Source of the DNA: Burkholderia savannae
GTDB taxonomy: Bacteria; Pseudomonadota; Gammaproteobacteria; Burkholderiales; Burkholderiaceae
Length of the DNA: 64,000 bases
Direction: 5' to 3'
Assembly: GCF_001524445.2 (NCBI RefSeq)
Contig: NZ_CP013417.1
Span: 4,154,001 to 4,218,000, forward strand
The number at the start of each line of letters is the position of its first letter. The stretch's first letter is position 1. Below are positions 1-64,000 of the stretch, piece after piece. The notes beneath the pieces are model-generated. The model was not told the DNA's origin. It saw only the letters and a program-made list of their open reading frames with translations, and ran no database searches. The translations under genes were made by a program, and so were the position numbers.

Positions 1-2
1 TC

Positions 3-1070
3 GCGCCGCCCGCGATCGCGCTCGCGATCGGCGCGTACCTGCACGTGCAGTTTCCCGGCCTCGAGCCGAAGCACGCGGCGATGGGCGCGTACCTCGTGTT
101 CATGGCGCTCAACATCGTCGGCGTGCAGATCGCCGCGACGTTCGAGCTCGTCGTCACGCTGCTCGCGATCTTCGAGCTGCTCGTGTTCATGGGCGTCGTG
201 TCGCCGGGCTTCGCGTGGAGCAATTTCGTGAAGGGCGGCTGGGCGGGCGCGGATCACTTCAGCGTGGGGGCGTTCCACGGAATGTTCGCGGCGATTCCGT
301 TCGCGATCTGGTTCTTCCTCGCGATCGAGGGCGTCGCGATGGCGGCCGAGGAGGCGAAGAACCCGAAGCGCTCGATTCCGATCGCGTACGTGGCCGGCAT
401 CCTGACGCTCGTGCTGCTGGCGATCGGCGTGATGGTGTTCGCGGGCGGCGCGGGCGACTGGACCAAGCTCGCGAACATCAACGATCCGCTGCCGCAGGCG
501 ATGAAGTACATCGTCGGCGCGAACAGCGGCTGGATGCACATGCTCGTGTGGCTCGGCCTGTTCGGCCTCGTCGCGTCGTTTCACGGAATCATCCTCGGCT
601 ATTCGCGCCAGATCTTCGCGCTCGCCCGCGAAGGCTACCTGCCCGAATGGCTCGCGAAGGTGCATCCGCGCTTCAAGACGCCTTACCGCGCGATCCTCGC
701 GGGCGGCGTGGTCGGCATCGTCGCGATCTACAGCGACGAGCTGATTCAGTTCGGCGGCCAGACGCTCACCGCGAATATCGTGACGATGTCCGTGTTCGGC
801 GCTATCGTGATGTACATCGTCAGCATGGCCGCGCTGTTCAAGCTGCGCCGCGTGCAGCCGAAGATGGAGCGCCCGTTCCGCGCGCCGCTGTATCCGTTTT
901 TTCCGGCGTTCGCGCTCGTCGCGGCGCTCGTGTGCCTCGGCACGATGGTGTACTTCAACGCGCTCGTCGCGTCGATCTTCGTCGCGTTCGTCGCGCTCGG
1001 GTACGGCTACTTCCTCGCGACGCGCGCGCAGCGCGCGGCCGCGCCCGCCGACGCGCTGCTCGAGGAGTAG
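3..1070 (+). CDS. eat: Ethanolamine permease, APC family (5' end outside window)
   Basis: Inner-membrane amino acid/polyamine/organocation (APC) transporter, probably importing ethanolamine. The reading frame is open from base 3 with no stop, so the N-terminus lies upstream of the window. What is seen is a chain of hydrophobic helices and an APC-type stretch with 'FLAIEGVAMAAEEAKNPKRS' (a conserved loop in Eat-type permeases), followed by 'GYSRQIFALAREGYLPEW', another family hallmark. It is followed after 57 bp by eutB and eutC on the same strand. That order (permease, large subunit, small subunit) is the one known for ethanolamine use in pseudomonads and burkholderias that lack a microcompartment. 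The substrate is inferred from family resemblance and this context. Confidence 0.9.
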   Translation, partial: APPAIALAIGAYLHVQFPGLEPKHAAMGAYLVFMALNIVGVQIAATFELVVTLLAIFELLVFMGVVSPGFAWSNFVKGGWAGADHFSVGAFHGMFAAIPFAIWFFLAIEGVAMAAEEAKNPKRSIPIAYVAGILTLVLLAIGVMVFAGGAGDWTKLANINDPLPQAMKYIVGANSGWMHMLVWLGLFGLVASFHGIILGYSRQIFALAREGYLPEWLAKVHPRFKTPYRAILAGGVVGIVAIYSDELIQFGGQTLTANIVTMSVFGAIVMYIVSMAALFKLRRVQPKMERPFRAPLYPFFPAFALVAALVCLGTMVYFNALVASIFVAFVALGYGYFLATRAQRAAAPADALLEE

Positions 1071-1127
1071 CCACGCGCGCGCCGCGCGCCGGGGGGCGGC
1101 GCGCGGCCGTTACGACAAGGAGTCCAG

Positions 1128-2525
1128 ATGCGATATACGGAGACGATCGGTTCGCGCACCTACCGCTTCGCGGACCTGAAAACGCTGCTCGCGAAGGCGA
1201 GCCCTTTGCGTTCCGGCGACCAGCTCGCGGGCGTCGCGGCCGCGACCGAGGAGGAGCGCGTCGCCGCGAAGATGGCGCTCGCGAGCGTGCCGCTCGCCGC
1301 GTTCCTGAACGAGGCCGTGATCCCTTACGAGGACGACGAGGTGACGCGCCTCGTCGTCGACACGCATTCGCGCGACGCGTTCGCCGAGATTTCGCACCTG
1401 ACGGTCGGCGATTTCCGCAACTGGCTGCTGTCGAGCGCGGCGGACGCGGCCGCGCTCGAGCGCATCGCGCCCGGCCTCACGCCGGAGATGGTCGCGGCGG
1501 TGTCGAAGCTGATGCGCAACCAGGATCTGATCGCGGCGGCGAGGAAGCGCCGCGTCGTCACGCGCTTTCGGAACACCGTCGGGCTGCCGGGGCGGATGTC
1601 GGTGCGGCTGCAGCCGAACCATCCGACCGACGACGTGAAGGGGATCGCCGCGTCGATGCTCGACGGCCTGATGTACGGCTGCGGCGACGCGATGATCGGC
1701 ATCAATCCGGCGACCGACAGCCTCGCCGCGATCACGAAGCTGCTCGCGATGATCGACGCGTTTCGCGAGCGCTACCGCGTGCCGACGCAGTCGTGCGTGC
1801 TCACGCACGTGACGAACACGATCGCGGCGATCGAAAAGGGCGCGCCCGTCGATCTCGTGTTCCAGTCGATCGCGGGCACCGAGAAGGCGAACGCGAGCTT
1901 CGGCATTTCGCTTGCGCTGCTCGGCGAGGCGCGCGAAGCGGCGCTTGCGTTGAAGCGCGGCACGGTCGGCGACAACCTGATGTACTTCGAGACGGGCCAG
2001 GGCAGCGCGCTGTCGGCGAACGCGCATCACGGCGTGGATCAGCAGACCTGCGAGGTGCGCGCGTATGCGGTCGCGCGCGCGTTCGAGCCGTTTCTCGTCA
2101 ACACGGTGGTCGGCTTCATCGGGCCCGAATACCTGTACGACGGCAAGCAGATCATTCGCGCAGGGCTCGAGGATCACTTCTGCGGCAAGCTGCTCGGCGT
2201 GCCGATGGGCTGCGACATCTGCTATACGAACCACGCGGAAGCCGATCAGGACGACATGGACAACCTGCTGACGCTGCTCGGCGCGGCGGGCATCAACTTC
2301 ATCATGGGCATTCCCGGCGCGGACGACGTGATGCTCAACTATCAGAGCACGTCGTTTCACGATCAGCTGTACGTGCGCGAGGTGCTCGGCCTGCGCCGCG
2401 CGCCCGAGTTCGAGGAATGGCTGGAGACGATGGAGATCGCGGACGCGCACGGCGCGCTGCGCGCGGCGTCGACGCGCGTGCCGCTGCTCGCCGGCGCGAA
2501 CGACTGGATGGGGCTTTCCGCATGA
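1128..2525 (+). CDS. eutB: Ethanolamine ammonia-lyase large subunit
   Basis: Catalytic large chain of the adenosylcobalamin-dependent ethanolamine ammonia-lyase, which converts ethanolamine to acetaldehyde and ammonia. It is 465 residues, close to the family's usual 450-465. The sequence is EutB-like throughout, including 'RFRNTVGLPGRMSVRLQPNH' and 'GQGSALSANAHHGVDQQTCE' in the TIM-barrel active site region. Start ATG 1128 follows the purine-rich 'acaaggagtcc', a good ribosome binding site. The stop overlaps the eutC start (ATGA), which implies translational coupling of the two subunits. No eut microcompartment shell genes are visible, so acetaldehyde is presumably handled in the cytosol by the nearby aldehyde dehydrogenase at 3814-5334. 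Confidence 0.97.
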   Translation: MRYTETIGSRTYRFADLKTLLAKASPLRSGDQLAGVAAATEEERVAAKMALASVPLAAFLNEAVIPYEDDEVTRLVVDTHSRDAFAEISHLTVGDFRNWLLSSAADAAALERIAPGLTPEMVAAVSKLMRNQDLIAAARKRRVVTRFRNTVGLPGRMSVRLQPNHPTDDVKGIAASMLDGLMYGCGDAMIGINPATDSLAAITKLLAMIDAFRERYRVPTQSCVLTHVTNTIAAIEKGAPVDLVFQSIAGTEKANASFGISLALLGEAREAALALKRGTVGDNLMYFETGQGSALSANAHHGVDQQTCEVRAYAVARAFEPFLVNTVVGFIGPEYLYDGKQIIRAGLEDHFCGKLLGVPMGCDICYTNHAEADQDDMDNLLTLLGAAGINFIMGIPGADDVMLNYQSTSFHDQLYVREVLGLRRAPEFEEWLETMEIADAHGALRAASTRVPLLAGANDWMGLSA

Positions 2526-3313
2526 GCGACGCGGTCGAAAAGAACCCGTGGGGGCAACTGAAGTCGTTCACGAACGCGCGGATCGCGCTCGGCCGCGCGG
2601 GTAACAGCCTGCCGACCGCGCCGCTGCTCGCGTTCAACCTGTCGCATGCGCAGGCGCGCGACGCCGTTCACCAGCCGCTCGACGCCGACGCGCTGCGGTG
2701 CGATATCGAAGCGGCCGGCCTGCCGACGCTCGGCGTGCAGAGCGCCGCGCCGGATCGGCAGCATTACCTGCGCCGGCCGGATCTCGGCCGCAAGCTGTCG
2801 GACGACAGCCGCGCGCTGCTCGCCGCGCACCGCGCGTCGCTCGGCGACGCGCCCGACGTCGTGTTCGTGATCGGCGACGGGCTGTCGGCGTTCGCGGCCG
2901 CGAAGCAGGCGCTGCCGCTCCTGAGCGCGGTGCGGCCGAAGCTCGACGACTGGCGGATCGGGCCGGTCGTCGTCGCGCGGCAGGCGCGCGTCGCGCTCGG
3001 CGACGAGATCGGCGAGCTGCTCGGCGCGCGCCTCGTCGCGATGCTGATCGGCGAGCGGCCGGGCCTGAGCTCGCCGGATAGCCTCGGCGTGTATCTGACG
3101 TACGCGCCGAAGGTCGGCTGCCACGACGCGCAGCGCAACTGCATCTCGAACGTGCGCGCCGAGGGGCTGCCGCACGACGCGGCCGCGCACAAGCTGCACT
3201 ATCTGCTGACGCACGCACGGCGGCTCGGGCTGACGGGCGTCGGGCTCAAGGACGACAGCGATGCGTTGCTGCCGGCGGCGCGGGCGGAAGCGGAGCGTCT
3301 GGCGGCGGAGTAG
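2522..3313 (+). CDS. eutC: Ethanolamine ammonia-lyase small subunit
   Basis: Small chain of ethanolamine ammonia-lyase; it partners EutB to form the cobalamin-binding holoenzyme. The 263-residue product is family-sized. Recognisable stretches are 'MSDAVEKNPWGQLKSFTNAR' at the N-terminus, 'FVIGDGLSAFAAAKQALPLL' in the middle and 'APKVGCHDAQRNCISNVRAE' towards the C-terminus. The ATG at 2522 overlaps the eutB stop by 4 nt. The last ~70 bp overlap, on the opposite strand, the tail of a broken LysR-type gene (3246-3826). Confidence 0.96.
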   Translation: MSDAVEKNPWGQLKSFTNARIALGRAGNSLPTAPLLAFNLSHAQARDAVHQPLDADALRCDIEAAGLPTLGVQSAAPDRQHYLRRPDLGRKLSDDSRALLAAHRASLGDAPDVVFVIGDGLSAFAAAKQALPLLSAVRPKLDDWRIGPVVVARQARVALGDEIGELLGARLVAMLIGERPGLSSPDSLGVYLTYAPKVGCHDAQRNCISNVRAEGLPHDAAAHKLHYLLTHARRLGLTGVGLKDDSDALLPAARAEAERLAAE

Positions 3314-3826
3314 GCGCGCCGGCGGCGCGCGCGTCGCGCGCGAGGAAGCCCGGCCTGTAGCCGATCCCGAAACCCGCCGTCACCGCGGCGCGCAGCGCTT
3401 CCATGTCGTTGCACGTCATCGCGGCGCGCAGGTTCGGTGGTTCGCCGCCGTCGGGCAGCAGCGCCCACGGTTGCAGCTTGCCCGTCGTCGGAAAGCGTAG
3501 CGCACGCATCCGTGCGCGTCGGGTCGCGCAGCGTGCGCGGCGCGCCGGCTTGCGCGACGTACGCGGGCGATGCGCGCAGCAGAAAGCGCAACGGCCCGAG
3601 GCGGCGCGACATCGGGCCCGAATCGCGGAGCGCGCCGCTTCGGATCACCGCGTCGAAGCCGCCTTCGGCGACGTCGACGAGCTAATCGTTGAAGCCCGGA
3701 AGTCGAGATCCAGCTCGATTTCCGGATAGCGGCGCTTGAATTCCGGCAACGCGGGCAGCAGAAACCGATAGCGATCACGCGCAACCGGCGCGCGCCGCTG
3801 CCCGCGGGCGGGATCAGAAGAACCCG
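3246..3826 (-). pseudogene. LysR-type regulator remnant, effector domain only, several frameshifts
   Basis: Reading the minus strand and changing frame three times restores a LysR substrate-binding domain. 'LLPALPEFKRRYPEIELDLD' (about 3770-3690) continues in another frame as 'LVDVAEGGFDAVIRSGALRD' and 'RRLGPLRFLLRASPAYVAQA', then in a third frame as 'TTGKLQPWALLPDGG' and 'AAVTAGFGIGYRPGFLARDA' to a stop at 3246. The DNA-binding helix-turn-helix half is absent; the upstream end abuts the aldehyde dehydrogenase stop region. No single frame encodes a functional regulator, so it is a decayed gene. An in-frame TAG in 'acgattagctcg' (minus strand) marks further damage. Confidence 0.8.
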
Positions 3827-5334
3827 AGCGGCTTTTCGCTGTAGCTGACGAGCAGGTTCTTCGTCTGCTGATAGTGATCGAGCATCATCTTGTGCGTCTC
3901 GCGGCCGATGCCCGATTGCTTGTAGCCGCCGAACGCCGCGTGCGCCGGATACGCGTGATAGCAGTTCGTCCACACGCGGCCCGCCTGGATGCCGCGGCCG
4001 ACGCGGTACGCGCGGTTGCCGTCGCGCGTCCAGACGCCGGCGCCCAGGCCGTAGAGCGTGTCGTTCGCGATCTCGAGCGCTTCGTCCTCGGTCTTGAACG
4101 TCGTCACCGCGAGCACCGGCCCGAAAATCTCTTCCTGGAAGATGCGCATCTTGTTGTGGCCGCGGAACACGGTCGGCTTCACGTAATAGCCTTCGGCGAG
4201 CTCGCCGCCGAGCACGCTGCGCTCGCCGCCCGTCAGGCACTGCGCGCCTTCGTTGCGGCCGATGTCGATGTACGACAGGATCTTCTCGAGCTGCTCGGCC
4301 GACGCCTGCGCGCCGATCATCGTCTGCGAGTCGAGCGGATGGCCCTGCTTGATCGATTCGACGCGCTTCAACGCGCGCTCCATGAAGCGCTCGTAAATGC
4401 TCTCCTCGACGAGCGCGCGCGACGGGCACGTGCACACCTCGCCCTGATTCAGCGCGAACATCGCGAAGCCTTCGAGCGCCTTGTCGAAGTAGCCGTCGTC
4501 GCGGTCCATCACGTCGGCGAAGAAGATGTTCGGGCTCTTGCCGCCGAGCTCGAGCGTGACGGGGATCAGGTTCTCGCTCGCGTACTGCATGATGAGGCGG
4601 CCTGTCGACGTCTCGCCCGTGAACGCGATCTTCGAGATTCGCTTGCTCGACGCGAGCGGCTTGCCCGCCTCGAGCCCGAAGCCGTTGACGATGTTGAGCA
4701 CGCCGGGCGGCAGCAGATCCTGAACCAGCTCGGCGAACACGAGGATCGACGCGGGCGTCTGCTCGGCCGGCTTCAGCACGACGCAGTTGCCGGCCGCGAG
4801 CGCGGGCGCGAGCTTCCACGCGGCCATCAGCAGCGGAAAGTTCCACGGGATGATCTGGCCGACGACGCCGAGCGGCTCGTGGAAGTGATAGGCGACCATG
4901 TCGCCGCCGATGTCGGCGATCGAGCCTTCCTGCGCACGGATGCAGCCCGCGAAGTAGCGGAAGTGGTCGATTGCGAGCGGCACGTCGGCCGCGGTGGTCT
5001 CGCGCAGCGGCTTGCCGTTGTCGATCGTCTCGGCCACCGCGAGACGCGTGAGGTTCGCCTCCATCCGGTCGGCGATCTTGAGCAGCACGTTCGCGCGCTC
5101 GGCCGCGCCCGTCGCGGCCCAGCCCGCCTTCGCCGCGTGCGCGGCGTCGAGTGCGCGCTCGATGTCGGCTTCGCGCGAGCGAGGGATCGCGGTGAACGGC
5201 TGGCCGGTGACGGGCGAGACGTTGTCGAAATACTCGCCGCCGACCGGGGCGACCCATTCGCCGCCGATGAAATTCCCGTATTGCTTGCGGTACGGAAATT
5301 CGATGTTCAGGTGTTGCATGTCCGCGTGATTCAT
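3814..5334 (-). CDS. exaC: NAD-dependent aldehyde (acetaldehyde) dehydrogenase, ExaC/AldB type
   Basis: Cytosolic NAD(P)-dependent aldehyde dehydrogenase of 506 residues, probably oxidising the acetaldehyde released by EutBC to acetate. Visible family features are the substrate/cofactor motif '[20 protein letters not shown]' (about 161-180), '[13 protein letters not shown]', the general base Glu262 in '[10 protein letters not shown]' and the nucleophile Cys301 in '[11 protein letters not shown]'. The C-terminal '[12 protein letters not shown]' is also typical. Start was set at ATG 5334 because GAGGAG lies 6 nt upstream and the protein then begins like other ExaC proteins (MNHADMQ); longer starts read into the divergent intergenic region. 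It is transcribed away from eutR, and in Pseudomonas an ExaC-type enzyme serves ethanolamine and ethanol breakdown. Confidence 0.92.
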
Positions 5335-5640
5335 CGTTGCTCCTCGCATGTCGGTATCGGTGATGCGCCGCGCGACGTGCGCGACGCGCCTCCTTACGCC
5401 AAAACCGTGCCAGCGGGCCATGAGACGGTGCATCGGCGCGCCGGCGCGGGGCCCGGCGCGTGGGCGGCGCGACACAGCGCGCACGGCTGCGCCGCCGTTG
5501 AACAGCCGCCGCGCGCCGATTGTTCAGTTGCGGCACAGCGTGAAGGCGAGACCGGCGATTTTGGCGACGCTACGCTTCGGCATGGGAATTGCGTAATCGG
5601 ACGGATCGTTTCAGCTTCAGCGACGCAAAAAGGGGGCGCG
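5335..5640. promoter_or_regulatory. Divergent intergenic region, exaC / eutR
   Basis: About 306 bp separate the divergent starts of the aldehyde dehydrogenase and the AraC-type regulator, so both promoters must lie here. I see no gene. A purine-rich GAGGAG precedes exaC, and 'aaaagggggcg' precedes eutR. A binding site for the regulator is expected but no convincing repeat could be picked out by eye. Confidence 0.5.
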
Positions 5641-6666
5641 ATGGATCACGAGCACACCGGCGCCGAGACGACGGCGGAGGACACGGGACGCAGCGCGGAC
5701 GGCGACGGCACGGCCGGGCGCGCGCTCGTCAGCGTCGCGCACGACGCCGACGAGCAGGCGCGCAACCTGATCGGCTGGCGCCAGGCCTACGACCAGCTCG
5801 CGGCGGGCCGCTTCGTCGGCACGCTGACCGAGCTGCCGCTCGACACGATGAAGGTGTTCCGCGAGACGACGAGCCACACGCTGCGGCAGGCGTGCGAGGT
5901 GCGCGGCGACGCGTACTGGTTCGGCATCCCGGTCGCGCGCGACGGCGCGGCGCGCATCGACGCGCGGCCGATCGCCGCCGATGCGCTTGCGTTTCGCCCC
6001 GGCAACGTCGAGTTCGAGCTGCTGACGCCCGCGCAATTCTCGATCTTCGGCGTCGTCGTGCGCGGCGCGGTGCTGCGCCGCTATGCGGAGGAAGTCGAGC
6101 GCTGCGGGCTCGACGAGCGGCTGCCGCTCATGCCCGTCGTGAAGGTCGGCGAGGCGCGCCTCACGCGGCTTTGCGCGCTGCTCGCGCAGCGGCTCGACGA
6201 CGCGGACGCGATGAGCGCGGCGGGTGCGCCGTTGTCCGACTGCGCGCGCAACGATCTGCAGGCGGAAGTGCTCGCGGCGCTGTTCGACCTGTGCGCGTCG
6301 CCCGCCGCCGACGCGACCGTCGAGCATTCGTCGCGGCGGCGCAAGATCGTCGCGGCCGCGCGCGATTACGTGCTCGCGCACCGCTCGCGGCCCGTCGGCG
6401 TGCCGGAGCTGTGCGAGCAGCTGCACGTGAGCCGGCGCACGTTGCAGTACTGCTTCCAGGACGTGCTCGGCATGGCCCCCGCCACCTATTTGCGCGCGCT
6501 GCGGCTGAACGGCGTGCGGCGCGACCTGCGCGGGCGCGCGGCGGATTCGGTGCAGGACGTCGCGGCCGCGTGGGGGTTCTGGCATCTGAGCCAGTTCGCG
6601 ACCGACTATCGGCGGATGTTCGGCGCGCGGCCGTCGGAAACGCTGCGCGGCGCGCTGGCCTGCTGA
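5641..6666 (+). CDS. eutR: AraC-family regulator, EutR/EatR-like
   Basis: Transcription factor of 341 residues with a C-terminal AraC/XylS DNA-binding domain. The first helix-turn-helix is at 'VPELCEQLHVSRRTLQYCFQ', followed by 'VLGMAPATYLRALRLNGVRR' and, in the second, 'AAAWGFWHLSQFATDYRRMF'. The N-terminal ~220 residues form a sensor region with 'GRFVGTLTELPLDTMKVFRE', seen in ethanolamine regulators (EutR/EatR). Start ATG 5641 follows 'aaaaagggggcgcg'; an open frame extends far upstream only because it runs antisense through exaC. Placement divergent from exaC and close to eutBC supports activation of ethanolamine catabolism, probably with ethanolamine (and perhaps cobalamin) as effector; the effector is inferred. 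Confidence 0.88.
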   Translation: MDHEHTGAETTAEDTGRSADGDGTAGRALVSVAHDADEQARNLIGWRQAYDQLAAGRFVGTLTELPLDTMKVFRETTSHTLRQACEVRGDAYWFGIPVARDGAARIDARPIAADALAFRPGNVEFELLTPAQFSIFGVVVRGAVLRRYAEEVERCGLDERLPLMPVVKVGEARLTRLCALLAQRLDDADAMSAAGAPLSDCARNDLQAEVLAALFDLCASPAADATVEHSSRRRKIVAAARDYVLAHRSRPVGVPELCEQLHVSRRTLQYCFQDVLGMAPATYLRALRLNGVRRDLRGRAADSVQDVAAAWGFWHLSQFATDYRRMFGARPSETLRGALAC

Positions 6667-6699
6667 CGCGGCGCAAGACGCGGCCGCCGCGGCTTCGGC

Positions 6700-6741
6700 G
6701 CGATGCGGCGTGCGATGCGATGTGCGATGCGGCGTGCGATG
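6700..6741. repeat. 18-bp direct repeat, 24-bp period
   Basis: The 18-mer 'gcgatgcggcgtgcgatg' occurs at 6700-6717 and again at 6724-6741, in the 96-bp gap between the convergent eutR and GT9-like genes. It is a small local duplication with no evident function. Confidence 0.7.
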
Positions 6742-6762
6742 GCGATCGGCTTTCCGCCGCGC

Positions 6763-7827
6763 TCACTCCCGCGCCGGCGGCCACGCGAGCGCATCCCAAT
6801 CGATGCGCCGATACGCGGCGTCGACAAGCGCGATATCGTCGACGGCATCGCTTTTGTGGCGATTGCGCAACATCTCGGGCACATCAAGCCCGATCGCCGT
6901 GCAAAAAGGATAATCGCGCACCCGCAGCTCGGGCGCGATGCTCGAAAAGCACGCGAGCGTCGGCACGTCGAAGCCGGCCGCGATATGCACGGCCGACGTG
7001 TCTGCGCACATTACGACGCTCGCCTGCGCGACCCAGCCGATGAAGTGCGCGGTATCGCCGGAGTGGACGCTCACATCGACGTAGTCCGGATGATCGATCG
7101 GCTCGAAGCCGAGCACGGGCAGCCGGTAGATCCGCGCAAGCCGGTCGACGAGCGCCGCGCGCCGCGCGGGCGGAATGCTGCGCAGCGGCGTGCTGGCCTG
7201 CGGGCAGAAGAGCGCGTAGCGCCGGCCGCGCCATTCGGGCGGCGGCTCCGGAAGCGTCAGCCGGGCGAGCCAATGATTGCGCTTCGCATCGGCGGCGATC
7301 GATTCGGGCGGCACGCCGAGCGACGCGAGGAAGAAGTCGATCATCGGCCGCGTCGCGAACGCGGGCCAGTACAGGTGATTGCCGAGATCGATCCGCGTGT
7401 CGCTTTCCGGCAGCGCGGCCGCGGGCCAGGGCAGCGTGCGGATCGGCGCGATCGCGTCGGCCGCGAGCCGATACAGCGCGTCGACGTACGCGGGCGCATG
7501 CGCGGGCCGGTACAGCACGAAGCGCACGTGCGGATGGCGCGCCCGGATCGCCGCGAGCGCGGTCAGGCCGATCACCGAGTCGCCGAGCGCGACGCCCATC
7601 CCATTGATCACGTGAACGGTCGACAACGTCGCGTAATCGAGCGCGAACGGACGGCTTGCCGCATGCAACAGCCCGATGCGGCTCGCCGCGCCGGCGTAGC
7701 CGCGCGCGTCGGCGCCCGTGCATTCGAGATCGTAGGGCGCGACGAGCCGGCCGTCCGGCGACAGCAGCGTGCCGGGGTAGGTGAGCGCGTCGGCGGGCGG
7801 CAGCGCGGGGGCTGCGTGCGTCGTCAT
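6763..7827 (-). CDS. Glycosyltransferase family 9 / heptosyltransferase-like protein
   Basis: A 354-residue cytosolic protein with the two-lobed GT-B look of family 9 (ADP-heptose:LPS heptosyltransferases). 'VINGMGVALGDSVIGLTALA' (N-lobe) has the Gly-rich start of family 9 with the usual 'GD' motif. The C-lobe has 'CADTSAVHIAAGFDVPTLAC', equivalent to the nucleotide-sugar motif D-x-G-x-x-H-x-A-A. Start at ATG 7827 was chosen because it lies 31 nt after the stop of the thiamine-diphosphate enzyme (7859-9562); longer starts would overlap that gene. The pair forms an operon. The true donor and acceptor are unknown, and pairing with a thiamine enzyme rather than LPS-core genes is unusual. Confidence 0.75.
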   Translation of the reverse strand: MTTHAAPALPPADALTYPGTLLSPDGRLVAPYDLECTGADARGYAGAASRIGLLHAASRPFALDYATLSTVHVINGMGVALGDSVIGLTALAAIRARHPHVRFVLYRPAHAPAYVDALYRLAADAIAPIRTLPWPAAALPESDTRIDLGNHLYWPAFATRPMIDFFLASLGVPPESIAADAKRNHWLARLTLPEPPPEWRGRRYALFCPQASTPLRSIPPARRAALVDRLARIYRLPVLGFEPIDHPDYVDVSVHSGDTAHFIGWVAQASVVMCADTSAVHIAAGFDVPTLACFSSIAPELRVRDYPFCTAIGLDVPEMLRNRHKSDAVDDIALVDAAYRRIDWDALAWPPARE

Positions 7828-7858
7828 CGTCGCGAGCGCGGGCCTGCCGGATGCGCCG

Positions 7859-9562
7859 TCACGCGCGGCGCGCGCGCAGGCCTTGCTCGCGCACCTGCTC
7901 GAGCGTCGCGGCGGGCGTGCATGCATCCTTTGGCACGCGGATCTCGATCAGCGCGGGCAGGCCGCTCGCGAGCGCGCGATCGAGCGCAGGCAGGAAATCG
8001 GCGGTGCGCTCGACCGTCTCGCCATGCGCGCCGAACGCGCGCGCGTACGCGGCGAAATCCGGATTCGTCAGCCCCGTGCCGTGCACGCGCGCCGGATAGT
8101 TGCGCTCCTGATGCATGCGGATCGTGCCGAAATGGCCGTTGTTCACGACAAGCACGATGATCGCGAGACCATACTGCATCGCGGTCGCGAGCTCGTTGCC
8201 GGCCATCATGAAGCAGCCGTCGCCCGCGAGCGCGACGACCGTGCGCTGCGGATACAGCGACTTCGCCGCGAGCGCGGCCGGCACGCCGTAGCCCATCGCG
8301 CCGCTTGTCGGCGCGAGTTGCGAACGGAAGTGACGGTACGCGAAATGGCGATGCAGCCAGGCCGCGTAATTGCCCGCGCCGTTCGTGACGATCGCGTCGT
8401 GCGGCAGCCGCTCGCGCAATTGCAGCATCACGTCGCCGAGCTGCACGTCGCCCGGCATCGGCTTCGGCGTGCGCCAGTCGAGATACGCGCGATGCGCGTC
8501 GGCCGCGCTCTGCGCCCACGCGGGCGAGGCCGGCGGCTCGAGCGAGGCGAGCTGCGAGGCGATCTCGGGCATCCCCGACGCGATCGGCAGATCGGCCGCG
8601 TAGACGCGCCCGAGCTCGTCCGCGCCCTGATGCACGTGAATGAGCACTTGCTTCGGTTTCGGAATGTCGATCAGCGTGTAGCCGCCCGTCGTCGCCTCGC
8701 CGAGGCGCGGGCCGAGCGCGAACAGCAGGTCCGCTTCCTGGATGCGGCGCGCGAGTGCGGGATTCACGCCGAGGCCGACGTCGCCCGCGTACTGCGGATG
8801 CTCGTTGTCGAACGTGTCCTGGTAGCGGAACGCGCACGCGATCGGCAACCGCCAGCGCTCGACGAACGTGCGCAGATCCGCGCATGCGTCGGGCGTCCAG
8901 CCGCTGCCGCCCGCGATCACGAGCGGCCGCTCGGCGCGTGCGAGCCGCTCGCGCAGCTCGGCCATCTGCGCGACGGACGGCGCGGCGGCGATGCGCTTCG
9001 CCGCGGGCGCGACGGGCTGCGCGGCGCAGGGCTCGGACAGCACGTCCTCAGGCAGCGCGAGCACGACCGGGCCTGGCCGGCCCGACATCGCGACGTGAAA
9101 CGCGTGGCTCAGGTATTCGGGGATGCGGCGCGGATCGTCGATCTGCGCGACCCATTTCGCGAGCTGGCCGAACATCCGCCGATAGTCGATTTCCTGGAAC
9201 GCCTCGCGATCGAGATGCTCACGCGCGCACTGGCCGATGAAGAGGATCATCGGCGTCGAATCCTGGAATGCGGTGTGCACGCCGATCGACGCGTGCGTCG
9301 CGCCGGGGCCGCGCGTGACGAACGCGACGCCGGGCCGGCCGGTCAGCTTGCCGAGCGCCTCCGCCATGTTCGCGGCGGCGGCCTCGTGGCGGCAGACGAC
9401 GGTCTGGATGCGTTCGGTTTCGTCGGCGAGGGAATCGAGGACGGCGAGAAAGCTCTCGCCGGGAACGCAGAACACGCGCTCGACGTGATTCGCGAGCAGG
9501 GCGTCGACGAGCAGGCGTGCGCCGGTGGCGGCGCGCTGCCCGAGGTCCGGGGAAATCGGCAT
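7859..9562 (-). CDS. Thiamine-diphosphate enzyme, acetolactate synthase-like
   Basis: A 567-residue member of the acetolactate synthase/benzoylformate decarboxylase superfamily. Domains run in the usual order: the pyrimidine-binding domain with the catalytic Glu in 'VVCRHEAAAANMAEALGKLT' and 'FVTRGPGATHASIGVHTAFQ', a central domain, and the diphosphate-binding domain with GDG...NN at 'AGDGCFMMAGNELATAMQYG' and 'LVVNNGHFGTIRMHQE'. The ribosome binding site AAGGGAG precedes ATG 9562. No small regulatory subunit is adjacent, so a role in branched-chain amino acid synthesis is unlikely. A decarboxylase or carboligase acting on another 2-keto acid is more likely. It is the first gene of a two-gene operon with the GT9-like protein downstream. 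Substrate unknown. Confidence 0.85.
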   Translation of the reverse strand: MPISPDLGQRAATGARLLVDALLANHVERVFCVPGESFLAVLDSLADETERIQTVVCRHEAAAANMAEALGKLTGRPGVAFVTRGPGATHASIGVHTAFQDSTPMILFIGQCAREHLDREAFQEIDYRRMFGQLAKWVAQIDDPRRIPEYLSHAFHVAMSGRPGPVVLALPEDVLSEPCAAQPVAPAAKRIAAAPSVAQMAELRERLARAERPLVIAGGSGWTPDACADLRTFVERWRLPIACAFRYQDTFDNEHPQYAGDVGLGVNPALARRIQEADLLFALGPRLGEATTGGYTLIDIPKPKQVLIHVHQGADELGRVYAADLPIASGMPEIASQLASLEPPASPAWAQSAADAHRAYLDWRTPKPMPGDVQLGDVMLQLRERLPHDAIVTNGAGNYAAWLHRHFAYRHFRSQLAPTSGAMGYGVPAALAAKSLYPQRTVVALAGDGCFMMAGNELATAMQYGLAIIVLVVNNGHFGTIRMHQERNYPARVHGTGLTNPDFAAYARAFGAHGETVERTADFLPALDRALASGLPALIEIRVPKDACTPAATLEQVREQGLRARRA

Positions 9563-9657
9563 ATAAGACGGGCTCCCTTCGTGGCGGGACGTACAGCTTA
9601 CGCCGGAAGGGAAGGTGGCGGAAGGCGCGCCATTACCGATGGCGCGCCCGGTGGCGA

Positions 9658-10356
9658 TTACCAGCGGAACGACCGCGGGTAGTGATCCGATGCGCCGACC
9701 AATTGAGTTCCGGCCTGAAGAAAGGTGAATCCAGGCGCGTTGGTGATCGCATAGTCGAGAATGCCGCCGCCTTGTTGCGTCGCGCGGTTGCTGCTCACGA
9801 CGGCGCCTTGCGGCGGTGGAACGAATCCCGCCGCATTGGGCGGCGCATTGAAGTCACCGACGCATGCCCAGGTTCCGCCGCGCTGACTGATCTGTCCGAT
9901 CTGCGCATTGTTCCACGTGCAGACATTGGCCAGCGTGACGTTGCGGGATACCGGCGGGCTGTGAATCGAATAAATCGTGATGGCGTTACGCGTTTGGGGA
10001 TCGGTGACCGTGCACCACGGCATCGCGCGCGGGCTGTTCGGATTGAAGCCCGCGGCGGCGGGCATCAGGATATGGCGCGCGCTCGGGGCGATGTTGCTGA
10101 GCACGGCGAGGCCGAGCCGGTCTTGCGGCGCTTCCCAGTACACGCATTCCATGAAGCCCGCGCCGGCTCTGAAGTTACCCGTGTAGCCGATGATCGCGCC
10201 GTCGTTGCCGATGATCGGCGCCCTTTCCTCCAGCAACGTCGCGAAGTTCGTCCCGCATTCCTGCAGGCACAGTACGTTTGCGCGGGTTTGTTGCAGTACC
10301 TGGTTCAAATAGACGGCATTGGTTGCGCCCAGCATGTTCCACGTAGCGATGATCAT
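9658..10356 (-). CDS. Orphan CdtB-like nuclease/phosphatase (EEP superfamily)
   Basis: A 232-residue endonuclease/exonuclease/phosphatase-fold protein whose motifs match cytolethal distending toxin subunit B. They are 'ATWNMLG' (Asn7), 'VLCLQECG' (Glu33), 'IYSIHSPP' (His132), 'CVGDFNAPP' (Asp168, Asn170), 'QQGGGILDYAI' (197-204) and 'GASDHYPRSF' (Asp224, His225). All catalytic and metal-ligand positions known for the DNase I/CdtB fold are present. The Q-x-GGGILDY segment is especially CdtB-like. Start ATG 10356 follows AAAGGAG; a start 21 bp earlier would place the ribosome binding site inside the gene. No signal peptide and no cdtA/cdtC neighbours are visible, so it may be cytosolic or exported by an unusual route. 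Function unproven. Confidence 0.75.
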   Translation of the reverse strand: MIIATWNMLGATNAVYLNQVLQQTRANVLCLQECGTNFATLLEERAPIIGNDGAIIGYTGNFRAGAGFMECVYWEAPQDRLGLAVLSNIAPSARHILMPAAAGFNPNSPRAMPWCTVTDPQTRNAITIYSIHSPPVSRNVTLANVCTWNNAQIGQISQRGGTWACVGDFNAPPNAAGFVPPPQGAVVSSNRATQQGGGILDYAITNAPGFTFLQAGTQLVGASDHYPRSFRW

Positions 10357-10772
10357 TTTTTCTCCTTTGAGCGACATGGGGAGCCGGAGACGAGCACGGC
10401 CGCGGCGGCGAACGTCGGGCGATGCGGCCGCTCGGACGGTAGTCCCGCCGATCAAGATATCGATTGGCGGGCGGGCGCGATACTGACAGGAATGGTAGGC
10501 GCGCGGCGGCGTCGACGCGCTGCGCGCTGGTCGCGCCCTGGTCGGCATTGCGCGCTCGCGAGCTGGTGCCACGGGCGGCAGGCGGTTTTTTTGTCGTTAG
10601 GGTGTTGCTTGAGGGAGGGGAGAGATCCGAGCGCTGCTTGCGGCAAGAGCGAGATACGCCGAGTACCGGTTGTGGACGCGTAAAAATGCCGTAAGCGCGC
10701 GCCGCTTCGCCGCACGTGAGCCGGCAATGCGTCGCGCGAGTTGCGTGGCCGCATGGCCGCGAGCGCGGCGCG
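10357..10772. other. Gene-free stretch between sdaA and the CdtB-like gene
   Basis: No convincing coding sequence lies here on either strand. The region must hold the promoter of the CdtB-like gene; the AAAGGAG ribosome binding site sits at its left edge. Open frames through it have no family resemblance and run in several frames at once. Confidence 0.5.
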
Positions 10773-10805
10773 AAGAAAACCGGGAGGCGGCGTTCGGCCG
10801 CCCCC
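10773..10805 (-). terminator. Rho-independent terminator after sdaA
   Basis: Just past the sdaA stop, the minus strand reads a GC-rich stem (gggggcggc / gccgcctcc, one mismatch, 5-nt loop) followed by 'cggttttc'. This fits an intrinsic terminator. Confidence 0.6.
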
Positions 10806-10808
10806 GCA

Positions 10809-12197
<1,389 letters not shown>

Positions 12198-12230
12198 TTC
12201 GTTTCCTGAATTGCTGGATGTATTGGGGGA

Positions 12231-13349
12231 TCACCGCGCCGGCAGCGGCAGGCACGCGGCCAGCCACGCCGGCGGCATCGGCGAGAGTTGCTGGGCGATG
12301 CCCGCGTAGCGGCCGTCGAGGCGCGCGGCGAGGTGGAACAGCTCGGTTGCGTTCTTCGGCTCCCACATGCCCGAATAGCCGGGCAGGCCTGCCTCGCGGC
12401 GCTTCGCGTCGAACGGCACCGGCGAGTGGACGAATTCTTCGTGCGTCTTCTCGCCGCGCGCGTACGGCGCGAGCCAGTCGAGCGCGGCGGCGAGCGTCGC
12501 GCCGTTCGGCGCGCGCTCGCGCAGCCAGTTGCGGTTGAAGCGCCGCGCCGCGAGCGCCGCCGTCACGAGCGGCTGCAGATCGTAGACCGCGTAATGCAGC
12601 GCGTCGCGCTCGAGAAAATCGTACGTCGTGCCGTCCGGCTCGATGTTGTCGGCGAGATGCTCGACGAACAGGCGCTGCGCGGCGTTCATCATCCTACGGT
12701 CGCCGAGCGTGAACGCGGCGAGCGCGATCAGCTTGATCCGGTGGCTTTGCCAGTTGTTGCGCCACGTGCCCTTGAGCGGGCGCTTCTGCGCGTCGATCTG
12801 CTGCACGTAGCCGTTGCCGAGCGACGCGATGAACGCGGCCGTCGCGTTGCGCGTTTTCACGGGCAGCACGCTCGCGGTCATGTCGTACGCGAGGATCAGG
12901 CTCTCGAAGCGCGTCTCGTCGATCGGATTGAAGCTTGGGCGGTAAGTGTTCACCCACGCCGACAGAAAGCGGTCGACGAGCGCCAGATAGCGGCTCTGGT
13001 TCGTCACGCGCCACGCGAGCGCCGCGTTGCGCATCAGCTCCATGTCGTTGAGCGCCTCGGCGCTCTGGTCGTAGATGCCTTCGTGCGGCAGCGTGCCTTC
13101 GGTGTGCACGCGCGGCAGCGCCTTCGGCTCGTCGTTCAGATGCGCGTCGACGCTCTTGATGAGCGCCTGCACGCCCGGTTCGGCGTGCGTCGCTTCGCTG
13201 CTCTGCAGCGCCGGTGCGGCGCAGAAATTCATCGCCGCTCGCGCGGGGCCGGCCGCCGTCAGCGCGGCGGTGGCGAGAAGCGCCGGCGCGAGCGCGCTCA
13301 AGCGCCGCCGCATCGCCTGCGCGCGGCCCGGAAACGTCTGACGCACCAT
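12231..13349 (-). CDS. Secreted alginate lyase-fold (PL5-like) protein
   Basis: A 372-residue exported protein with a clear Sec signal peptide: basic start 'MVRQTFPGRAQAMRRRLSAL', a hydrophobic run, and a likely cut after 'AGPARA'. The mature part has the alginate lyase (alpha/alpha-barrel) features 'LMRNAALAWRVTNQSRYLAL' and 'WRNNWQSHRIKLIALAAFTL'; the NNWxSHR motif carries the catalytic Asn/His/Arg of the PL5 family. AAAGGAGT upstream of ATG 13349 supports the start. It probably acts in the periplasm on uronate polymers, or on an unknown polysaccharide. No alginate biosynthesis genes are nearby, so the substrate is open. Confidence 0.82.
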   Translation of the reverse strand: MVRQTFPGRAQAMRRRLSALAPALLATAALTAAGPARAAMNFCAAPALQSSEATHAEPGVQALIKSVDAHLNDEPKALPRVHTEGTLPHEGIYDQSAEALNDMELMRNAALAWRVTNQSRYLALVDRFLSAWVNTYRPSFNPIDETRFESLILAYDMTASVLPVKTRNATAAFIASLGNGYVQQIDAQKRPLKGTWRNNWQSHRIKLIALAAFTLGDRRMMNAAQRLFVEHLADNIEPDGTTYDFLERDALHYAVYDLQPLVTAALAARRFNRNWLRERAPNGATLAAALDWLAPYARGEKTHEEFVHSPVPFDAKRREAGLPGYSGMWEPKNATELFHLAARLDGRYAGIAQQLSPMPPAWLAACLPLPAR

Positions 13350-13418
13350 GCAGAACTCCTTTGTTGGCTGGATCGCGGTGTGAGATGTTAGCCGGACTTG
13401 CGGGCGAATGCGAACGCG

Positions 13419-13453
13419 CGCGCCGTCCGCAACGACGGATTGCGGACGGCGCG
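13419..13453 (-). terminator. Perfect hairpin downstream of gcvP
   Basis: The inverted repeat cgccgtccgcaa / ttgcggacggcg is extended by two further pairs to a 14-bp perfect stem with a 7-nt loop, 48 bp past the gcvP stop. There is no strong T run, so it may be a terminator or an mRNA-stabilising hairpin. Confidence 0.5.
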
Positions 13454-13500
13454 TCGCCGTTGAAAGGAGCGCGGCGCGGCGAGCGGGCCGCGCCGGCGCA

Positions 13501-16428
<2,928 letters not shown>

Positions 16429-16440
16429 GGCGTTCCTGTG

Positions 16441-16783
16441 TCGACCAGAGTTAGCGCTTCAGCGCTTACTCTGGTCCCATGCTTTGCGGTCGACCGGAGT
16501 TAGCGCTTTAGCGCTTGCTCGGGTCCCATGCTTTGCGGTCGACCAGAGTTAGCGCTTTAGCGCTTGCTCGGGTCCCATGCTTTGCGGTCGACTCGAGTTG
16601 GCGTTTCAGCGCTTGCTCGGGTCCCATGCTTCGCGGTTGACCGAAGTTGGCGCTTTAACGCTTACTCAGGTCCCACGCTGTGCGATCGACCGGAGTCAGC
16701 GCTTCAGCGCCCACCCCGGCCCCATGCTTTGCCATCGACCAGAGTCAGCGCCTCAACGCTCACCCTGGTCCCACGCGTGGCGC
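16441..16783. repeat. Seven tandem 49-bp palindromic repeats between gcvH and gcvP
   Basis: Seven direct copies with an exact 49-bp period start at 16441, 16490, 16539, 16588, 16637, 16686 and 16735. Each begins 'tcgacc/tcgact' and ends near 'cccatgctttgcgg'. Within each unit lies a dyad of about 34 bp. In copy 1 it reads gaccagagt-t-agcgct-tc-agcgct-t-actctggtc, a near-perfect stem. The copies drift in sequence towards the gcvH side. The array fills most of the gcvH-gcvP gap and would be transcribed as a row of hairpins in the gcv mRNA. There are no spacers, so it is not a CRISPR array. Short open frames through it merely reflect the repeat. Confidence 0.95.
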
Positions 16784-16830
16784 GGCCCGTGCTGCCGCCC
16801 GCCGCGCCGCGCGGTTCGTGAGTGGGCGCG

Positions 16831-17211
16831 TTAGCCGACCAGCTTCTCGTAGGCGGCGGCGTCGATCAGCTTGTCGGTCGACGCGCCCGCTTCGAGCTTG
16901 ATCTTGAAGAGCCAGCTCGCGTACGCGTCGCCGTTGACCTCGTCGGGCGTGTCGACGATTGCCGTGTTCACTTCGACCACCTCGCCCGACACCGGCGTGT
17001 AGATGTCGGACGCCGCCTTCACCGATTCGACGACGCCGATGGCGTCGCCCGCCTTCACGGTCTTGCCGACTTCGGGCAGCTCGAGGAAGACGATGTCGCC
17101 GAGCGTTTCCTGCGCGTGGTCGGTGATGCCGACCGTCAGCGTGCCGTCCGCTTCGGTGCGGACCCACTCGTGTTCTTCCGTGTACTTCAGATCGGCCGGA
17201 ATGTTGCTCAT
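16831..17211 (-). CDS. gcvH: Glycine cleavage system H protein
   Basis: Lipoyl-carrier protein that shuttles the aminomethyl intermediate between GcvP, GcvT and the lipoamide dehydrogenase. It is 126 residues, the normal size. The lipoylation site is Lys65 in '[20 protein letters not shown]'. '[10 protein letters not shown]' near the N-terminus is a family hallmark. It follows gcvT by about 80 bp on the same strand. Confidence 0.98.
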
Positions 17212-17293
17212 CGGATGCTCCTGAGATTGATTGCTTGCAAGCGTTTGAATGTGAGGCGCGGTTCGCGCGCGCGGGCGCGCCGGTTGCTTCGCG

Positions 17294-18412
17294 TCAGACC
17301 GCGAGCACCTTGCCGTTGCGCACGAACGGCAGTTTTACCACGCGCGCGGGGAGATTCTTGTCGCGGATCTGCACGTGGACCGTGTCGCCGGCCGCGACGC
17401 CCTTCGGCACGCGTGCGAGCGCGATCGATTCCTGCATCGTCGGCGAGAACGTGCCGCTCGTGATCTCGCCTTCGCCGTGCGGGGTCACGACTTTCTGATG
17501 CGCGCGCAGCACGCCGCCCGCGCGGCCGTTCTCCTTTTGCAGGATGAGGCCGACGAACGCGGCGCGCGAGCCGTTCGCTTCGAGCGCGTCGCGGCCGACG
17601 AACGCGCGCGGCGCGGCGAGATCGACCGTCCACGCGAGGCCGGCGTCGAGCGGCGACACTGTCTCGTCCATGTCCTGGCCGTACAGGTTCATGCCGGCCT
17701 CGAGGCGCAGCGTGTCGCGCGCGCCGAGCCCGCACGGGCGCACGCCGCGCTCGGCGAGCGCGTTCCACAGCGCTTCGACATGGGGCGCCGGGACGATGAT
17801 CTCGAAGCCGTCCTCGCCCGTGTAGCCGGTGCGCGCGACGGTGAGGTCGCCGAACGGCGTGCCCGCGACCTGCGCGGCGTTGAAGGGCTTGAGCTCGCTC
17901 GTCGCCGCGCGCGCGGCGGGGATCGTGTCCCACACCTTCGCACGCGCGTTCGGGCCCTGCGCGGCGACGATCGCGAAGTCGCGGCGCGGCGCGATCGCGA
18001 GGCCGAAGCCGCCTTGCTCGTTGAGCTGGTTGAACCACGCGACGTCCTTGTCGGCGGTGCCGGCGTTGACGACGACGCGGAAGAAATCCTCGGTGAAGTA
18101 GTAGACGATCAGATCGTCGATGACGCCGCCTTGGGGGTTCAGCAGGCACGAGTAGAGCGCCTTGCCGGGCGTTTGCAGCTTCGCGACGTTGTTCGCGAGC
18201 GCGTGCTCGAAGAACGCGCGCACGCGCGGGCCCGTGAAATCGACCACGCACATGTGCGACACGTCGAACATCCCGGCGTCGGTGCGCACGGCCTGATGCT
18301 CCTCGATCTGCGAGCCGTAGTTGACGGGCATGTCCCAGCCGCCGAAGTCGACCATGCGGGCGTTGAGGGCGCGATGCGCGGCGTGCAGCGGGGTGATTTT
18401 GAGAACGGTCAT
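17294..18412 (-). CDS. gcvT: Aminomethyltransferase, glycine cleavage T protein
   Basis: T-protein: moves the methylene group from aminomethyl-GcvH to tetrahydrofolate, releasing ammonia. It is 372 residues. '[20 protein letters not shown]' and '[20 protein letters not shown]' form the folate-binding N-terminus, with '[12 protein letters not shown]' in the middle domain. Start ATG 18412 gives the canonical N-terminus; the open frame further upstream runs through the riboswitch. It is the first gene of gcvTHP and lies about 100 nt downstream of a tandem glycine riboswitch, so transcription or translation should rise with glycine. Confidence 0.97.
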
Positions 18413-18513
18413 CGGGGTCCCAGGCAAGGCGGCCGGGCGGCGGCCCGGGCGCGAAAACAAAACGGCAACTTGGCGAACCGCTGGCGCGTGAAGCCGCCTG
18501 CGATGCGTGCATG

Positions 18514-18785
18514 CCCCTCTGTCCTCGATACCTGAGAGATTGCGCGACGGACTCGATCCGCTTCGCGCGCGCCCCTTCGGTGGGCAGCCTGCTCGTGCGG
18601 CGCGTTGCGCGCACGCGGCTACTGCCGCTCTCCAGAGTGCGAAAAACGATGTCCGGCGCATGTCGTCGCCAGACGGATTTTTCGACGCGGCCGGTCCTTT
18701 TGCCTGAGAGTTTGCGGGTGTGCCCCTTCGGCGGCGCGGCTTGCCTTTCAATCAACGAACGGCGGCCGCGCGCTCTCCCGACGCG
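18514..18785 (-). promoter_or_regulatory. Tandem glycine riboswitch upstream of gcvT
   Basis: The minus strand carries two glycine aptamers in series. Aptamer 1 (about 18785-18690) reads gggagag ... gccgaaggggca ... actctcaggcaaaaggac. Aptamer 2 (about 18640-18514) reads ggagagc ... accgaaggggc ... tctcaggtatcgaggacaga. The conserved 'ccgaaggggc' and 'ctctcagg' boxes occur in both, as expected for the cooperative two-aptamer form (glycine riboswitch, GCVT class). It precedes gcvT directly and is expected to activate gcvTHP when glycine is high. Confidence 0.95.
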
Positions 18786-18916
18786 TGCGGGCGAATGTAC
18801 GCGAGCGCGAATGGGTTGTCAATTTGGGCAAATAACTGTCGTTTGAAGACAAGCGACGGCGGCATGCCGGCGGCGGTGGCGGCGTGGTTTGCCGGCCCTG
18901 AAGCGGCGGCGTGTTG

Positions 18917-18995
18917 GGTGAGCGGTGAGCGGTGAGCGGTGAGCGGTGAGCGGTGAGCGGTGAGCGGTGAGCGGTGAGCGGTGAGCGGTGAGCGG
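18917..18995. repeat. Heptanucleotide tandem repeat (ggtgagc) x 11
   Basis: Eleven perfect copies of the 7-mer ggtgagc run from 18917 to 18993, with two bases of a twelfth. It lies between the riboswitch and the lipoprotein gene, outside any gene I accept. This is a simple-sequence array likely to vary in copy number between strains. Confidence 0.97.
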
Positions 18996-19127
18996 ACCGG
19001 GGTCGGAAGCGTGAAGCCGCGCCTCGAAAGCGCGGCTTGGGCGAGGGGCGCCGAAACCGTGCGTCGAAGCGCCGCCCGTCGCGCGATCGAACGGCGGCGG
19101 CGCGCACGGCCGCCGCCGAAGGTGCGC

Positions 19128-19505
19128 TTACTCGCCGATCGCGCGAGCGGCCGTGTCGAGCTCCTGATTGAGCACGCGCTGCTCGTCGCCGGACAGGCCG
19201 CCGCCATGCTGGGCCGCCATGTCGTTCGACTCCTGACGGATCACGTCGAGCCGGCGATGCAGCGCGGCGCCTTGCGGCGGCGGATAGTAGCCGGCGTTCA
19301 CGCGCGCGTCGATTCGGTGGCTCAGGTTGTCGATGCGGCCCTGGATCTGCTGCATCCGCTCGTAGCCGACCACCTGCGGATTGGGGCGGGGCGCCGGAGC
19401 TGGAGCAGGCGCGGGCGCCGGTGCGGGGCGCTGCGGCGCGACCACACATGCCGCAAGTGTCGAGACGAGGGCGCAGCATGCCGCCGCGCGGATCAACCGA
19501 TGCAT
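19128..19505 (-). CDS. Small outer-membrane-type lipoprotein, Pro/Ala linker
   Basis: A 125-residue predicted lipoprotein of unknown function. The signal peptide 'MHRLIRAAACCALVSTLAAC' ends in the lipobox L-A-A-C (lipidated Cys20). It is followed by a repetitive Ala-Pro linker (about 29-40) that would span from membrane to periplasm. The remaining ~80 residues are polar and probably helical ('YERMQQIQGRIDNLSHRIDA', 'GGGLSGDEQRVLNQELDTAA'). The second residue after Cys is Val, so sorting to the outer membrane is expected. Stands alone on its strand. Confidence 0.8.
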   Translation of the reverse strand: MHRLIRAAACCALVSTLAACVVAPQRPAPAPAPAPAPAPRPNPQVVGYERMQQIQGRIDNLSHRIDARVNAGYYPPPQGAALHRRLDVIRQESNDMAAQHGGGLSGDEQRVLNQELDTAARAIGE

Positions 19506-19667
19506 TCCATTCTCCTGATTGACGATGCCGGGACAGGCAATTAGACGAACGGCTCAGACCTTCGTCGAGATGACGTTCGCTCCCGAATTGTTTGTAACGC
19601 TTTGTTGGCGCTCAAGGATGACGCAAGCCGCGGGCGTCCGATGCGCGGGCGGCATCGCGCGCGCCGC

Positions 19668-20720
19668 TCAGATCGGTTCGCGCACGAACGGCAGCCGGCG
19701 GCCTTCGCGCTCGCTGCGCGCGGCGAGCTCGATGATCGTCATCACGTCGACGGCGTCCTGCGGCGTGACGGGGAACGGCACGCCGCCGTGGATCGACGCG
19801 GCGAGCGCGCGATAGAACTCCGCGTACTGGCCGTCGAGCGTCGGCACCGGGCGTTCGACCTCGAGCTCGCCGTCGAGTCCGCGCAGCACGCCGGGCGGGT
19901 TGCCTCCGCCGAATTCGACGTCGCCGGGCGTGAGGCCCGCCTTCAACTGATCTTCCTGTGTATCGAGCCCGTGCTTCTGGTAGCCGGCCTGCGTGCCGAG
20001 CACGGTGAAGCGCGCGGGCTCGATCGCCGCGAGCGCGCTCGCGTGAAGCACGACGTCCTTGTCCGGATAGCCGAGCTGCAGATGGACGAAGTCGGGCGCG
20101 CCGCCGCCGTCGCGGCGCGTCTTGACCGCAGCGCTCACGGTGTCCGGCGCGCCGAAGAGCGCGAGCGCCTGATCGATCAGATGCGGCCCGAGATCGAACA
20201 GCAGCCCGCCGCCGCGCGCCGCTTCCTCGCGCCAGCGCGTGCGCACGTGCGGACGGAAGCGGTCGAAGTGCGATTCGAAATAGGTGATGCGGCCGAGCTC
20301 GCCGCTTTCGACGAGCTGACGCACGGTCAGGAAATCGCCGTCCCAGCGGCGGTTGTGGAACGGCGCGAACACGCGGCCGCGCGCGGCCGCGAGACGCGCG
20401 AGCGCGAGCGCTTCGGCGGCCGTCAGCGTGACGGGCTTGTCGACGACCACGTGCTTGCCCGCTTCGAGTGCACGCTTCGCCAGTTCGAAATGCGTGTCGT
20501 TGGGCGTTGCGATCACGATGCACTCGACTTCGTCGAGCGCGACGAGCGCATCGAGATCCGGCACGACGGCCGCGTCCGGATGCGCGGCGTGCGCGCGCTC
20601 CGGCTGCCCGGTGGCGATCGCGGCCATTTGCGTGCGGCTGCTGTGCGCGATGACGGGCGCGTGGAACGTCGCGCCTGCAAAACCGAAACCCATCAAACCA
20701 ATCTTGAGCGTTGACGACAT
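19668..20720 (-). CDS. Gfo/Idh/MocA-family NAD(P)-dependent oxidoreductase
   Basis: A 350-residue cytosolic dehydrogenase. The N-terminal Rossmann fold starts 'MSSTLKIGLMGFGFAGATFH' (glycine-rich nucleotide loop) and continues with 'ECIVIATPNDTHFELAKRAL' and the family motif 'GKHVVVDKPVTLTAAEALAL', in which the E/D-K-P lysine is catalytic. The C-terminal substrate domain has 'GGGLLFDLGPHLIDQALALF', carrying the conserved D-x-G-x-H. It resembles YdgJ-like sugar or inositol dehydrogenases. No sugar transport or catabolic genes lie nearby, so the substrate is not predictable. Confidence 0.9.
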   Translation of the reverse strand: MSSTLKIGLMGFGFAGATFHAPVIAHSSRTQMAAIATGQPERAHAAHPDAAVVPDLDALVALDEVECIVIATPNDTHFELAKRALEAGKHVVVDKPVTLTAAEALALARLAAARGRVFAPFHNRRWDGDFLTVRQLVESGELGRITYFESHFDRFRPHVRTRWREEAARGGGLLFDLGPHLIDQALALFGAPDTVSAAVKTRRDGGGAPDFVHLQLGYPDKDVVLHASALAAIEPARFTVLGTQAGYQKHGLDTQEDQLKAGLTPGDVEFGGGNPPGVLRGLDGELEVERPVPTLDGQYAEFYRALAASIHGGVPFPVTPQDAVDVMTIIELAARSEREGRRLPFVREPI

Positions 20721-21301
20721 GAACGATCCTGTCTGCTTGCGAAACTGAGGCGCGGCGGCTCGGACGCCGCACGGCGACGGACGGCTATTGTGGCATGACG
20801 AAAGGGGGCGGAACGGTTCGGCGGCGACGTTGGCCGAATGGACGAGGCGTGCGAACGCCGAACGACAGGAACGGCGCGCGACGCGGCCGGCACGGCCGAG
20901 GGGCGCAAGGCACGCGGCCGAAACGGCGCGGATTCGATTGCTTTCGATGTATCTCTCGGCGCCCGTCCGGTGTCCGTCCGGCGTCTGGCGAGAGCGGCGG
21001 TCCGACCGGGCAACGCCGGTCCGCTCGGTCGGCGAATCGATTCCCGGAGGAGCGGCGCTCGGGAGCTTCGCCGTCCGGCCGGCTTGCTCCGTCCTGCAGC
21101 CGGGAGCGCCGCCGCTCCGCCGAACGGCGCCGAGCTGCCTGCACACCTGCTCGCGTCCCCGTCGGCATTCCGCGCCCGAAGCCTTTGCGAGCGGCCGATG
21201 GGCTAATCGAAAAGGCCGCCGGCCGGAGAATGCCGGTGCGCGAGCCAAGTGAGAGCCCGCGTTCGCGGCGATGACGCATCGACCGTCGTCGGGCGTTCGT
21301 T
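20721..21301. other. 581-bp stretch without a recognised gene
   Basis: Several overlapping open frames exist on both strands. They encode Arg/Pro/Ser-rich sequence with no domain and no ribosome binding site, and look like composition artefacts. It must contain the promoter for the oxidoreductase at its left end. Confidence 0.5.
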
Positions 21302-22009
21302 TTAACCTCCGATCCGCCGCCTGATTGCCGCAGCGGCCTGCTCGGCCCACACCGCGCAGGCCCGCGCGCCCGGATGAAAGCCGTCCGACGCCATCGCGTC
21401 GCGCGTGAGCGGCATGTCGACCCGCAGGAACTCGCACGCGGGCTGGCCGGCGGCCCAGCGCGACAGCGCCGTATTGAGCCGCCGCGCGCGCAGCCCGAGA
21501 TACCATCTGAGCGGTTGCGGCAGCGCCGGAAAATGATGCATCGGCGGCACCGCGGACAGAATCACGTGCGCCGCGCCGAAGCGCGTCGTCAGCCGATCGA
21601 CGAGCGCCGCCTGCGCGTCGCGCCAGCGCGCGGGCGACACGCCGTCCGTTACGTCGTTGACGCCGAGCGACGTGACGGCCGCGTCGAAGCGCGCGTCGGG
21701 CTCGGCATCGAGCCAGTCGAGCAGATCCCGCGTCGTCGCGCCGGTGCGCGCGAGCAACCTCCATTCGACGCGATGCAACGGCGCGAGCGCGCGCACGAGT
21801 TGGCCGGTGAGCGCGTCGGACTGCGTCGGGACGCCGACGCCCGCGGCGGCCGAGTCGCCGAGCACGAGGAGGCGCAGCGGCGGCCCGGCGCCGTCGACGC
21901 CGCTGCGCGGCCCGTCGGCCTCGGCGAGGCGCGGCGTCACGCGCCTGACATGGCGGCCCTGAGCGAGCAGCAGCGGGCCGAGCGCGGCGGTGGCGAAGTG
22001 GTATCCCAT
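21302..22009 (-). CDS. SGNH/GDSL-family hydrolase
   Basis: A 235-residue esterase-like protein of the SGNH fold. Block I is 'LRLLVLGDSAAAGVGVPTQS' with nucleophile Ser53, block III is 'VTSLGVNDVTDGVSP' with the oxyanion Asn, and block V is 'ASDGFHPGARACAVWAEQA' with the catalytic Asp and His. The N-terminus has a hydrophobic stretch 'FATAALGPLLLAQG' that could anchor it to the membrane. The start at ATG 22009 is the best match to the family, although the ribosome binding site is weak. It could act on lipid or acyl esters; the substrate is unknown. Confidence 0.85.
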   Translation of the reverse strand: MGYHFATAALGPLLLAQGRHVRRVTPRLAEADGPRSGVDGAGPPLRLLVLGDSAAAGVGVPTQSDALTGQLVRALAPLHRVEWRLLARTGATTRDLLDWLDAEPDARFDAAVTSLGVNDVTDGVSPARWRDAQAALVDRLTTRFGAAHVILSAVPPMHHFPALPQPLRWYLGLRARRLNTALSRWAAGQPACEFLRVDMPLTRDAMASDGFHPGARACAVWAEQAAAAIRRRIGG

Positions 22010-22315
22010 GCGGTTTCCGTGATGTATGGCGTCGAGGTCGTGGCGTGCCGCCATGATAGCGAGCGGCGCGCATCGGCCGCCATCCGCCATCCGCCGGCGC
22101 CGCCGCGGCCGCACGAGCGCCGCATGGGCATCGTCCGAATGTCCGACGCAGCGCCCGTTTCACATTCGCGAAAGAATCGCCGGCCGCCGCCGTGTTAACA
22201 TGCGCGTCCCGCGAGCCATTTGCCGGGGGCCGGCGTTGCAGTCCGCGCGCCGGCCGCGCTTCGCTCGCGGCGCCTTCCGGCTTCGCCGCCGTCAACCGCA
22301 ACACCATCCGCAATC
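22010..22315. promoter_or_regulatory. Divergent intergenic region, SGNH hydrolase / rep
   Basis: About 306 bp between divergent starts. No gene is visible; both promoters must be here. No clear operator or repeat was seen. Confidence 0.45.
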
Positions 22316-24403
22316 ATGTCCGCAGGCCTGAACCCCGCTCAAAGCGAAGCGGTGCGCTATCTCGACGGTCCCTGCCTCGTGCTCGCCGGCGCGGGCAGCG
22401 GCAAGACCCGCGTCATCACGCAGAAGATCGCGCACCTGATCGAAGCAAAAGGCTTCGAGCCGCGCCATATCGCCGCCGTCACGTTCACGAACAAGGCGGC
22501 CGCCGAAATGCGCGAGCGCGTCGGCAAGCTCCTCGAGGGCAAGACGCTCACGACGCCCGGCAAGGAAGGCCGCAAGGTGCCCGTCAATCAGCTCACCGTC
22601 TGCACGTTCCACTCGCTCGGCGTGCAGATCCTGCGGAAGGAGGCCGAGCACGTCGGCCTGAAGCCGCAGTTCTCGATCATGGATTCGGACGATTGCTTCG
22701 GGATGATCCAGGAGCAGATCGGCACGACGGACAAGGGCCTGATCCGCAAGATCCAGACGATCATCTCGCTGTGGAAGAACGGCCTCGTCACGCCCGAGGA
22801 GGCGATGACGATCGCGGCGAACGAGGACGAGCATCAGGCGGCGCTCGTCTACCGGAACTATGTCGCGACGCTGCACGCGTACCAGGCGGTGGACTTCGAT
22901 GACCTGATCCGCCTGCCGACCGAACTGTTCGCGAACAACGAGCCGGTGCGCGAGCGCTGGCAGAACAGGCTGCGCTATCTGCTGATCGACGAGTATCAGG
23001 ACACGAACGCGTGCCAGTACGAGTTGCTGAAGCTGCTCGCGGGCCCGCGCGCCGCGTTCACGGCGGTCGGCGACGACGACCAGGCGATCTATGGCTGGCG
23101 CGGCGCGACGCTCGAGAATCTCGCGCAGCTCGGCAAGGACTTCCCGAAGCTGCACCTGGTCAAGCTCGAGCAGAACTACCGGTCGACGGTGCGCATCCTC
23201 ACCGCCGCGAACAACGTGATCGCGAACAACCCGAAGCTGTTCGAGAAGAAGCTGTGGTCCGAGCACGGGATGGGCGATTCGATCACCGTCACGCCGTGCA
23301 ACGACGAAGAGCACGAGGCCGAATCGGTCGTGTTTCGGCTGTCCGCGCACAAGTTCGAGCGGCGCACGCAGTTTCGCGATTACGCGATCCTGTATCGCGG
23401 CAACTTCCAGGCGCGCATCTTCGAGCAGGTGCTGCGGCGCGAGCGGATTCCGTACGTGCTGTCGGGCGGCCAGTCGTTCTTCGACAAGGCCGAGATCAAG
23501 GACTTGTGCGCGTACCTGCGCCTCATCGCGAACGCCGACGACGATCCCGCGTTCATCCGCGCGGTCACGACGCCGCGCCGCGGAATCGGCAACACGACGC
23601 TCGAGGCGCTCGGCGCGTTCGCGGGGCAGGCGAAGGTGTCGCTGTTCGAGGCGGTCTACATGGGCGGGATCGAGGCGCGGCTGTCCGCGCGGCAGGTCGA
23701 GCCGCTGAGGATCTTCTGCGATTTCATCCAGCGCCTGACCGACCGCGCGGACAAGGAGCCGGCGACCGTCGTCCTCGACGACATGATGGAAGCGATCCAC
23801 TACGAAGCGTACCTGTACGACGCCTATGACGAACGGCAGGCGCAGACGAAGTGGCAGAACGTGCTCGAATTCCTCGAATGGCTGAAGCGCAAGGGGACGA
23901 AGCCGGAGCCGGAAGAAGCGGTTGACGGCGAGACGGAAGGCTTTCACAACGCGGACGGCCTTGCCGACACAGGCAAGAACCTGCTCGGCCTGATTCAGAC
24001 GGTCGCGCTGATGTCGATGCTCGAGGGTAAGGAAGAGGACCCGGATGCGGTGCGGCTGTCGACCGTGCACGCGTCGAAGGGGCTCGAGTATCCGCACGTG
24101 TTCCTCGTCGGCGTCGAGGAAGGGATCATGCCGCACAGCGGCGGCAGCGACGACGGCCCGATCGACGACGAGCGGATCGAGGAGGAGCGCCGGCTGATGT
24201 ACGTCGCCATCACGCGCGCGCAGCGCAGCCTGCATCTGAACTGGTGCAAGAAGCGCAAGCGCGCGCGGGAGACGATCGTCTGCGAGCAGTCGCGCTTCAT
24301 CGCCGAGATGGGGCTCGACGAAGCGCCGCCGCCCGCGCCGGAGGAGGCGCCGATGACGCCGAAGGATCGGCTCGCGAGCTTGAAGGCTTTGCTGCAGAAG
24401 TGA
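22316..24403 (+). CDS. rep: ATP-dependent DNA helicase Rep (UvrD/Rep family)
   Basis: 3'-5' DNA helicase of superfamily 1A that helps replication forks pass obstacles. It is 695 residues, near the usual Rep length. Motifs in order: Q motif 'LNPAQSEAV', Walker A 'LAGAGSGKTRV' (about 23-33), Ia 'VTFTNKAAAEM', Walker B 'LLIDEYQDTNACQYELL', III 'VGDDDQAIYGWRGA', IV 'EQNYRSTVRI', V 'VHASKGLEYPHVFLVGVEEG' and VI 'EERRLMYVAITRAQRSLHL'. Start ATG 22316 gives the normal N-terminus. It converges on the cytochrome gene, with a shared terminator between them. Confidence 0.96.
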   Translation: MSAGLNPAQSEAVRYLDGPCLVLAGAGSGKTRVITQKIAHLIEAKGFEPRHIAAVTFTNKAAAEMRERVGKLLEGKTLTTPGKEGRKVPVNQLTVCTFHSLGVQILRKEAEHVGLKPQFSIMDSDDCFGMIQEQIGTTDKGLIRKIQTIISLWKNGLVTPEEAMTIAANEDEHQAALVYRNYVATLHAYQAVDFDDLIRLPTELFANNEPVRERWQNRLRYLLIDEYQDTNACQYELLKLLAGPRAAFTAVGDDDQAIYGWRGATLENLAQLGKDFPKLHLVKLEQNYRSTVRILTAANNVIANNPKLFEKKLWSEHGMGDSITVTPCNDEEHEAESVVFRLSAHKFERRTQFRDYAILYRGNFQARIFEQVLRRERIPYVLSGGQSFFDKAEIKDLCAYLRLIANADDDPAFIRAVTTPRRGIGNTTLEALGAFAGQAKVSLFEAVYMGGIEARLSARQVEPLRIFCDFIQRLTDRADKEPATVVLDDMMEAIHYEAYLYDAYDERQAQTKWQNVLEFLEWLKRKGTKPEPEEAVDGETEGFHNADGLADTGKNLLGLIQTVALMSMLEGKEEDPDAVRLSTVHASKGLEYPHVFLVGVEEGIMPHSGGSDDGPIDDERIEEERRLMYVAITRAQRSLHLNWCKKRKRARETIVCEQSRFIAEMGLDEAPPPAPEEAPMTPKDRLASLKALLQK

Positions 24404-24572
24404 TGCGGGCGGGCACGCGGCGCACGGCGTGCGTTTGCCGTTTGGCCGAGCGGCCGAGCGGCCGATCACCGCGTGGCGATCGAGGCCGCGCGGTGATCGG
24501 CCGGACGAGTCCTGACCGATGGCCGGATCGCCGGGCGATCCGGCCGGCGCTCGGCCGCCCGCGACAAAACAG

Positions 24573-24610
24573 AAACCCCCGCGATGCTTGCGCAGCGCGG
24601 GGGTTTTTCG
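24573..24610. terminator. Bidirectional terminator between rep and cytochrome c
   Basis: The sequence has an A run, then ccccc-gcg, a short loop and cgc-ggggg, then a T run (gggggttttt). The symmetrical layout would stop transcription from both convergent genes. Confidence 0.85.
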
Positions 24611-24625
24611 TTGCATCGGCGACCG

Positions 24626-25516
24626 TTACTTGGCGGCGTTGACCATGTAGTCGACGGCCGCTTTCACGTCGGCGTCCGACGCGTTCGCGCCGCCCTTCGG
24701 CGGCATCGCGCCCTTGCCGTGCAGCGCGTAGTTGTAGACCGTATCCATCGAATCCTTCAGGCGCGGCGCCCAGTCGGCCTTGTTGCCGAACTTCGGCGCG
24801 TTCAGCACGCCCGTTGCGTGGCACGCTTGGCATGTCGATTCGTACAGCGCCTTGCCTGCCGACGCCGAGCTTTCAGCGTTCGCGCCTGCGGCGGGCGCCT
24901 CGCCCGGTTTCGGCAGCGCGGCGATCGCAGCCATTGCCGCGGCGGCTTGCGCGTTGGCGGCCGTCGCGTCCGACGCGCCCGCGGCCGCGCCTGAAGCGGG
25001 GGCCGCATTCGCGGCGGGTTGCGCGGGCTCGGCGAACTTCGCACCGCCCTGATTGGCCATGTAGACGACTGCGCGCGCGATTTCATAGTCGCTATAGTCG
25101 TCGGGGTTCGTGCCGCCGCGCGGCGGCATGGCGCCTTTGCCGGTCAGCGCGATGTGCAGGACTTCGTCGTAGCCGGCCGCGATGCGCGGCGCCCAGGCGG
25201 CGGCGTCGCCGAACTTCGGCGCGCCGGCCGCGCCGGTGCTGTGGCAGGTCACGCAGACGGCCTTGTAGACTTCCTCGCCCGTCTTGTAGACGCGCGGCGC
25301 GTTGGCGTCCTTGATTTCGACTTGCGCGAGGGGGGCGATGCGCTTTGCGACGGCTTCGTCGGAGAGGCCGTCGGTGCCGGCGCCCGTGCGGAACGCGTGA
25401 TTGGCGTAGGTGGCGAACAGCACGATGATCGCGATCGGGATCACGAATGAGGCGATGACAACTGCGATGAGTTGCCCGGGGGTTTTGATGGGGGCTCCGT
25501 GGGGTGCTTCGCTCAT
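24626..25516 (-). CDS. Dihaem cytochrome c5 family protein, membrane anchored
   Basis: A 296-residue periplasmic electron carrier with two cytochrome c domains. An uncleaved N-terminal membrane helix spans about residues 14-37 ('GQLIAVVIASFVIPIAIIVL'). Haem-binding motifs are CVTCH (88-92) and CQACH (229-233); each is followed by a Met-ligand segment 'GKGAMPPRGG' or 'GKGAMPPKGG'. The two halves are internal duplicates joined by an Ala-rich linker. It probably passes electrons between the bc1 complex or a dehydrogenase and a terminal oxidase. Single gene with its own terminator. Confidence 0.93.
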   Translation of the reverse strand: MSEAPHGAPIKTPGQLIAVVIASFVIPIAIIVLFATYANHAFRTGAGTDGLSDEAVAKRIAPLAQVEIKDANAPRVYKTGEEVYKAVCVTCHSTGAAGAPKFGDAAAWAPRIAAGYDEVLHIALTGKGAMPPRGGTNPDDYSDYEIARAVVYMANQGGAKFAEPAQPAANAAPASGAAAGASDATAANAQAAAAMAAIAALPKPGEAPAAGANAESSASAGKALYESTCQACHATGVLNAPKFGNKADWAPRLKDSMDTVYNYALHGKGAMPPKGGANASDADVKAAVDYMVNAAK

Positions 25517-25741
25517 GCTTGCCTCGTCTCCGTGAATAGGAATTGTGAGCGGTACGGCAATGAATGGCTGTGGGGTGAAGCTCGGACGATTATAGACGGA
25601 ACGTTTACATGGCGGCGAGCGATCGCCCGGCGCGTGTTTACCCGCACATCGGAGGGGGCGGCGTGCGTGATGAGGCGATGCAGGAGGAGGGGCGGACGGA
25701 TGCGGAGCGGCGGTGGACGGTCCGGCGGAAACAAGGTATTC

Positions 25742-25772
25742 TTGCCGTCTTGCTACGCGCTGCGACTATCTA
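25742..25772 (+). promoter_or_regulatory. Possible tRNA-Arg promoter
   Basis: A -35-like TTGCCG (25742) and a -10-like TATCTA (25767) are separated by 19 bp. A GC-rich stretch (gggtcgcatcgc) follows before the tRNA, as is usual for stable-RNA promoters. Weak by-eye call. Confidence 0.4.
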
Positions 25773-25792
25773 GGGTCGCATCGCATCCGTAA

Positions 25793-25868
25793 GCGCCCGT
25801 AGCTCAATGGATAGAGTACTGCCCTCCGAAGGCAGGGGTTGCTGGTTCGATCCCAGCCGGGCGCGCCA
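25793..25868 (+). tRNA. tRNA-Arg (anticodon CCG)
   Basis: A complete cloverleaf is readable. The acceptor stem is gcgcccg / cgggcgc, the D-loop region 'tagctcaatggatagagta', the anticodon stem ctgcc / ggcag with loop ctccgaa (anticodon CCG, reading CGG), and the T arm gctgg-ttcgatc-ccagc. A genomic CCA ends at 25868. Its 3' end abuts a decayed tyrosine integrase and accessory genes, so it looks like a used integration site. Confidence 0.97.
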
Positions 25869-25936
25869 AGCCAGATAAGGCTCTCAGCGATTTTCCCCCA
25901 CCGTCGTTTTTACCGAGTGTAGCTAAAGTACACCTG

Positions 25937-26290
25937 TTATCCGGCCCTTCGCATGTTTTCCTGCACCGCCGGCGGCAACTGGATCACTTCCGCGACCGAG
26001 GTATGCGGTGCCACCCAACGCGCGAGACGATCGGCCGACAGGTGCGCGTAGCGCTGCACCATCTCCGACGTTCCCCAGCCGCCGAGTTCCCTGAGCACCT
26101 GCAACGGCGTGCCGCGCTGCACGTGCTAGCTCGCCCAGGTGTGCCGCAGGTCGTGCCAGTGGAAATCGCCAACCCCCGCCCGCTTCAGTGCCTTCCGCGA
26201 TGACGTTGTACCCGGCTAACCGATCACTGAACCGCGGTAAACGAACGCGAGTTCGATGTGCACGGGGCTCCGCCGCTTCGACGAGTCAGC
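25937..26290 (-). pseudogene. Tyrosine-recombinase (phage-type integrase) remnant
   Basis: The C-terminal catalytic part of a phage/island integrase can be reconstructed on the minus strand, interrupted by stops. 'HIELAFVYRGSVIG' ends in a stop, then 'GTTSSRKALKRAGVGDFHWH', then 'HDLRHTWAS' followed by a TAG stop, then 'HVQRGTPLQVLRELGGWGTS' and 'EMVQRYAHLSADRLARW' to the end at 25937. The H-x-L-R-H box, the second His/Trp region (ELGGW) and the catalytic Tyr (QRYAHL) are visible; the N-terminal half is missing or unrecognisable. It lies 68 bp from tRNA-Arg, the typical position for an integrase that used this tRNA as attachment site. Inactive. Confidence 0.85.
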
Positions 26291-26768
26291 CAGTCTGACC
26301 GACGAGGAGCGCGCTGATGCTAGTGCCCGTGAGCCGATCGTAGAGCGTCTACGTGACCCGGCCCTGATCGACGGCCGGCGCGTGGGGCCGTTCCGCGAAC
26401 GGCCCGTCGTTGTCCATGCAGACAATGACCCATTCTCACGACCCCTTTCCCCGGTTCGCGACAATCCTCGCGCGGCCGCGGAGCGCGGAACCCAGCGGAA
26501 CATTTCTGATTTCTCAATTTCCATGAAATTCATGTAATCACCATGTCTCTCCATCCGCCCGATCAACAATCGAAAAATCAATTATCGATCAAATAAAAAA
26601 CCGATCGTCGTTTAATCGATTTAATGAAAAATACAAATCGAATCGCTTTAAGGAAAATATATTGGCGTTCGCCGAATTAAGGTCCTAGCATAAATTCCAT
26701 TGGCATCGCGAATAGCTTCCAACGTTGGTCTTGCCGATGTCCGGCATGTTTGCAGCAAAGGAGGCGAA
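26291..26768. other. AT-rich accessory stretch without a gene
   Basis: The left part may hold further degraded integrase sequence. The right part (about 26500-26700) is clearly AT-rich compared with the rest of the window, with runs such as 'aatcaattatcgatcaaata'. It probably contains the promoter for the monooxygenase gene and is a candidate target for H-NS-type silencing. The base composition supports horizontal origin. Confidence 0.6.
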
Positions 26769-27413
26769 ATGAGCACTATCGGTTCGAGAAGCGCAACGAA
26801 GTCTTCGTCAATTGCACCGAGGCACGGTCGCGTCATCACGCCCGAATCGCGCGCCGTGTTTCTTTACGAAGCAGGAAAACTCGATTTCGGGCAAGTCAAC
26901 GAACTGGAAGGCGGCAAGTTCTTTCCTGCGACCCAGGGCGGTCTGAGAGATCCGGACGCGCCGGACGACGTCGCCAACGGCGTGCCGCCGCGCGACGGCG
27001 AAATCGCAAGCGGCGGGCGCACGGTGGATGCCCGCGCGCAACTCGACGAGCCCGATTCCGTCGCGCACTGGCGCAAGCACGCAGTGCGGTCGGGCCAGTC
27101 GTTGCAAATCACGTGGTCGTATTCGATGCCGCACAAGACGCGGCGCTGGACGTACTGGATCACCAAGCCGGGATGGGATGCCAGTGCGCGGCTCACGCGC
27201 GCGCAATTCGAGTCCGAGCCGCTCAAGATCTATCTGAACACGTATCAGCCGTACTGGGGGCCGGACGCGGACCGGGAACTGATTCCCAGCGGCGACACGG
27301 TTCACGAACTCAATCTGCCGACTCGCACGGGCTATCACGTGCTGCTCGCGGCCTGGGACGTTGCCGATACCGCGAACGCTTTCTATCAGGTGATCGACCT
27401 GAATTTCGCGTGA
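26769..27413 (+). CDS. AA10-type lytic polysaccharide monooxygenase, no signal peptide
   Basis: A 214-residue copper monooxygenase-like protein of the chitin/cellulose-active AA10 family. The core begins 'HGRVITPESRA' at His19, the position of the N-terminal copper ligand in secreted family members. Other matches are 'DGEIASGGR', the second copper His122 in 'YSMPHKTRRWTYWITKPGWD' and the axial Phe205 in 'WDVADTANAFYQVID'. Secreted LPMOs expose the first His by signal-peptide cleavage, but here the 18 residues before it are polar ('MSTIGSRSATKSSSIAPR'), with no hydrophobic core. A perfect AAAGGAGG lies 5 nt before ATG 26769, so the start is well supported. Activity would need another processing or export route. 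Followed by a flavin oxidase. Confidence 0.88.
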   Translation: MSTIGSRSATKSSSIAPRHGRVITPESRAVFLYEAGKLDFGQVNELEGGKFFPATQGGLRDPDAPDDVANGVPPRDGEIASGGRTVDARAQLDEPDSVAHWRKHAVRSGQSLQITWSYSMPHKTRRWTYWITKPGWDASARLTRAQFESEPLKIYLNTYQPYWGPDADRELIPSGDTVHELNLPTRTGYHVLLAAWDVADTANAFYQVIDLNFA

Positions 27414-27597
27414 ATCCGCTCGCCCGTCCGAACTGATGCGCAGCTGCGATCGACGGCTCGCATCAAGCATCGCGGCCATCGGATTCGAGACCATCCGATG
27501 GCCATCTTGCACGCGCTTGCATCGGCGATCGCGCGTGGATCGCTCGATGGCCGTCCATTCGGTTTCGAAGCATCCGACACGCTCGCCGGAGGTTCAG

Positions 27598-29262
27598 ATG
27601 TCCTATGTGCTCGTCGACGGCGCAGATCCTCGTCATGCGACTCTCCAAAAGGGATTCAACCTGCGCTGGCCGCCGACGGCGGAAGCCGGCGCGGCGGCGA
27701 TCTACGTCTGTCGCACGCCGGATGACGTGATCGCGGCGTCGCGCGACGCGCTCGCGAGAGGTTGCCGGATCACGGTGCGCAGCGGCGGGCACTGTTACGA
27801 AGGCTTCGTCGCGAACCGGCTGCCGAGCGACAACGGTCGGCAGCTCGCCATCGTCGATATCGGCTTGATGTCGGGCTTCGATTTCGATCCGCAGGGGCAG
27901 ATTGCGTCGCCGTTCGATGTCGCCGGCTCGGCGCGCTACTCGGTTCGTGTGGCCGCGGGCAGTCAGAATTGGAACGGCTATGTCGGCCTGTACAAGTCCG
28001 CCGGCAAGACGCTGCCCGGCGGCTCGTGCTATTCGGTGGGCGCGGGCGGTCACATCGTCGGCGGCGGATACGGCCTGCTTTCGCGGATGCACGGGCTGAC
28101 AGTCGACTGGCTGGCGGGCGTCGACATCCTGACGCCCGCATCCGGCGGCGGCGCGCTCGACGCGAAGCACGTGCATCTCGGCAGCGCCGATCCGGCGGAC
28201 CGTGCGCTGTTCATCGCGTGCCGCGGCGGCGGCGGCGGCAATTTCGGCATCATCCTGAATTACTACTTCCGGGCGCTGCCCGACGCGCCGCGCACCGCCT
28301 ATTGGCTGTCGCTCGCGTATGACTGGTCGCATTTCACGCAAGCGAGCTTCGGCCGTTTCATTCAGACCTACTGGGACTGGTTCAGCCGCAACGACGCCAA
28401 CTGGAACGCCGGCGATCCGGCGCTCGCGAACGGCGGGCTGTTCACGCTCCTGAAGCTGCAGCATCGCTCGACCGGGCCGATCGTGCTCGCGATCCAGTAC
28501 ACGGGAAAGAACGGAACGGTCGGCGGCCCGGCCGATGCGCCCTTCGTCGATTTCGTCGACACGATGAATGCGGCCGCCGGCCGGATGCCGGTCATCTGGG
28601 ATCGGTTCGTCGCGCCGAATCTGCCGTCGCTCGGGCATCCGCTCGCCGGGCTGCGTCTGACGCACGCGGTTCAAAACGCGTTGAAGATGGATTGGCTGTA
28701 CCTGACGCAGACGATCAACGGATCGGGGGCGAACCGGCGCGGGAAGTACAAGTCGGCGTATCAGATCGGCAATTTCGGCGACACCGAGATCGATGCGTTT
28801 TGGCGATATCTGAATACCGCGGACGAGCCGCGCCTGAACCAGACGCTCGTGCAGATCGATTCGTACGGCGGCTGCGTCAACGTGAACGACGAAAGCGCGA
28901 ATCCGACGTCGGTGTGCCAGCGGCGATCGCTGTTGAAGTCGCAGTACCAAACTTACTGGACGAATCCCGCCGACGACGCGTTCCACGTCGAATGGCTGCA
29001 CGATCTGTTCGCCGCGGTGCATGCGGATCAGGGCGGCAAGCCGTACCGCGACGCGAGCGGGCGCTACGAAGGCTGCTACATCAATTATCCGGACATCGAC
29101 ATGAAATATCTCGACAGCGATCCGGCGCAGATCGATCCGAGGTGGCTCGAGCTGTACTACGGCGACAAGGCCGCATCGCTGATCGCGACGAAGCGCGCGG
29201 TCGATCCGTCGAATATGTTCAGGCATGAGATGTCGATTCCGCTGGCGCCGCCGCCGGGCTGA
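27598..29262 (+). CDS. Berberine-bridge (AA7-like) FAD oxidase
   Basis: A 554-residue flavoprotein of the FAD_binding_4/BBE family, which includes carbohydrate (gluco- and chito-oligosaccharide) oxidases. Bicovalent flavin attachment is predicted: His65 in 'TVRSGGHCYEGF' and Cys144 in 'LPGGSCYSVGAGGHIVGGGY' match the two tethering residues. The C-terminal BBE segment is at 'ELYYGDKAASLIATKRAVDP'. The start is ATG 27598 after 'cggaggttcag'. There is no signal peptide. It lies 184 bp downstream of the AA10 monooxygenase on the same strand, and oxidases of this kind can supply H2O2 or electrons to LPMOs. Sugar specificity is inference; an alkaloid- or antibiotic-type substrate is possible. Confidence 0.85.
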   Translation: MSYVLVDGADPRHATLQKGFNLRWPPTAEAGAAAIYVCRTPDDVIAASRDALARGCRITVRSGGHCYEGFVANRLPSDNGRQLAIVDIGLMSGFDFDPQGQIASPFDVAGSARYSVRVAAGSQNWNGYVGLYKSAGKTLPGGSCYSVGAGGHIVGGGYGLLSRMHGLTVDWLAGVDILTPASGGGALDAKHVHLGSADPADRALFIACRGGGGGNFGIILNYYFRALPDAPRTAYWLSLAYDWSHFTQASFGRFIQTYWDWFSRNDANWNAGDPALANGGLFTLLKLQHRSTGPIVLAIQYTGKNGTVGGPADAPFVDFVDTMNAAAGRMPVIWDRFVAPNLPSLGHPLAGLRLTHAVQNALKMDWLYLTQTINGSGANRRGKYKSAYQIGNFGDTEIDAFWRYLNTADEPRLNQTLVQIDSYGGCVNVNDESANPTSVCQRRSLLKSQYQTYWTNPADDAFHVEWLHDLFAAVHADQGGKPYRDASGRYEGCYINYPDIDMKYLDSDPAQIDPRWLELYYGDKAASLIATKRAVDPSNMFRHEMSIPLAPPPG

Positions 29263-29461
29263 GCGCGCGATGGCCGAGGCAGGCGGATTGCGATCGTGTC
29301 CGGCAGCGCGCTGCCGACCGATCGCGAGATGTGCAGTCGAATGAGATTCTCGAACACGAAAGCATAGGGGACGAATTCGCCCGGGGCCGCCTTCGCGTTT
29401 CGCGTGCGAATTCGTTTGTCACTGTAAAGCCGGCGCATCGACGCCGCATCGGGAGATCAAG

Positions 29462-29833
29462 ATGCCGACAAAAATCGTGGATTTATCCGCACGCTCCGAA
29501 ATCATTCGCGACGAACCGTTCCATGTTCATTTTTGGGAATGCACGCCTGACGAATATCTCGAATATCTGTCCCATCCGCGCGACTTTTTGTCGAAGATCG
29601 GAATAAACATTCCGGACGACTGCCGAATCGAAACGACCATCGAGAATCACGATTGGATCGGTCAACATGCGCCGGGGTTGAAGAGCGCAAACGGAACGAT
29701 CATCTGCAACGTGGGCGGCGGCAACGTCGCGCGCGCCGTCTATCGCGTCGTGAGCTACGGCCACGATCATGCGACGGTCGGCAAATTCAAGAAACAGCTC
29801 TTGCACGCGGAAGACGAACAGCAAAAACGCTGA
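29462..29833 (+). CDS. Small protein of unknown function, third gene of LPMO/oxidase block
   Basis: A 123-residue protein I do not recognise with certainty. It starts 'MPTKIVDLSARSEIIRDEPF' after 'gggagatcaag', a fair ribosome binding site. Residues 38-60 ('SHPRDFLSKIGINIPDDCRI') resemble the leader region of nitrile-hydratase-like RiPP precursors (a helix, then G-x-x-I-P), and a Gly-Gly-Gly at 85-87 could be a leader cleavage point. No modification or peptidase gene is nearby, so this is only a suggestion. It is polar with no signal peptide or membrane segment. It lies 199 bp after the flavin oxidase and may be a partner of it. Confidence 0.65.
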   Translation: MPTKIVDLSARSEIIRDEPFHVHFWECTPDEYLEYLSHPRDFLSKIGINIPDDCRIETTIENHDWIGQHAPGLKSANGTIICNVGGGNVARAVYRVVSYGHDHATVGKFKKQLLHAEDEQQKR

Positions 29834-29906
29834 CATTCGCGGGAGGGCGGCCGCGGCATGAATGGTCGGGCAATGGTGCGGGCGGCGCGCGTGCGCTGCG
29901 ATCGTG

Positions 29907-29934
29907 CGCGGCCGCGCGAGTACGCGCGGCCGCG
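29907..29934. repeat. Perfect 12-bp GC palindrome
   Basis: cgcggccgcgcg - agta - cgcgcggccgcg. The stem could act as a terminator for the small gene upstream, but there is no T run. The surrounding 29834-30158 interval contains no gene I accept. Confidence 0.6.
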
Positions 29935-30158
29935 ATTCAGCGTTTCCTTCGCTTCGAAAGCGATCGAACCGGAACGGCGCGTCGCGCGGACGAAGATCCA
30001 TTTCCCGCAGGTCGTCGATTCGCGCGGCATCGCCATGTTCGTCGGCTGATTCGATCACTTTTTTGTTGATCGAAACATGGCGTTGACGCAGATAAAAAAT
30101 GCCCGCGCATTCCGTATAAACCCTAGGGAGAAAACCCTGACTCTTCACACCATTCGGG

Positions 30159-30186
30159 TTAAGTCGAGCGTTTTCTTGGCCGTTAA
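30159..30186 (+). promoter_or_regulatory. Candidate sigma-28 (FliA) promoter for the chemoreceptor
   Basis: TTAAGTCG, 12-bp spacer, GCCGTTAA, close to the flagellar sigma-28 pattern (TAAAGTTT-N11-GCCGATAA). It ends 32 bp before the chemoreceptor start, consistent with class III flagellar control. Confidence 0.6.
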
Positions 30187-30218
30187 CCCATGAGTTCGCA
30201 CATCCCACGTCGCTCCTC

Positions 30219-32024
30219 ATGCTCTCCTCGATCCGGTCCCGCATTCTCGTCGCGTGCCTTGCCATCGTCATCGGCGCGCTCGTCATCAATACGGCGCTCA
30301 ATTATTTCGTCGCCAATCGCTACAACCGCGAGTCCATCAGCCAGAACCTCAGCGCGGTGCTGACCGGCCACGAGGCCGGCATCGCCGATTGGGTCGCGTC
30401 GAAGACGCAGATGATCGTATCGGTCGAAGACGCCGCGCTCGCGCCCGATCCGATCCCGGCGCTCAAGCAGATCGCCGCGGCGGGCGGATTCACCAACGTC
30501 TACGTCGGCTACGCGGACAAAACCGCGAAATTCTCGGACGCATCCGGCATTCCGGCCGACTACGATCCCACCGGCCGCCCGTGGTACAAGCAGGCCGTGC
30601 AGGCGGGCAAGCCTGTCGTCACGCCGCCTTATGTCGACGTCGGGACGGGCAAGCTCGTCGTTGCGTTCGCCGCGCCGATCGTGCGCGACGGCGCGCTGAA
30701 GGGCGTCGTGTCCGGCGACGTCGCGATGGACAGCGTGATCGCGAACGTCAAGGCGATCCATCCGACGCCCGAGAGCTTCGGCATGCTCGTGGACCGCGGC
30801 GGCCACATCGTCGCGCATTCCGATCCGAAGCTCACGCTCAAGCCCGTCACCGATCTGACGGACGACTTGAGCGTCGACGCGCTCGCCGCGTCGTCGGCCG
30901 ACGACAACGCCGCGCCGATCGAGGCGCACGTCGCCGGCGCCGCGAAGCTGATGCGCGCGCGCGCCGTGCCGGGCACCGACTGGCTGACCGTCGTCGCGCT
31001 CGACAAGTCCGATGCGATGGCCGGCATGCATTCGCTGCTGCTCGTGTCGATCGGCACGCTCGTCGCGCTCGTCGTCGTCGCGGCGCTGATCGTGGGCGCC
31101 ATCACGGGCGTCGCGTTCAAGGGGCTCGCGCGCATTCGCGACGCGATGGAGTCGATCGGCTCCGGCACGGGCGACCTGACGCAGCGCCTGCCCGACGCCG
31201 GGCGTGACGAAGTCGCGCAGATCGCCCGCTCGTTCAACGCGTTCGTCGGCAAGCTGCAGGACGTGATACGCGTGATCCGCGACGCGAGCGAATCGGTGCG
31301 GCACGCGGCGGGCGAAATCGCATCGGGCAACCATGATCTGTCGCGCCGCACGGAATCGGCCGCGGCGAGCCTCGAACAGACGGCCGCGTCGATCGAGGAG
31401 ATCACGTCGACGGTCACGCAATCGGCGGGCGCCGCGCGCCAGGCCAACGACATCGCGACGAACGCGGCGAGCGTCGCGTCGCGCGGCGGCTCGGTCGTGT
31501 CCGACGTCGTGTCGACGATGCAGGAGATCGAGGGCGCGTCCGGCAAGATCAGCGACATCATCGGCGTGATCGACGGCATCGCGTTCCAGACCAACATCCT
31601 TGCGCTGAACGCGGCCGTCGAGGCGGCGCGTGCGGGCGAGGAAGGGCGCGGCTTCGCGGTGGTCGCGGGCGAGGTGCGTTCGCTCGCGCAGCGTAGCGCG
31701 CAGGCGGCGAAGGAGATCAAGGCGCTGATCGATTCGAGCGTGTCGAGCGTGTCGACGGGCGCGACGCTCGTTCAGCAGGCGGGGCAGACGATGAACGACA
31801 TCGTCGGCACGGTCTCGAACGTGACGACGATCATGCGCGAGATTTCGAACGCCGCCGACGAGCAGACGCGCGGCATCCAGGAGGTGAACCGCGCGGTCGC
31901 GCAGCTCGACGAGATGGTTCAGCAGAACGCGGCGCTCGTCGAGCAGTCGGCCGCGGCGGCGTCGGCGCTGCAGACGCAGGCGGTCGAGCTCGCCGAGGCG
32001 GTCGGGCGGTTCAAGGTCGCATGA
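30219..32024 (+). CDS. Methyl-accepting chemotaxis protein, Cache sensor
   Basis: A 601-residue inner-membrane chemoreceptor. TM1 lies at about 9-30 ('[20 protein letters not shown]'). A periplasmic double-Cache domain with the ligand-site signature '[20 protein letters not shown]' suggests an amino acid or related small ligand. TM2 is '[20 protein letters not shown]' (about 270-292), followed by HAMP and the signalling hairpin with the invariant '[20 protein letters not shown]' tip. There is no C-terminal CheR-docking pentapeptide, unlike the receptor at 61584. It is a stand-alone gene with a candidate FliA promoter, transcribed away from the main che operon. Confidence 0.95.
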
Positions 32025-32096
32025 TCGTCGTTGCGCGGGACGCGTTGCCGCCTCCTTTGCGCACGGGCGCGCGCGGCCGTCGGAGAATGCCGCCCG

Positions 32097-32918
32097 TCAC
32101 GTTCGGCCGCCGTCGCGGCCGAGCCAGTCGAGCAGCGTTCGCGTCACGAATGCCGGATTCTCGAGATTCGAGATGTGCCCGGCATTCGGCACGAACACTT
32201 TTTCGCAGCCGATGAGCGTCGCGATTTCGTCGGCTTCCTCGGGCGGCCGCGCGACGTCGTTCGCGCCGCACATCACGAGCGTGCGGTCCGCCGGCAGCGC
32301 GGCGAGCTTCTCGCGCGCGTCCTCGCGGCCGAACGTGATCTTGCCGAGCGGAATCACCGAGTCGCGCAGCCGCTCCGTCGTGAACGCCTGAAGCGCGCGC
32401 CGGAAGCCCGCGGGCAGTTCGCTCGCGAGATCGATGCCGGGACGGAAGAAGATCGGCACGATCGCGTCGAGCAGCGGCTCGGGAATCGTGCCTTGCGCGT
32501 CGATGGCCGCGAGCATCTGGAAATACTTGTTGCGCGTCGCGTCCGGCTCCACGCCGACGTAGGTGTCCATCAGCACGAGCCGATCGACGCGCTGCGGCGC
32601 GCGATGCGCGAGCGGCACCGCCCACATGCCGCCCACCGACAGCCCCACGATCGAGCAGGTCTCGATGCCGAGGTGATCGAGGAGCGCGCACATGTGCGTT
32701 GCAAGATCGCCGAGGTCGTTCGTGCCGGCGGGCAGCGGGCCGGACCGGCCGTGCCCCCACAGGTCCGGCGCGATGACCTGGTGGGACTTCGAGAGCGCTT
32801 CGAGCTGCGGCTCCCACATCGACGAATCCCACAGGTAGCTGTGTCCGAACAGGACGGGCGCGCCGGAACCCCTGATCTGATAGTGCAGAGGCTGGCCATC
32901 GATGGTGACGAAAGGCAT
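32097..32918 (-). CDS. Alpha/beta-hydrolase
   Basis: A 273-residue alpha/beta-hydrolase-fold enzyme. It has the oxyanion/His-Gly start 'GAPVLFGHSYLWDSSMWEPQ', the nucleophile elbow 'IVGLSVGGMWA' (Ser94) and the catalytic His in 'FVPNAGHISNLENPAFV'. The Asp is likely in 'VMCGANDVARPPEEADE'. It resembles 3-oxoadipate enol-lactonase and related esterases, but no aromatic-degradation genes are nearby. The start is set at ATG 32918 because the protein then begins at the first strand ('MPFVTIDGQPLHYQIRG'); a longer open frame upstream has no family match. Confidence 0.87.
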   Translation of the reverse strand: MPFVTIDGQPLHYQIRGSGAPVLFGHSYLWDSSMWEPQLEALSKSHQVIAPDLWGHGRSGPLPAGTNDLGDLATHMCALLDHLGIETCSIVGLSVGGMWAVPLAHRAPQRVDRLVLMDTYVGVEPDATRNKYFQMLAAIDAQGTIPEPLLDAIVPIFFRPGIDLASELPAGFRRALQAFTTERLRDSVIPLGKITFGREDAREKLAALPADRTLVMCGANDVARPPEEADEIATLIGCEKVFVPNAGHISNLENPAFVTRTLLDWLGRDGGRT

Positions 32919-33805
32919 GTCGATAGGTTCGGTTGTCAGTGAATCGGTTGAAGGAAGTCGAGCGAAAGCGCGGGGGCGTGGCATGTGTCGAAGCGACGGT
33001 GGCGACGATCTCCGTCCGCCGTTTTCGAATGCGGGGCGCTTGAATTGCCGCGTCACCTTATCTCGGCTGCGTGGCGAACGCAATCTGACCAAACGCTTTC
33101 GGGCTGAATGAAGCGCTCGATTTCGAATGGGCGCGTCCGGCACGCGTTTCGAATCCGGCGCTGCGTCGAAATCGACGCCGACTGACGAATTTCCGCGAAT
33201 GCTCGAGCAAGGGCAGCCGAATACGCGGGATGCGGCGCGCGTTGCGGCATGGGCGTCGTTGGCGAAAGCGTCGGTGCGTCGCGCGTCATGCGTGGCCGGC
33301 GGCATCGCGCGGATGGGCTGCGTGTGCGTGTCGCGGCGTTGCGCCCTCGGCTTCCTCGCCGGCTGCGGGCGCGCCGTCTCTCGGCGGCGGGCGCCGCGCT
33401 GCGGCGTTCGCGTGTTACGGCGGCGGCATGCATCGTGGCAAGGCCGCCGCCGCTCGCTAGTCAGCGGCTCCGCATGGCGGCCTTGCGTGCGAATGTTTCA
33501 TGTTTCGTCTCGTACATGCATCGATCAAGCAGGGTTCGGCGAGGTCGTCGCGCTATAGTCGCGATCGTGACGTTTTCGTGACAGTGCGCGCGACGGGGCG
33601 TTTCGCCCTGATTGCACGTGCTTTGCCGGCCTGAATGCAGGTTGCCGGCCGTGCCGGCGGCCGCGTGTCGCTCAGGCCGCGGCGGCGCGCAGCCGCGCAC
33701 GCGCGAAACGCGTCCAGCCGCGGCAGCGGCAATTCGACGCTGCCCGCCCGACGTGCCGACGCGCGCGACGGACCGTACGACCAACCAGAAGACCGAGGAG
33801 CAGAA
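32919..33805. other. 887-bp stretch without a recognised gene
   Basis: No frame on either strand gives a recognisable protein. The candidates are Arg/Ala/Cys-rich, overlap each other and lack ribosome binding sites. The region must hold the promoters of the divergent hydrolase and phosphoesterase genes. Confidence 0.5.
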
Positions 33806-35467
33806 GTGACTGACAAGCATTCCCCGTCGACCGACCTTCCCGAGGACCCCGATCGCCGCCGCGTGCTCGGCGGCATCGCCGCGCTCGGCGCGAGCGTCGC
33901 GCTTGGCGGCTGCGAATCGACCGTGTCGAGCGCGCCGCGCTCGGCCGCCGATTTGCGGCTCGACGCCGCGTTGCGCAACGAGGTGCGCAACGTCGTCGTG
34001 ATCTACGCCGAGAATCGCAGCTTCGCGAACCTGTTCGGCGATTTTCCCGGCGTTCGGCAGCCGCTCGGCGCGGTGTCGCCCGAACGCTACGCGCAGCTCG
34101 ATCGCGACGGCAAGACGCCGCTGCCGGCGCTGCCCAAGATCTGGGGCGGCCTCGTGCCGCAGGCGCAGGTCGTCGACGGCAAGCGCTACATGATCGGCGA
34201 GCGAGACATCACGGGCCTGCCGAACGCGCCGTTCGTGATTCCCGACGCGCAGGGCAAGCCGCTGCCGAACGGCGTCATCACGCGCGACTTGTGGCATCGC
34301 TTCTATCAGAACCAGATGCAGATCAACGGCGGCCGCAACGATCAGTTCGCTGCATGGGCCGATTCGGGCGGCCTCGTGATGGGGCATTACCGCAATTCGG
34401 CCGAAACGCTGCGGCTTTGGAATCTCGCGCGCCAATACACGCTCTGCGACAACTTCTTCATGGCCGCGTTCGGCGGCTCGTGGCTCAATCACGTTTTCCT
34501 GATCTCAGCGCAAGCGCCGCTCTATCCGGACGTGAACAAGAGCCCGGCGAAGCACCTCGTGTCCGTCGTCGAAGGCGACGATCCGACGGGCGCGCGCCTG
34601 AAGCTCGCGGCGGATTCGCCCGCGTCGGCGCTCGACGGCCCGCCGAAATTCGAGAACGACGGCCTCTTCACGCCCGACGGCTACGCGGTCAACACGATGG
34701 CGCCGCCGTATCAACCGAGCAGCGTGCGGCCGCCCGTCGACGGCAACCAGGCGTATGCGGACCCGTCGAACCCGCGCGTGCTGCCGCCGCAGCATTACGC
34801 GACGATCGGCGATCGCCTGTCGGAGAAGGGCATCGACTGGGCATGGTACGGCGGCGCGTGGCAATTCGCGCTCGAGCATCGCGACACGGGCTCGGTGCCG
34901 GACTTCCAGTACCACCACCAACCGTTCAACTACTTCGCGAACTACGCGCCGGGTACCGACGCGCGGCGCCGCCATCTGCGCGACGCGGGCCTCGGCGACG
35001 ATCCGTCGACGAACCATCTGATCGCCGACATCGACGCCGGCCGCTTGCCGTCCGTCACGTTCTACAAGCCGCAAGGCAACCTGAACATGCACGCGGGCTA
35101 TGCGGACGTCGAATCGGGCGATCGGCACATCGCGGCGGTGATCGAGCGCATCATGCGCGGCCCGCAATGGGCGCACACGGTCGTGATCCTGACGGTCGAC
35201 GAGAACGGCGGATGGTGGGACCCGGTGTCGCCGCCGAAGGGCGACCGCTGGGGGCCGGGCTCGCGGATTCCGGCGATGGTGATCTCGCCGTTCGCGAAGA
35301 AGGGCTACGTCGATCACACGCTGTACGACACGAACTCGATCCTGCGCTTCATCTCGCGCGTGCACGGGCTTGCGCCGCTCGACGGCGTGCTCGCGCGCGA
35401 GCGCGCGTTCGCGGCGCGCGGCGCGCAGCCGCCGGGCGACCTCACCGCGACGCTCGATCTCGGCTGA
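33806..35467 (+). CDS. Tat-exported lipoprotein phosphoesterase (AcpA / phospholipase C superfamily)
   Basis: A 553-residue phosphoesterase of the acid phosphatase AcpA/phosphatidylcholine-phospholipase C family. The N-terminus has twin arginines in 'DPDRRRVLGGIAALGASVAL', followed by 'GGC' (Cys36), suggesting Tat export and then lipidation. The catalytic region starts 'VVVIYAENRSFANLFGDFPG', where the E-N-R-S-F motif carries metal-ligand Glu and Asn. Later motifs include 'VILTVDENGGWWDPVSPPKG' and 'GSRIPAMVISPFAKKGYVDH'. The start is GTG 33806, placed by GAGGAG 7 nt upstream; the frame upstream has no family match. It likely hydrolyses phosphomonoesters or phospholipids in the periplasm or at the surface; which one cannot be told. 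Confidence 0.88.
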   Translation: MTDKHSPSTDLPEDPDRRRVLGGIAALGASVALGGCESTVSSAPRSAADLRLDAALRNEVRNVVVIYAENRSFANLFGDFPGVRQPLGAVSPERYAQLDRDGKTPLPALPKIWGGLVPQAQVVDGKRYMIGERDITGLPNAPFVIPDAQGKPLPNGVITRDLWHRFYQNQMQINGGRNDQFAAWADSGGLVMGHYRNSAETLRLWNLARQYTLCDNFFMAAFGGSWLNHVFLISAQAPLYPDVNKSPAKHLVSVVEGDDPTGARLKLAADSPASALDGPPKFENDGLFTPDGYAVNTMAPPYQPSSVRPPVDGNQAYADPSNPRVLPPQHYATIGDRLSEKGIDWAWYGGAWQFALEHRDTGSVPDFQYHHQPFNYFANYAPGTDARRRHLRDAGLGDDPSTNHLIADIDAGRLPSVTFYKPQGNLNMHAGYADVESGDRHIAAVIERIMRGPQWAHTVVILTVDENGGWWDPVSPPKGDRWGPGSRIPAMVISPFAKKGYVDHTLYDTNSILRFISRVHGLAPLDGVLARERAFAARGAQPPGDLTATLDLG

Positions 35468-35708
35468 CGATCGGCCGCCATGCCGTCGCGAGCGGCAGGC
35501 TCGGCGATCGGGCGCGCCCTTGAGCCGGGATCGGGCGAGCCCTTGGGCCGGCATTGAACGTGTGGCCGGCGGCGCGGGCGAGCGAGACCGTCGCGGCGTT
35601 CGCGCGGCAGGCTTCGGCGGCGCGCGTGCCTTCGAGGCAAGGCTGCCTGCTCGCTTCGAATGCGCGGCGCACGCCCTTCCTGGGCGAGGCGCGGGCGCAC
35701 ACGCGCGG

Positions 35709-36332
35709 TTAGCTCTGCGACATCCCGAGCGTCAGCGCGCCCGCACCGATCAGCGCGGCGCCGCCGCCGTAGCCGAAGCGCCGCTGCGCGGCGGCCTCCG
35801 TCAGCCGCGCAGCGGCGAAGCGCGCGATGCGCGCATAGCAGGCGGCATTAAGCGTAGCGAGACAGACGAAGGTCGGCAGCAGGATCGCGCACTGCCGAGC
35901 GAACGTTTCGTGCGGCGAAATGAACTGCGGAACGAACGCGACGAAGAACACGATGCTCTTCGGATTCAGCGCGGTGACGGCCCACGCGGACAGGAAGCGC
36001 CGCTTCGCCGAGCGTCGCTCGACGCTCACTTCCATCGCGCCGACGCGGCGTGCATGCAGGATCGAGCGAATGCCGAGATAGATCAGATAGCCGCCGCCGA
36101 CGAGCTTGAGCGCGGTGAACGCGGCCGCCGACATCGCGAGCAGCGCGCCCGCGCCCGCGAGGGAGATCGTCATCGCGGTGGTGTCGCCGGCCGCGACGCC
36201 TGCGACGGTGCTCCACGACGAACGATTGCGATTCGCGAGCGAATCGCCGATCACGAGCAGGATCGTGGGGCCGGGGATCATCAGAAGCACGATGCTGGCG
36301 CCGGCGAATGCGAGCCAGGTTTCGAAGGACAT
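35709..36332 (-). CDS. LysE/RhtB-family amino acid exporter
   Basis: A 207-residue inner-membrane exporter with about six hydrophobic helices. The family signature is at the N-terminus, 'SIVLLMIPGPTILLVIGDSL' (the PGP motif), with 'GDTTAMTISLAGAGALLAMS' and 'VGGGYLIYLGIRSI' following. It probably exports an amino acid such as homoserine, threonine or leucine. The substrate is not predictable. ATG 36332 is preceded by 'cggagatcacc'. Stand-alone gene. Confidence 0.92.
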   Translation of the reverse strand: MSFETWLAFAGASIVLLMIPGPTILLVIGDSLANRNRSSWSTVAGVAAGDTTAMTISLAGAGALLAMSAAAFTALKLVGGGYLIYLGIRSILHARRVGAMEVSVERRSAKRRFLSAWAVTALNPKSIVFFVAFVPQFISPHETFARQCAILLPTFVCLATLNAACYARIARFAAARLTEAAAQRRFGYGGGAALIGAGALTLGMSQS

Positions 36333-36718
36333 GGTGATCTCCGTTCGCGATTGCGCGATTGCGCGATTCGAGTCGAAAGGCCTCAGTGATCCATGGAGGC
36401 GGGCGGATTGTCAAGGTGCGCGCCGGCGAAGTGTGTCCGGCGCGACTCGGCTCGCAAGTGTCGGGCATGAGACGGCGCACGCCGAGCGAACCGCGCCGAC
36501 GCGTGCAATTCATGGGCGTGCGCGCAAGCCCGCTTGGGGCCGGAGCTTCGCACCCGCGGGATGGGCGCTGGCGCTGCTGAGCGGCTCGCCGCGCCCGGCT
36601 CGTGCCCCCGTGTGATCCGGTGGTCGATGCCGACACCGCCCGCCACCAAGCGGTTCATTGCGGTCCCGATCGCTGCGTCGTTGAAGCCAAAGGCGTGTCG
36701 TTACCGTGGGAGCGCGCG
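36333..36718. other. 386-bp gap at the left edge of the glycosylation island
   Basis: No gene is recognised. A minus-strand frame gives 'NDAAIGTAMNRLVAGGVGID' and similar, without a ribosome binding site or family match; it might be a degraded gene at the island edge. Confidence 0.4.
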
Positions 36719-37411
36719 TCAGCGGCTGCGCAGCACATACACGCCGAGCCACGATGCAATCACGCCGACACGGCCTCCGGATGCGCGCCACGCGATGTCG
36801 AGCAGCCGGTTGTATCCCCGCGTCAGGGCCCGCTTGAGCGGGGGCCCGGTATAAAACGACCGCCACAGGCGCGTCCGATACGGATCTTTGAAAAAATAGA
36901 CGTCGACCATCTCGAGCAGCCCCGCTTCGCCGAACGATATCGGCATGCCGGTCGTGCCGAACGCGTGCCGGATGCTCTGCGGCAGATAGGGGCGAACGTG
37001 CGAGAAGTCGTGATAGAAGCGCTCGCCGGGCGTCGGGCTGACGAGGATCATGCGGCTCGCGTCGTGCATGAATGCGCAGAGCCGCGGCACAAGCGTGACG
37101 AGGCCGTCCGGCGACACGTGCTCGATCACATGGCTCAGGAAAATGACGTCGAACGGTTGTTGCTGCGAGGCAAGGAAAGCATCGGGTTCGTATGCGGCGT
37201 AGCCCTTCGCGCGCGCTCGCGCGACGTAATCGGGATTCGTGTCGACACCCGTCACGTCGAGCCCCAGCGCCGCGAAGCCGTCGAGAAATTTACCGAGTCC
37301 GCAACCATAGTCGAGCACGCGCAGCGGCCGGCTGCTTGCATGTTGGAAAGCGCGCATCAACACCATGATGCGCTCGTACTCGAGCGTTTGATAATGCGCA
37401 GGTTTTTTCAT
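36719..37411 (-). CDS. Class I SAM-dependent methyltransferase
   Basis: A 230-residue methyltransferase. Motif I is 'LRVLDYGCGLGKFLDGFAAL', the post-I acidic residue is in 'LDVTGVDTNPDYVARARAKG', and motif IV is 'DVIFLSHVIEHVSPDGLVTL', like UbiG/methyltransferase-23 sugar or polysaccharide enzymes. Start ATG 37411 follows 'gaaaggtcgac'. It is the last gene of the minus-strand block next to fliD-fliC, so it may methylate the flagellin glycan. The C-terminal region 'FYTGPPLKRALTRGYNRLLD' is basic and could contact membrane or polymer. Confidence 0.85.
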   Translation of the reverse strand: MKKPAHYQTLEYERIMVLMRAFQHASSRPLRVLDYGCGLGKFLDGFAALGLDVTGVDTNPDYVARARAKGYAAYEPDAFLASQQQPFDVIFLSHVIEHVSPDGLVTLVPRLCAFMHDASRMILVSPTPGERFYHDFSHVRPYLPQSIRHAFGTTGMPISFGEAGLLEMVDVYFFKDPYRTRLWRSFYTGPPLKRALTRGYNRLLDIAWRASGGRVGVIASWLGVYVLRSR

Positions 37412-37586
37412 GTCGACCTTTCCCAATCCTCTTGTCTCGCAGCGATGCACGGCACGGTGTCCGGCAGTGAGCGTCCAACGAGTTGCCATGAGCGCACGGC
37501 GAGCCGCCGCATCGTGCGAATCGCGGCAATCTCGTCGTCACCGTTCGACATTCCGATGTCGCGTCGCGTCCAGGCGGCGCATCAAC

Positions 37587-38339
37587 TTACGGCTGCTTGA
37601 TGAACAATGCGTGTCCGTTCAGGTTGTGGACGAAAAGCCCGTCTCGATGACTTGCGACGATCTCGTTGACGGCGAGCGTGGCGCCTTCGCAACCGAACGT
37701 ACCGTAGTCGTCGAACACGACGATGCCGCGTGATTCGACGCGAGGCCAGAGTGCATTGAACGAGTCGAGAACCGACCGGTATGAATCGACATCGATGTGC
37801 GCGAAACACACGCGATCCGGCATTGCGGCAAGCGTGTCGTCGGGAAAGATTCCACGATGAATGCGGCAGTTGGCGCCGATCGTCTCGAGCAGGCGAACTA
37901 CCGAATGCTCGTCGGCGTCCGAATGCTCGCCTCCGGAATAAAGCGTGTCGTATTCGGCGTCGCATTTCGCGACGCCACTGAACGTGTCGAAAAGATGCAG
38001 CGTCTTTTCGGGTAGCGCACGCGCAATCACGGCCGCCGTTCCACCTCGCCATACGCCGATTTCGATCGCCTCGCCTGCGAGCCGCGCGCACTGCTGCGCG
38101 AGCCGATACAGCTCGTAGCAGCGGTATACGTCGACGAGAGTCGATGATTTCGCGAGTGCGTAAACGTCGGCGAAACCGGCGTCGTCGAGCCACGGCGCAT
38201 ATGTCGCGAACGGGATGATCTGTGCGTGACTGTAGCCGTCTTTCAACGTTTCGAAGCGCGTCTGACGCATTCGCTCGAGCAGATCTCTTCGCTCCGCGCG
38301 AAGTACGTTCAGGAAGTTCGGCGAGGTCTTGTTGATCAT
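37587..38339 (-). CDS. TylF/MycF-family sugar O-methyltransferase
   Basis: A 250-residue SAM-dependent methyltransferase of the TylF/MycF type, a family that O-methylates deoxysugars with Mg2+. The SAM loop is 'AIEIGVWRGGTAAVIARALP', followed by 'LHLFDTFSGVAKCDAEYD' and the metal-binding region 'CFAHIDVDSYRSVLDSFNAL' with 'GIVVFDDYGTFGCEGATLAV'. It is part of the glycosylation island on the same strand as the other enzymes. Together with the neighbouring methyltransferase it suggests a methylated sugar on flagellin. Confidence 0.87.
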   Translation of the reverse strand: MINKTSPNFLNVLRAERRDLLERMRQTRFETLKDGYSHAQIIPFATYAPWLDDAGFADVYALAKSSTLVDVYRCYELYRLAQQCARLAGEAIEIGVWRGGTAAVIARALPEKTLHLFDTFSGVAKCDAEYDTLYSGGEHSDADEHSVVRLLETIGANCRIHRGIFPDDTLAAMPDRVCFAHIDVDSYRSVLDSFNALWPRVESRGIVVFDDYGTFGCEGATLAVNEIVASHRDGLFVHNLNGHALFIKQP

Positions 38340-38354
38340 GGCAATGGCAGCGCC

Positions 38355-39632
38355 TTAGCGCAGAAAGAATTCGACCGTATCGACATCGAGCACCGGCACG
38401 TTGCACTTGCGCGCAACGTCGAGACGCTCGGGGAAATGGTTGTCGATGAAGATGGAGCGCGGCGGCACGTGGTCGGCTTTCGACTCGTGCGCGCCGAGCA
38501 CGACAATGTCGTCGAACAGGCGTGCATCGATCCGCGCGGCCTCGAGCGTCTTCGCGACGTCGAACCGGTGTCGCGTGAGGAGCACGATTCGTTTGCCGGC
38601 CGCGATCGACTGATACAGGAACGCGATCGTCTGCGGCACCGCGTAACCGTCGATGATCAGCGTGTCGTCTAGATCGATGCAGACCGCGTCGTATTCGCAA
38701 GCGAACGAAGCGCGCGTTGCGATGTTTCGATCAATCAGGCGGATCTGGGCATTCGGCAACGTGACGAGATCGCGGCCGAGGAAATCCTGCACCGCCATCA
38801 ACGGCAGATTCACGCCGCGCGCGCGCTGCGCGACCATGGTGCCGCCGACACGGCACGCGACCTCGAGCAGTTTCCAGCGGCCGTCGCGATCGGCCTTCAG
38901 TTGGAAGAACCACGGGCCGCGAAGCCGCATCCGATTATTGATCGAATGCGCTATCGCATCGATTTCCGGTGTCGAGTCAATGAGGTGCGAACGCATGGCG
39001 ATGCCCGCCTTCACACGTTCGCGGCTTCGGGGCTGCGCATGCAGCAGGCGCCGCTTGCGATCGGTAAAGCAATCGATCGTCAGCTCTTCGCCGGGGAGAT
39101 ATTCGACGATGAGCGGCGCTTCGACGGCAGCAAGCGCATGGTTCAACTGAAGCATGTCGTGCGCGAGCGTCACGCCTTGGCCGCCTTGTCCGAGGTCCGG
39201 CTTCACGATGACGGGCCACGCGTGTACGTCGCCTGCCGATGCGTACGTGCGCGGCACCCACGGTTCGTTGGCGAACAAATAGTAGGTCGAGCTCTTGCGG
39301 CGTGCAATTGCCGCGCTTTCGGGGTCGCCGTTGACGAGCGTCATACCCATCTGCGCCGCGCGCGCGGACAGGTATTCGTGCACGGTGTCGTGCGTTGCAA
39401 ACACGAGATCGATGCGTCGTTCGGCGAGCAAGCGGGCGAACGCCTCGTCGAAGCAAGGATCGCTGATCTTCGGCAAGTCACCGGCGTATCTGGCAAAGCG
39501 AAAACGGCCATGGTCATCGACGCTCGACGCACCATGCAATTCGACGTGCACCGAGTAGCGCAGCGCCTGATGGATCTCGGCGGCGTTTTCCGACCCGCAC
39601 GGAAAGACCAGCACTCGGATCTTGTCGCTCAT
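38355..39632 (-). CDS. ATP-grasp / HAD fusion enzyme
   Basis: A 425-residue bifunctional protein. Residues about 1-310 form an ATP-grasp ligase with a pre-ATP domain 'DLVFATHDTVHEYLSARAAQ', nucleotide loop 'WPVIVKPDLGQGGQGVTLAH' (139-158) and metal-binding 'WKLLEVACRVGGTMVAQR'. Residues about 315-425 form a HAD phosphatase domain with motif I 'AVCIDLDDTLIIDGYAVPQ' (Asp320, Asp322) and motif IV 'SIFIDNHFPERLDVARKC'. Its stop is 16 bp before the TylF-type gene and its start overlaps the next upstream gene by 4 nt, so they form one operon. The likely role is making a carboxyl-amide or acyl modification of the glycan precursor; substrate unknown. Confidence 0.85.
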   Translation of the reverse strand: MSDKIRVLVFPCGSENAAEIHQALRYSVHVELHGASSVDDHGRFRFARYAGDLPKISDPCFDEAFARLLAERRIDLVFATHDTVHEYLSARAAQMGMTLVNGDPESAAIARRKSSTYYLFANEPWVPRTYASAGDVHAWPVIVKPDLGQGGQGVTLAHDMLQLNHALAAVEAPLIVEYLPGEELTIDCFTDRKRRLLHAQPRSRERVKAGIAMRSHLIDSTPEIDAIAHSINNRMRLRGPWFFQLKADRDGRWKLLEVACRVGGTMVAQRARGVNLPLMAVQDFLGRDLVTLPNAQIRLIDRNIATRASFACEYDAVCIDLDDTLIIDGYAVPQTIAFLYQSIAAGKRIVLLTRHRFDVAKTLEAARIDARLFDDIVVLGAHESKADHVPPRSIFIDNHFPERLDVARKCNVPVLDVDTVEFFLR

Positions 39633-40645
39633 TTCGGCAAACTCCTTCGCGATGTATCGACCGGAGAAGCTCGCTCGCGCCCGCACACCGCTGCGACGAG
39701 GTCGGCGACGCGCGCGACATCGCCTTCCGACATCCGCTGATCGCAAGGCAGGAAAAGCGCTTCGCGCGCGAGCCCGGCTTCCCACGCCGGGACGATTTTG
39801 CGTGCGGCGACTTCGGGCCAATAGCCGGGTGTGTAGACGCGCTCGGCCGCGAGCCGCGCACGCGCGCCGTCCGGCGCACCGAGGAACGGATAGCAGAGCG
39901 GCACGCCGATGCCTTCCTGCGCGAATGGAAAGTGATTGAGCGCGCCGATCCGCTCGTGCAGGCGCGCGAAATTTTCAAGCCGCCTTACGCGGATCTGCGC
40001 ATAGTCGACGCTCGCCAACAGGCGCTGCGTTAGTGTCGACATGCGGCGCGGCGGTTGCCGCGATAGACTCGCCTCCGCACGCGCATAATCCGAATAACCG
40101 GACTCCGCGCCCGTATCGGTTCGCTTGAGTAAATGCATGAAGCGCCGCGGGGAGTCACGGTCGATTTCGGCGGGCGCGGGGATCGCATGTCGCGACACGA
40201 GATAGCCGCCGTCCGGCACGCCGACGAACTTGCGCGGAGAATACAGCGTGGCGGCGCAGTCCGACGGCGGCTCGAAGAACGCTTGCGCGTTGTCGATGAC
40301 GACGCGCTCACGCGGAAAGCGTCGCAATACGTCGTCGACCTGATGCTGGCAGACGCCGAAATAATTGACGTACACGAGCCACTCGCGTGGCCCGAGCGCG
40401 GTATCGGCGGCGCGCAGGCGTTCGTCCAGTGCGTAGCGCTTCACGGGAATGCCTGCTGTCTCCAGCGGCTCGAGCATGCCGTCGCAGATGTAGTGCGGCA
40501 GCCATACGGCGTCGGGGCGGCACGCGGAAATGAGGGCGAGGAATGCGGCGCGCGCGGACTGAAACCGCAGCGCGTCACCATGATGCTCACCCGGTGCGCG
40601 CGGCAACTCGAGTTGCAGATAGCCGCCGATCGCATCCGTCGTCAT
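39629..40645 (-). CDS. PLP-dependent aminotransferase-fold protein (DegT-like)
   Basis: A 338-residue fold-type I PLP protein distantly like DegT/DnrJ aminotransferases. Predicted cofactor residues are Asp118 in 'RVVIDNAQAFFEPPSD' and Lys139 in 'LYSPRKFVGVPDGGYL'. It is shorter than the standard DegT protein at 41337-42485 and less similar to characterised sugar aminotransferases, so the reaction may differ. It overlaps the ATP-grasp/HAD gene by 4 nt, and its start overlaps the WbqC-like gene, showing tight coupling. Likely role in glycan precursor synthesis, inferred from the neighbours. Confidence 0.75.
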   Translation of the reverse strand: MTTDAIGGYLQLELPRAPGEHHGDALRFQSARAAFLALISACRPDAVWLPHYICDGMLEPLETAGIPVKRYALDERLRAADTALGPREWLVYVNYFGVCQHQVDDVLRRFPRERVVIDNAQAFFEPPSDCAATLYSPRKFVGVPDGGYLVSRHAIPAPAEIDRDSPRRFMHLLKRTDTGAESGYSDYARAEASLSRQPPRRMSTLTQRLLASVDYAQIRVRRLENFARLHERIGALNHFPFAQEGIGVPLCYPFLGAPDGARARLAAERVYTPGYWPEVAARKIVPAWEAGLAREALFLPCDQRMSEGDVARVADLVAAVCGRERASPVDTSRRSLPK

Positions 40646-41340
40646 GAGCGCGCCTTTTGCATGAGCATCGCGCGCGCTTCGGTGGCGTCATTGAACATGA
40701 GGACGTCGATGATCGACAGGCCAGGCACGAACTCGGCGCCGAACTGCCGGTACGGTTCGAGGTTCGGTTCGATGAATTCGAGCGCGATCCCGCGTGCGGC
40801 GAATGCCGCGTCGTCGTATAGCGTGCGGCCGCCCGGCAGATTGACGTAGCGCGCCGCGCGTTCGCGCACGCAGATGTCGAGCACGCGCTGCGCGCCTTTC
40901 AGCGCATCGTTGCCGTAGCCGGCCGACGACATGACGAAGCGTGTGTCGATTCCCAGGTAATTGCAGACCTCGATCACGCTTCGCGTGGCGAGTGTCGACA
41001 TGTGTGCCGCTGCGCAACAGAGCACGTCCCCGACGAGCTCGCTCACGCGCGCGTAGTGAGGCGCCTTCCCGTAACCGTGCCGCAGCGCCTCGAGCACTTT
41101 CCGCCGCCACCGTTCGGGCGGCTGGATTCGGACGTCGGCGATCTTTTGCGATGGGCTCGCACCCGCGAGCGGCACGGTGAAGTAGTGCGGCCTGCCGTCG
41201 AGCAGCATCCGGTTTCGATTGATCCAGCCGTTCTTGATGTAATTGACGTCGTCGTAGAACACGAACGCATCGACCGACGCGGCTAGCTGAAAGTAACCGA
41301 CGTACGGAAACAGATACGGCTGCATGATCGCAAGCTTCAT
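40642..41340 (-). CDS. WbqC-like family protein
   Basis: A 232-residue protein of the WbqC family, often found in O-antigen and flagellin glycosylation loci; its biochemistry is poorly defined. The family start 'MKLAIMQPYLFPYVGYFQLA' is clear, followed by 'FVFYDDVNYIKNGWINRNRM' and the C-terminal 'YGNDALKGAQRVLDIC'. It overlaps its neighbours on both sides by 4 nt, so it is part of the same transcript. Some WbqC-type proteins have been suggested to transfer or condense acyl or amino groups onto sugar precursors; that role is inferred here. Confidence 0.85.
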   Translation of the reverse strand: MKLAIMQPYLFPYVGYFQLAASVDAFVFYDDVNYIKNGWINRNRMLLDGRPHYFTVPLAGASPSQKIADVRIQPPERWRRKVLEALRHGYGKAPHYARVSELVGDVLCCAAAHMSTLATRSVIEVCNYLGIDTRFVMSSAGYGNDALKGAQRVLDICVRERAARYVNLPGGRTLYDDAAFAARGIALEFIEPNLEPYRQFGAEFVPGLSIIDVLMFNDATEARAMLMQKARS

Positions 41341-42485
41341 GGCTGCGGGTGCGCGACGAGATTCACGATGCGGGCAAGATTGCCGTCGGACAGCGCCGGA
41401 AAGATGGGCAGGCACAGCACACGCGCCGCGGCGTCTGCGGCGACGGGCAGATTGGGGCGTTGTGCGGACGGCAGCCCTCGGTACATCGGGAAGTCGGAGA
41501 TCAGCGGATAGAAGTAGCGGCGTGCGTAGATCTCGTGATCGCGCAGTCGCTGATACAGCGCGTCGCGGCTGATCGGATAATCGTCGTCGACGAGGATCGG
41601 GAAGTACGAGTGGTTCGCCACCGGCGCGTCGACGGGCGGCAGGCAGCGGATTCCACGTACGTCGGCGAGCGCTTCGCGATACGCGGCCTCGATGTGCGCA
41701 CGGCGCGCAAGCGCGTCGTCGATGTACTTGAGCTGCAGGAGACCGAATGCCGCGTTGATCTCGCTCATCTTGCCGTTGATGCCCGCCGCGACGACCGTCA
41801 CTTCGTCGACGAAGCCGAAGTTCTTCAGATGATCGATGTGCTGCTTCGTCTTCGCGTCCGGGCAGACGATCGCACCGCCTTCGAACGTGTTGAACACCTT
41901 CGTCGCGTGAAAGCTCAGGATCGACATGTCGCCGTGTTCGAGCACGCTGCCGCCGGGCGTCTTCACGCCGAACGCATGCGCCGCGTCGTAGATCACCTTC
42001 AGGTTGTAGTTGTCGGCGATCTTTTGAATCGCGGCGACATCGCACGGCCGGCCGTAGCAGTGCACCGGCATGATCGCTGTCGTCTGCGGCGTGATCGCCG
42101 CCTCGATCTTCGCGGGATCGAGGTTCAGCGTGTGAGGATCGATGTCGACGAATACCGGCTTGATCCCGTTCCACAGCAGCGAGTGCGCGGTCGCGACGAA
42201 CGAATACGGCGTCGTGATCACTTCGCCCGTGATCCGCAGCGCTTGCAGCGCGGTGACGAGCGCGAGCGTGCCGTTCGTGAAGAGCGCGAGATGGTGCACG
42301 CCGAGGTAATCGCACAGCGCCTTCTCGAGCTGCTGATGGAACGGCCCGCCGTTCGTCAGCACCTTGCTTTCCCAGATCGCCTCGAGATAAGGCAGAAACT
42401 CGGCGAGTGGCGCGAGATGCGGTTGGGTGACGTAAATGCGCTCGTCGGTCCACGGCTCGACGGCGCGCAGCGGCAGTGCGCTCAT
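41337..42485 (-). CDS. DegT/DnrJ/EryC1-type sugar-nucleotide aminotransferase
   Basis: A 382-residue PLP-dependent aminotransferase acting on a keto-deoxysugar nucleotide. The family markers are 'TQPHLAPLAEFLPYLEAIWE', 'NGTLALVTALQALRITGEVI', Asp167 in 'LKVIYDAAHAFGVKT', and the Schiff-base Lys196 in 'SFHATKVFNTFEGGAIVCPD'. It resembles VioA/FdtB-like enzymes that make dTDP-amino-dideoxyhexoses. It overlaps the TPR glycosyltransferase gene and the WbqC-like gene by 4 nt. An amino-deoxysugar on flagellin is therefore likely. Confidence 0.9.
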   Translation of the reverse strand: MSALPLRAVEPWTDERIYVTQPHLAPLAEFLPYLEAIWESKVLTNGGPFHQQLEKALCDYLGVHHLALFTNGTLALVTALQALRITGEVITTPYSFVATAHSLLWNGIKPVFVDIDPHTLNLDPAKIEAAITPQTTAIMPVHCYGRPCDVAAIQKIADNYNLKVIYDAAHAFGVKTPGGSVLEHGDMSILSFHATKVFNTFEGGAIVCPDAKTKQHIDHLKNFGFVDEVTVVAAGINGKMSEINAAFGLLQLKYIDDALARRAHIEAAYREALADVRGIRCLPPVDAPVANHSYFPILVDDDYPISRDALYQRLRDHEIYARRYFYPLISDFPMYRGLPSAQRPNLPVAADAAARVLCLPIFPALSDGNLARIVNLVAHPQP

Positions 42486-44833
42486 GGGCGGTCTCCTGCG
42501 ACGGTTGTCGTTGCGTCGCGCGGCGGTACCGCGAACGGGGCGGGCGGCTGGCCGTCGCACCAGCGGCGCCACATGATGCGCAATGCGTCGGACACGTCCT
42601 GCGCGACGCGCTGCGGCTGGAATGCGGCCGAGCGCGCGCAGCGCTCGCGCAGCTCGCCGCGGATGCGTGCGAGCGTCGGGACATCCGATGCGAGCGCGAT
42701 GCCTTTCGCGACGAAGTCGTCGACATCGTCGGCGACGAATGATTCGAGCCCGACATGCGACATCCACGTGAGGCCGGCGCGGCTCGACGGCGTCTTGCCG
42801 CGCATCGTCAGCGTCGGCACGCCCATCCACAGCGCGTTGAGCACGGTCGTCGAGCCGGTGTACGGGAACGTGTCGAGGCAGAAGTCGACGTGATGATGTT
42901 GCTGCAGATAGACGGTCGTCGTCGTGCGCGGTTGAAACACCAGCCGGTCGCGTGCGATACCTTCGCGCGCGAACCAACTGGTCAGCGTCTTGCCGATCTC
43001 GAGCCGATCTTCGTCGCCCGGCATCGAGCCGACGACGATGCGCGAATCCGGCACCGCGCGCATGACGCGGGCCCACACGGCGATCACGTCGGCGCGCAGC
43101 TTGTTCAGGCGGTTGAAGCTGCCGAACGTCACGCGGCCGTTGTGCAGCGCGGGCAGCATGTTGACGGGCGGCGCGTTCGTCGCGGGCGAGAACGTGGCGC
43201 CCGACGACAGATGGACGATCTTCTCCGTGTACTGCGCCTCCATCGGGCCGAACGGCACTGCGTACGAGTCGGTGAAGTAGTAGTCGATCGCGTCGAGACC
43301 CGTCGTCGCGGGGTAGCCGATCCAGCTGACCTGCACGGGTGCCGGTTTGCGCGCGAACACGGACAGGCGGTTGCGTCCGGAATGGCCCGACAGGTCGACG
43401 AGGATATCGATGCCGTCGGCGCGAATGCGGTTGACGAATTGCGCGTCGGTGAGGCCCGCGACCGTATGCCACGCGTGCGAGCATGCGCGCAGGCGCGCGG
43501 TGACGCGATCGTCGCGGACGTAGTTGTGATAGAACGTCAGCGACAGCGCCGGGTCCTTCACCAGATGCTCGACGAGCGGCAACAGATACGACGCGACCGC
43601 GTGATCGAACAGGTCGCCCGACACGAAGCCGATTCGCAGCCGTCGCTGCGGATCGCGACGGTTGGCATGGCGCGGCCACGCAGCCTTCAGCGGGGCTTCG
43701 TGGTGCGCCGCGTAGTCGCGGTGCGCGGCGATGTGCGCATCGATGTCGATGTCGATGCGGTGCGTAAGGTTGAAGAGCAGATTGCTGTGCGCAAGCGTAT
43801 CCCTTGGATCGAGCTCGAACGCGCGCCGGAAGTATTGCTCCGCTTCGTTGAGCAGCCCGCCTTCGAACAACGTGACCGCGAGCGAGCCGTATGCCGTCGC
43901 GGAATCAGGCGCGATCTCGATGGCGCGCTTGCCCGCCTCGATCGCTTCGTTCTGACGGCCGATCGCGGCGAGCACGACGCCGAGCACCCGATGCGCCTCC
44001 GCGTAACCGGCGTTGCGCGCGATCGCCTCGCGGCATTGGGACTCCGCTTCCGGCAGACGGTTCGCAAGACGCAACGTGTCGGCGTACAGCACTCGGCAGT
44101 TCGAATCGTCGGGCAGGAGCTCGGTGGTGCGGAAAAGGGGTTCCAACGCCTCCACGTATCGGCCGCTGCGATGCAGCGCGAGGCCCAGCACGCGCCAGGC
44201 GGGGCCGTGCGACGGATAGCGCCGCGTAAGCGTGCGTGCGGCCTTTGCCGCTTCGGCGTCGCGGCCGTGGTCATAGAGCGTTTCGGCGCGGCTCATCTCC
44301 TGGCGGCCGGGGCGGCGCGCGGAGCCGGCGTGCGGCTCGGGCGTTTCCGACGTTTCCGCGGCGACGGGCACGGCCTGTGCCGCGGTCGCGGCAGGCACGA
44401 TCCCGACGGCGGCAGGCCGACCTTCCTCCGAATGCGCGAGCCGCAACACGATCGTGTCGACGGCTGGCCCCTTGACGCCGAGTTGCTGCGCGAGGTTGAG
44501 CGCCGTCCACGCGGCCGCGATCTGACCGGCCTCGATCAGCGCGTTCACATAGCCGACCCAATAATTGCCGTGACGCGGATGCGTGCCGAGCACCATCTCG
44601 AAATGCTGCAGCGCGTCGACGGGCGAGCCCGTCTGCACGAGCAGCACCGCGAGGTTGTAGCGGGTGTCCGCGTGCTCGGGCTGCGCGCCGAGGATCGCCT
44701 CGTAGAGCGCCCGCGCGTCTTCGAGCTCGCCCTTGTGATGGTGCTCGAGCGCGCTTTGCAGCACGAGCGCGATGTCGGCATTCATTTGCTGCTCGGGGGG
44801 GAGCGGGGCGGACGATTCGAAAATGGCGGACAT
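42482..44833 (-). CDS. TPR protein with O-GlcNAc transferase (GT41, SPINDLY-like) domain
   Basis: A 783-residue glycosyltransferase and the probable flagellin-modifying enzyme. The N-terminal ~380 residues hold tetratricopeptide repeats (for example 'AQPEHADTRYNLAVLLVQTG' and 'APDSATAYGSLAVTLFEGGL'). The C-terminal half has GT41 features: 'LRIGFVSGDLFDHAVASYLL', 'GIDILVDLSGHSGRNRLSVF', 'QVSWIGYPATTGLDAIDYYF', 'VTFGSFNRLNKLRADVIAVW' and 'DFCLDTFPYTGSTTVLNALW'. TPR repeats usually bind the protein acceptor, here plausibly FliC, encoded 2.2 kb away. It is the first gene of a four- to seven-gene transcript that carries the sugar enzymes. A 224-bp gap with a terminator separates it from fliT. Confidence 0.93.
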   Translation of the reverse strand: MSAIFESSAPLPPEQQMNADIALVLQSALEHHHKGELEDARALYEAILGAQPEHADTRYNLAVLLVQTGSPVDALQHFEMVLGTHPRHGNYWVGYVNALIEAGQIAAAWTALNLAQQLGVKGPAVDTIVLRLAHSEEGRPAAVGIVPAATAAQAVPVAAETSETPEPHAGSARRPGRQEMSRAETLYDHGRDAEAAKAARTLTRRYPSHGPAWRVLGLALHRSGRYVEALEPLFRTTELLPDDSNCRVLYADTLRLANRLPEAESQCREAIARNAGYAEAHRVLGVVLAAIGRQNEAIEAGKRAIEIAPDSATAYGSLAVTLFEGGLLNEAEQYFRRAFELDPRDTLAHSNLLFNLTHRIDIDIDAHIAAHRDYAAHHEAPLKAAWPRHANRRDPQRRLRIGFVSGDLFDHAVASYLLPLVEHLVKDPALSLTFYHNYVRDDRVTARLRACSHAWHTVAGLTDAQFVNRIRADGIDILVDLSGHSGRNRLSVFARKPAPVQVSWIGYPATTGLDAIDYYFTDSYAVPFGPMEAQYTEKIVHLSSGATFSPATNAPPVNMLPALHNGRVTFGSFNRLNKLRADVIAVWARVMRAVPDSRIVVGSMPGDEDRLEIGKTLTSWFAREGIARDRLVFQPRTTTTVYLQQHHHVDFCLDTFPYTGSTTVLNALWMGVPTLTMRGKTPSSRAGLTWMSHVGLESFVADDVDDFVAKGIALASDVPTLARIRGELRERCARSAAFQPQRVAQDVSDALRIMWRRWCDGQPPAPFAVPPRDATTTVAGDRP

Positions 44834-44959
44834 GATCTCGACGAAGTGAGCGAGTTGAACGGATTATCCGATCGCTCCCTGCCGGCCGAAGCGCCGAGCT
44901 AAACCCCAAATCCCCGCCAATTTGACGAATCGGGTCGGCGACCTGCGCCCGAGGCGGGC

Positions 44960-44984
44960 AAAAAAAGGCCCGCACGAAGCGGGC
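44960..44984 (-). terminator. Terminator after fliD-fliT
   Basis: On the minus strand: GCCCGC, 5-nt loop, GCGGGC, then CTTTTTTT. A compact intrinsic terminator between the fliT stop and the glycosylation operon start, which implies a separate promoter for the latter. Confidence 0.85.
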
Positions 44985-45057
44985 GTCGAGGTGAACGAGC
45001 ACGCGCCGAAGCGCGTGATTTGTTGTTGTGTGGGGGGATGGAAGCCGCGCCGCCGGC

Positions 45058-45360
45058 TCAGAACTGAGCGGCGGCCGCCTGATAAGCGTTCGCGGCGTTC
45101 AGTCGATTCATTGCCGCTCGATACTCGACCTGAAGCCCGGCCTGCGCATCGCGAGCGGCGGCGCAGACGGCGGCGTCGATCGCCTGCACGTTGCGTATGA
45201 GCGCGAGCGTTTCGGGCGTCTGTTCGGGCGCGATCGACATCAGGTGCGGCGAGCGCGCATCGACGAGCCGCTGGACTTCGATCCAGTCGGCCATCTGCGC
45301 CGCGTGCTCGATCGCACGCGACATCGCCAGCACTTTCTCCATCAGCGATTTTTGATCCAT
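45058..45360 (-). CDS. fliT: FliT-like flagellar chaperone
   Basis: A 100-residue, mainly helical, polar protein, called FliT because it directly follows fliD on the same strand and has the right size and character (flagellar export chaperone for FliD; in enterics it also inhibits FlhDC). It starts 'MDQKSLMEKVLAMSRAIEHA' at ATG 45360. Sequence similarity within the family is low, so position carries much of the call. It is followed by a good terminator. Confidence 0.75.
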   Translation of the reverse strand: MDQKSLMEKVLAMSRAIEHAAQMADWIEVQRLVDARSPHLMSIAPEQTPETLALIRNVQAIDAAVCAAARDAQAGLQVEYRAAMNRLNAANAYQAAAAQF

Positions 45361-45388
45361 CTCGGGTTGCTCCGTGGGCGGGGCGGCG

Positions 45389-46912
45389 TTACTTGTTGGA
45401 CGCGAGCGAGCCCGCGCTGTTGGTGCCGCCGAACAACTGGGTCAGGTAATTCGAATTCGTGTTCATCGTCGCCATCAGCGTGTCGAGCGCGGTGAACTGC
45501 GCGTTGTACTGCGTGGTGAGCTGCGACGAATACGTCGCGAGCTGCGCCTGCTGCTGTGCGATGCTGCTCAGGTCCTTGTTCAGCGCGTTCGTGCGGATAT
45601 CGAAGATGCCGTTTGCCTGCACGTAGCCGTTGATCGTGTTGTTCAGCTGCGCGCCGACTCCGTTCGTCGCGTTGAACAGCGTCGCGACGCTCGACGGGTT
45701 GTTCGTCAACGCCGCCGTGAGTTTCGCCTGGTCGACGACGAGCGTGCCCTCCGTCTGGCTTGAAGAGCCGGTGCCCGAGAGCGAGATGCCGAGCGATGCG
45801 AGCGAGACGGTCGAGCCGTTGCTCGTCACGCCGCCTGCGACGATGCCGGCGAGCGTGTTGCGGATCGAGTTGAGCGTCGAGTCGCCGAGGAGCGGGCCGG
45901 CCGTCTGCGACGACGTGCCCGCGCCCGACAGCGACGACAACGACGACATCGTCGTGACGAGCGTGTTGTACAGATTGACGAAGTTCGTGATCGCGGTCGA
46001 TTGCGAGGACGTGTCGGCCGCGACCGTCAGCGTTTGCGTCGTGCCCACCGCGCTTTGCGACAGGTTCAGCGTGACGCCCGCGATCGCGCTCGTCACCGCA
46101 TTGGTCGCGCTCGTCGCGGCGATGCCGCCGACGGTGAATTGCGCATTTTGCGCAGCCGTCGCCTGCGACCACGCGATGCTGCCGCCCGACGTGATCGTCG
46201 ATTGGCCGCCCGTCGTGCTCGCGGTCGACGTGACGGCGAGGCTCGACAAGCCGTTGTCGCCCGACAGGTTGCTGACGGCGACGTTGATCGTGTTCGCGGC
46301 GCCCGTCGTCGACGAGCGCAACACGAGGTGCGCACCGTCCGTGCCGGTGACGATCGTCGCCGTCACGCCGGGATTATTGGTTGCGCCGTTGATCGCGGCG
46401 GCGATGCCGGCGAGCGTGTTGTTCGACGAATCGATCGTGATTGCCGACGAATTGCCGCCGACCGACAGCGTCAACGTGCCGGCGCCGAGCTGCTGGGTCG
46501 CGCCGAACGCGCCCGATGAAAGCGTTTGCGTCGTCGCGATCTGGTTGACGGCGATCGAATAGCTGCCGGCGACGGCGCCCGAGCCCGTCGTCGCGGTGAG
46601 GCCGCTGCCGCTCGCGGTTGCCGTGAAGGCTTGCGTGACGGTGCCGTTCGCGAGTGAGCCGAGGCCCGTTTGCAGCGCGGTGAGCGCCGATTTCAGCGTG
46701 CCGAGCGCGGTGAGCTGTGCCTGGTCGTTCGCGACCGAGGTCGACAGGAGCGCGGTCTGGCCCGCCGTCTTGCTGTTGACGAGTGCCGTTACGAGCGAGC
46801 TCACGTCCATCGACGAGTTGCCGGTCGAGCCGCTGATGATCGACTGCGCTGCCTGCTGCAGCGCCGCATTGGTTTGCTGCTGGGTCGTGCTCGACGAGAT
46901 GGGCGTGGACAT
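45389..46912 (-). CDS. fliD: Flagellar filament capping protein FliD (HAP2)
   Basis: A 507-residue filament cap, exported by the flagellar type III system, that directs flagellin assembly at the filament tip. The N-terminal domain has 'SGSTGNSSMDVSSLVTALVN' and the C-terminal domain 'FDIRTNALNKDLSSIAQQQA', both typical of FliD; coiled-coil ends flank a Ser/Thr-rich middle. The gene is followed by fliT (28 bp), the standard order. Two terminators separate it from fliC upstream, so it probably has its own promoter. Confidence 0.94.
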   Translation of the reverse strand: MSTPISSSTTQQQTNAALQQAAQSIISGSTGNSSMDVSSLVTALVNSKTAGQTALLSTSVANDQAQLTALGTLKSALTALQTGLGSLANGTVTQAFTATASGSGLTATTGSGAVAGSYSIAVNQIATTQTLSSGAFGATQQLGAGTLTLSVGGNSSAITIDSSNNTLAGIAAAINGATNNPGVTATIVTGTDGAHLVLRSSTTGAANTINVAVSNLSGDNGLSSLAVTSTASTTGGQSTITSGGSIAWSQATAAQNAQFTVGGIAATSATNAVTSAIAGVTLNLSQSAVGTTQTLTVAADTSSQSTAITNFVNLYNTLVTTMSSLSSLSGAGTSSQTAGPLLGDSTLNSIRNTLAGIVAGGVTSNGSTVSLASLGISLSGTGSSSQTEGTLVVDQAKLTAALTNNPSSVATLFNATNGVGAQLNNTINGYVQANGIFDIRTNALNKDLSSIAQQQAQLATYSSQLTTQYNAQFTALDTLMATMNTNSNYLTQLFGGTNSAGSLASNK

Positions 46913-46972
46913 CGTGACACTCCGGGCGTCGCCGTGATCGGCGAACCGTCATCGGGAAATTCGGGAAGCGGG

Positions 46973-47013
46973 AAAAAAACGTGCGGCGGCCACGAGGGAT
47001 TGCTCCGCCGCAC
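46973..47013 (-). terminator. Second terminator in the fliC-fliD gap
   Basis: On the minus strand: GTGCGGCGG, 15-nt loop, CCGCCGCAC, then GTTTTTTT. Strong intrinsic terminator structure directly after the first one. Confidence 0.85.
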
Positions 47014-47042
47014 AAAACGGGCCGCCTGACTGCGCGGCCCGT
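47014..47042 (-). terminator. First terminator after fliC
   Basis: On the minus strand: ACGGGCCGC, 8-nt loop, GCGGCCCGT, then TTT. It lies 13 bp past the fliC stop. Confidence 0.85.
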
Positions 47043-47055
47043 CGTTCGGTACACT

Positions 47056-48213
47056 TTACTGCAGGAGCTTCAGCACTTGCTGCGGCATCGAGTTCGCTTG
47101 CGCGAGCACCGAGATGCCGGCTTGCTGGAGCACTTGCGCGCGCGACAGGTTCGCCGTTTCCTGCGCGAAGTCCGCGCTTTGGATCTGCGATTGCGCTTGC
47201 GACAGGTTGGTTGCGCCGGCCTGCTGCGTGGACGCGATCGACGAGAAGCGGTTTTGCGCCGCGCCGAGCGTTGCCTGCAGGTTGTTCACCGTTTGCAGCG
47301 CGTTGTCGATCGACACCATCGCTTGGTTCGCACCCGTCACCGAGCTGATGTCGAGGTTCGACACCGTCGGCGGCTTGTTGACGGCGTTGATCTGCGCGAG
47401 CATGCTGGTTGCGGCCGTCGACTGCGCGGTCGTCATGCCGCTCGTCGCGCCGGCGGCGAGCGTCAAGTTCGTGATCGCCGTGCCCGTGCCCGCGGCCGTG
47501 CCCGCCGTGAAGATGTTGCCGACGGCGGTCGCGCTGAGCGCCGTGCCGTTTTGGTCGGTGAACGTGAAGCCGCCGGCGCCGTCGGACAGCACGTTGACCG
47601 ACGTGATCGCGACGTTCGCGGCCGTCGACGTGTACGTGCCCGTCGAGTCGAGGTTCATGTTCGTGAACGTGCCGATCGTCTGGCCCTTCTGCACGAGGCC
47701 GCCGCCGATCTGCGCAGCCGACATGCTTTGGCTCAGGTCGAGGCTGATCGTCTGGCCGACGTTCGCGCCGACTTGGAACGACAGGATGCCCGCCGAGCCG
47801 TCGAGGATGTTCTTGCCGTTGTAGTTCGTTTGCGAAGCAATCCGGTTGACTTCAGCGATCTGCTGCGAAACTTCCTTTTGCAGCGCGGCCTGGTCGGTCG
47901 ACGACAGCGTGCCCGTCGACGCCTGCACGGCGAGTTGGCGGATGCGCTGCAGGCCCGACGTCAGCGACGACAGGGCGCTCGATGCGGTTTGGACCATCGA
48001 CACGCCGTCGTTCGCGTTCGACACGCCTTGATTCAGGCCGTTGATCTGCGTTTGCATCCGCGCGGAGATCGCGAGGCCGGCCGCGTCGTCAGCCGCGCTG
48101 TTGATGCGCTTGCCCGACGACAGGCGGGTGATCGCTTGGGACAGGGCGCTTTGCGAGCCGTTGAGGTTCTGCTGAGCGACCAACGAGTTGATGTTGCTGT
48201 TGATTCCGAGCAT
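47056..48213 (-). CDS. fliC: Flagellin
   Basis: Main filament protein, 385 residues. The conserved N-terminal D0/D1 ('MLGINSNINSLVAQQNLNGS', 'KRINSAADDAAGLAISARMQ') and C-terminal D1/D0 ('ALSQAITRLSSG' pairing with 'SRAVLQ'-type ends, here 'RAQVLQQAGISVLAQANSMP') frame a variable centre of about 180 residues rich in Ser/Thr, where O-glycosylation would occur. It is closest to flagellins of the Burkholderia pseudomallei group. A sigma-28-type promoter sits about 90 bp upstream, and two terminators follow. The adjacent glycosylation island probably acts on this protein. Confidence 0.97.
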   Translation of the reverse strand: MLGINSNINSLVAQQNLNGSQSALSQAITRLSSGKRINSAADDAAGLAISARMQTQINGLNQGVSNANDGVSMVQTASSALSSLTSGLQRIRQLAVQASTGTLSSTDQAALQKEVSQQIAEVNRIASQTNYNGKNILDGSAGILSFQVGANVGQTISLDLSQSMSAAQIGGGLVQKGQTIGTFTNMNLDSTGTYTSTAANVAITSVNVLSDGAGGFTFTDQNGTALSATAVGNIFTAGTAAGTGTAITNLTLAAGATSGMTTAQSTAATSMLAQINAVNKPPTVSNLDISSVTGANQAMVSIDNALQTVNNLQATLGAAQNRFSSIASTQQAGATNLSQAQSQIQSADFAQETANLSRAQVLQQAGISVLAQANSMPQQVLKLLQ

Positions 48214-48302
48214 GAAAATCTCCTAATTGAGCCTAAAAGCCCATCAATGCCACTATTGGCGTGGGCGGAAGCACTCGTTCTTTGCCGGCCGCCTTGTGCT
48301 GG

Positions 48303-48329
48303 ATTTCGGCGCACGCGGAAAAAACTTGA
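48303..48329 (-). promoter_or_regulatory. Sigma-28 (FliA) promoter of fliC
   Basis: On the minus strand: TCAAGTTT, exactly 11 bp, GCCGAAAT. This is a near match to the flagellar sigma-28 consensus. The predicted transcript start gives a 5' leader of about 80 nt before the fliC ATG at 48213. Confidence 0.85.
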
Positions 48330-48743
48330 GGGACGCGACAAGATTCGGCCCGATTTTTTTGCCGGGATCGTTCGGTGAGCAAACGTTGCAGTTGCAGCAA
48401 TCGCGTGCGTGGCACGGCGCCGATTGGCGGGCCGCGCGGCGGCGCCGTGCGGAAAAGTGGTAAACCGCTGGCCGCGCCGATGTTTACCTGTTATGATGGC
48501 AGGCTGAATTGAGATTTCTGTCACGCCTTCGCCGTTTACGTGTACACGTAGGGCATGTCTGCTGACAGTCAAACGCGGCGCCTGGTGTTGGTTGCCGAGC
48601 GTTTCGCGGTGCATTCCGCCTCTCTTTTCCGGCCTCCGAGGCCGCTACCCGCTCGTTTCGCCCGTTCGTGGAAACGCCCGGAAGGCCGGTGCGTGGCGCT
48701 TGGCCGCTACGTTTTTGACCGTATCAAGCAAATTAGGAACGAC
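48330..48743. other. Divergent gap between fliC and rpsU
   Basis: Together with 48214-48329 this makes a 530-bp gene-free interval. The left part holds the fliC promoter; the right part should hold the rpsU promoter. No gene or other repeat was seen. Confidence 0.5.
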
Positions 48744-48956
48744 ATGACGACGATTCTTTTGAAAGAAAACGAGCCGTTCGAAGTGGCGATTCGCCGCTTC
48801 CGCCGCGCCATCGAGAAGAACGGCCTGATCGCCGAGCTGCGCGAGCGCCAGGCATACGAAAAGCCGACCGCCGTGCGCAAGCGCAAGAAGGCGGCTGCGG
48901 TGAAGCGCCTGCACAAGCGCCTGCGCAGCCAAATGCTGCCGAAGAAGCTCCACTAA
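48744..48956 (+). CDS. rpsU: 30S ribosomal protein S21
   Basis: A 70-residue basic ribosomal protein: '[20 protein letters not shown]' at the N-terminus and '[17 protein letters not shown]' at the C-terminus match S21. The start at ATG 48744 follows 'ttaggaacgac'. It is a single gene, not joined to dnaG/rpoD as in Escherichia, and is closed by a strong hairpin terminator. Burkholderia often carries more than one S21 gene; this could be a paralogue. Confidence 0.96.
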
Positions 48957-48976
48957 GCTTCGCTCGCTTCGCCTCG

Positions 48977-49018
48977 ACGGCGGTGCTGCTTCGCAAGAAG
49001 CAGCACCGCCGTTTTGTT
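48977..49018 (+). terminator. Terminator after rpsU
   Basis: A perfect 16-bp stem (48977-48992 with 48997-49012), loop gcaa, then GTTTTG. Very stable intrinsic terminator. Confidence 0.93.
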
Positions 49019-49311
49019 TGGGCTGTCCGGTATGCACCGCGGCTCGCGCGGGCATGGCGCACGGGTGCGCGGCGGATCGCGTTCGCGGTCCGCTGCCGAG
49101 GGTGCGCCGCACATCTTGCCGCCGCATCGCGCCGGCGTTCCTGCGCAATGGCGTCGGCCATGCTCCCGTCTTCCGCGCCAGGCGGGGCTCCGCCAGCACG
49201 CGTGGCTCGACGATCCGGGGTTGGGGCCGCGCCGCTCATGCCGCTGCGAGCGGCAGTCGCAGCGGATTCAGGCGCAATCGACGCCGGCACGCGCCGCCGG
49301 CCGCATGAGCG

Positions 49312-49917
49312 TCATGCCGCCGTTTTCTTCTTCGCGATCTTCTTGCCGAGCGCCGCGCAGCGCGCGTGGCACGGGCAATTCTTTTCGTGGTCGTTGACCA
49401 TGCCCGTCGCCTGCATCAGCGCATAGCAGATCGTCGAGCCGACGAACTTGCAGCCGTAGCGCTTGAGCGCTTTGCTGAGCGCGTCCGAGCGCTCGGTCGA
49501 CGCCGGCGCGTTGCGGTACGACGGCCATGCGTTCTGCAGCGGCGCATGATCAACGAACGACCACAGGAATGCGGCGAGCGAGCCGTGTTCCGCACGAATC
49601 TGCTGGACCGCGCGCGCGTTCGTGACGGCCGCCTCGATCTTTGCGCGATTGCGCACGATGCGCGCGTCGAGCACCAGTTCGTCGATCCGCTTCGGCGTGA
49701 ATCGGGCGACTTTGTCGACGTCGAAATCGGCAAACGCCGTGCGATAACCGGCGCGCTTGTTCAAGATCGTCGACCAGGACAGGCCCGCTTGCGCGCCCTC
49801 GAGCACGAGCATTTCGAATAAATGGCGGTCGTCGTGCGACGGCACGCCCCATTCGGTATCGTGATAGTGAGCGTCCGCTTCGGTTTTTACCCAGCTGCAG
49901 CGTTCCTGCTTCGGCAT
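49312..49917 (-). CDS. tag: DNA-3-methyladenine glycosylase I
   Basis: Base-excision repair enzyme that removes 3-methyladenine from DNA, 201 residues. 'RCSWVKTEADAHYHDTEWGV' is the Tag N-terminal signature with the catalytic-pocket Glu, and 'KRYGCKFVGSTICYALMQAT' and 'CPCHARC' carry residues of the zinc 'snap'. The start is ATG 49917. Stand-alone gene. Confidence 0.95.
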   Translation of the reverse strand: MPKQERCSWVKTEADAHYHDTEWGVPSHDDRHLFEMLVLEGAQAGLSWSTILNKRAGYRTAFADFDVDKVARFTPKRIDELVLDARIVRNRAKIEAAVTNARAVQQIRAEHGSLAAFLWSFVDHAPLQNAWPSYRNAPASTERSDALSKALKRYGCKFVGSTICYALMQATGMVNDHEKNCPCHARCAALGKKIAKKKTAA

Positions 49918-50069
49918 CTGTTGCGTGTTCCGTCGATGTGGTCGCGCCAGCATAGCGGATCGGCGAGCGGGCGCAAGCCTGGCCGTTCGGCCGATGGGCG
50001 CGGCGGGCCGTTGCGGTTAAGCTCTGGCAACGATGTTACTTCGACGAATCTTTCGGATTGAAGCAAGCG

Positions 50070-50960
50070 ATGGGCAATGACATTTTTCTGATCGGTATCG
50101 ACGGCGGCGGCACGGGCACCCGCGCGGTGCTGGCCGATGCGCAGGGGCGCGAGCTCGCGCAAGGCGGCGGCGGGCCGTCCGGGCTTGCGCTCGGCATCGA
50201 AGCCGCGTGGCGCGCGATCGAGGCCGCCTGCGCGGACGCCTGCGCGCGCGCTGGCGTCGCGTTCGACTGGCGGTGCTGCGTGCTCGGCTGCGGGCTCGCC
50301 GGCGTGAACCATCGCGAGTGGCTGGATGCGTTCCGGGCGAGCGCGCCGCTTGCCGCGCTCGCGGTAGAAAGCGATGCCTATACGACCGTCGTCGGCGCCC
50401 ACGGCGGCGCGCCGGGCGTCGTGGTCGCGCTCGGCACGGGCAGTATCGCCGCCGCACTCGACGAATCGGGCGTCTGCCGGATCGCGGGCGGATACGGCTT
50501 TCCGTCCGGCGACGAGGCGAGCGGCGCCTGGCTCGGCTTGCGAGCGCTGTCGCACGCGCAGCAGGCGCTCGACGGCCGTGTCCCGCTCGACGCGTTCGCC
50601 CAGGCGCTTGTCGCGCATACGGGCGCGTCCGATCGCGACGCTCTCGTCGTCTGGTCATGCGCGGCGAATCAAACCGCGTATGCGCGCCTCGCGCCGATCG
50701 TGTTCGCGCATCGCGATCATCCGGCCGCCGCGCGCTGGATCGAGCAGGCTGGCGTCGAGATCGCCAAGATGATCGACGCGCTCGATCCCGCGGCGGCGCT
50801 GCCCGTCGCGTTGTGCGGCGGGCTTGCGGGCGCGCTTGCGAGCGCGGTGCCCGAGCCTCACCGCGCGCGACTCGTGGTACCGCAGGCGGATTCCGCGCAC
50901 GGCGCGTTGCGGCTCGCCGCGCGGGAAGCGGCGAGGCTCGGGCTCGTCGCATCGCGATGA
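50070..50960 (+). CDS. BadF/BadG/BcrA-type ATPase, N-acetylglucosamine kinase-like
   Basis: A 296-residue cytosolic protein of the BcrA/BadF/BadG/HsdA ATPase family, which includes bacterial and animal N-acetylglucosamine kinases. The phosphate-1 motif is 'FLIGIDGGGTGTRAVLADAQ', phosphate-2 is 'VVVALGTGSIAAALDESG', and 'GGYGFPSGDEASGAWLGLRA' and 'ALCGGLAGALASAVPEPH' follow. No iron-sulfur cysteine pattern of the dehydratase activators is present, so an amino-sugar kinase is favoured. The start was placed at ATG 50070 rather than TTG 50058. Confidence 0.8.
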   Translation: MGNDIFLIGIDGGGTGTRAVLADAQGRELAQGGGGPSGLALGIEAAWRAIEAACADACARAGVAFDWRCCVLGCGLAGVNHREWLDAFRASAPLAALAVESDAYTTVVGAHGGAPGVVVALGTGSIAAALDESGVCRIAGGYGFPSGDEASGAWLGLRALSHAQQALDGRVPLDAFAQALVAHTGASDRDALVVWSCAANQTAYARLAPIVFAHRDHPAAARWIEQAGVEIAKMIDALDPAAALPVALCGGLAGALASAVPEPHRARLVVPQADSAHGALRLAAREAARLGLVASR

Positions 50961-51060
50961 ACCCGGTGGGCGGCGCGAACGGACATCCGCAAGCGGCGTC
51001 TCCCGACCGACGATAGAATGTCCGCTTACTTCCGCGCCCCCGCATCCTCCGACGTCCGCC

Positions 51061-51882
51061 ATGTATAAAGTCATCGCCACCGATCTCGACGGAACCCTGC
51101 TCAACAGCGACCACCAGCTCGATTCCTACACGATCGACACCGTGCGGCGGCTCGCGGGCGACGGCGTGCCCTTCGTGATCGCAACGGGGCGCCACTACGC
51201 GGACGTCGCCGGCATTCGCGACGTGCTCGGCATCCGGCCTTACCTGATCACGTCGAACGGCGCGCGCGTGCATGCGCCGGACGATTCGCGGATTCACGCG
51301 CAGGACGTGCCCGCCGACACGGTGCGGCAACTGGTGAGGCCCGAGCTCGTCGGCACGCACGGCCGCGTGATCGTCAATCTGTTCACCAATGACGGCTGGC
51401 TGATCGACCGCGATGCGCCGCATCTGCTCGCATTCCATCAGGATTCCGGATTTCGCTACGACGTCGTCGACATGCTGTCGCACGACGGCACGGACATCGC
51501 AAAGGTGCTGTACATCGGCGAGCCGGAGGATCTGGCCGTCGTGTCGGACAACCTCGCGCGCCGGTTCGGCGGCGCGCTCTACGTCACCTATTCGCTGCCC
51601 GACTGCCTCGAGGTGATGACTGCGAACGTCTCGAAGGGACGAGCGTTGCGGGTCGTGCTCGAGCGGCTCGGCGTCGATCCCGCGCATTGCGTCGCGTTCG
51701 GCGACAACATGAACGACATCGATCTGCTCGAGACGGCCGGGCATCCGTTCATGATGAACAACGCGAATCCCGATCTCGTCACGCGTCTGCCGAGGGTGCC
51801 GCGGATCGGCAACAACTTCGACGCGGGCGTTGCGCGCCATCTGCGCACGCTGTTCGCGCTCGAGAACCCGACCACTCACTGA
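51061..51882 (+). CDS. Cof-type HAD-IIB phosphatase
   Basis: A 273-residue haloacid-dehalogenase phosphatase. Motif I is 'VIATDLDGTLLNSDHQ', followed by a C2B cap, and motifs III/IV are 'VSKGRALRVVLERLGVDP' and 'CVAFGDNMNDIDLLETAGHP'. The Cof/YidA/YbjI group hydrolyses sugar phosphates, flavin phosphates and similar compounds. It starts at ATG 51061, 100 bp after the kinase on the same strand, so kinase and phosphatase may form one operon. Confidence 0.93.
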   Translation: MYKVIATDLDGTLLNSDHQLDSYTIDTVRRLAGDGVPFVIATGRHYADVAGIRDVLGIRPYLITSNGARVHAPDDSRIHAQDVPADTVRQLVRPELVGTHGRVIVNLFTNDGWLIDRDAPHLLAFHQDSGFRYDVVDMLSHDGTDIAKVLYIGEPEDLAVVSDNLARRFGGALYVTYSLPDCLEVMTANVSKGRALRVVLERLGVDPAHCVAFGDNMNDIDLLETAGHPFMMNNANPDLVTRLPRVPRIGNNFDAGVARHLRTLFALENPTTH

Positions 51883-51960
51883 CTGCGCATCGACCGCTTC
51901 GTCCGCCTCGATCGCGCCGACAGAGCCGCTCGAGCCAGCGCGCGACGAGCTTCGGCAATG

Positions 51961-51984
51961 AAAAACGGGCGCCGCAGCGCCCGT
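51961..51984 (-). terminator. Terminator for aqpZ
   Basis: On the minus strand: ACGGGCGC, loop of 4 nt, GCGCCCGT, then TTTT. It lies between the convergent phosphatase and aqpZ genes. Confidence 0.8.
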
Positions 51985-52093
51985 TCCCGTTCTGCCCCGC
52001 CGCCATTGGCCGGCGAAGGGCGATGTCGATCTTCCTCTGTCGTGTCGCCTTGTGAGGCGACGGGCGGGCGGCCCGATGCCGCCCGCACCGGCG

Positions 52094-52798
52094 TCAGCTT
52101 TCGTCGCGGCCCGCGACGAGCGGGTATACCACGCCCGCGATCGCCGCGCCGATGATGGGCGCGACCCAGAACAGCCACAGCTGGCCGATCGCCTCGCCGC
52201 CGACGAACAGCGCCGGGCCCGTCGAGCGCGCCGGGTTTACCGACGTGTTCGTCACCGGGATCGAGATCAGGTGGATCAGCGTGAGGCACAGGCCGATCGC
52301 GATCGGCGCGAAGCCGGCCGGCGCGCGCTTGTCGGTCGAGCCGAGGATCACGAACAGGAAGAAGGCCGTCAGTACGACTTCGCAAATGAACGCGGCCGCA
52401 AGCGAGTAATGGCCGGGCGAGCGGGCGTCATAGCCGTTCGTCGCGAAGCCGCTGCTGACGACGTCGAAGCCCGGCTTGCCGGTCGCGATCAGATACAGCA
52501 CGAACGCGCCGAGCGTGGCGCCGACGACCTGCGCGACGATGTACGGCACGAGATCGCGGGCCGGGAAGCGGCCCGCCACGGTCAAGCCGACGCTCACGGC
52601 CGGATTCAGGTGACACCCCGAGACGTGGCCGATCGCGAACGCCATCGTCAGAACGGTCAAGCCAAACGCGAATGCGACGCCGGTAAAGCCAATGCCGAGG
52701 CCCGGATACGCGGCCGCCAGAACGGCGCTGCCACAGCCGCCCAGAACGAGCCAGAACGTGCCGAACACTTCTGCTGCGAGACGCTGAGGTAATTTCAT
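52094..52798 (-). CDS. aqpZ: Aquaporin Z
   Basis: Water channel, 234 residues, six membrane helices. Both pore NPA boxes are present: '[20 protein letters not shown]' and '[20 protein letters not shown]'. The N-terminus '[20 protein letters not shown]' is AqpZ-like. A selectivity-filter Arg follows the second NPA. It is a water-type, not a glycerol-type, family member by length and loops. Confidence 0.96.
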
Positions 52799-53103
52799 TG
52801 GAGTGGTTCCTGGTGGTGAAAATCGAAAACGGATTGCGCCACAAAAAGCGGGGACGCATCCACGAATGCCGCCTGGATTATAGGAAATCTTACGGTTTCC
52901 GAAGAGTCAACGATTGTCAAATTGGGATTGGCCGATCGGCGTTTTTATTAGAATAACGCCGTATTGCACGAGTATGGCAATTGAATTTTAAAATTTATCA
53001 GACGAAATGTTTTTGTTGGATTTCGTAGCAATTCCGATTGCGCAATAGATCCTTTGTGTCTAGGCTGGGAAATGCCAGGCGGATCATGATATAGGGAGTC
53101 GAA
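52799..53103. promoter_or_regulatory. AT-rich divergent region, aqpZ / H-NS-like gene
   Basis: About 305 bp, strikingly AT-rich on the right (for example 'ttgaattttaaaatttatca'). It should hold both promoters and is a plausible self-regulation target for the H-NS-like protein. No gene seen. Confidence 0.6.
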
Positions 53104-53400
53104 ATGTCTCAATACGCGAAAATCAAGGCGCAGATCGTCGAGCTGCAGGCTCAGGCGGAAGAGGTACGTCGTCAGGAGGTCGCGGCCGTGATCGCCGAGC
53201 TGCAAGGCAAGATCGTCGAGTATGGCCTCACGGCGCAGGATCTGGGATTCGCGGAGCGCGCGCGGCGCGGTCGTCCGCCGAAGAGGGGACCGCTGCCGGC
53301 CAAATACCGCGATCCGAAATCCGGCAGTACCTGGAGCGGCCGCGGGAAGCCCCCGCATTGGATCGTCGGCAAAAACCGCGAGCGCTTTTTGATCGGCTGA
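53104..53400 (+). CDS. H-NS-family nucleoid protein
   Basis: A 98-residue DNA-bridging protein of the beta-proteobacterial H-NS type (Bordetella BpH3-like). The N-terminal ~50 residues form a coiled-coil oligomerisation region ('KIKAQIVELQAQAEEVRRQE'). A basic linker 'RRGRPPKRGPLPAKYRDPKS' leads to the H-NS DNA-binding motif 'WSGRGKPPHWIVGKNRERFL'. The start ATG 53104 follows 'gggagtcgaa'. It probably silences AT-rich foreign DNA such as the accessory block at 26-30 kb. Flanked by AT-rich DNA and a terminator. Confidence 0.9.
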   Translation: MSQYAKIKAQIVELQAQAEEVRRQEVAAVIAELQGKIVEYGLTAQDLGFAERARRGRPPKRGPLPAKYRDPKSGSTWSGRGKPPHWIVGKNRERFLIG

Positions 53401-53420
53401 TTATCGGACGCTTGGCAAAA

Positions 53421-53450
53421 AGAAAGCCGCATTTCCCGATGCGGCTTTCT
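53421..53450. terminator. Bidirectional terminator, H-NS-like gene / GT4
   Basis: A perfect 12-bp stem, agaaagccgcat / atgcggctttct, with a 6-nt loop, an A run upstream and a T run downstream. It serves the convergent H-NS-like and glycosyltransferase genes. Confidence 0.92.
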
Positions 53451-53503
53451 TCTATGCGCGGCGTAATGGGCGCGTGATTTCTGCAATCGCGCCGGTCAAA
53501 GGG

Positions 53504-54568
53504 TTAACCCGTCGCCACGCGTCGCCATTGCGGCTGCTTGGCTGCTTCGCGCAGCGTTTCATAGATGTCGATATAGCGGCGCGCCATTGCGTGCGAGCTG
53601 AAACGTTGCTCGAATTGCGCGCGGATTGCATCGCGCGACAATTCATCGATCCGGTGCAGCGCGCCGACGGCGCCCTGCACGTCCTCGACGATGAAGCCCG
53701 TGACGCCGTCGTCGATCACCTCGGGCACGGAGCCGCGGTTGAACGCGACGACCGGCGTGCCGCACGCCATCGCCTCGATCATCACGAGGCCGAACGGCTC
53801 CGGCCAGTCGATCGGGAACAGCAGCGCCTTCGCGCCCGACAGGAACGCGGGCTTTTGCGCCTCGTTGATCTCGCCGATGAACTCCACGTGCGCGGAACCG
53901 AGAAGCGGCTCGATCTCGGCTTTGAAATAATCTTCGTCGACCTTGTCGACTTTCGCCGCAATCTTGAGCGGCAGGCCGCTTTGCGCCGCGATCCGGATGG
54001 CGGTGTCGACGCGCTTTTCCGGGCAGATGCGCCCGAGGAACGCGAGATATTCGGGCTTGCGGCCGGCTTGCGGCGTGAGCAGCGTGTCGGGCAGCCCGTG
54101 GTAGACGGTGCCCGCCCAGCCGGCCTGCGGCAGCGGCGTGCGCTGCGAATTCGAGATCGACACGACGGGTACATTCGGGAACGCGTCGAAGACGGGCTGC
54201 AGCTCAGGCAGGTCGAGCCGGCCGTGCAGCGTCGTGACGAACGGCGCATCGAGGCGCGACAGCAGCGGGAACGGCAGGTAGTCGAGATGCAAGTGCAGGA
54301 CGTCGAACGTGTGGGCGACCCGCGCGACCTGCTCGAGGAGGCGCATATGGGGCGCCATCGCGTCGCGAATCGACGGATCGAGCCGCAGCGCGCGCGGCCA
54401 GGCGGCCTCAAGGCGCGCCGACGTGACCGAATCGCCGCTCGCGAACAGCGTGACGTCGTGCCCCATTTCGACGAGCGCCTCGGTCAGATAGGACACGACC
54501 CGCTCGGTGCCCCCGTAGAGTTTGGGCGGAACGGCTTCGTAGAGCGGGGCGATCTGGGCAATGCGCAT
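53504..54568 (-). CDS. Glycosyltransferase family 4
   Basis: A 354-residue GT-B glycosyltransferase. The N-lobe has 'MRIAQIAPLYEAVPPKLYGG', with the acceptor-side GGTERVV motif; the C-lobe has 'GRICPEKRVDTAIRIAAQSG' and the family 4 E-x7-E motif within 'WPEPFGLVMIEAMACGTPVV'. Start ATG 54568 follows GGAGAAA. Single gene near flhDC; it might act on surface polysaccharide or trehalose-type glycosides. The substrate is unknown. Confidence 0.9.
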   Translation of the reverse strand: MRIAQIAPLYEAVPPKLYGGTERVVSYLTEALVEMGHDVTLFASGDSVTSARLEAAWPRALRLDPSIRDAMAPHMRLLEQVARVAHTFDVLHLHLDYLPFPLLSRLDAPFVTTLHGRLDLPELQPVFDAFPNVPVVSISNSQRTPLPQAGWAGTVYHGLPDTLLTPQAGRKPEYLAFLGRICPEKRVDTAIRIAAQSGLPLKIAAKVDKVDEDYFKAEIEPLLGSAHVEFIGEINEAQKPAFLSGAKALLFPIDWPEPFGLVMIEAMACGTPVVAFNRGSVPEVIDDGVTGFIVEDVQGAVGALHRIDELSRDAIRAQFEQRFSSHAMARRYIDIYETLREAAKQPQWRRVATG

Positions 54569-55160
54569 GAGCGTTTCTCCGTTGCGAAGAGGGCGGAACT
54601 CGCCGAAGGGCGTTGCGAGCTTCGCTCCGGTAAGCGGTGAGCGCCTGCCCGGGGGGCAAGCGGGCGGTGCGCGGCGAACGTCGCCGGACCGGGCTTTCGG
54701 ATTCATTATCGGGATCGCGCGAGCGGTATCGAGCGATTTTTCAAACGCTTAACCCTTGTTACAGGATGAAATACGCAAAAACCCTAGAAAACGCCTGTTT
54801 GAATGACTAGGATGTGGCAGAAGCGGAATGCAATAGTTGCCCGCCGCAATGGCGCGGATTCCGCCGGCGTGCCCCGCCGTACCTGAAGATGGTGTTTTCC
54901 CTGCCTTGATTGGCGGGGCTTTCGGCCAGACGGGCGTCTGCGGGCCGTTTCCGGTCTTTGTCAGAAAAATTCCTACACGGTTTACAGATAATTCCGGCAA
55001 AGCGCATTCCCCTTCACTGATAGCGGCCCCCCCGCCGATTGGCCAAAATGCCCGTAAGAATATAAACAAGCCGATTGCCCGCAACTCAGTGGGTAGATCG
55101 AGCAAACGTTTTCACTGGCATTACCGATTGGCCAAAGATTTCTTACGGGGGAATCGAATC
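54569..55160. promoter_or_regulatory. flhDC upstream region with composite repeats
   Basis: This 592-bp interval contains the flhD promoter and leader. The 13-mer ccgattggccaaa occurs twice (55035-55047 and 55124-55136). After a 3-bp gap each copy is followed by a 10-mer, cccgtaagaa (55051-55060) and ttcttacggg (55140-55149), which are perfect inverted copies of each other. The second 10-mer overlaps the flhD ribosome binding site (acggggg). The two 10-mers could pair in the mRNA and hide that site. No gene is recognised here. Confidence 0.8.
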
Positions 55161-55481
55161 ATGAGCGCAACCAGCGAAATGCTCGCCGAGATCAACGAAG
55201 TCAACCTGTCTTACCTGCTGCTCGCGCAACGACTGCTGCGCGAGGACAAGGCCATGGGCATGTTCCGCATGGGGATTTCGGAAGAACTCGCCGATGTGCT
55301 CGTGAACCTGACGCTTGCCCAGACGGTCAAGCTCGCCGCCTCGAACCAGATGCTCTGCCGTTTCCGTTTCGACGATCATTCCATGCTCTCATCGCTCGCC
55401 GACAAGGGCCGCAGCTCCGCCGTCGCGCATGCGCATTCGGCGATCCTGATGGCCGGGCAGCCGGTCGAAAGCTTCCGTTGA
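55161..55481 (+). CDS. flhD: Flagellar master regulator subunit FlhD
   Basis: A 106-residue partner of FlhC; the FlhD4C2 complex activates class II flagellar genes. The family start 'MSATSEMLAEINEVNLSYLL' and 'LAQRLLREDKAMGMFRMGIS' are clear. ATG 55161 follows 'cttacggggg', a ribosome binding site that is part of an inverted repeat. It is followed after 92 bp by flhC on the same strand. Confidence 0.97.
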   Translation: MSATSEMLAEINEVNLSYLLLAQRLLREDKAMGMFRMGISEELADVLVNLTLAQTVKLAASNQMLCRFRFDDHSMLSSLADKGRSSAVAHAHSAILMAGQPVESFR

Positions 55482-55573
55482 ACGGAAGCCGCGCGTCTCG
55501 CCGGCGCGTATTGATGCGCGAATCGAAATCTGAAGTCTGATTGTTTTGTTTGTATAGATAGCGGAGAGCGGCG

Positions 55574-56125
55574 ATGGCGTCCAAGAGCGTAGTGGTCGAG
55601 GTCAAGGAGATCACCCTGGCGATCGAACTGATCGAGCTGGGCGCGCGGCTGCAGTTGCTCGAAGCCGAGACGAACCTGTCGCGCGATCGGCTGATCAAGC
55701 TCTACAAGGAGCTGAAGGGCATGTCGCCGCCGAAGGGGATGCTGCCGTTCTCGACCGACTGGTTCATGACGTGGCAGCCGAACATTCATTCCTCGCTGTT
55801 CTACAACATCTACCGTTTCATGCGCGAGCACGGCGGCTGCGATTCGATCCAGGCGATCGTGAAGGCATACCGGCTGTACCTCGAGCACGTCGGGCTGTCG
55901 GACGACGAGGCGGTGATGAGCCTCACGCGCGCATGGACGCTCGTGCGCTTCTTCGATTCCGGGATGCTGCAGACGACGCCGTGCACCCGCTGCGGCGGGC
56001 ACTTTGTCGCACACGCGCACGATCCGCACCACGGCTACGTGTGCGGTCTCTGCCAGCCGCCGTCGCGCGCGGGCAAGACCCGCAAGGCCGCCGCGCAGGC
56101 CGACCAGGCCGCCATCGCCGCGTAA
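55574..56125 (+). CDS. flhC: Flagellar master regulator subunit FlhC
   Basis: A 183-residue DNA-binding partner of FlhD. 'MASKSVVVEVKEITLAIELI' and 'GMLPFSTDWFMTWQPNIHSS' match FlhC. The zinc-binding cysteines are seen as 'TPCTRCGGHFV' and 'YVCGLCQPPS'. An Ala-rich tail follows. ATG 55574 follows 'gcggagagcggcg'. Confidence 0.97.
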   Translation: MASKSVVVEVKEITLAIELIELGARLQLLEAETNLSRDRLIKLYKELKGMSPPKGMLPFSTDWFMTWQPNIHSSLFYNIYRFMREHGGCDSIQAIVKAYRLYLEHVGLSDDEAVMSLTRAWTLVRFFDSGMLQTTPCTRCGGHFVAHAHDPHHGYVCGLCQPPSRAGKTRKAAAQADQAAIAA

Positions 56126-56256
56126 GCTTCCCGTGCGCGGCCGCGGGCGAACGAGCGTTCGCTCCGCCCGCCGGGCCACGCCGTTCGCGCGCCGCGCGGC
56201 GCACGGCTTCCTCCCCTCTGCTGGTATACACCGGCGGGCCTCTGCCGGGCGGTTCT

Positions 56257-56283
56257 CAAAGTTTTCGCACCGACTGCCGTAAA
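56257..56283 (+). promoter_or_regulatory. Sigma-28 (FliA) promoter for motA
   Basis: CAAAGTTT, exactly 11 bp, GCCGTAAA, a near-consensus sigma-28 site that ends about 46 bp before the motA start. It would drive motAB and probably the following che genes. Confidence 0.8.
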
Positions 56284-56329
56284 CCACTTAACGGCGGCCT
56301 CCCGGCCGTTCATTCGTGAGGGACAGGCA

Positions 56330-57190
56330 GTGCTGATTTTCGTGGGAACTCTCGTGACGTTGTTGTCCGTGTTCGGCGGCTACGCGCTGGCGGGCGGACA
56401 CTTGGGCGCGCTCGTTCAGCCGGTCGAGATCTTGATGATCACCGGCGCGGGCGTCGGCGCGTTCATTCTCGGCAACGGCATCAAGACGATCAAGGCGACG
56501 CTGCGCGTGTTGCCCGCGCTGTTCAAGGGCTCGAAGTACAACAAGGACATCTATATGGAGCTGATGGCGCTCCTGTACGTGTTGCTCGCGAAGGCCCGCA
56601 AGGAAGGCACGCTCACGCTCGAGGCCGACATCGACGAACCCGAGAAGAGCCCGATCTTCACCCAGTACCCGAAGATTCTTGCCGACCATCACATCGTCGA
56701 ATTCCTGACCGATTACCTGCGCCTGATGGTGGGCGGCAACATGAACGCGTTCGAGATCGAAAGCCTGATGGACGAGGAGATCGAGACGCACCACGCGGAA
56801 GGCGAAGGCCCCGCGCACGCGCTGATGCGCGTCGGCGACGCGATGCCCGCGTTCGGGATCGTCGCCGCGGTGATGGGCGTCGTTCACACGATGGCGTCCG
56901 CCGACAAGCCGCCCGCGGTGCTGGGCGCGATGATCGCGCAGGCGCTCGTCGGCACGTTCCTCGGCATCCTGCTGTCGTACGGGCTGATCGGGCCGCTCGC
57001 GAGCCTCGCCGAGCAGCGCGTCGCCGAGTCGACCAAGATGTTCCAGTGCATCAAGGTGACGATCCTCGCGAGCCTGAACGGCTACGCGCCCGCGATCGCC
57101 GTCGAGTTCGGCCGCAAGGTGCTGTTCTCGACCGAGCGTCCGTCGTTCGCCGAGCTCGAAGAGCACGTGCGCCGCGTGAAGGCGAAGTGA
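56330..57190 (+). CDS. motA: Flagellar motor stator protein MotA
   Basis: A 286-residue proton-channel stator subunit with four membrane helices and the long cytoplasmic loop that contacts the rotor (FliG). Family markers are 'MLIFVGTLVTLLSVFGGYAL' and 'VVHTMASADKPPAVLGAMIA' with 'ALVGTFLGILLSYGLIGPLA'. The start is GTG 56330 after 'gagggacaggca'. motB follows 16 bp after its stop. Confidence 0.97.
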   Translation: MLIFVGTLVTLLSVFGGYALAGGHLGALVQPVEILMITGAGVGAFILGNGIKTIKATLRVLPALFKGSKYNKDIYMELMALLYVLLAKARKEGTLTLEADIDEPEKSPIFTQYPKILADHHIVEFLTDYLRLMVGGNMNAFEIESLMDEEIETHHAEGEGPAHALMRVGDAMPAFGIVAAVMGVVHTMASADKPPAVLGAMIAQALVGTFLGILLSYGLIGPLASLAEQRVAESTKMFQCIKVTILASLNGYAPAIAVEFGRKVLFSTERPSFAELEEHVRRVKAK

Positions 57191-57206
57191 GCGCGAGAGG
57201 CCCGAC

Positions 57207-58214
57207 ATGAGCAAAGGCAAGGATCAGGCAATCATCGTCAAGCGGGTGAACCATCAGAAGAAGGGGCACCACGGCGGTGCATGGAAGCTCGCGTACGCGG
57301 ATTTCATGACCGCGATGATGGCGTTCTTCCTGTTGATGTGGCTGCTGTCGGCGGTGACGCCCGTGCAGTTGAAGGGCATCGCCGAATATTTCAACACGCC
57401 GCTCAAGGCCGCGCTCTTCGGCAGCGGCGATCGCAACGCGGACGATTCGAGCATCATCAAGGGCGGCGGCCGCGACCTCTCGAGCATCGACGCCGGCACG
57501 ACGCGCCGCACCGACGGCTCGACCAGTCTCGCCGAGCGCATCGTGAAGAAGAACGACGACGAAGCGCTCGCGCAGGCGCAGGGCTCGCTCGAGCGCCGCG
57601 AGCAGATGCGGCTGCACGACCTGCAGGTGAAGCTGATGGCGGCGATCGAGGCGAACCCGACGCTGCGCCAGTTCAAGCAGCAGATCCGCATCGATTCGAC
57701 GCTGATGGGGCTGCGCATCGAGATCGTCGATACGCAGAAGCGGCCGATGTTCGCGATGTCGAGCGACGCCGTCGAGCCGTACATGCGCGACATCCTGCGC
57801 GAGATCGGCAAGACGCTCAACGACGTGCCGAACCGCATCATCGTCCAGGGCCACACCGACGCCGTGCCGTATGCGGGCGGCGAGGGCGGCTACAGCAACT
57901 GGGAGTTGTCCGCCGACCGCGCGAACGCGTCGCGCCGCGAGCTGATCGCGGGCGGCATGGACGAGGCGAAGGTGCTGCGCGTGCTCGGCCTCGCGTCGAC
58001 GCAGAACCTGAACAAGGCGGACCCGCTCGATCCGGAGAACCGCCGGATCAGCATCATCGTGCTGAACCGCAGATCCGAGCTCGCGCTGATGCGCGACGAC
58101 GCGACGACGACGACGCTGTCGTCCGACGCGGCCGGCTCGACACGCCTCGCGCAGCAGATCACGCCGCCCGGCGCGGCCGCCGCGCCGGGCGTGCCGGCCG
58201 CGCCGAAACCCTGA
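57207..58214 (+). CDS. motB: Flagellar motor stator protein MotB
   Basis: A 335-residue stator subunit. A single TM follows the basic N-terminus, with the proton-carrying Asp32 in 'KLAYADFMTAMMAFFLLMWL'. The C-terminal OmpA-like domain ('IIVQGHTDAVPYAGGEGGYS', 'NWELSADRANASRREL') anchors it to peptidoglycan. An Ala/Pro-rich tail ends the protein. Translated from the same transcript as motA. Confidence 0.97.
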   Translation: MSKGKDQAIIVKRVNHQKKGHHGGAWKLAYADFMTAMMAFFLLMWLLSAVTPVQLKGIAEYFNTPLKAALFGSGDRNADDSSIIKGGGRDLSSIDAGTTRRTDGSTSLAERIVKKNDDEALAQAQGSLERREQMRLHDLQVKLMAAIEANPTLRQFKQQIRIDSTLMGLRIEIVDTQKRPMFAMSSDAVEPYMRDILREIGKTLNDVPNRIIVQGHTDAVPYAGGEGGYSNWELSADRANASRRELIAGGMDEAKVLRVLGLASTQNLNKADPLDPENRRISIIVLNRRSELALMRDDATTTTLSSDAAGSTRLAQQITPPGAAAAPGVPAAPKP

Positions 58215-58245
58215 CGCTTTCGAGAACACGCATTCGAGACAAGAC

Positions 58246-58626
58246 ATGATCCGAACCATTCTCGCCATCGACGATTCCGCCACGATGCGCACGCTGCTCA
58301 GCGCGACGCTCGGCGAAGCGGGCTACGACGTGACCGTCGCCTCGGACGGCGAAGTCGGGCTCGACGTCGCGCTGGCCACGCCGTTCGACTTGGTACTGAC
58401 CGACCACTACATGCCGAAGAAGAACGGCCTCGACGTGATCGCGGCGCTGCGCGCGCAATCGGCATACGAGGCGACGCCGATTCTCGTCCTCACGACCGAG
58501 AACGGCGACGCGTTCAAGGACGCGGCGCGCACGGCGGGCGCGACCGGCTGGATCGAAAAGCCGCTCGACCCGGAAGCGCTGCTCGAGCTGGTCGCGGCGC
58601 TGTCGGCGTCGTCGAGCCTTTCGTGA
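58246..58626 (+). CDS. cheY: Chemotaxis response regulator, CheY-type (single receiver)
   Basis: A 126-residue single-domain receiver phosphorylated by CheA. It has acidic-pocket Asp9 and Asp10 in 'ILAIDDSATMRTLL', phosphoacceptor Asp53 in 'DLVLTDHYMPKKNGL', and the switch Thr and Lys in 'ILVLTTENGDAF' and 'GWIEKPLDPEAL'. It lies 31 bp after motB and just before cheA. It may be a motor-binding CheY or a phosphate sink (a second CheY is common next to cheZ elsewhere). Confidence 0.93.
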   Translation: MIRTILAIDDSATMRTLLSATLGEAGYDVTVASDGEVGLDVALATPFDLVLTDHYMPKKNGLDVIAALRAQSAYEATPILVLTTENGDAFKDAARTAGATGWIEKPLDPEALLELVAALSASSSLS

Positions 58627-58657
58627 CGAACATGACGTTTTTATGCGGTGAACCGGC

Positions 58658-60985
58658 ATGACTCTCGACATCACACAGTTCTATCAGACGTTCTTCGACG
58701 AAGCCGACGAGTTGCTCGCGCAGATGGAGCAACTGCTGCTGAACCTGGACGTCGCCTCGCCCGATCCCGAGGATCTGGCCGCGATCTTTCGCGCCGCGCA
58801 TTCGATCAAGGGCGGCGCGGCGACGTTCGGCTTCACCGCGCTCACGGAAACGACGCACATCCTCGAATCGCTGCTCGATCGCGCGCGCAACCATGAGCTC
58901 ACGCTGACGAAGGAAATGGTCGACGCGTTCCTCGAGACGAAGGACGTGCTGTCCGACCAGCTCGCCGACTACCGCGCGAGCGCCGAGCCGGACGCGGCCG
59001 CGGCCGCCGCGATCTGCGCGAAGCTCGAGCGGCTGAAGGCGTCGGCGAGCGCCGCCGCCGCCGCGCCCGCGGCAGCATCGGCAGCATCGGCAGCACCGGC
59101 ACCGGCGGCCGCTCAGCCGGCCGCGTCCGTCGCGGCGGCGCCTGCCGCTGCGGCCGCGTCGACGGCGGGCCTCTTCGGTGCGCCCGAGCATGTCGTCGAG
59201 CAGGCGGTCGAGGCCGCGCATCCGGCGCCCGGCGCGCCCGGCGCCGCAAGCGGCGGCGACGGCCCGCATCTGAAGATCACGCTGTCGGGCGTCGGCGACA
59301 AGGACCAGGAACTGCTGACCGAGGAACTCGGCAATCTCGGCCAGATCGTCGGCCGCGCGAAGACGGGCGACGCGCTCACGCTGTGGCTCGAGACCGACGT
59401 GTCGTCGGACGACATCATCGCCGTGTGCTGCTTCGTGATCGACGAAAGCCAGATCGCGATCGGCCGCGGCACCGCGCCGAGCGCGGGCGTCGCGCAACCG
59501 GACGTGGCCGCCGCGCCGCAGGCCGCCGAGCAGCCGGACGACGCCGAGCGGGAGCCTGCGGCGGCCGCATCGGCGGCGGAACCGGTGGCGACCGCCGCCG
59601 AAGCGAAGCCGGCCGCGCAACCCGCTGCGCCGAGCGCGCCCGCGGCGCCCGCCGCCGCGCCGGCCGCGGCATCGGCTCAGGCTCCGGCGTCGGCATCGGC
59701 ATCGGTCGCACAAGCCGCCGCGCAAGCGGCCGCGCCGCATCACGACGACCGCAAGCCGCGTCCGGCCGCCGCCGCGAGCGCGGAGGGCAGCTCGATTCGC
59801 GTCGGCGTCGAGAAGGTCGACCAGCTGATCAATCTCGTCGGCGAACTCGTGATCACGCAGGCGATGCTCGCCGAGACGACGAGCGCATTCGATCCGGCGC
59901 TGCACGACCGCCTGTACAACGGCATGGCGCAGCTCGAGCGCAACGCGCGCGACCTGCAGGAAGCGGTGATGTCGATCCGGATGATGCCGATGGACTACGT
60001 GTTCAGCCGCTTCCCGCGGCTCGTGCGCGACCTCGCGGGCAAGCTCGGCAAGCAGGTCGAGCTCGTCACGTTCGGCCAGGCGACCGAGCTCGACAAGAGC
60101 CTCATCGAGCGGATCATCGATCCGCTCACCCACCTCGTGCGCAACAGCCTCGATCACGGCATCGAGACCGTCGAGGCGCGCCGCGCGGCGGGCAAGGACG
60201 CGGTCGGCCAGCTCGTGCTGTCGGCCGCGCATCACGGCGGCAACATCGTGATCGAGGTCAGCGACGACGGCGCGGGCCTGAACCGCGACAGAATCCTCGC
60301 GAAGGCCGCGAAGCAGGGGATGCAGATCTCCGAGAACATCAGCGACGACGAAGTGTGGAATCTCATCTTCGCGCCGGGCTTCTCGACGGCCGAAGTCGTG
60401 ACCGACGTGTCCGGCCGCGGCGTCGGGATGGACGTCGTCAAGCGCAACATCCAGTCGATGGGCGGGCACGTCGAGATCACGTCGCAGGCCGGCCGCGGCA
60501 CGACGACGCGGATCGTGCTGCCGCTCACGCTCGCGATCCTCGACGGGATGTCGGTGAAGGTCGGCAGCGAGATTTTCATCCTGCCGCTGAACTTCGTGAT
60601 GGAGTCGCTGCAGCCTTCGGCCGAAGACATCTACACGATCGGCAACGGCGAGCGCGTCGTGCGCGTGCGCGGCGAATACCTGCCGCTCGTTGCGCTGCAC
60701 GAGGTGTTCCTGGTCGACGGCGCGCGCACCGATCCGACGCAGGGCATCGTCACGATCATGCAGACGGAGGGCCGCCGCTTCGCGATGCTGATCGACGAGC
60801 TCGTCGGCCAGCAGCAGGTGGTCGTCAAGAACCTCGAGACGAACTACCGCAAGGTGTACGGCATTTCGGCGGCGACGATTCTCGGCGACGGCAGCGTCGC
60901 GCTGATCGTCGACGTCGCGGCGCTCAATCGCGATACCCGCACGACGCACGGCGCGCACACGAGCGCCGCGCTCGCGGTGTCCTAA
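58658..60985 (+). CDS. cheA: Chemotaxis histidine kinase CheA
   Basis: A 775-residue cytoplasmic kinase. The P1 phosphotransfer domain carries His48 in 'IFRAAHSIKGGAATFGFTAL'. A long Ala/Pro-rich linker (about 130-260) is interrupted by the P2 response-regulator-docking region ('LKITLSGVGDKDQELLTEEL'). Then come P3 dimerisation ('VDQLINLVGELVITQAMLAE'), the P4 ATP-binding motifs 'LTHLVRNSLDHGIE' (N box) and 'DVSGRGVGMDVVKRNIQSMG' (G box), and the P5 CheW-like domain. It is longer than the usual ~650 residues because of the linker. Start ATG 58658. Confidence 0.97.
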   Translation: MTLDITQFYQTFFDEADELLAQMEQLLLNLDVASPDPEDLAAIFRAAHSIKGGAATFGFTALTETTHILESLLDRARNHELTLTKEMVDAFLETKDVLSDQLADYRASAEPDAAAAAAICAKLERLKASASAAAAAPAAASAASAAPAPAAAQPAASVAAAPAAAAASTAGLFGAPEHVVEQAVEAAHPAPGAPGAASGGDGPHLKITLSGVGDKDQELLTEELGNLGQIVGRAKTGDALTLWLETDVSSDDIIAVCCFVIDESQIAIGRGTAPSAGVAQPDVAAAPQAAEQPDDAEREPAAAASAAEPVATAAEAKPAAQPAAPSAPAAPAAAPAAASAQAPASASASVAQAAAQAAAPHHDDRKPRPAAAASAEGSSIRVGVEKVDQLINLVGELVITQAMLAETTSAFDPALHDRLYNGMAQLERNARDLQEAVMSIRMMPMDYVFSRFPRLVRDLAGKLGKQVELVTFGQATELDKSLIERIIDPLTHLVRNSLDHGIETVEARRAAGKDAVGQLVLSAAHHGGNIVIEVSDDGAGLNRDRILAKAAKQGMQISENISDDEVWNLIFAPGFSTAEVVTDVSGRGVGMDVVKRNIQSMGGHVEITSQAGRGTTTRIVLPLTLAILDGMSVKVGSEIFILPLNFVMESLQPSAEDIYTIGNGERVVRVRGEYLPLVALHEVFLVDGARTDPTQGIVTIMQTEGRRFAMLIDELVGQQQVVVKNLETNYRKVYGISAATILGDGSVALIVDVAALNRDTRTTHGAHTSAALAVS

Positions 60986-61015
60986 CTTACGTCATCCATC
61001 GACCTGGGGGCTAAC

Positions 61016-61543
61016 GTGTCCGAAGTCCAAACGAACCATCCGGCCGCGGCGAACGCGGCCAACCGCCGCGACGCCGAGCAGGGCGACGCGGCGGGCCAGG
61101 AATTCCTCGTCTTCACGCTCGGCGACGAGGAATACGGCATCGATATCCTCAAAGTGCAGGAAATCCGCGGCTACGACAGCGTCACGCGGATCGCGAACGC
61201 GCCCGAGTTCATCAAGGGCGTGATCAACTTGCGCGGGATCATCGTGCCCATCGTCGACATGCGCATCAAGTTCCATCTCGGCCGCGTCGACTACGACCAT
61301 CAGACGGTGGTGATCATCCTGAACGTCGCGCATCGCGTCGTCGGGATGGTCGTCGACGGCGTGTCCGACGTGCTCACGCTGTCGAACGAGCAGATCATGC
61401 CGGCGCCGGAGTTCGGCGGCGTGCTGACGACCGAGTATCTGACGGGCCTCGGCACGGTCGACGGGCGGATGCTGATCCTGATGGACATCGAGAAGCTGAT
61501 GACGAGCAAGGAGATGGCGCTGATCGAGACACTCGGCGCGTAA
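61016..61543 (+). CDS. cheW: Chemotaxis coupling protein CheW
   Basis: A 175-residue adaptor linking chemoreceptors and CheA. The body starts '[20 protein letters not shown]' and shows '[20 protein letters not shown]' and '[20 protein letters not shown]', as in CheW. The start is GTG 61016 after 'ctgggggctaac'. It lies 30 bp after cheA. Confidence 0.96.
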
Positions 61544-61583
61544 GCGGGCGCGAAGGATGCAACGGAACTACGGGGAGCTGACG

Positions 61584-63623
61584 ATGCTGCACAACTGGTC
61601 GATCCGCACGACGCTGACGGCCGTCGGATTAATGCTGGTGCTCGTCGCCGCGCTGGTCGGCGGGCTCGGGCTGTACGCGCTCAATCACGCGAGCCGCTCG
61701 CTCGACGCGATCTCGCACGGCGACCTGCCGACGATCCACACGCTCGACGACGCGTCGTCGTACCTGCTGCGCTCGCGCGTCGCGCTCGACCGTTTCAAGA
61801 CGCTGTCCGAGGCCGGCAACGCCGACGAGGCGCAGAAGGTGCTGTCACGCGCGCAGGAGCTGTACGCGAAGTCGACGCAGAACTGGCAGGCGTATCTCGC
61901 GGCGTCGAAGGAAGGCATCGACCAGGCGCTGACGGACGAGCTCGCCGCGCGCTACGCGACGCTCGCGAAGGAAGGCGTCGAGCCGGAGTTCGCCGCCGCG
62001 CGCGCGGGCGATCTCGCCGCATACCACGCGATCGCCGACACGAAGATCAGCCCGATGTTCGTTGCGTACGACAGCGCGGCGTCCGCCGTGGTCGCTGCGT
62101 ATTCGAAGCGCGCGGAATCGCGCTTCGACACGACACAGGCGCGCATTTCGCTGATGATCGCGCTGATCGCGGCGGGCATCGTCGCCGCGTTCCTGATGGT
62201 GATCGGCATCCGCTTCGCGCTGCGCGGGCTCATCGTGCAGCCGCTCAACGTCGCGATCGCGCAGTTCGAGCGCATCGCCGAGGGCGACCTCGCGCAGGTG
62301 CCGCAGGTTGCCGGCAAGAACGAAATCGGCCGGCTGTTCCAGGGCATCGGCCGGATGCAGGCGGCCGTCGCCGAGATGGTGAAGGCCGTGCACCGCGGCA
62401 CGGCGGCGGTCGACGCCGGCGCGCGCGAAATCTCGAGCGGCAACGCCGATCTGTCGGCGCGCACCGAATCGCAGGCGGCGTCGCTGCAGGAAACCGCGTC
62501 GAGCATGGAGCAGTTGACGGGCACCGTGCGCCAGAACGCGGAGAACGCGCGGCAGGCGAGCCAGCTCGCGGTCAACGCGTCCGACATCGCGACGCAGGGC
62601 GGCGAGGTCGTCGGCCAGGTCGTCACGACGATGCAGGACATCGCGACGAGCTCGACGAAGGTGGCCGACATCATCGGCACGATCGAGGGGATCGCGTTCC
62701 AGACCAACATCCTCGCGCTGAACGCGGCCGTCGAGGCGGCGCGCGCGGGCGAGCAGGGGCGCGGCTTCGCGGTGGTCGCGGGCGAGGTGCGCTCGCTCGC
62801 GCAGCGGAGCGCGACGGCCGCCAAGGAAATCAAGCAACTGATCGGCGACTCCGCGCACAAGGTGCAAAGCGGCTCGGCGCTCGTCGAGCGCGCGGGCGCG
62901 ACGATGGCCGAGATCGTCCAGGCGGTGCGCCGCGTGACCGACATCATGGGCGAGATCAGCGCGGCGTCCGAAGAGCAGTCGACGGGCATCGTCCAGGTGA
63001 ATCGCGCGGTGAGCCAGATGGACGCCGTCACGCAGCAGAACGCGGCGCTCGTCGAAGAAGCCGCCGCCGCCGCCGCGTCGCTCGAGGATCAGACGCGGCA
63101 GATGACGCAGATCGTGTCAGCGTGGCGCGTCGAGGGCGGGATCGCGTCCGCCGCGACGCCGGCTGCGTCGGCTTCGAGCGCACATGCGGGCGTGATTTCC
63201 GGCGCGACCGCGCCGGGCGCGCCGCGGGCCGCCGCATCCGCGTCGCGCGCGCCCGCCGCGAGCGCGGTCAGGACAACCGGCGCGGCCGGATCGTCGTCGG
63301 CTTCGGCCGCCGCCGCGCAGGCCGCCGCACACGGCGGGCGCACGGCGCACGGCGCGCCCGCCGCCGGGTCGCAAGCCGCGCCGCAAGCCGCGAAGACGTC
63401 TGCCGCCGCGCCGAAGTCGGCCGCATCGCCGGCGTCTTCCGCCTATGCACCGAAGCTCGCGAAGCCGGGCGCCGCCCCGCGCCCGACGACGGGCGCGGCC
63501 GGTGCCACGCAAGCCGCCGCCGCTTCCGCGTCCTCCCTCGCGCTCAAGCGCCCGGCGCTGTCGGGCGAGCCGAAGCCCGCGGTTGCCTCGGCGTCCTCCG
63601 ACGACGACTGGGAAACCTTTTAA
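61584..63623 (+). CDS. Methyl-accepting chemotaxis protein, four-helix sensor, tethered C-terminus
   Basis: A 679-residue chemoreceptor. TM1 is '[20 protein letters not shown]', followed by a periplasmic four-helix bundle of the Tar/Tsr type and TM2 '[20 protein letters not shown]'. HAMP and the signalling hairpin with '[20 protein letters not shown]' come next. After the hairpin comes an Ala-rich, low-complexity tail of about 160 residues ending 'DDDWETF', equivalent to the NWETF pentapeptide that recruits CheR/CheB. The start is ATG 61584 (after 'ggggagctgacg'), not the earlier ATG at 61557. It is followed 3 bp later by cheR. Confidence 0.95.
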
Positions 63624-63626
63624 GCC

Positions 63627-64000
63627 ATGATGCCCGCACGCGCCGCCTCTCGTTCCGACGCACTCGAACCGCAAGACCGGTTGGGCGACGCTGCGCGGGA
63701 CTTCGAATTCACGTCCGCCGATTTCGCGAAGATTCGCGCGCTGATCCACCGGCGGGCGGGCATCTCGCTGTCCGAGCACAAGCGCGACATGGCGTACAGC
63801 CGCCTCGCGCGGCGCCTGCGCGCGCGCGGGCTCAACCGCTTCTGCGACTACCTCGAGCTGCTCGAGCGCGAAAACGATCCGGCCGAATGGGAAGCGTTCA
63901 CGAATTCGCTGACGACGAACCTGACCGCGTTCTTTCGCGAATCGCACCACTTTCCGATCCTCGCCGAGTTCGTCAAGCGCCGCGAGCAGCCGGTGTCGGT
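63627..64000 (+). CDS. cheR: Chemotaxis methyltransferase CheR (3' end outside window)
   Basis: N-terminal part of CheR, which methylates chemoreceptor glutamates with SAM. 'FEFTSADFAKIRALIHRRAG' and 'SLTTNLTAFFRESHHFPILA' match CheR; the SAM domain is only beginning. About 124 residues are inside the window. The partner receptor upstream ends in the CheR-docking pentapeptide. Confidence 0.95.
   Translation, partial: MMPARAASRSDALEPQDRLGDAARDFEFTSADFAKIRALIHRRAGISLSEHKRDMAYSRLARRLRARGLNRFCDYLELLERENDPAEWEAFTNSLTTNLTAFFRESHHFPILAEFVKRREQPVS

What the first reader, a model, noticed from the sequence alone, without database searches (positions are those of the whole stretch)
26769..29833. Signal-less LPMO plus AA7-like flavin oxidase plus unknown small gene beside tRNA-Arg
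Three same-strand genes in an AT-flanked accessory block encode an AA10-type copper monooxygenase, a bicovalent-flavin BBE oxidase (His65/Cys144) and an unrecognised 123-residue protein. Seen directly: all copper-site residues of an LPMO (His19, His122, Phe205), but no hydrophobic signal sequence before His19, which must be the mature N-terminus for activity. Established: AA7-type oxidases can feed electrons or H2O2 to LPMOs. Inferred: this is a self-contained oxidative polysaccharide-degrading unit with non-Sec export, or an internal or toxin-like use. I know of no described system of this composition.
Basis: partly seen in the sequence, partly recalled or inferred. Interest (0 to 1): 0.82.

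Follow-up and report, generated by a model that had tools for sequence, protein, structure and literature searches.

The report
Signal-less chitin oxidase pair in Burkholderia
Two neighbouring bacterial genes encode a copper enzyme of the kind that cuts chitin and a flavin enzyme that probably makes hydrogen peroxide from chitin sugars; neither carries the usual export tag, and the copper enzyme belongs to a whole branch of relatives without that tag, so how such enzymes leave the cell and are switched on is an open and testable question.

Summary
The window (a Burkholderia near the pseudomallei group) encodes an AA10 LPMO with 18 hydrophilic residues before the copper-binding His19, a bicovalent-flavin BBE oxidase and a 123-residue protein. 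The LPMO is no oddity: 67 signal-less AA10 rows from two phyla form one supported clade. They keep the copper ligands, have mostly lost the cysteines conserved in secreted AA10s, and often have Pro-Arg before the histidine. The solved ortholog 3UAM still shows residues 17-18 in front of His19 and no listed metal: it looks like an unprocessed pro-form. The oxidase's closest solved relative is an N-acetylhexosamine oxidase. All 5 of 65 genus genomes with the oxidase have an AA10 LPMO next door, in two arrangements; 6 other signal-less LPMO loci lack the oxidase. Some relatives of both enzymes carry the same chitin-binding tail, without signals; one lies near holin and lysozyme genes. Best reading: a leaderless chitin-oxidising pair, released by lysis or a holin, the LPMO activated by trimming. 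Release, trimming and peroxide coupling are inferred. The third gene is an unlinked, extremely conserved passenger with weak NHLP-leader similarity.

The parts
25793..25868 (+). tRNA-Arg (CCG); integration site next to which the module lies
   Evidence: ARAGORN; the same tRNA stands between the same flanks, without the module, in G030 and G033
25937..26122 (-). C-terminal remnant of a tyrosine integrase
   Evidence: PHROG integrase families E 5e-4 and 5.5e-3, phrog_35951 (unknown function) E 3.9e-9; a longer remnant at the same place in G033 matches PF00589
26450..26768 (+). AT-rich region upstream of the LPMO, with Shine-Dalgarno GGAGG
   Evidence: 44% GC at 26450-26749; sequence; no sigma-70-like site found in 26400-30300
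26769..27413 (+). AA10 LPMO without signal peptide and without cysteine
26769..26822 (+). 18-residue disordered leader (proposed propeptide) ending Pro17-Arg18 before His19
   Evidence: pLDDT under 50 for residues 1-17; dN/dS 0.43, 1.58, 1.15 against 0.15, 0.09, 0.15 in the domain, 18 codons only; junction counts
27598..29262 (+). BBE/VAO-type flavin oxidase resembling N-acetyl-D-hexosamine oxidase; His65 and Cys144; no signal peptide
   Evidence: N-terminus
29462..29833 (+). 123-aa conserved protein with weak NHLP-leader similarity; probably a passenger, not part of the pair

Best explanation
The first two genes are a leaderless chitin-oxidising pair. The LPMO is made and folds in the cytoplasm as an inactive pro-form: with 18 residues in front of His19 the copper histidine brace cannot form. 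The pair leaves the cell by a non-Sec route, most likely lysis or holin-type release from some cells, as type 10 secretion (T10SS) cargo does. Outside, the disordered leader is cut off next to the histidine and copper binds. The oxidase turns N-acetylglucosamine or chitobiose into lactone plus H2O2, which drives the LPMO on chitin. Shown: sequence families, absence of a recognisable signal, one signal-less clade, cysteine loss in that clade, a near-neutral leader beside a constrained domain, solved-ortholog residues still in front of the histidine, AA10-oxidase adjacency in the genus in two arrangements, chitin-binding tails on some relatives. Inferred: substrate, peroxide coupling, lysis release, trimming.
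For: (1) 67 signal-less AA10 rows are one side of a branch, SH-aLRT 95, one change of state; ligands H/H/F in 58 of 59 rows of the database set, window included. (2) Cysteines: none in the domain of 48 of 59 signal-less rows, window included; the pair that 41 of 43 secreted rows share at two columns is present in 1 of 59 at each, as expected for folding in the reducing cytoplasm (general knowledge). (3) Leaders: -2 Pro in 48 of 57, -1 Arg in 41 of 57, both in 33; secreted rows: -1 Ala in 33 of 43. (4) AF2: residues 1-17 under pLDDT 50, fold from 19 on. (5) 3UAM chain A aligns from residue 17 by the entry's own numbers, so Pro17-Arg18 still precede His19; the metal column is '-' in the table of PMC5094447. 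(6) Best solved match of the oxidase is 7zzk, E 1.7e-118, an enzyme active on GlcNAc, GalNAc and chitobiose (PMC9299179). (7) 5 of 5 genus genomes with the oxidase have an adjacent AA10: in G000, G068, G006 signal-less LPMO then oxidase; in G014, G086 oxidase, 42-base gap, Sec-type AA10. (8) fn3 and CBM5/12 modules on signal-less LPMOs (L051, L053, L055, L056, L057, P0150), on oxidases (P0281, P0285; CBM only on P0298) and on the GH18 beside the LPMO in L055-L057. (9) Enterobacter huaxiensis plasmid: signal-less LPMO, next gene but one a holin (PF16931), phage lysozyme (PF00959) about 4 kb on. (10) In Yersinia entomophaga the proteins enriched in the secreted fraction, chitin-modifying enzymes included, nearly all lack signals and need the T10SS (PMC10847048, passages). 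(11) 4 of 120 listed oxidase relatives begin with a twin-arginine-like signal, so the enzyme probably acts outside the cytoplasm in some species.
Against: No oxidase relative in the fetched flanks of 6 other signal-less LPMO loci (L051, L052, L053, L055-L057) and no LPMO relative near 2 distant oxidases (L080, L081). No holin or endolysin among the seven window genes run against Pfam; the whole genome was not searched for a T10SS. -1 is Leu, Met, Lys, Ala, Gln or Ser in 16 of 57, so no single protease fits. The one GH18 found in the genome has, by reading, a Sec signal. Absence of signals rests on hydropathy and inspection. G014 and G086 look like near relatives, so the second arrangement is probably one event. 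Cysteine loss may be one old event and so one data point.
Confidence: 0.54

Rival explanations
1. Cytoplasmic pair: the oxidase handles GlcNAc from wall recycling and the LPMO-like protein is a non-catalytic chitin-, GlcNAc- or copper-binding protein that never matures.
For: No export signal on either; cysteine loss fits a cytoplasmic protein; 3UAM without listed metal; PMC9299179 names GlcNAc from peptidoglycan recycling as a possible substrate (section 10).
Against: Copper ligands kept in 58 of 59 rows and domain dN/dS 0.09-0.15; some relatives carry chitin-binding modules; the same paper says intracellular peroxide-producing oxidases are rare.
Confidence: 0.17
2. Contact-dependent or injected delivery (T6SS, extracellular contractile injection) of a signal-less antifungal or anti-insect enzyme pair.
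For: Signal-less enzymes; one relative of the small gene lies close upstream of contractile sheath and tube genes in Crenothrix (L008).
Against: No injection gene among the seven window genes run against Pfam; the small gene is not linked to the LPMO in 11 other loci.
Confidence: 0.12
3. The LPMO and oxidase are unrelated passengers of an integration hotspot at tRNA-Arg.
For: Integrase remnants, and the same flanks without the module in G030 and G033; the small gene looks like such a passenger; no linkage at the 8 other loci looked at.
Against: AA10-oxidase adjacency recurs in reversed order, with another AA10 subfamily, in G014 and G086.
Confidence: 0.12
4. Decayed or misannotated secreted LPMO whose signal peptide was lost in this lineage alone.
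For: The locus lies in an accessory block.
Against: One clade of 67 signal-less rows; start codon with Shine-Dalgarno conserved in three genomes; a stop lies 11 codons before the matched stretch in the relative L016.
Confidence: 0.02

Closest known systems
3UAM, BpAA10_A, AA10 protein of Burkholderia pseudomallei (solved structure; no activity given in the tables seen)
   Same: 89% identity over residues 17-214, rmsd 0.7, same ligands
   Different: Ortholog; in the passages seen it is treated as an AA10 structure without comment on a missing signal
CBP21 and GbpA-type secreted AA10 LPMOs
   Different: CBP21 has a Sec signal (PMC5778951); this clade has no recognisable signal and mostly lacks the shared cysteines
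N-acetyl-D-hexosamine oxidase of Ralstonia solanacearum (7zzk; PMC9299179)
   Same: Match over residues 7-548, E 1.7e-118; the His and Cys positions align
   Different: Substrate not tested here; an LPMO partner is not mentioned in the passages read
T10SS cargo of Yersinia entomophaga and Serratia (signal-less chitinases and others)
   Same: Leaderless chitin-acting enzymes; one relative near holin and lysozyme genes
   Different: No lysis cassette found near the window locus; dependence on one not tested
Fungal AA7-LPMO interplay (PMC8035211)
   Same: BBE-fold sugar oxidoreductase that primes or fuels an LPMO
   Different: Fungal, secreted, cellulose and AA9; here bacterial, signal-less, probably chitin, and genetically linked

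Membership tests
AA10 LPMO | LPMO_10 domain and fold | tested here: met
AA10 LPMO | Two copper histidines and axial Phe | tested here: met
   His19, His122, Phe205
AA10 LPMO | First histidine at the mature N-terminus | tested here: inconclusive
   18 residues precede it as encoded; maturation cannot be seen from sequence; 3UAM still shows residues 17-18
AA10 LPMO | Secretory signal peptide (called universal for LPMOs in PMC10952591; not part of the sequence-family definition) | tested here: not met
   by hydropathy and inspection, no SignalP
N-acetyl-D-hexosamine oxidase / AA7-like BBE oxidases | FAD_binding_4 and BBE domains with bicovalent His and Cys | tested here: met
   Domains. His in 116 and Cys in 119 of 121 aligned rows, window included; covalent links themselves not testable
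N-acetyl-D-hexosamine oxidase / AA7-like BBE oxidases | Oxidation of GlcNAc/GalNAc with H2O2 formed | not testable with these tools
   Needs an assay; the nearest solved enzyme does so
T10SS cargo | Signal-less, chitin-acting protein | tested here: inconclusive
   Signal-less. Chitin action inferred from domains of relatives
T10SS cargo | Release depends on a holin-endolysin cassette | not tested
   Cassette-like genes near a relative (L053); none among seven window genes; whole genome not searched for one
NHLP-type RiPP precursor (small gene) | Leader domain TIGR03793 over its cut-off | tested here: not met
   Window protein 12.8 bits, cut-off 50.9; 24 of 26 members hit the model at E 1 or better, best E 1.7e-5
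NHLP-type RiPP precursor (small gene) | Modifying enzymes next door | not tested
   No systematic scan of flanks for such enzymes was made

The most novel reading that the evidence does not exclude
An old clade of histidine-brace copper enzymes works as true zymogens: made and folded in the cytoplasm without any signal, kept harmless by a short disordered propeptide that blocks the terminal amine, set free by lysis or holin release, and switched on by proteolytic trimming next to the histidine; in Burkholderia together with a genetically paired GlcNAc oxidase as its own peroxide source.
Probability: 0.4. Interest if true: 0.85.

Novelty: new variant of a known kind. Interest (0 to 1): 0.68.

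Why it matters
A 2023 review states that all known LPMO sequences carry N-terminal signal peptides and that signal removal is what allows copper to bind (PMC10952591, passages seen). A supported clade of signal-less AA10s spanning two phyla, with copper ligands kept and the usual cysteines mostly gone, contradicts the first statement and raises a direct question: who uncovers the histidine, where and when? It also gives a bacterial case in which an LPMO and a probable GlcNAc oxidase are genetic neighbours, so the idea that LPMOs are fed by dedicated H2O2 makers can be tested with natural partners.

Tried and rejected
Three-gene unit: rejected. Upstream in-frame start giving a signal: rejected. 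Tat signal on the LPMO or on the window's oxidase: no twin arginine with a hydrophobic stretch seen in the N-termini (by reading). Fold of the small protein: AF2 mean pLDDT 67 and no Foldseek match at E 0.001, best E 0.055 to a deaminase of Pseudomonas; inconclusive. PHROG families and phage records for the small protein: none at the thresholds used. Plasmid records: three Variovorax hits of 55-62% identity. Linkage outside the genus: a class sample (369 genomes) and an order sample (300) hold the oxidase at E 1e-80 only in G000, and the class sample holds the LPMO alignment at E 1e-50 only in G000; they say that both are rare, nothing about linkage. Finding an Enterobacterales genome handle through the Hha family failed: 0 of 80 and 0 of 369. 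Comparing contig lengths among the listed database hits by eye linked only small protein P0001 and LPMO P0123 (both 11,853 bases). Literature searches. Twelve papers were opened, by passages, one of them with one section in full. No title, abstract start or passage that I saw describes a signal-less AA10 clade; PMC10350509, which pairs 'AA10' with 'no signal peptide', means a chitinase; [quoted passage not shown] No held paper has both 'LPMO' and 'T10SS'. Subscription papers and CAZy were not searched.
Full report
What is there. The window lies in a 7.43-Mb, three-contig Burkholderia genome (G000). Three same-strand genes follow tRNA-Arg(CCG): an AA10 LPMO (26769-27413), a BBE-type flavin oxidase (27598-29262) and a 123-residue protein (29462-29833). 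Each has a Shine-Dalgarno-like sequence close before its ATG; those of the first two are conserved in G068 and G006. Close relatives are labelled B. thailandensis, B. oklahomensis, B. pseudomallei and Burkholderia sp. BDU5, 86-89% identical; G006 is probably BDU5, because both show a 3,838,800-base contig. That assignment, and 'near the pseudomallei group', are inference.

A signal-less clade. Of 105 database homologs I dropped P0130, P0162 and P0174 (they start after the histidine) and P0184 (ligands lost). The rest, the window and nine proteins from fetched loci gave a tree of 111 rows. The 67 signal-less rows are one side of a branch (SH-aLRT 95, one change of state), next to five Sec-type LPMOs of Burkholderia and Paraburkholderia (quick method, no bootstrap; labels by inspection and hydropathy, no SignalP). 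Named sources in the clade include Burkholderia, Pseudomonas, Chromobacterium, Streptomyces, Frankia, Kitasatospora, Sodalis and Enterobacter. In the genus at least 6 of 65 genomes have such an LPMO (G000, G068, G006, G064, G019, G018); nine weaker matches were not fetched or read.

Features of the clade, counted on 59 rows (window and database hits). Ligands are H/H/F in 58; P0165 has Arg at the second position. Leaders are 1-58 residues long and differ freely, but of 57 with three or more residues 48 have Pro at -2, 41 Arg at -1 and 33 both; of the 43 secreted rows 33 have Ala at -1. The catalytic domain has no cysteine in 48 of 59, the window included, and seven rows have two or three; of 43 secreted rows 41 share a cysteine pair at two columns where 1 of 59 signal-less rows has cysteine. 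Loss of disulphide cysteines together with the signal is what folding in the cytoplasm predicts (general knowledge); it may be one old event. Some leaders are fairly hydrophobic (P0143 1.81, P0153 1.63 on a 12-residue Kyte-Doolittle scale; the weakest complete secreted signals reach 1.88), so single members may be mislabelled. Between G000, G068 and G006 the domain has dN/dS 0.15, 0.09 and 0.15 and the leader 0.43, 1.58 and 1.15 (18 codons only).

Why this is odd. PMC10952591 (passages) says all known LPMO sequences contain signal peptides and that, until the signal is cut, the brace cannot bind copper at biological pH. PMC12897692 (passages) reports that AA10 domains of other bacteria aggregate when made without a signal peptide. 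A clade adapted to the cytoplasm, with a leader that blocks the amine, is what a proenzyme would look like. That step is inference.

The oxidase. The best solved match is 7zzk, N-acetyl-D-hexosamine oxidase (E 1.7e-118), active on GlcNAc, GalNAc and, with weaker affinity, chitobiose; its finders call its role unclear (PMC9299179, abstract, passages and section 10). His65 and Cys144 align in 116 and 119 of 121 rows. Of the 120 relatives listed (of 2485 found), four begin with a twin-arginine-like signal (P0286, P0287, P0288, P0292; motif recognised from memory); in the other rows no N-terminal stretch passed my hydropathy cut or caught my eye. So in some species this enzyme probably acts outside the cytoplasm.

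Co-occurrence. Among 65 genomes of the genus, 5 carry the oxidase at E 1e-40 or better (weakest 9.4e-134). In G000, G068 and G006 it follows the signal-less LPMO. In G014 and G086, which look like near relatives, it stands 42 bases upstream of a Sec-type AA10 with a GbpA_2 domain. So 5 of 5 have an AA10 next door, in two arrangements with two AA10 subfamilies. Against this: none of 6 other signal-less LPMO loci (L051, L052, L053, L055, L056, L057) has an oxidase relative in its flanks, and two distant oxidases on actinobacterial plasmids (38-40% identity) have no LPMO near. Outside the genus linkage could not be measured.

Chitin and export. Some signal-less relatives carry fn3 and CBM5/12 modules: LPMOs L051, L053, L055-L057 and P0150, oxidases P0281, P0285 and (CBM only) P0298, and the GH18 next to the LPMO in L055-L057. 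These are proteins built to sit on chitin that have no recognisable signal. On the Enterobacter huaxiensis plasmid the next gene but one after the LPMO is a holin (PF16931), with a LysR gene and, about 4 kb on, a phage lysozyme (PF00959). In Yersinia entomophaga the proteins enriched in the secreted fraction, chitin-modifying enzymes included, nearly all lack signals and depend on the T10SS (PMC10847048, passages), and a chitin-binding protein is among the exoproteins whose release needs the lysis cluster (PMC10101115, passage). In chitin-grown Jeongeupia the secretome held an AA7-predicted oxidoreductase, an AA10 LPMO and two signal-less GH18s (PMC10455584, passages; that LPMO does have a leader). 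A fungal AA7 dehydrogenase can prime and fuel LPMOs, an AA7 oxidase did so less well (PMC8035211, passages). From these I infer release by lysis or a holin, trimming outside, and peroxide supply by the oxidase. In G000 no such cassette was found among the few neighbours examined, the whole genome was not searched for one, and its one GH18 has, by reading, a Sec signal.

The locus. G030 and G033 have the same flanks (helicase, cytochrome, tRNA-Arg; chemotaxis gene) without the module; integrase remnants lie at the tRNA in G033 and in the window. The module therefore occupies an integration site; gain and loss cannot be told apart here.

The third gene. It has 603 homologs at E 1e-3; the 25 aligned are 69-98% identical to it, from sources named Burkholderia, Crenothrix, Roseomonas, Massilia and Myxococcota among others. 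It is scarce in genomes: 2 of 65 in the genus and 8 loci from one strict-pattern scan of the species genomes. Between G000 and G006 dS is 0.79 and dN 0.007. Twenty-four of 26 members hit the NHLP leader model weakly (best E 1.7e-5; the window's own E 0.081, 12.8 bits against a cut-off of 50.9). None of 11 other loci holds an LPMO or oxidase relative at E 1e-3. It is a puzzle of its own, not part of the pair.

Verdict. The sequence facts are solid, the pairing within Burkholderia is good, the export and zymogen steps are reasoned guesses. New variant of a known kind.

Noticed in passing
29462-29833: The 123-aa protein is under extreme constraint (dN/dS 0.009) and spread thinly over several phyla with no steady neighbour seen; it looks like a stand-alone NHLP-leader-like domain with a conserved, not variable, C-terminal half.
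   Followed up: partly
L008 1267-5134: In Crenothrix polyspora the small gene lies close upstream of a contractile-injection cluster (sheath PF04984, tube PF06841).
   Followed up: partly
L055-L057: GH18-fn3-CBM5/12 chitinase without recognisable signal next to a signal-less LPMO-fn3-CBM5/12 in three Burkholderia genomes.
   Followed up: partly
L001 and L059: The Sec-type AA10 lies upstream of an AhpC gene in G000 and, with an M4 protease between, upstream of AhpC and an AhpF-like reductase in G086: peroxide-handling genes near another AA10.
   Followed up: partly
L053 7959-13813: A conjugative Enterobacter huaxiensis plasmid carries a signal-less LPMO with holin, LysR and lysozyme genes nearby, a possible mobile chitin-release cassette.
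   Followed up: partly
P0286, P0287, P0288, P0292: A few relatives of the oxidase begin with a twin-arginine-like signal, so the same enzyme seems to be exported folded in some species.
   Followed up: no
31933-32029: ARAGORN calls a 97-base tRNA-Cys overlapping the 3' end of the chemotaxis gene; probably spurious.
   Followed up: no
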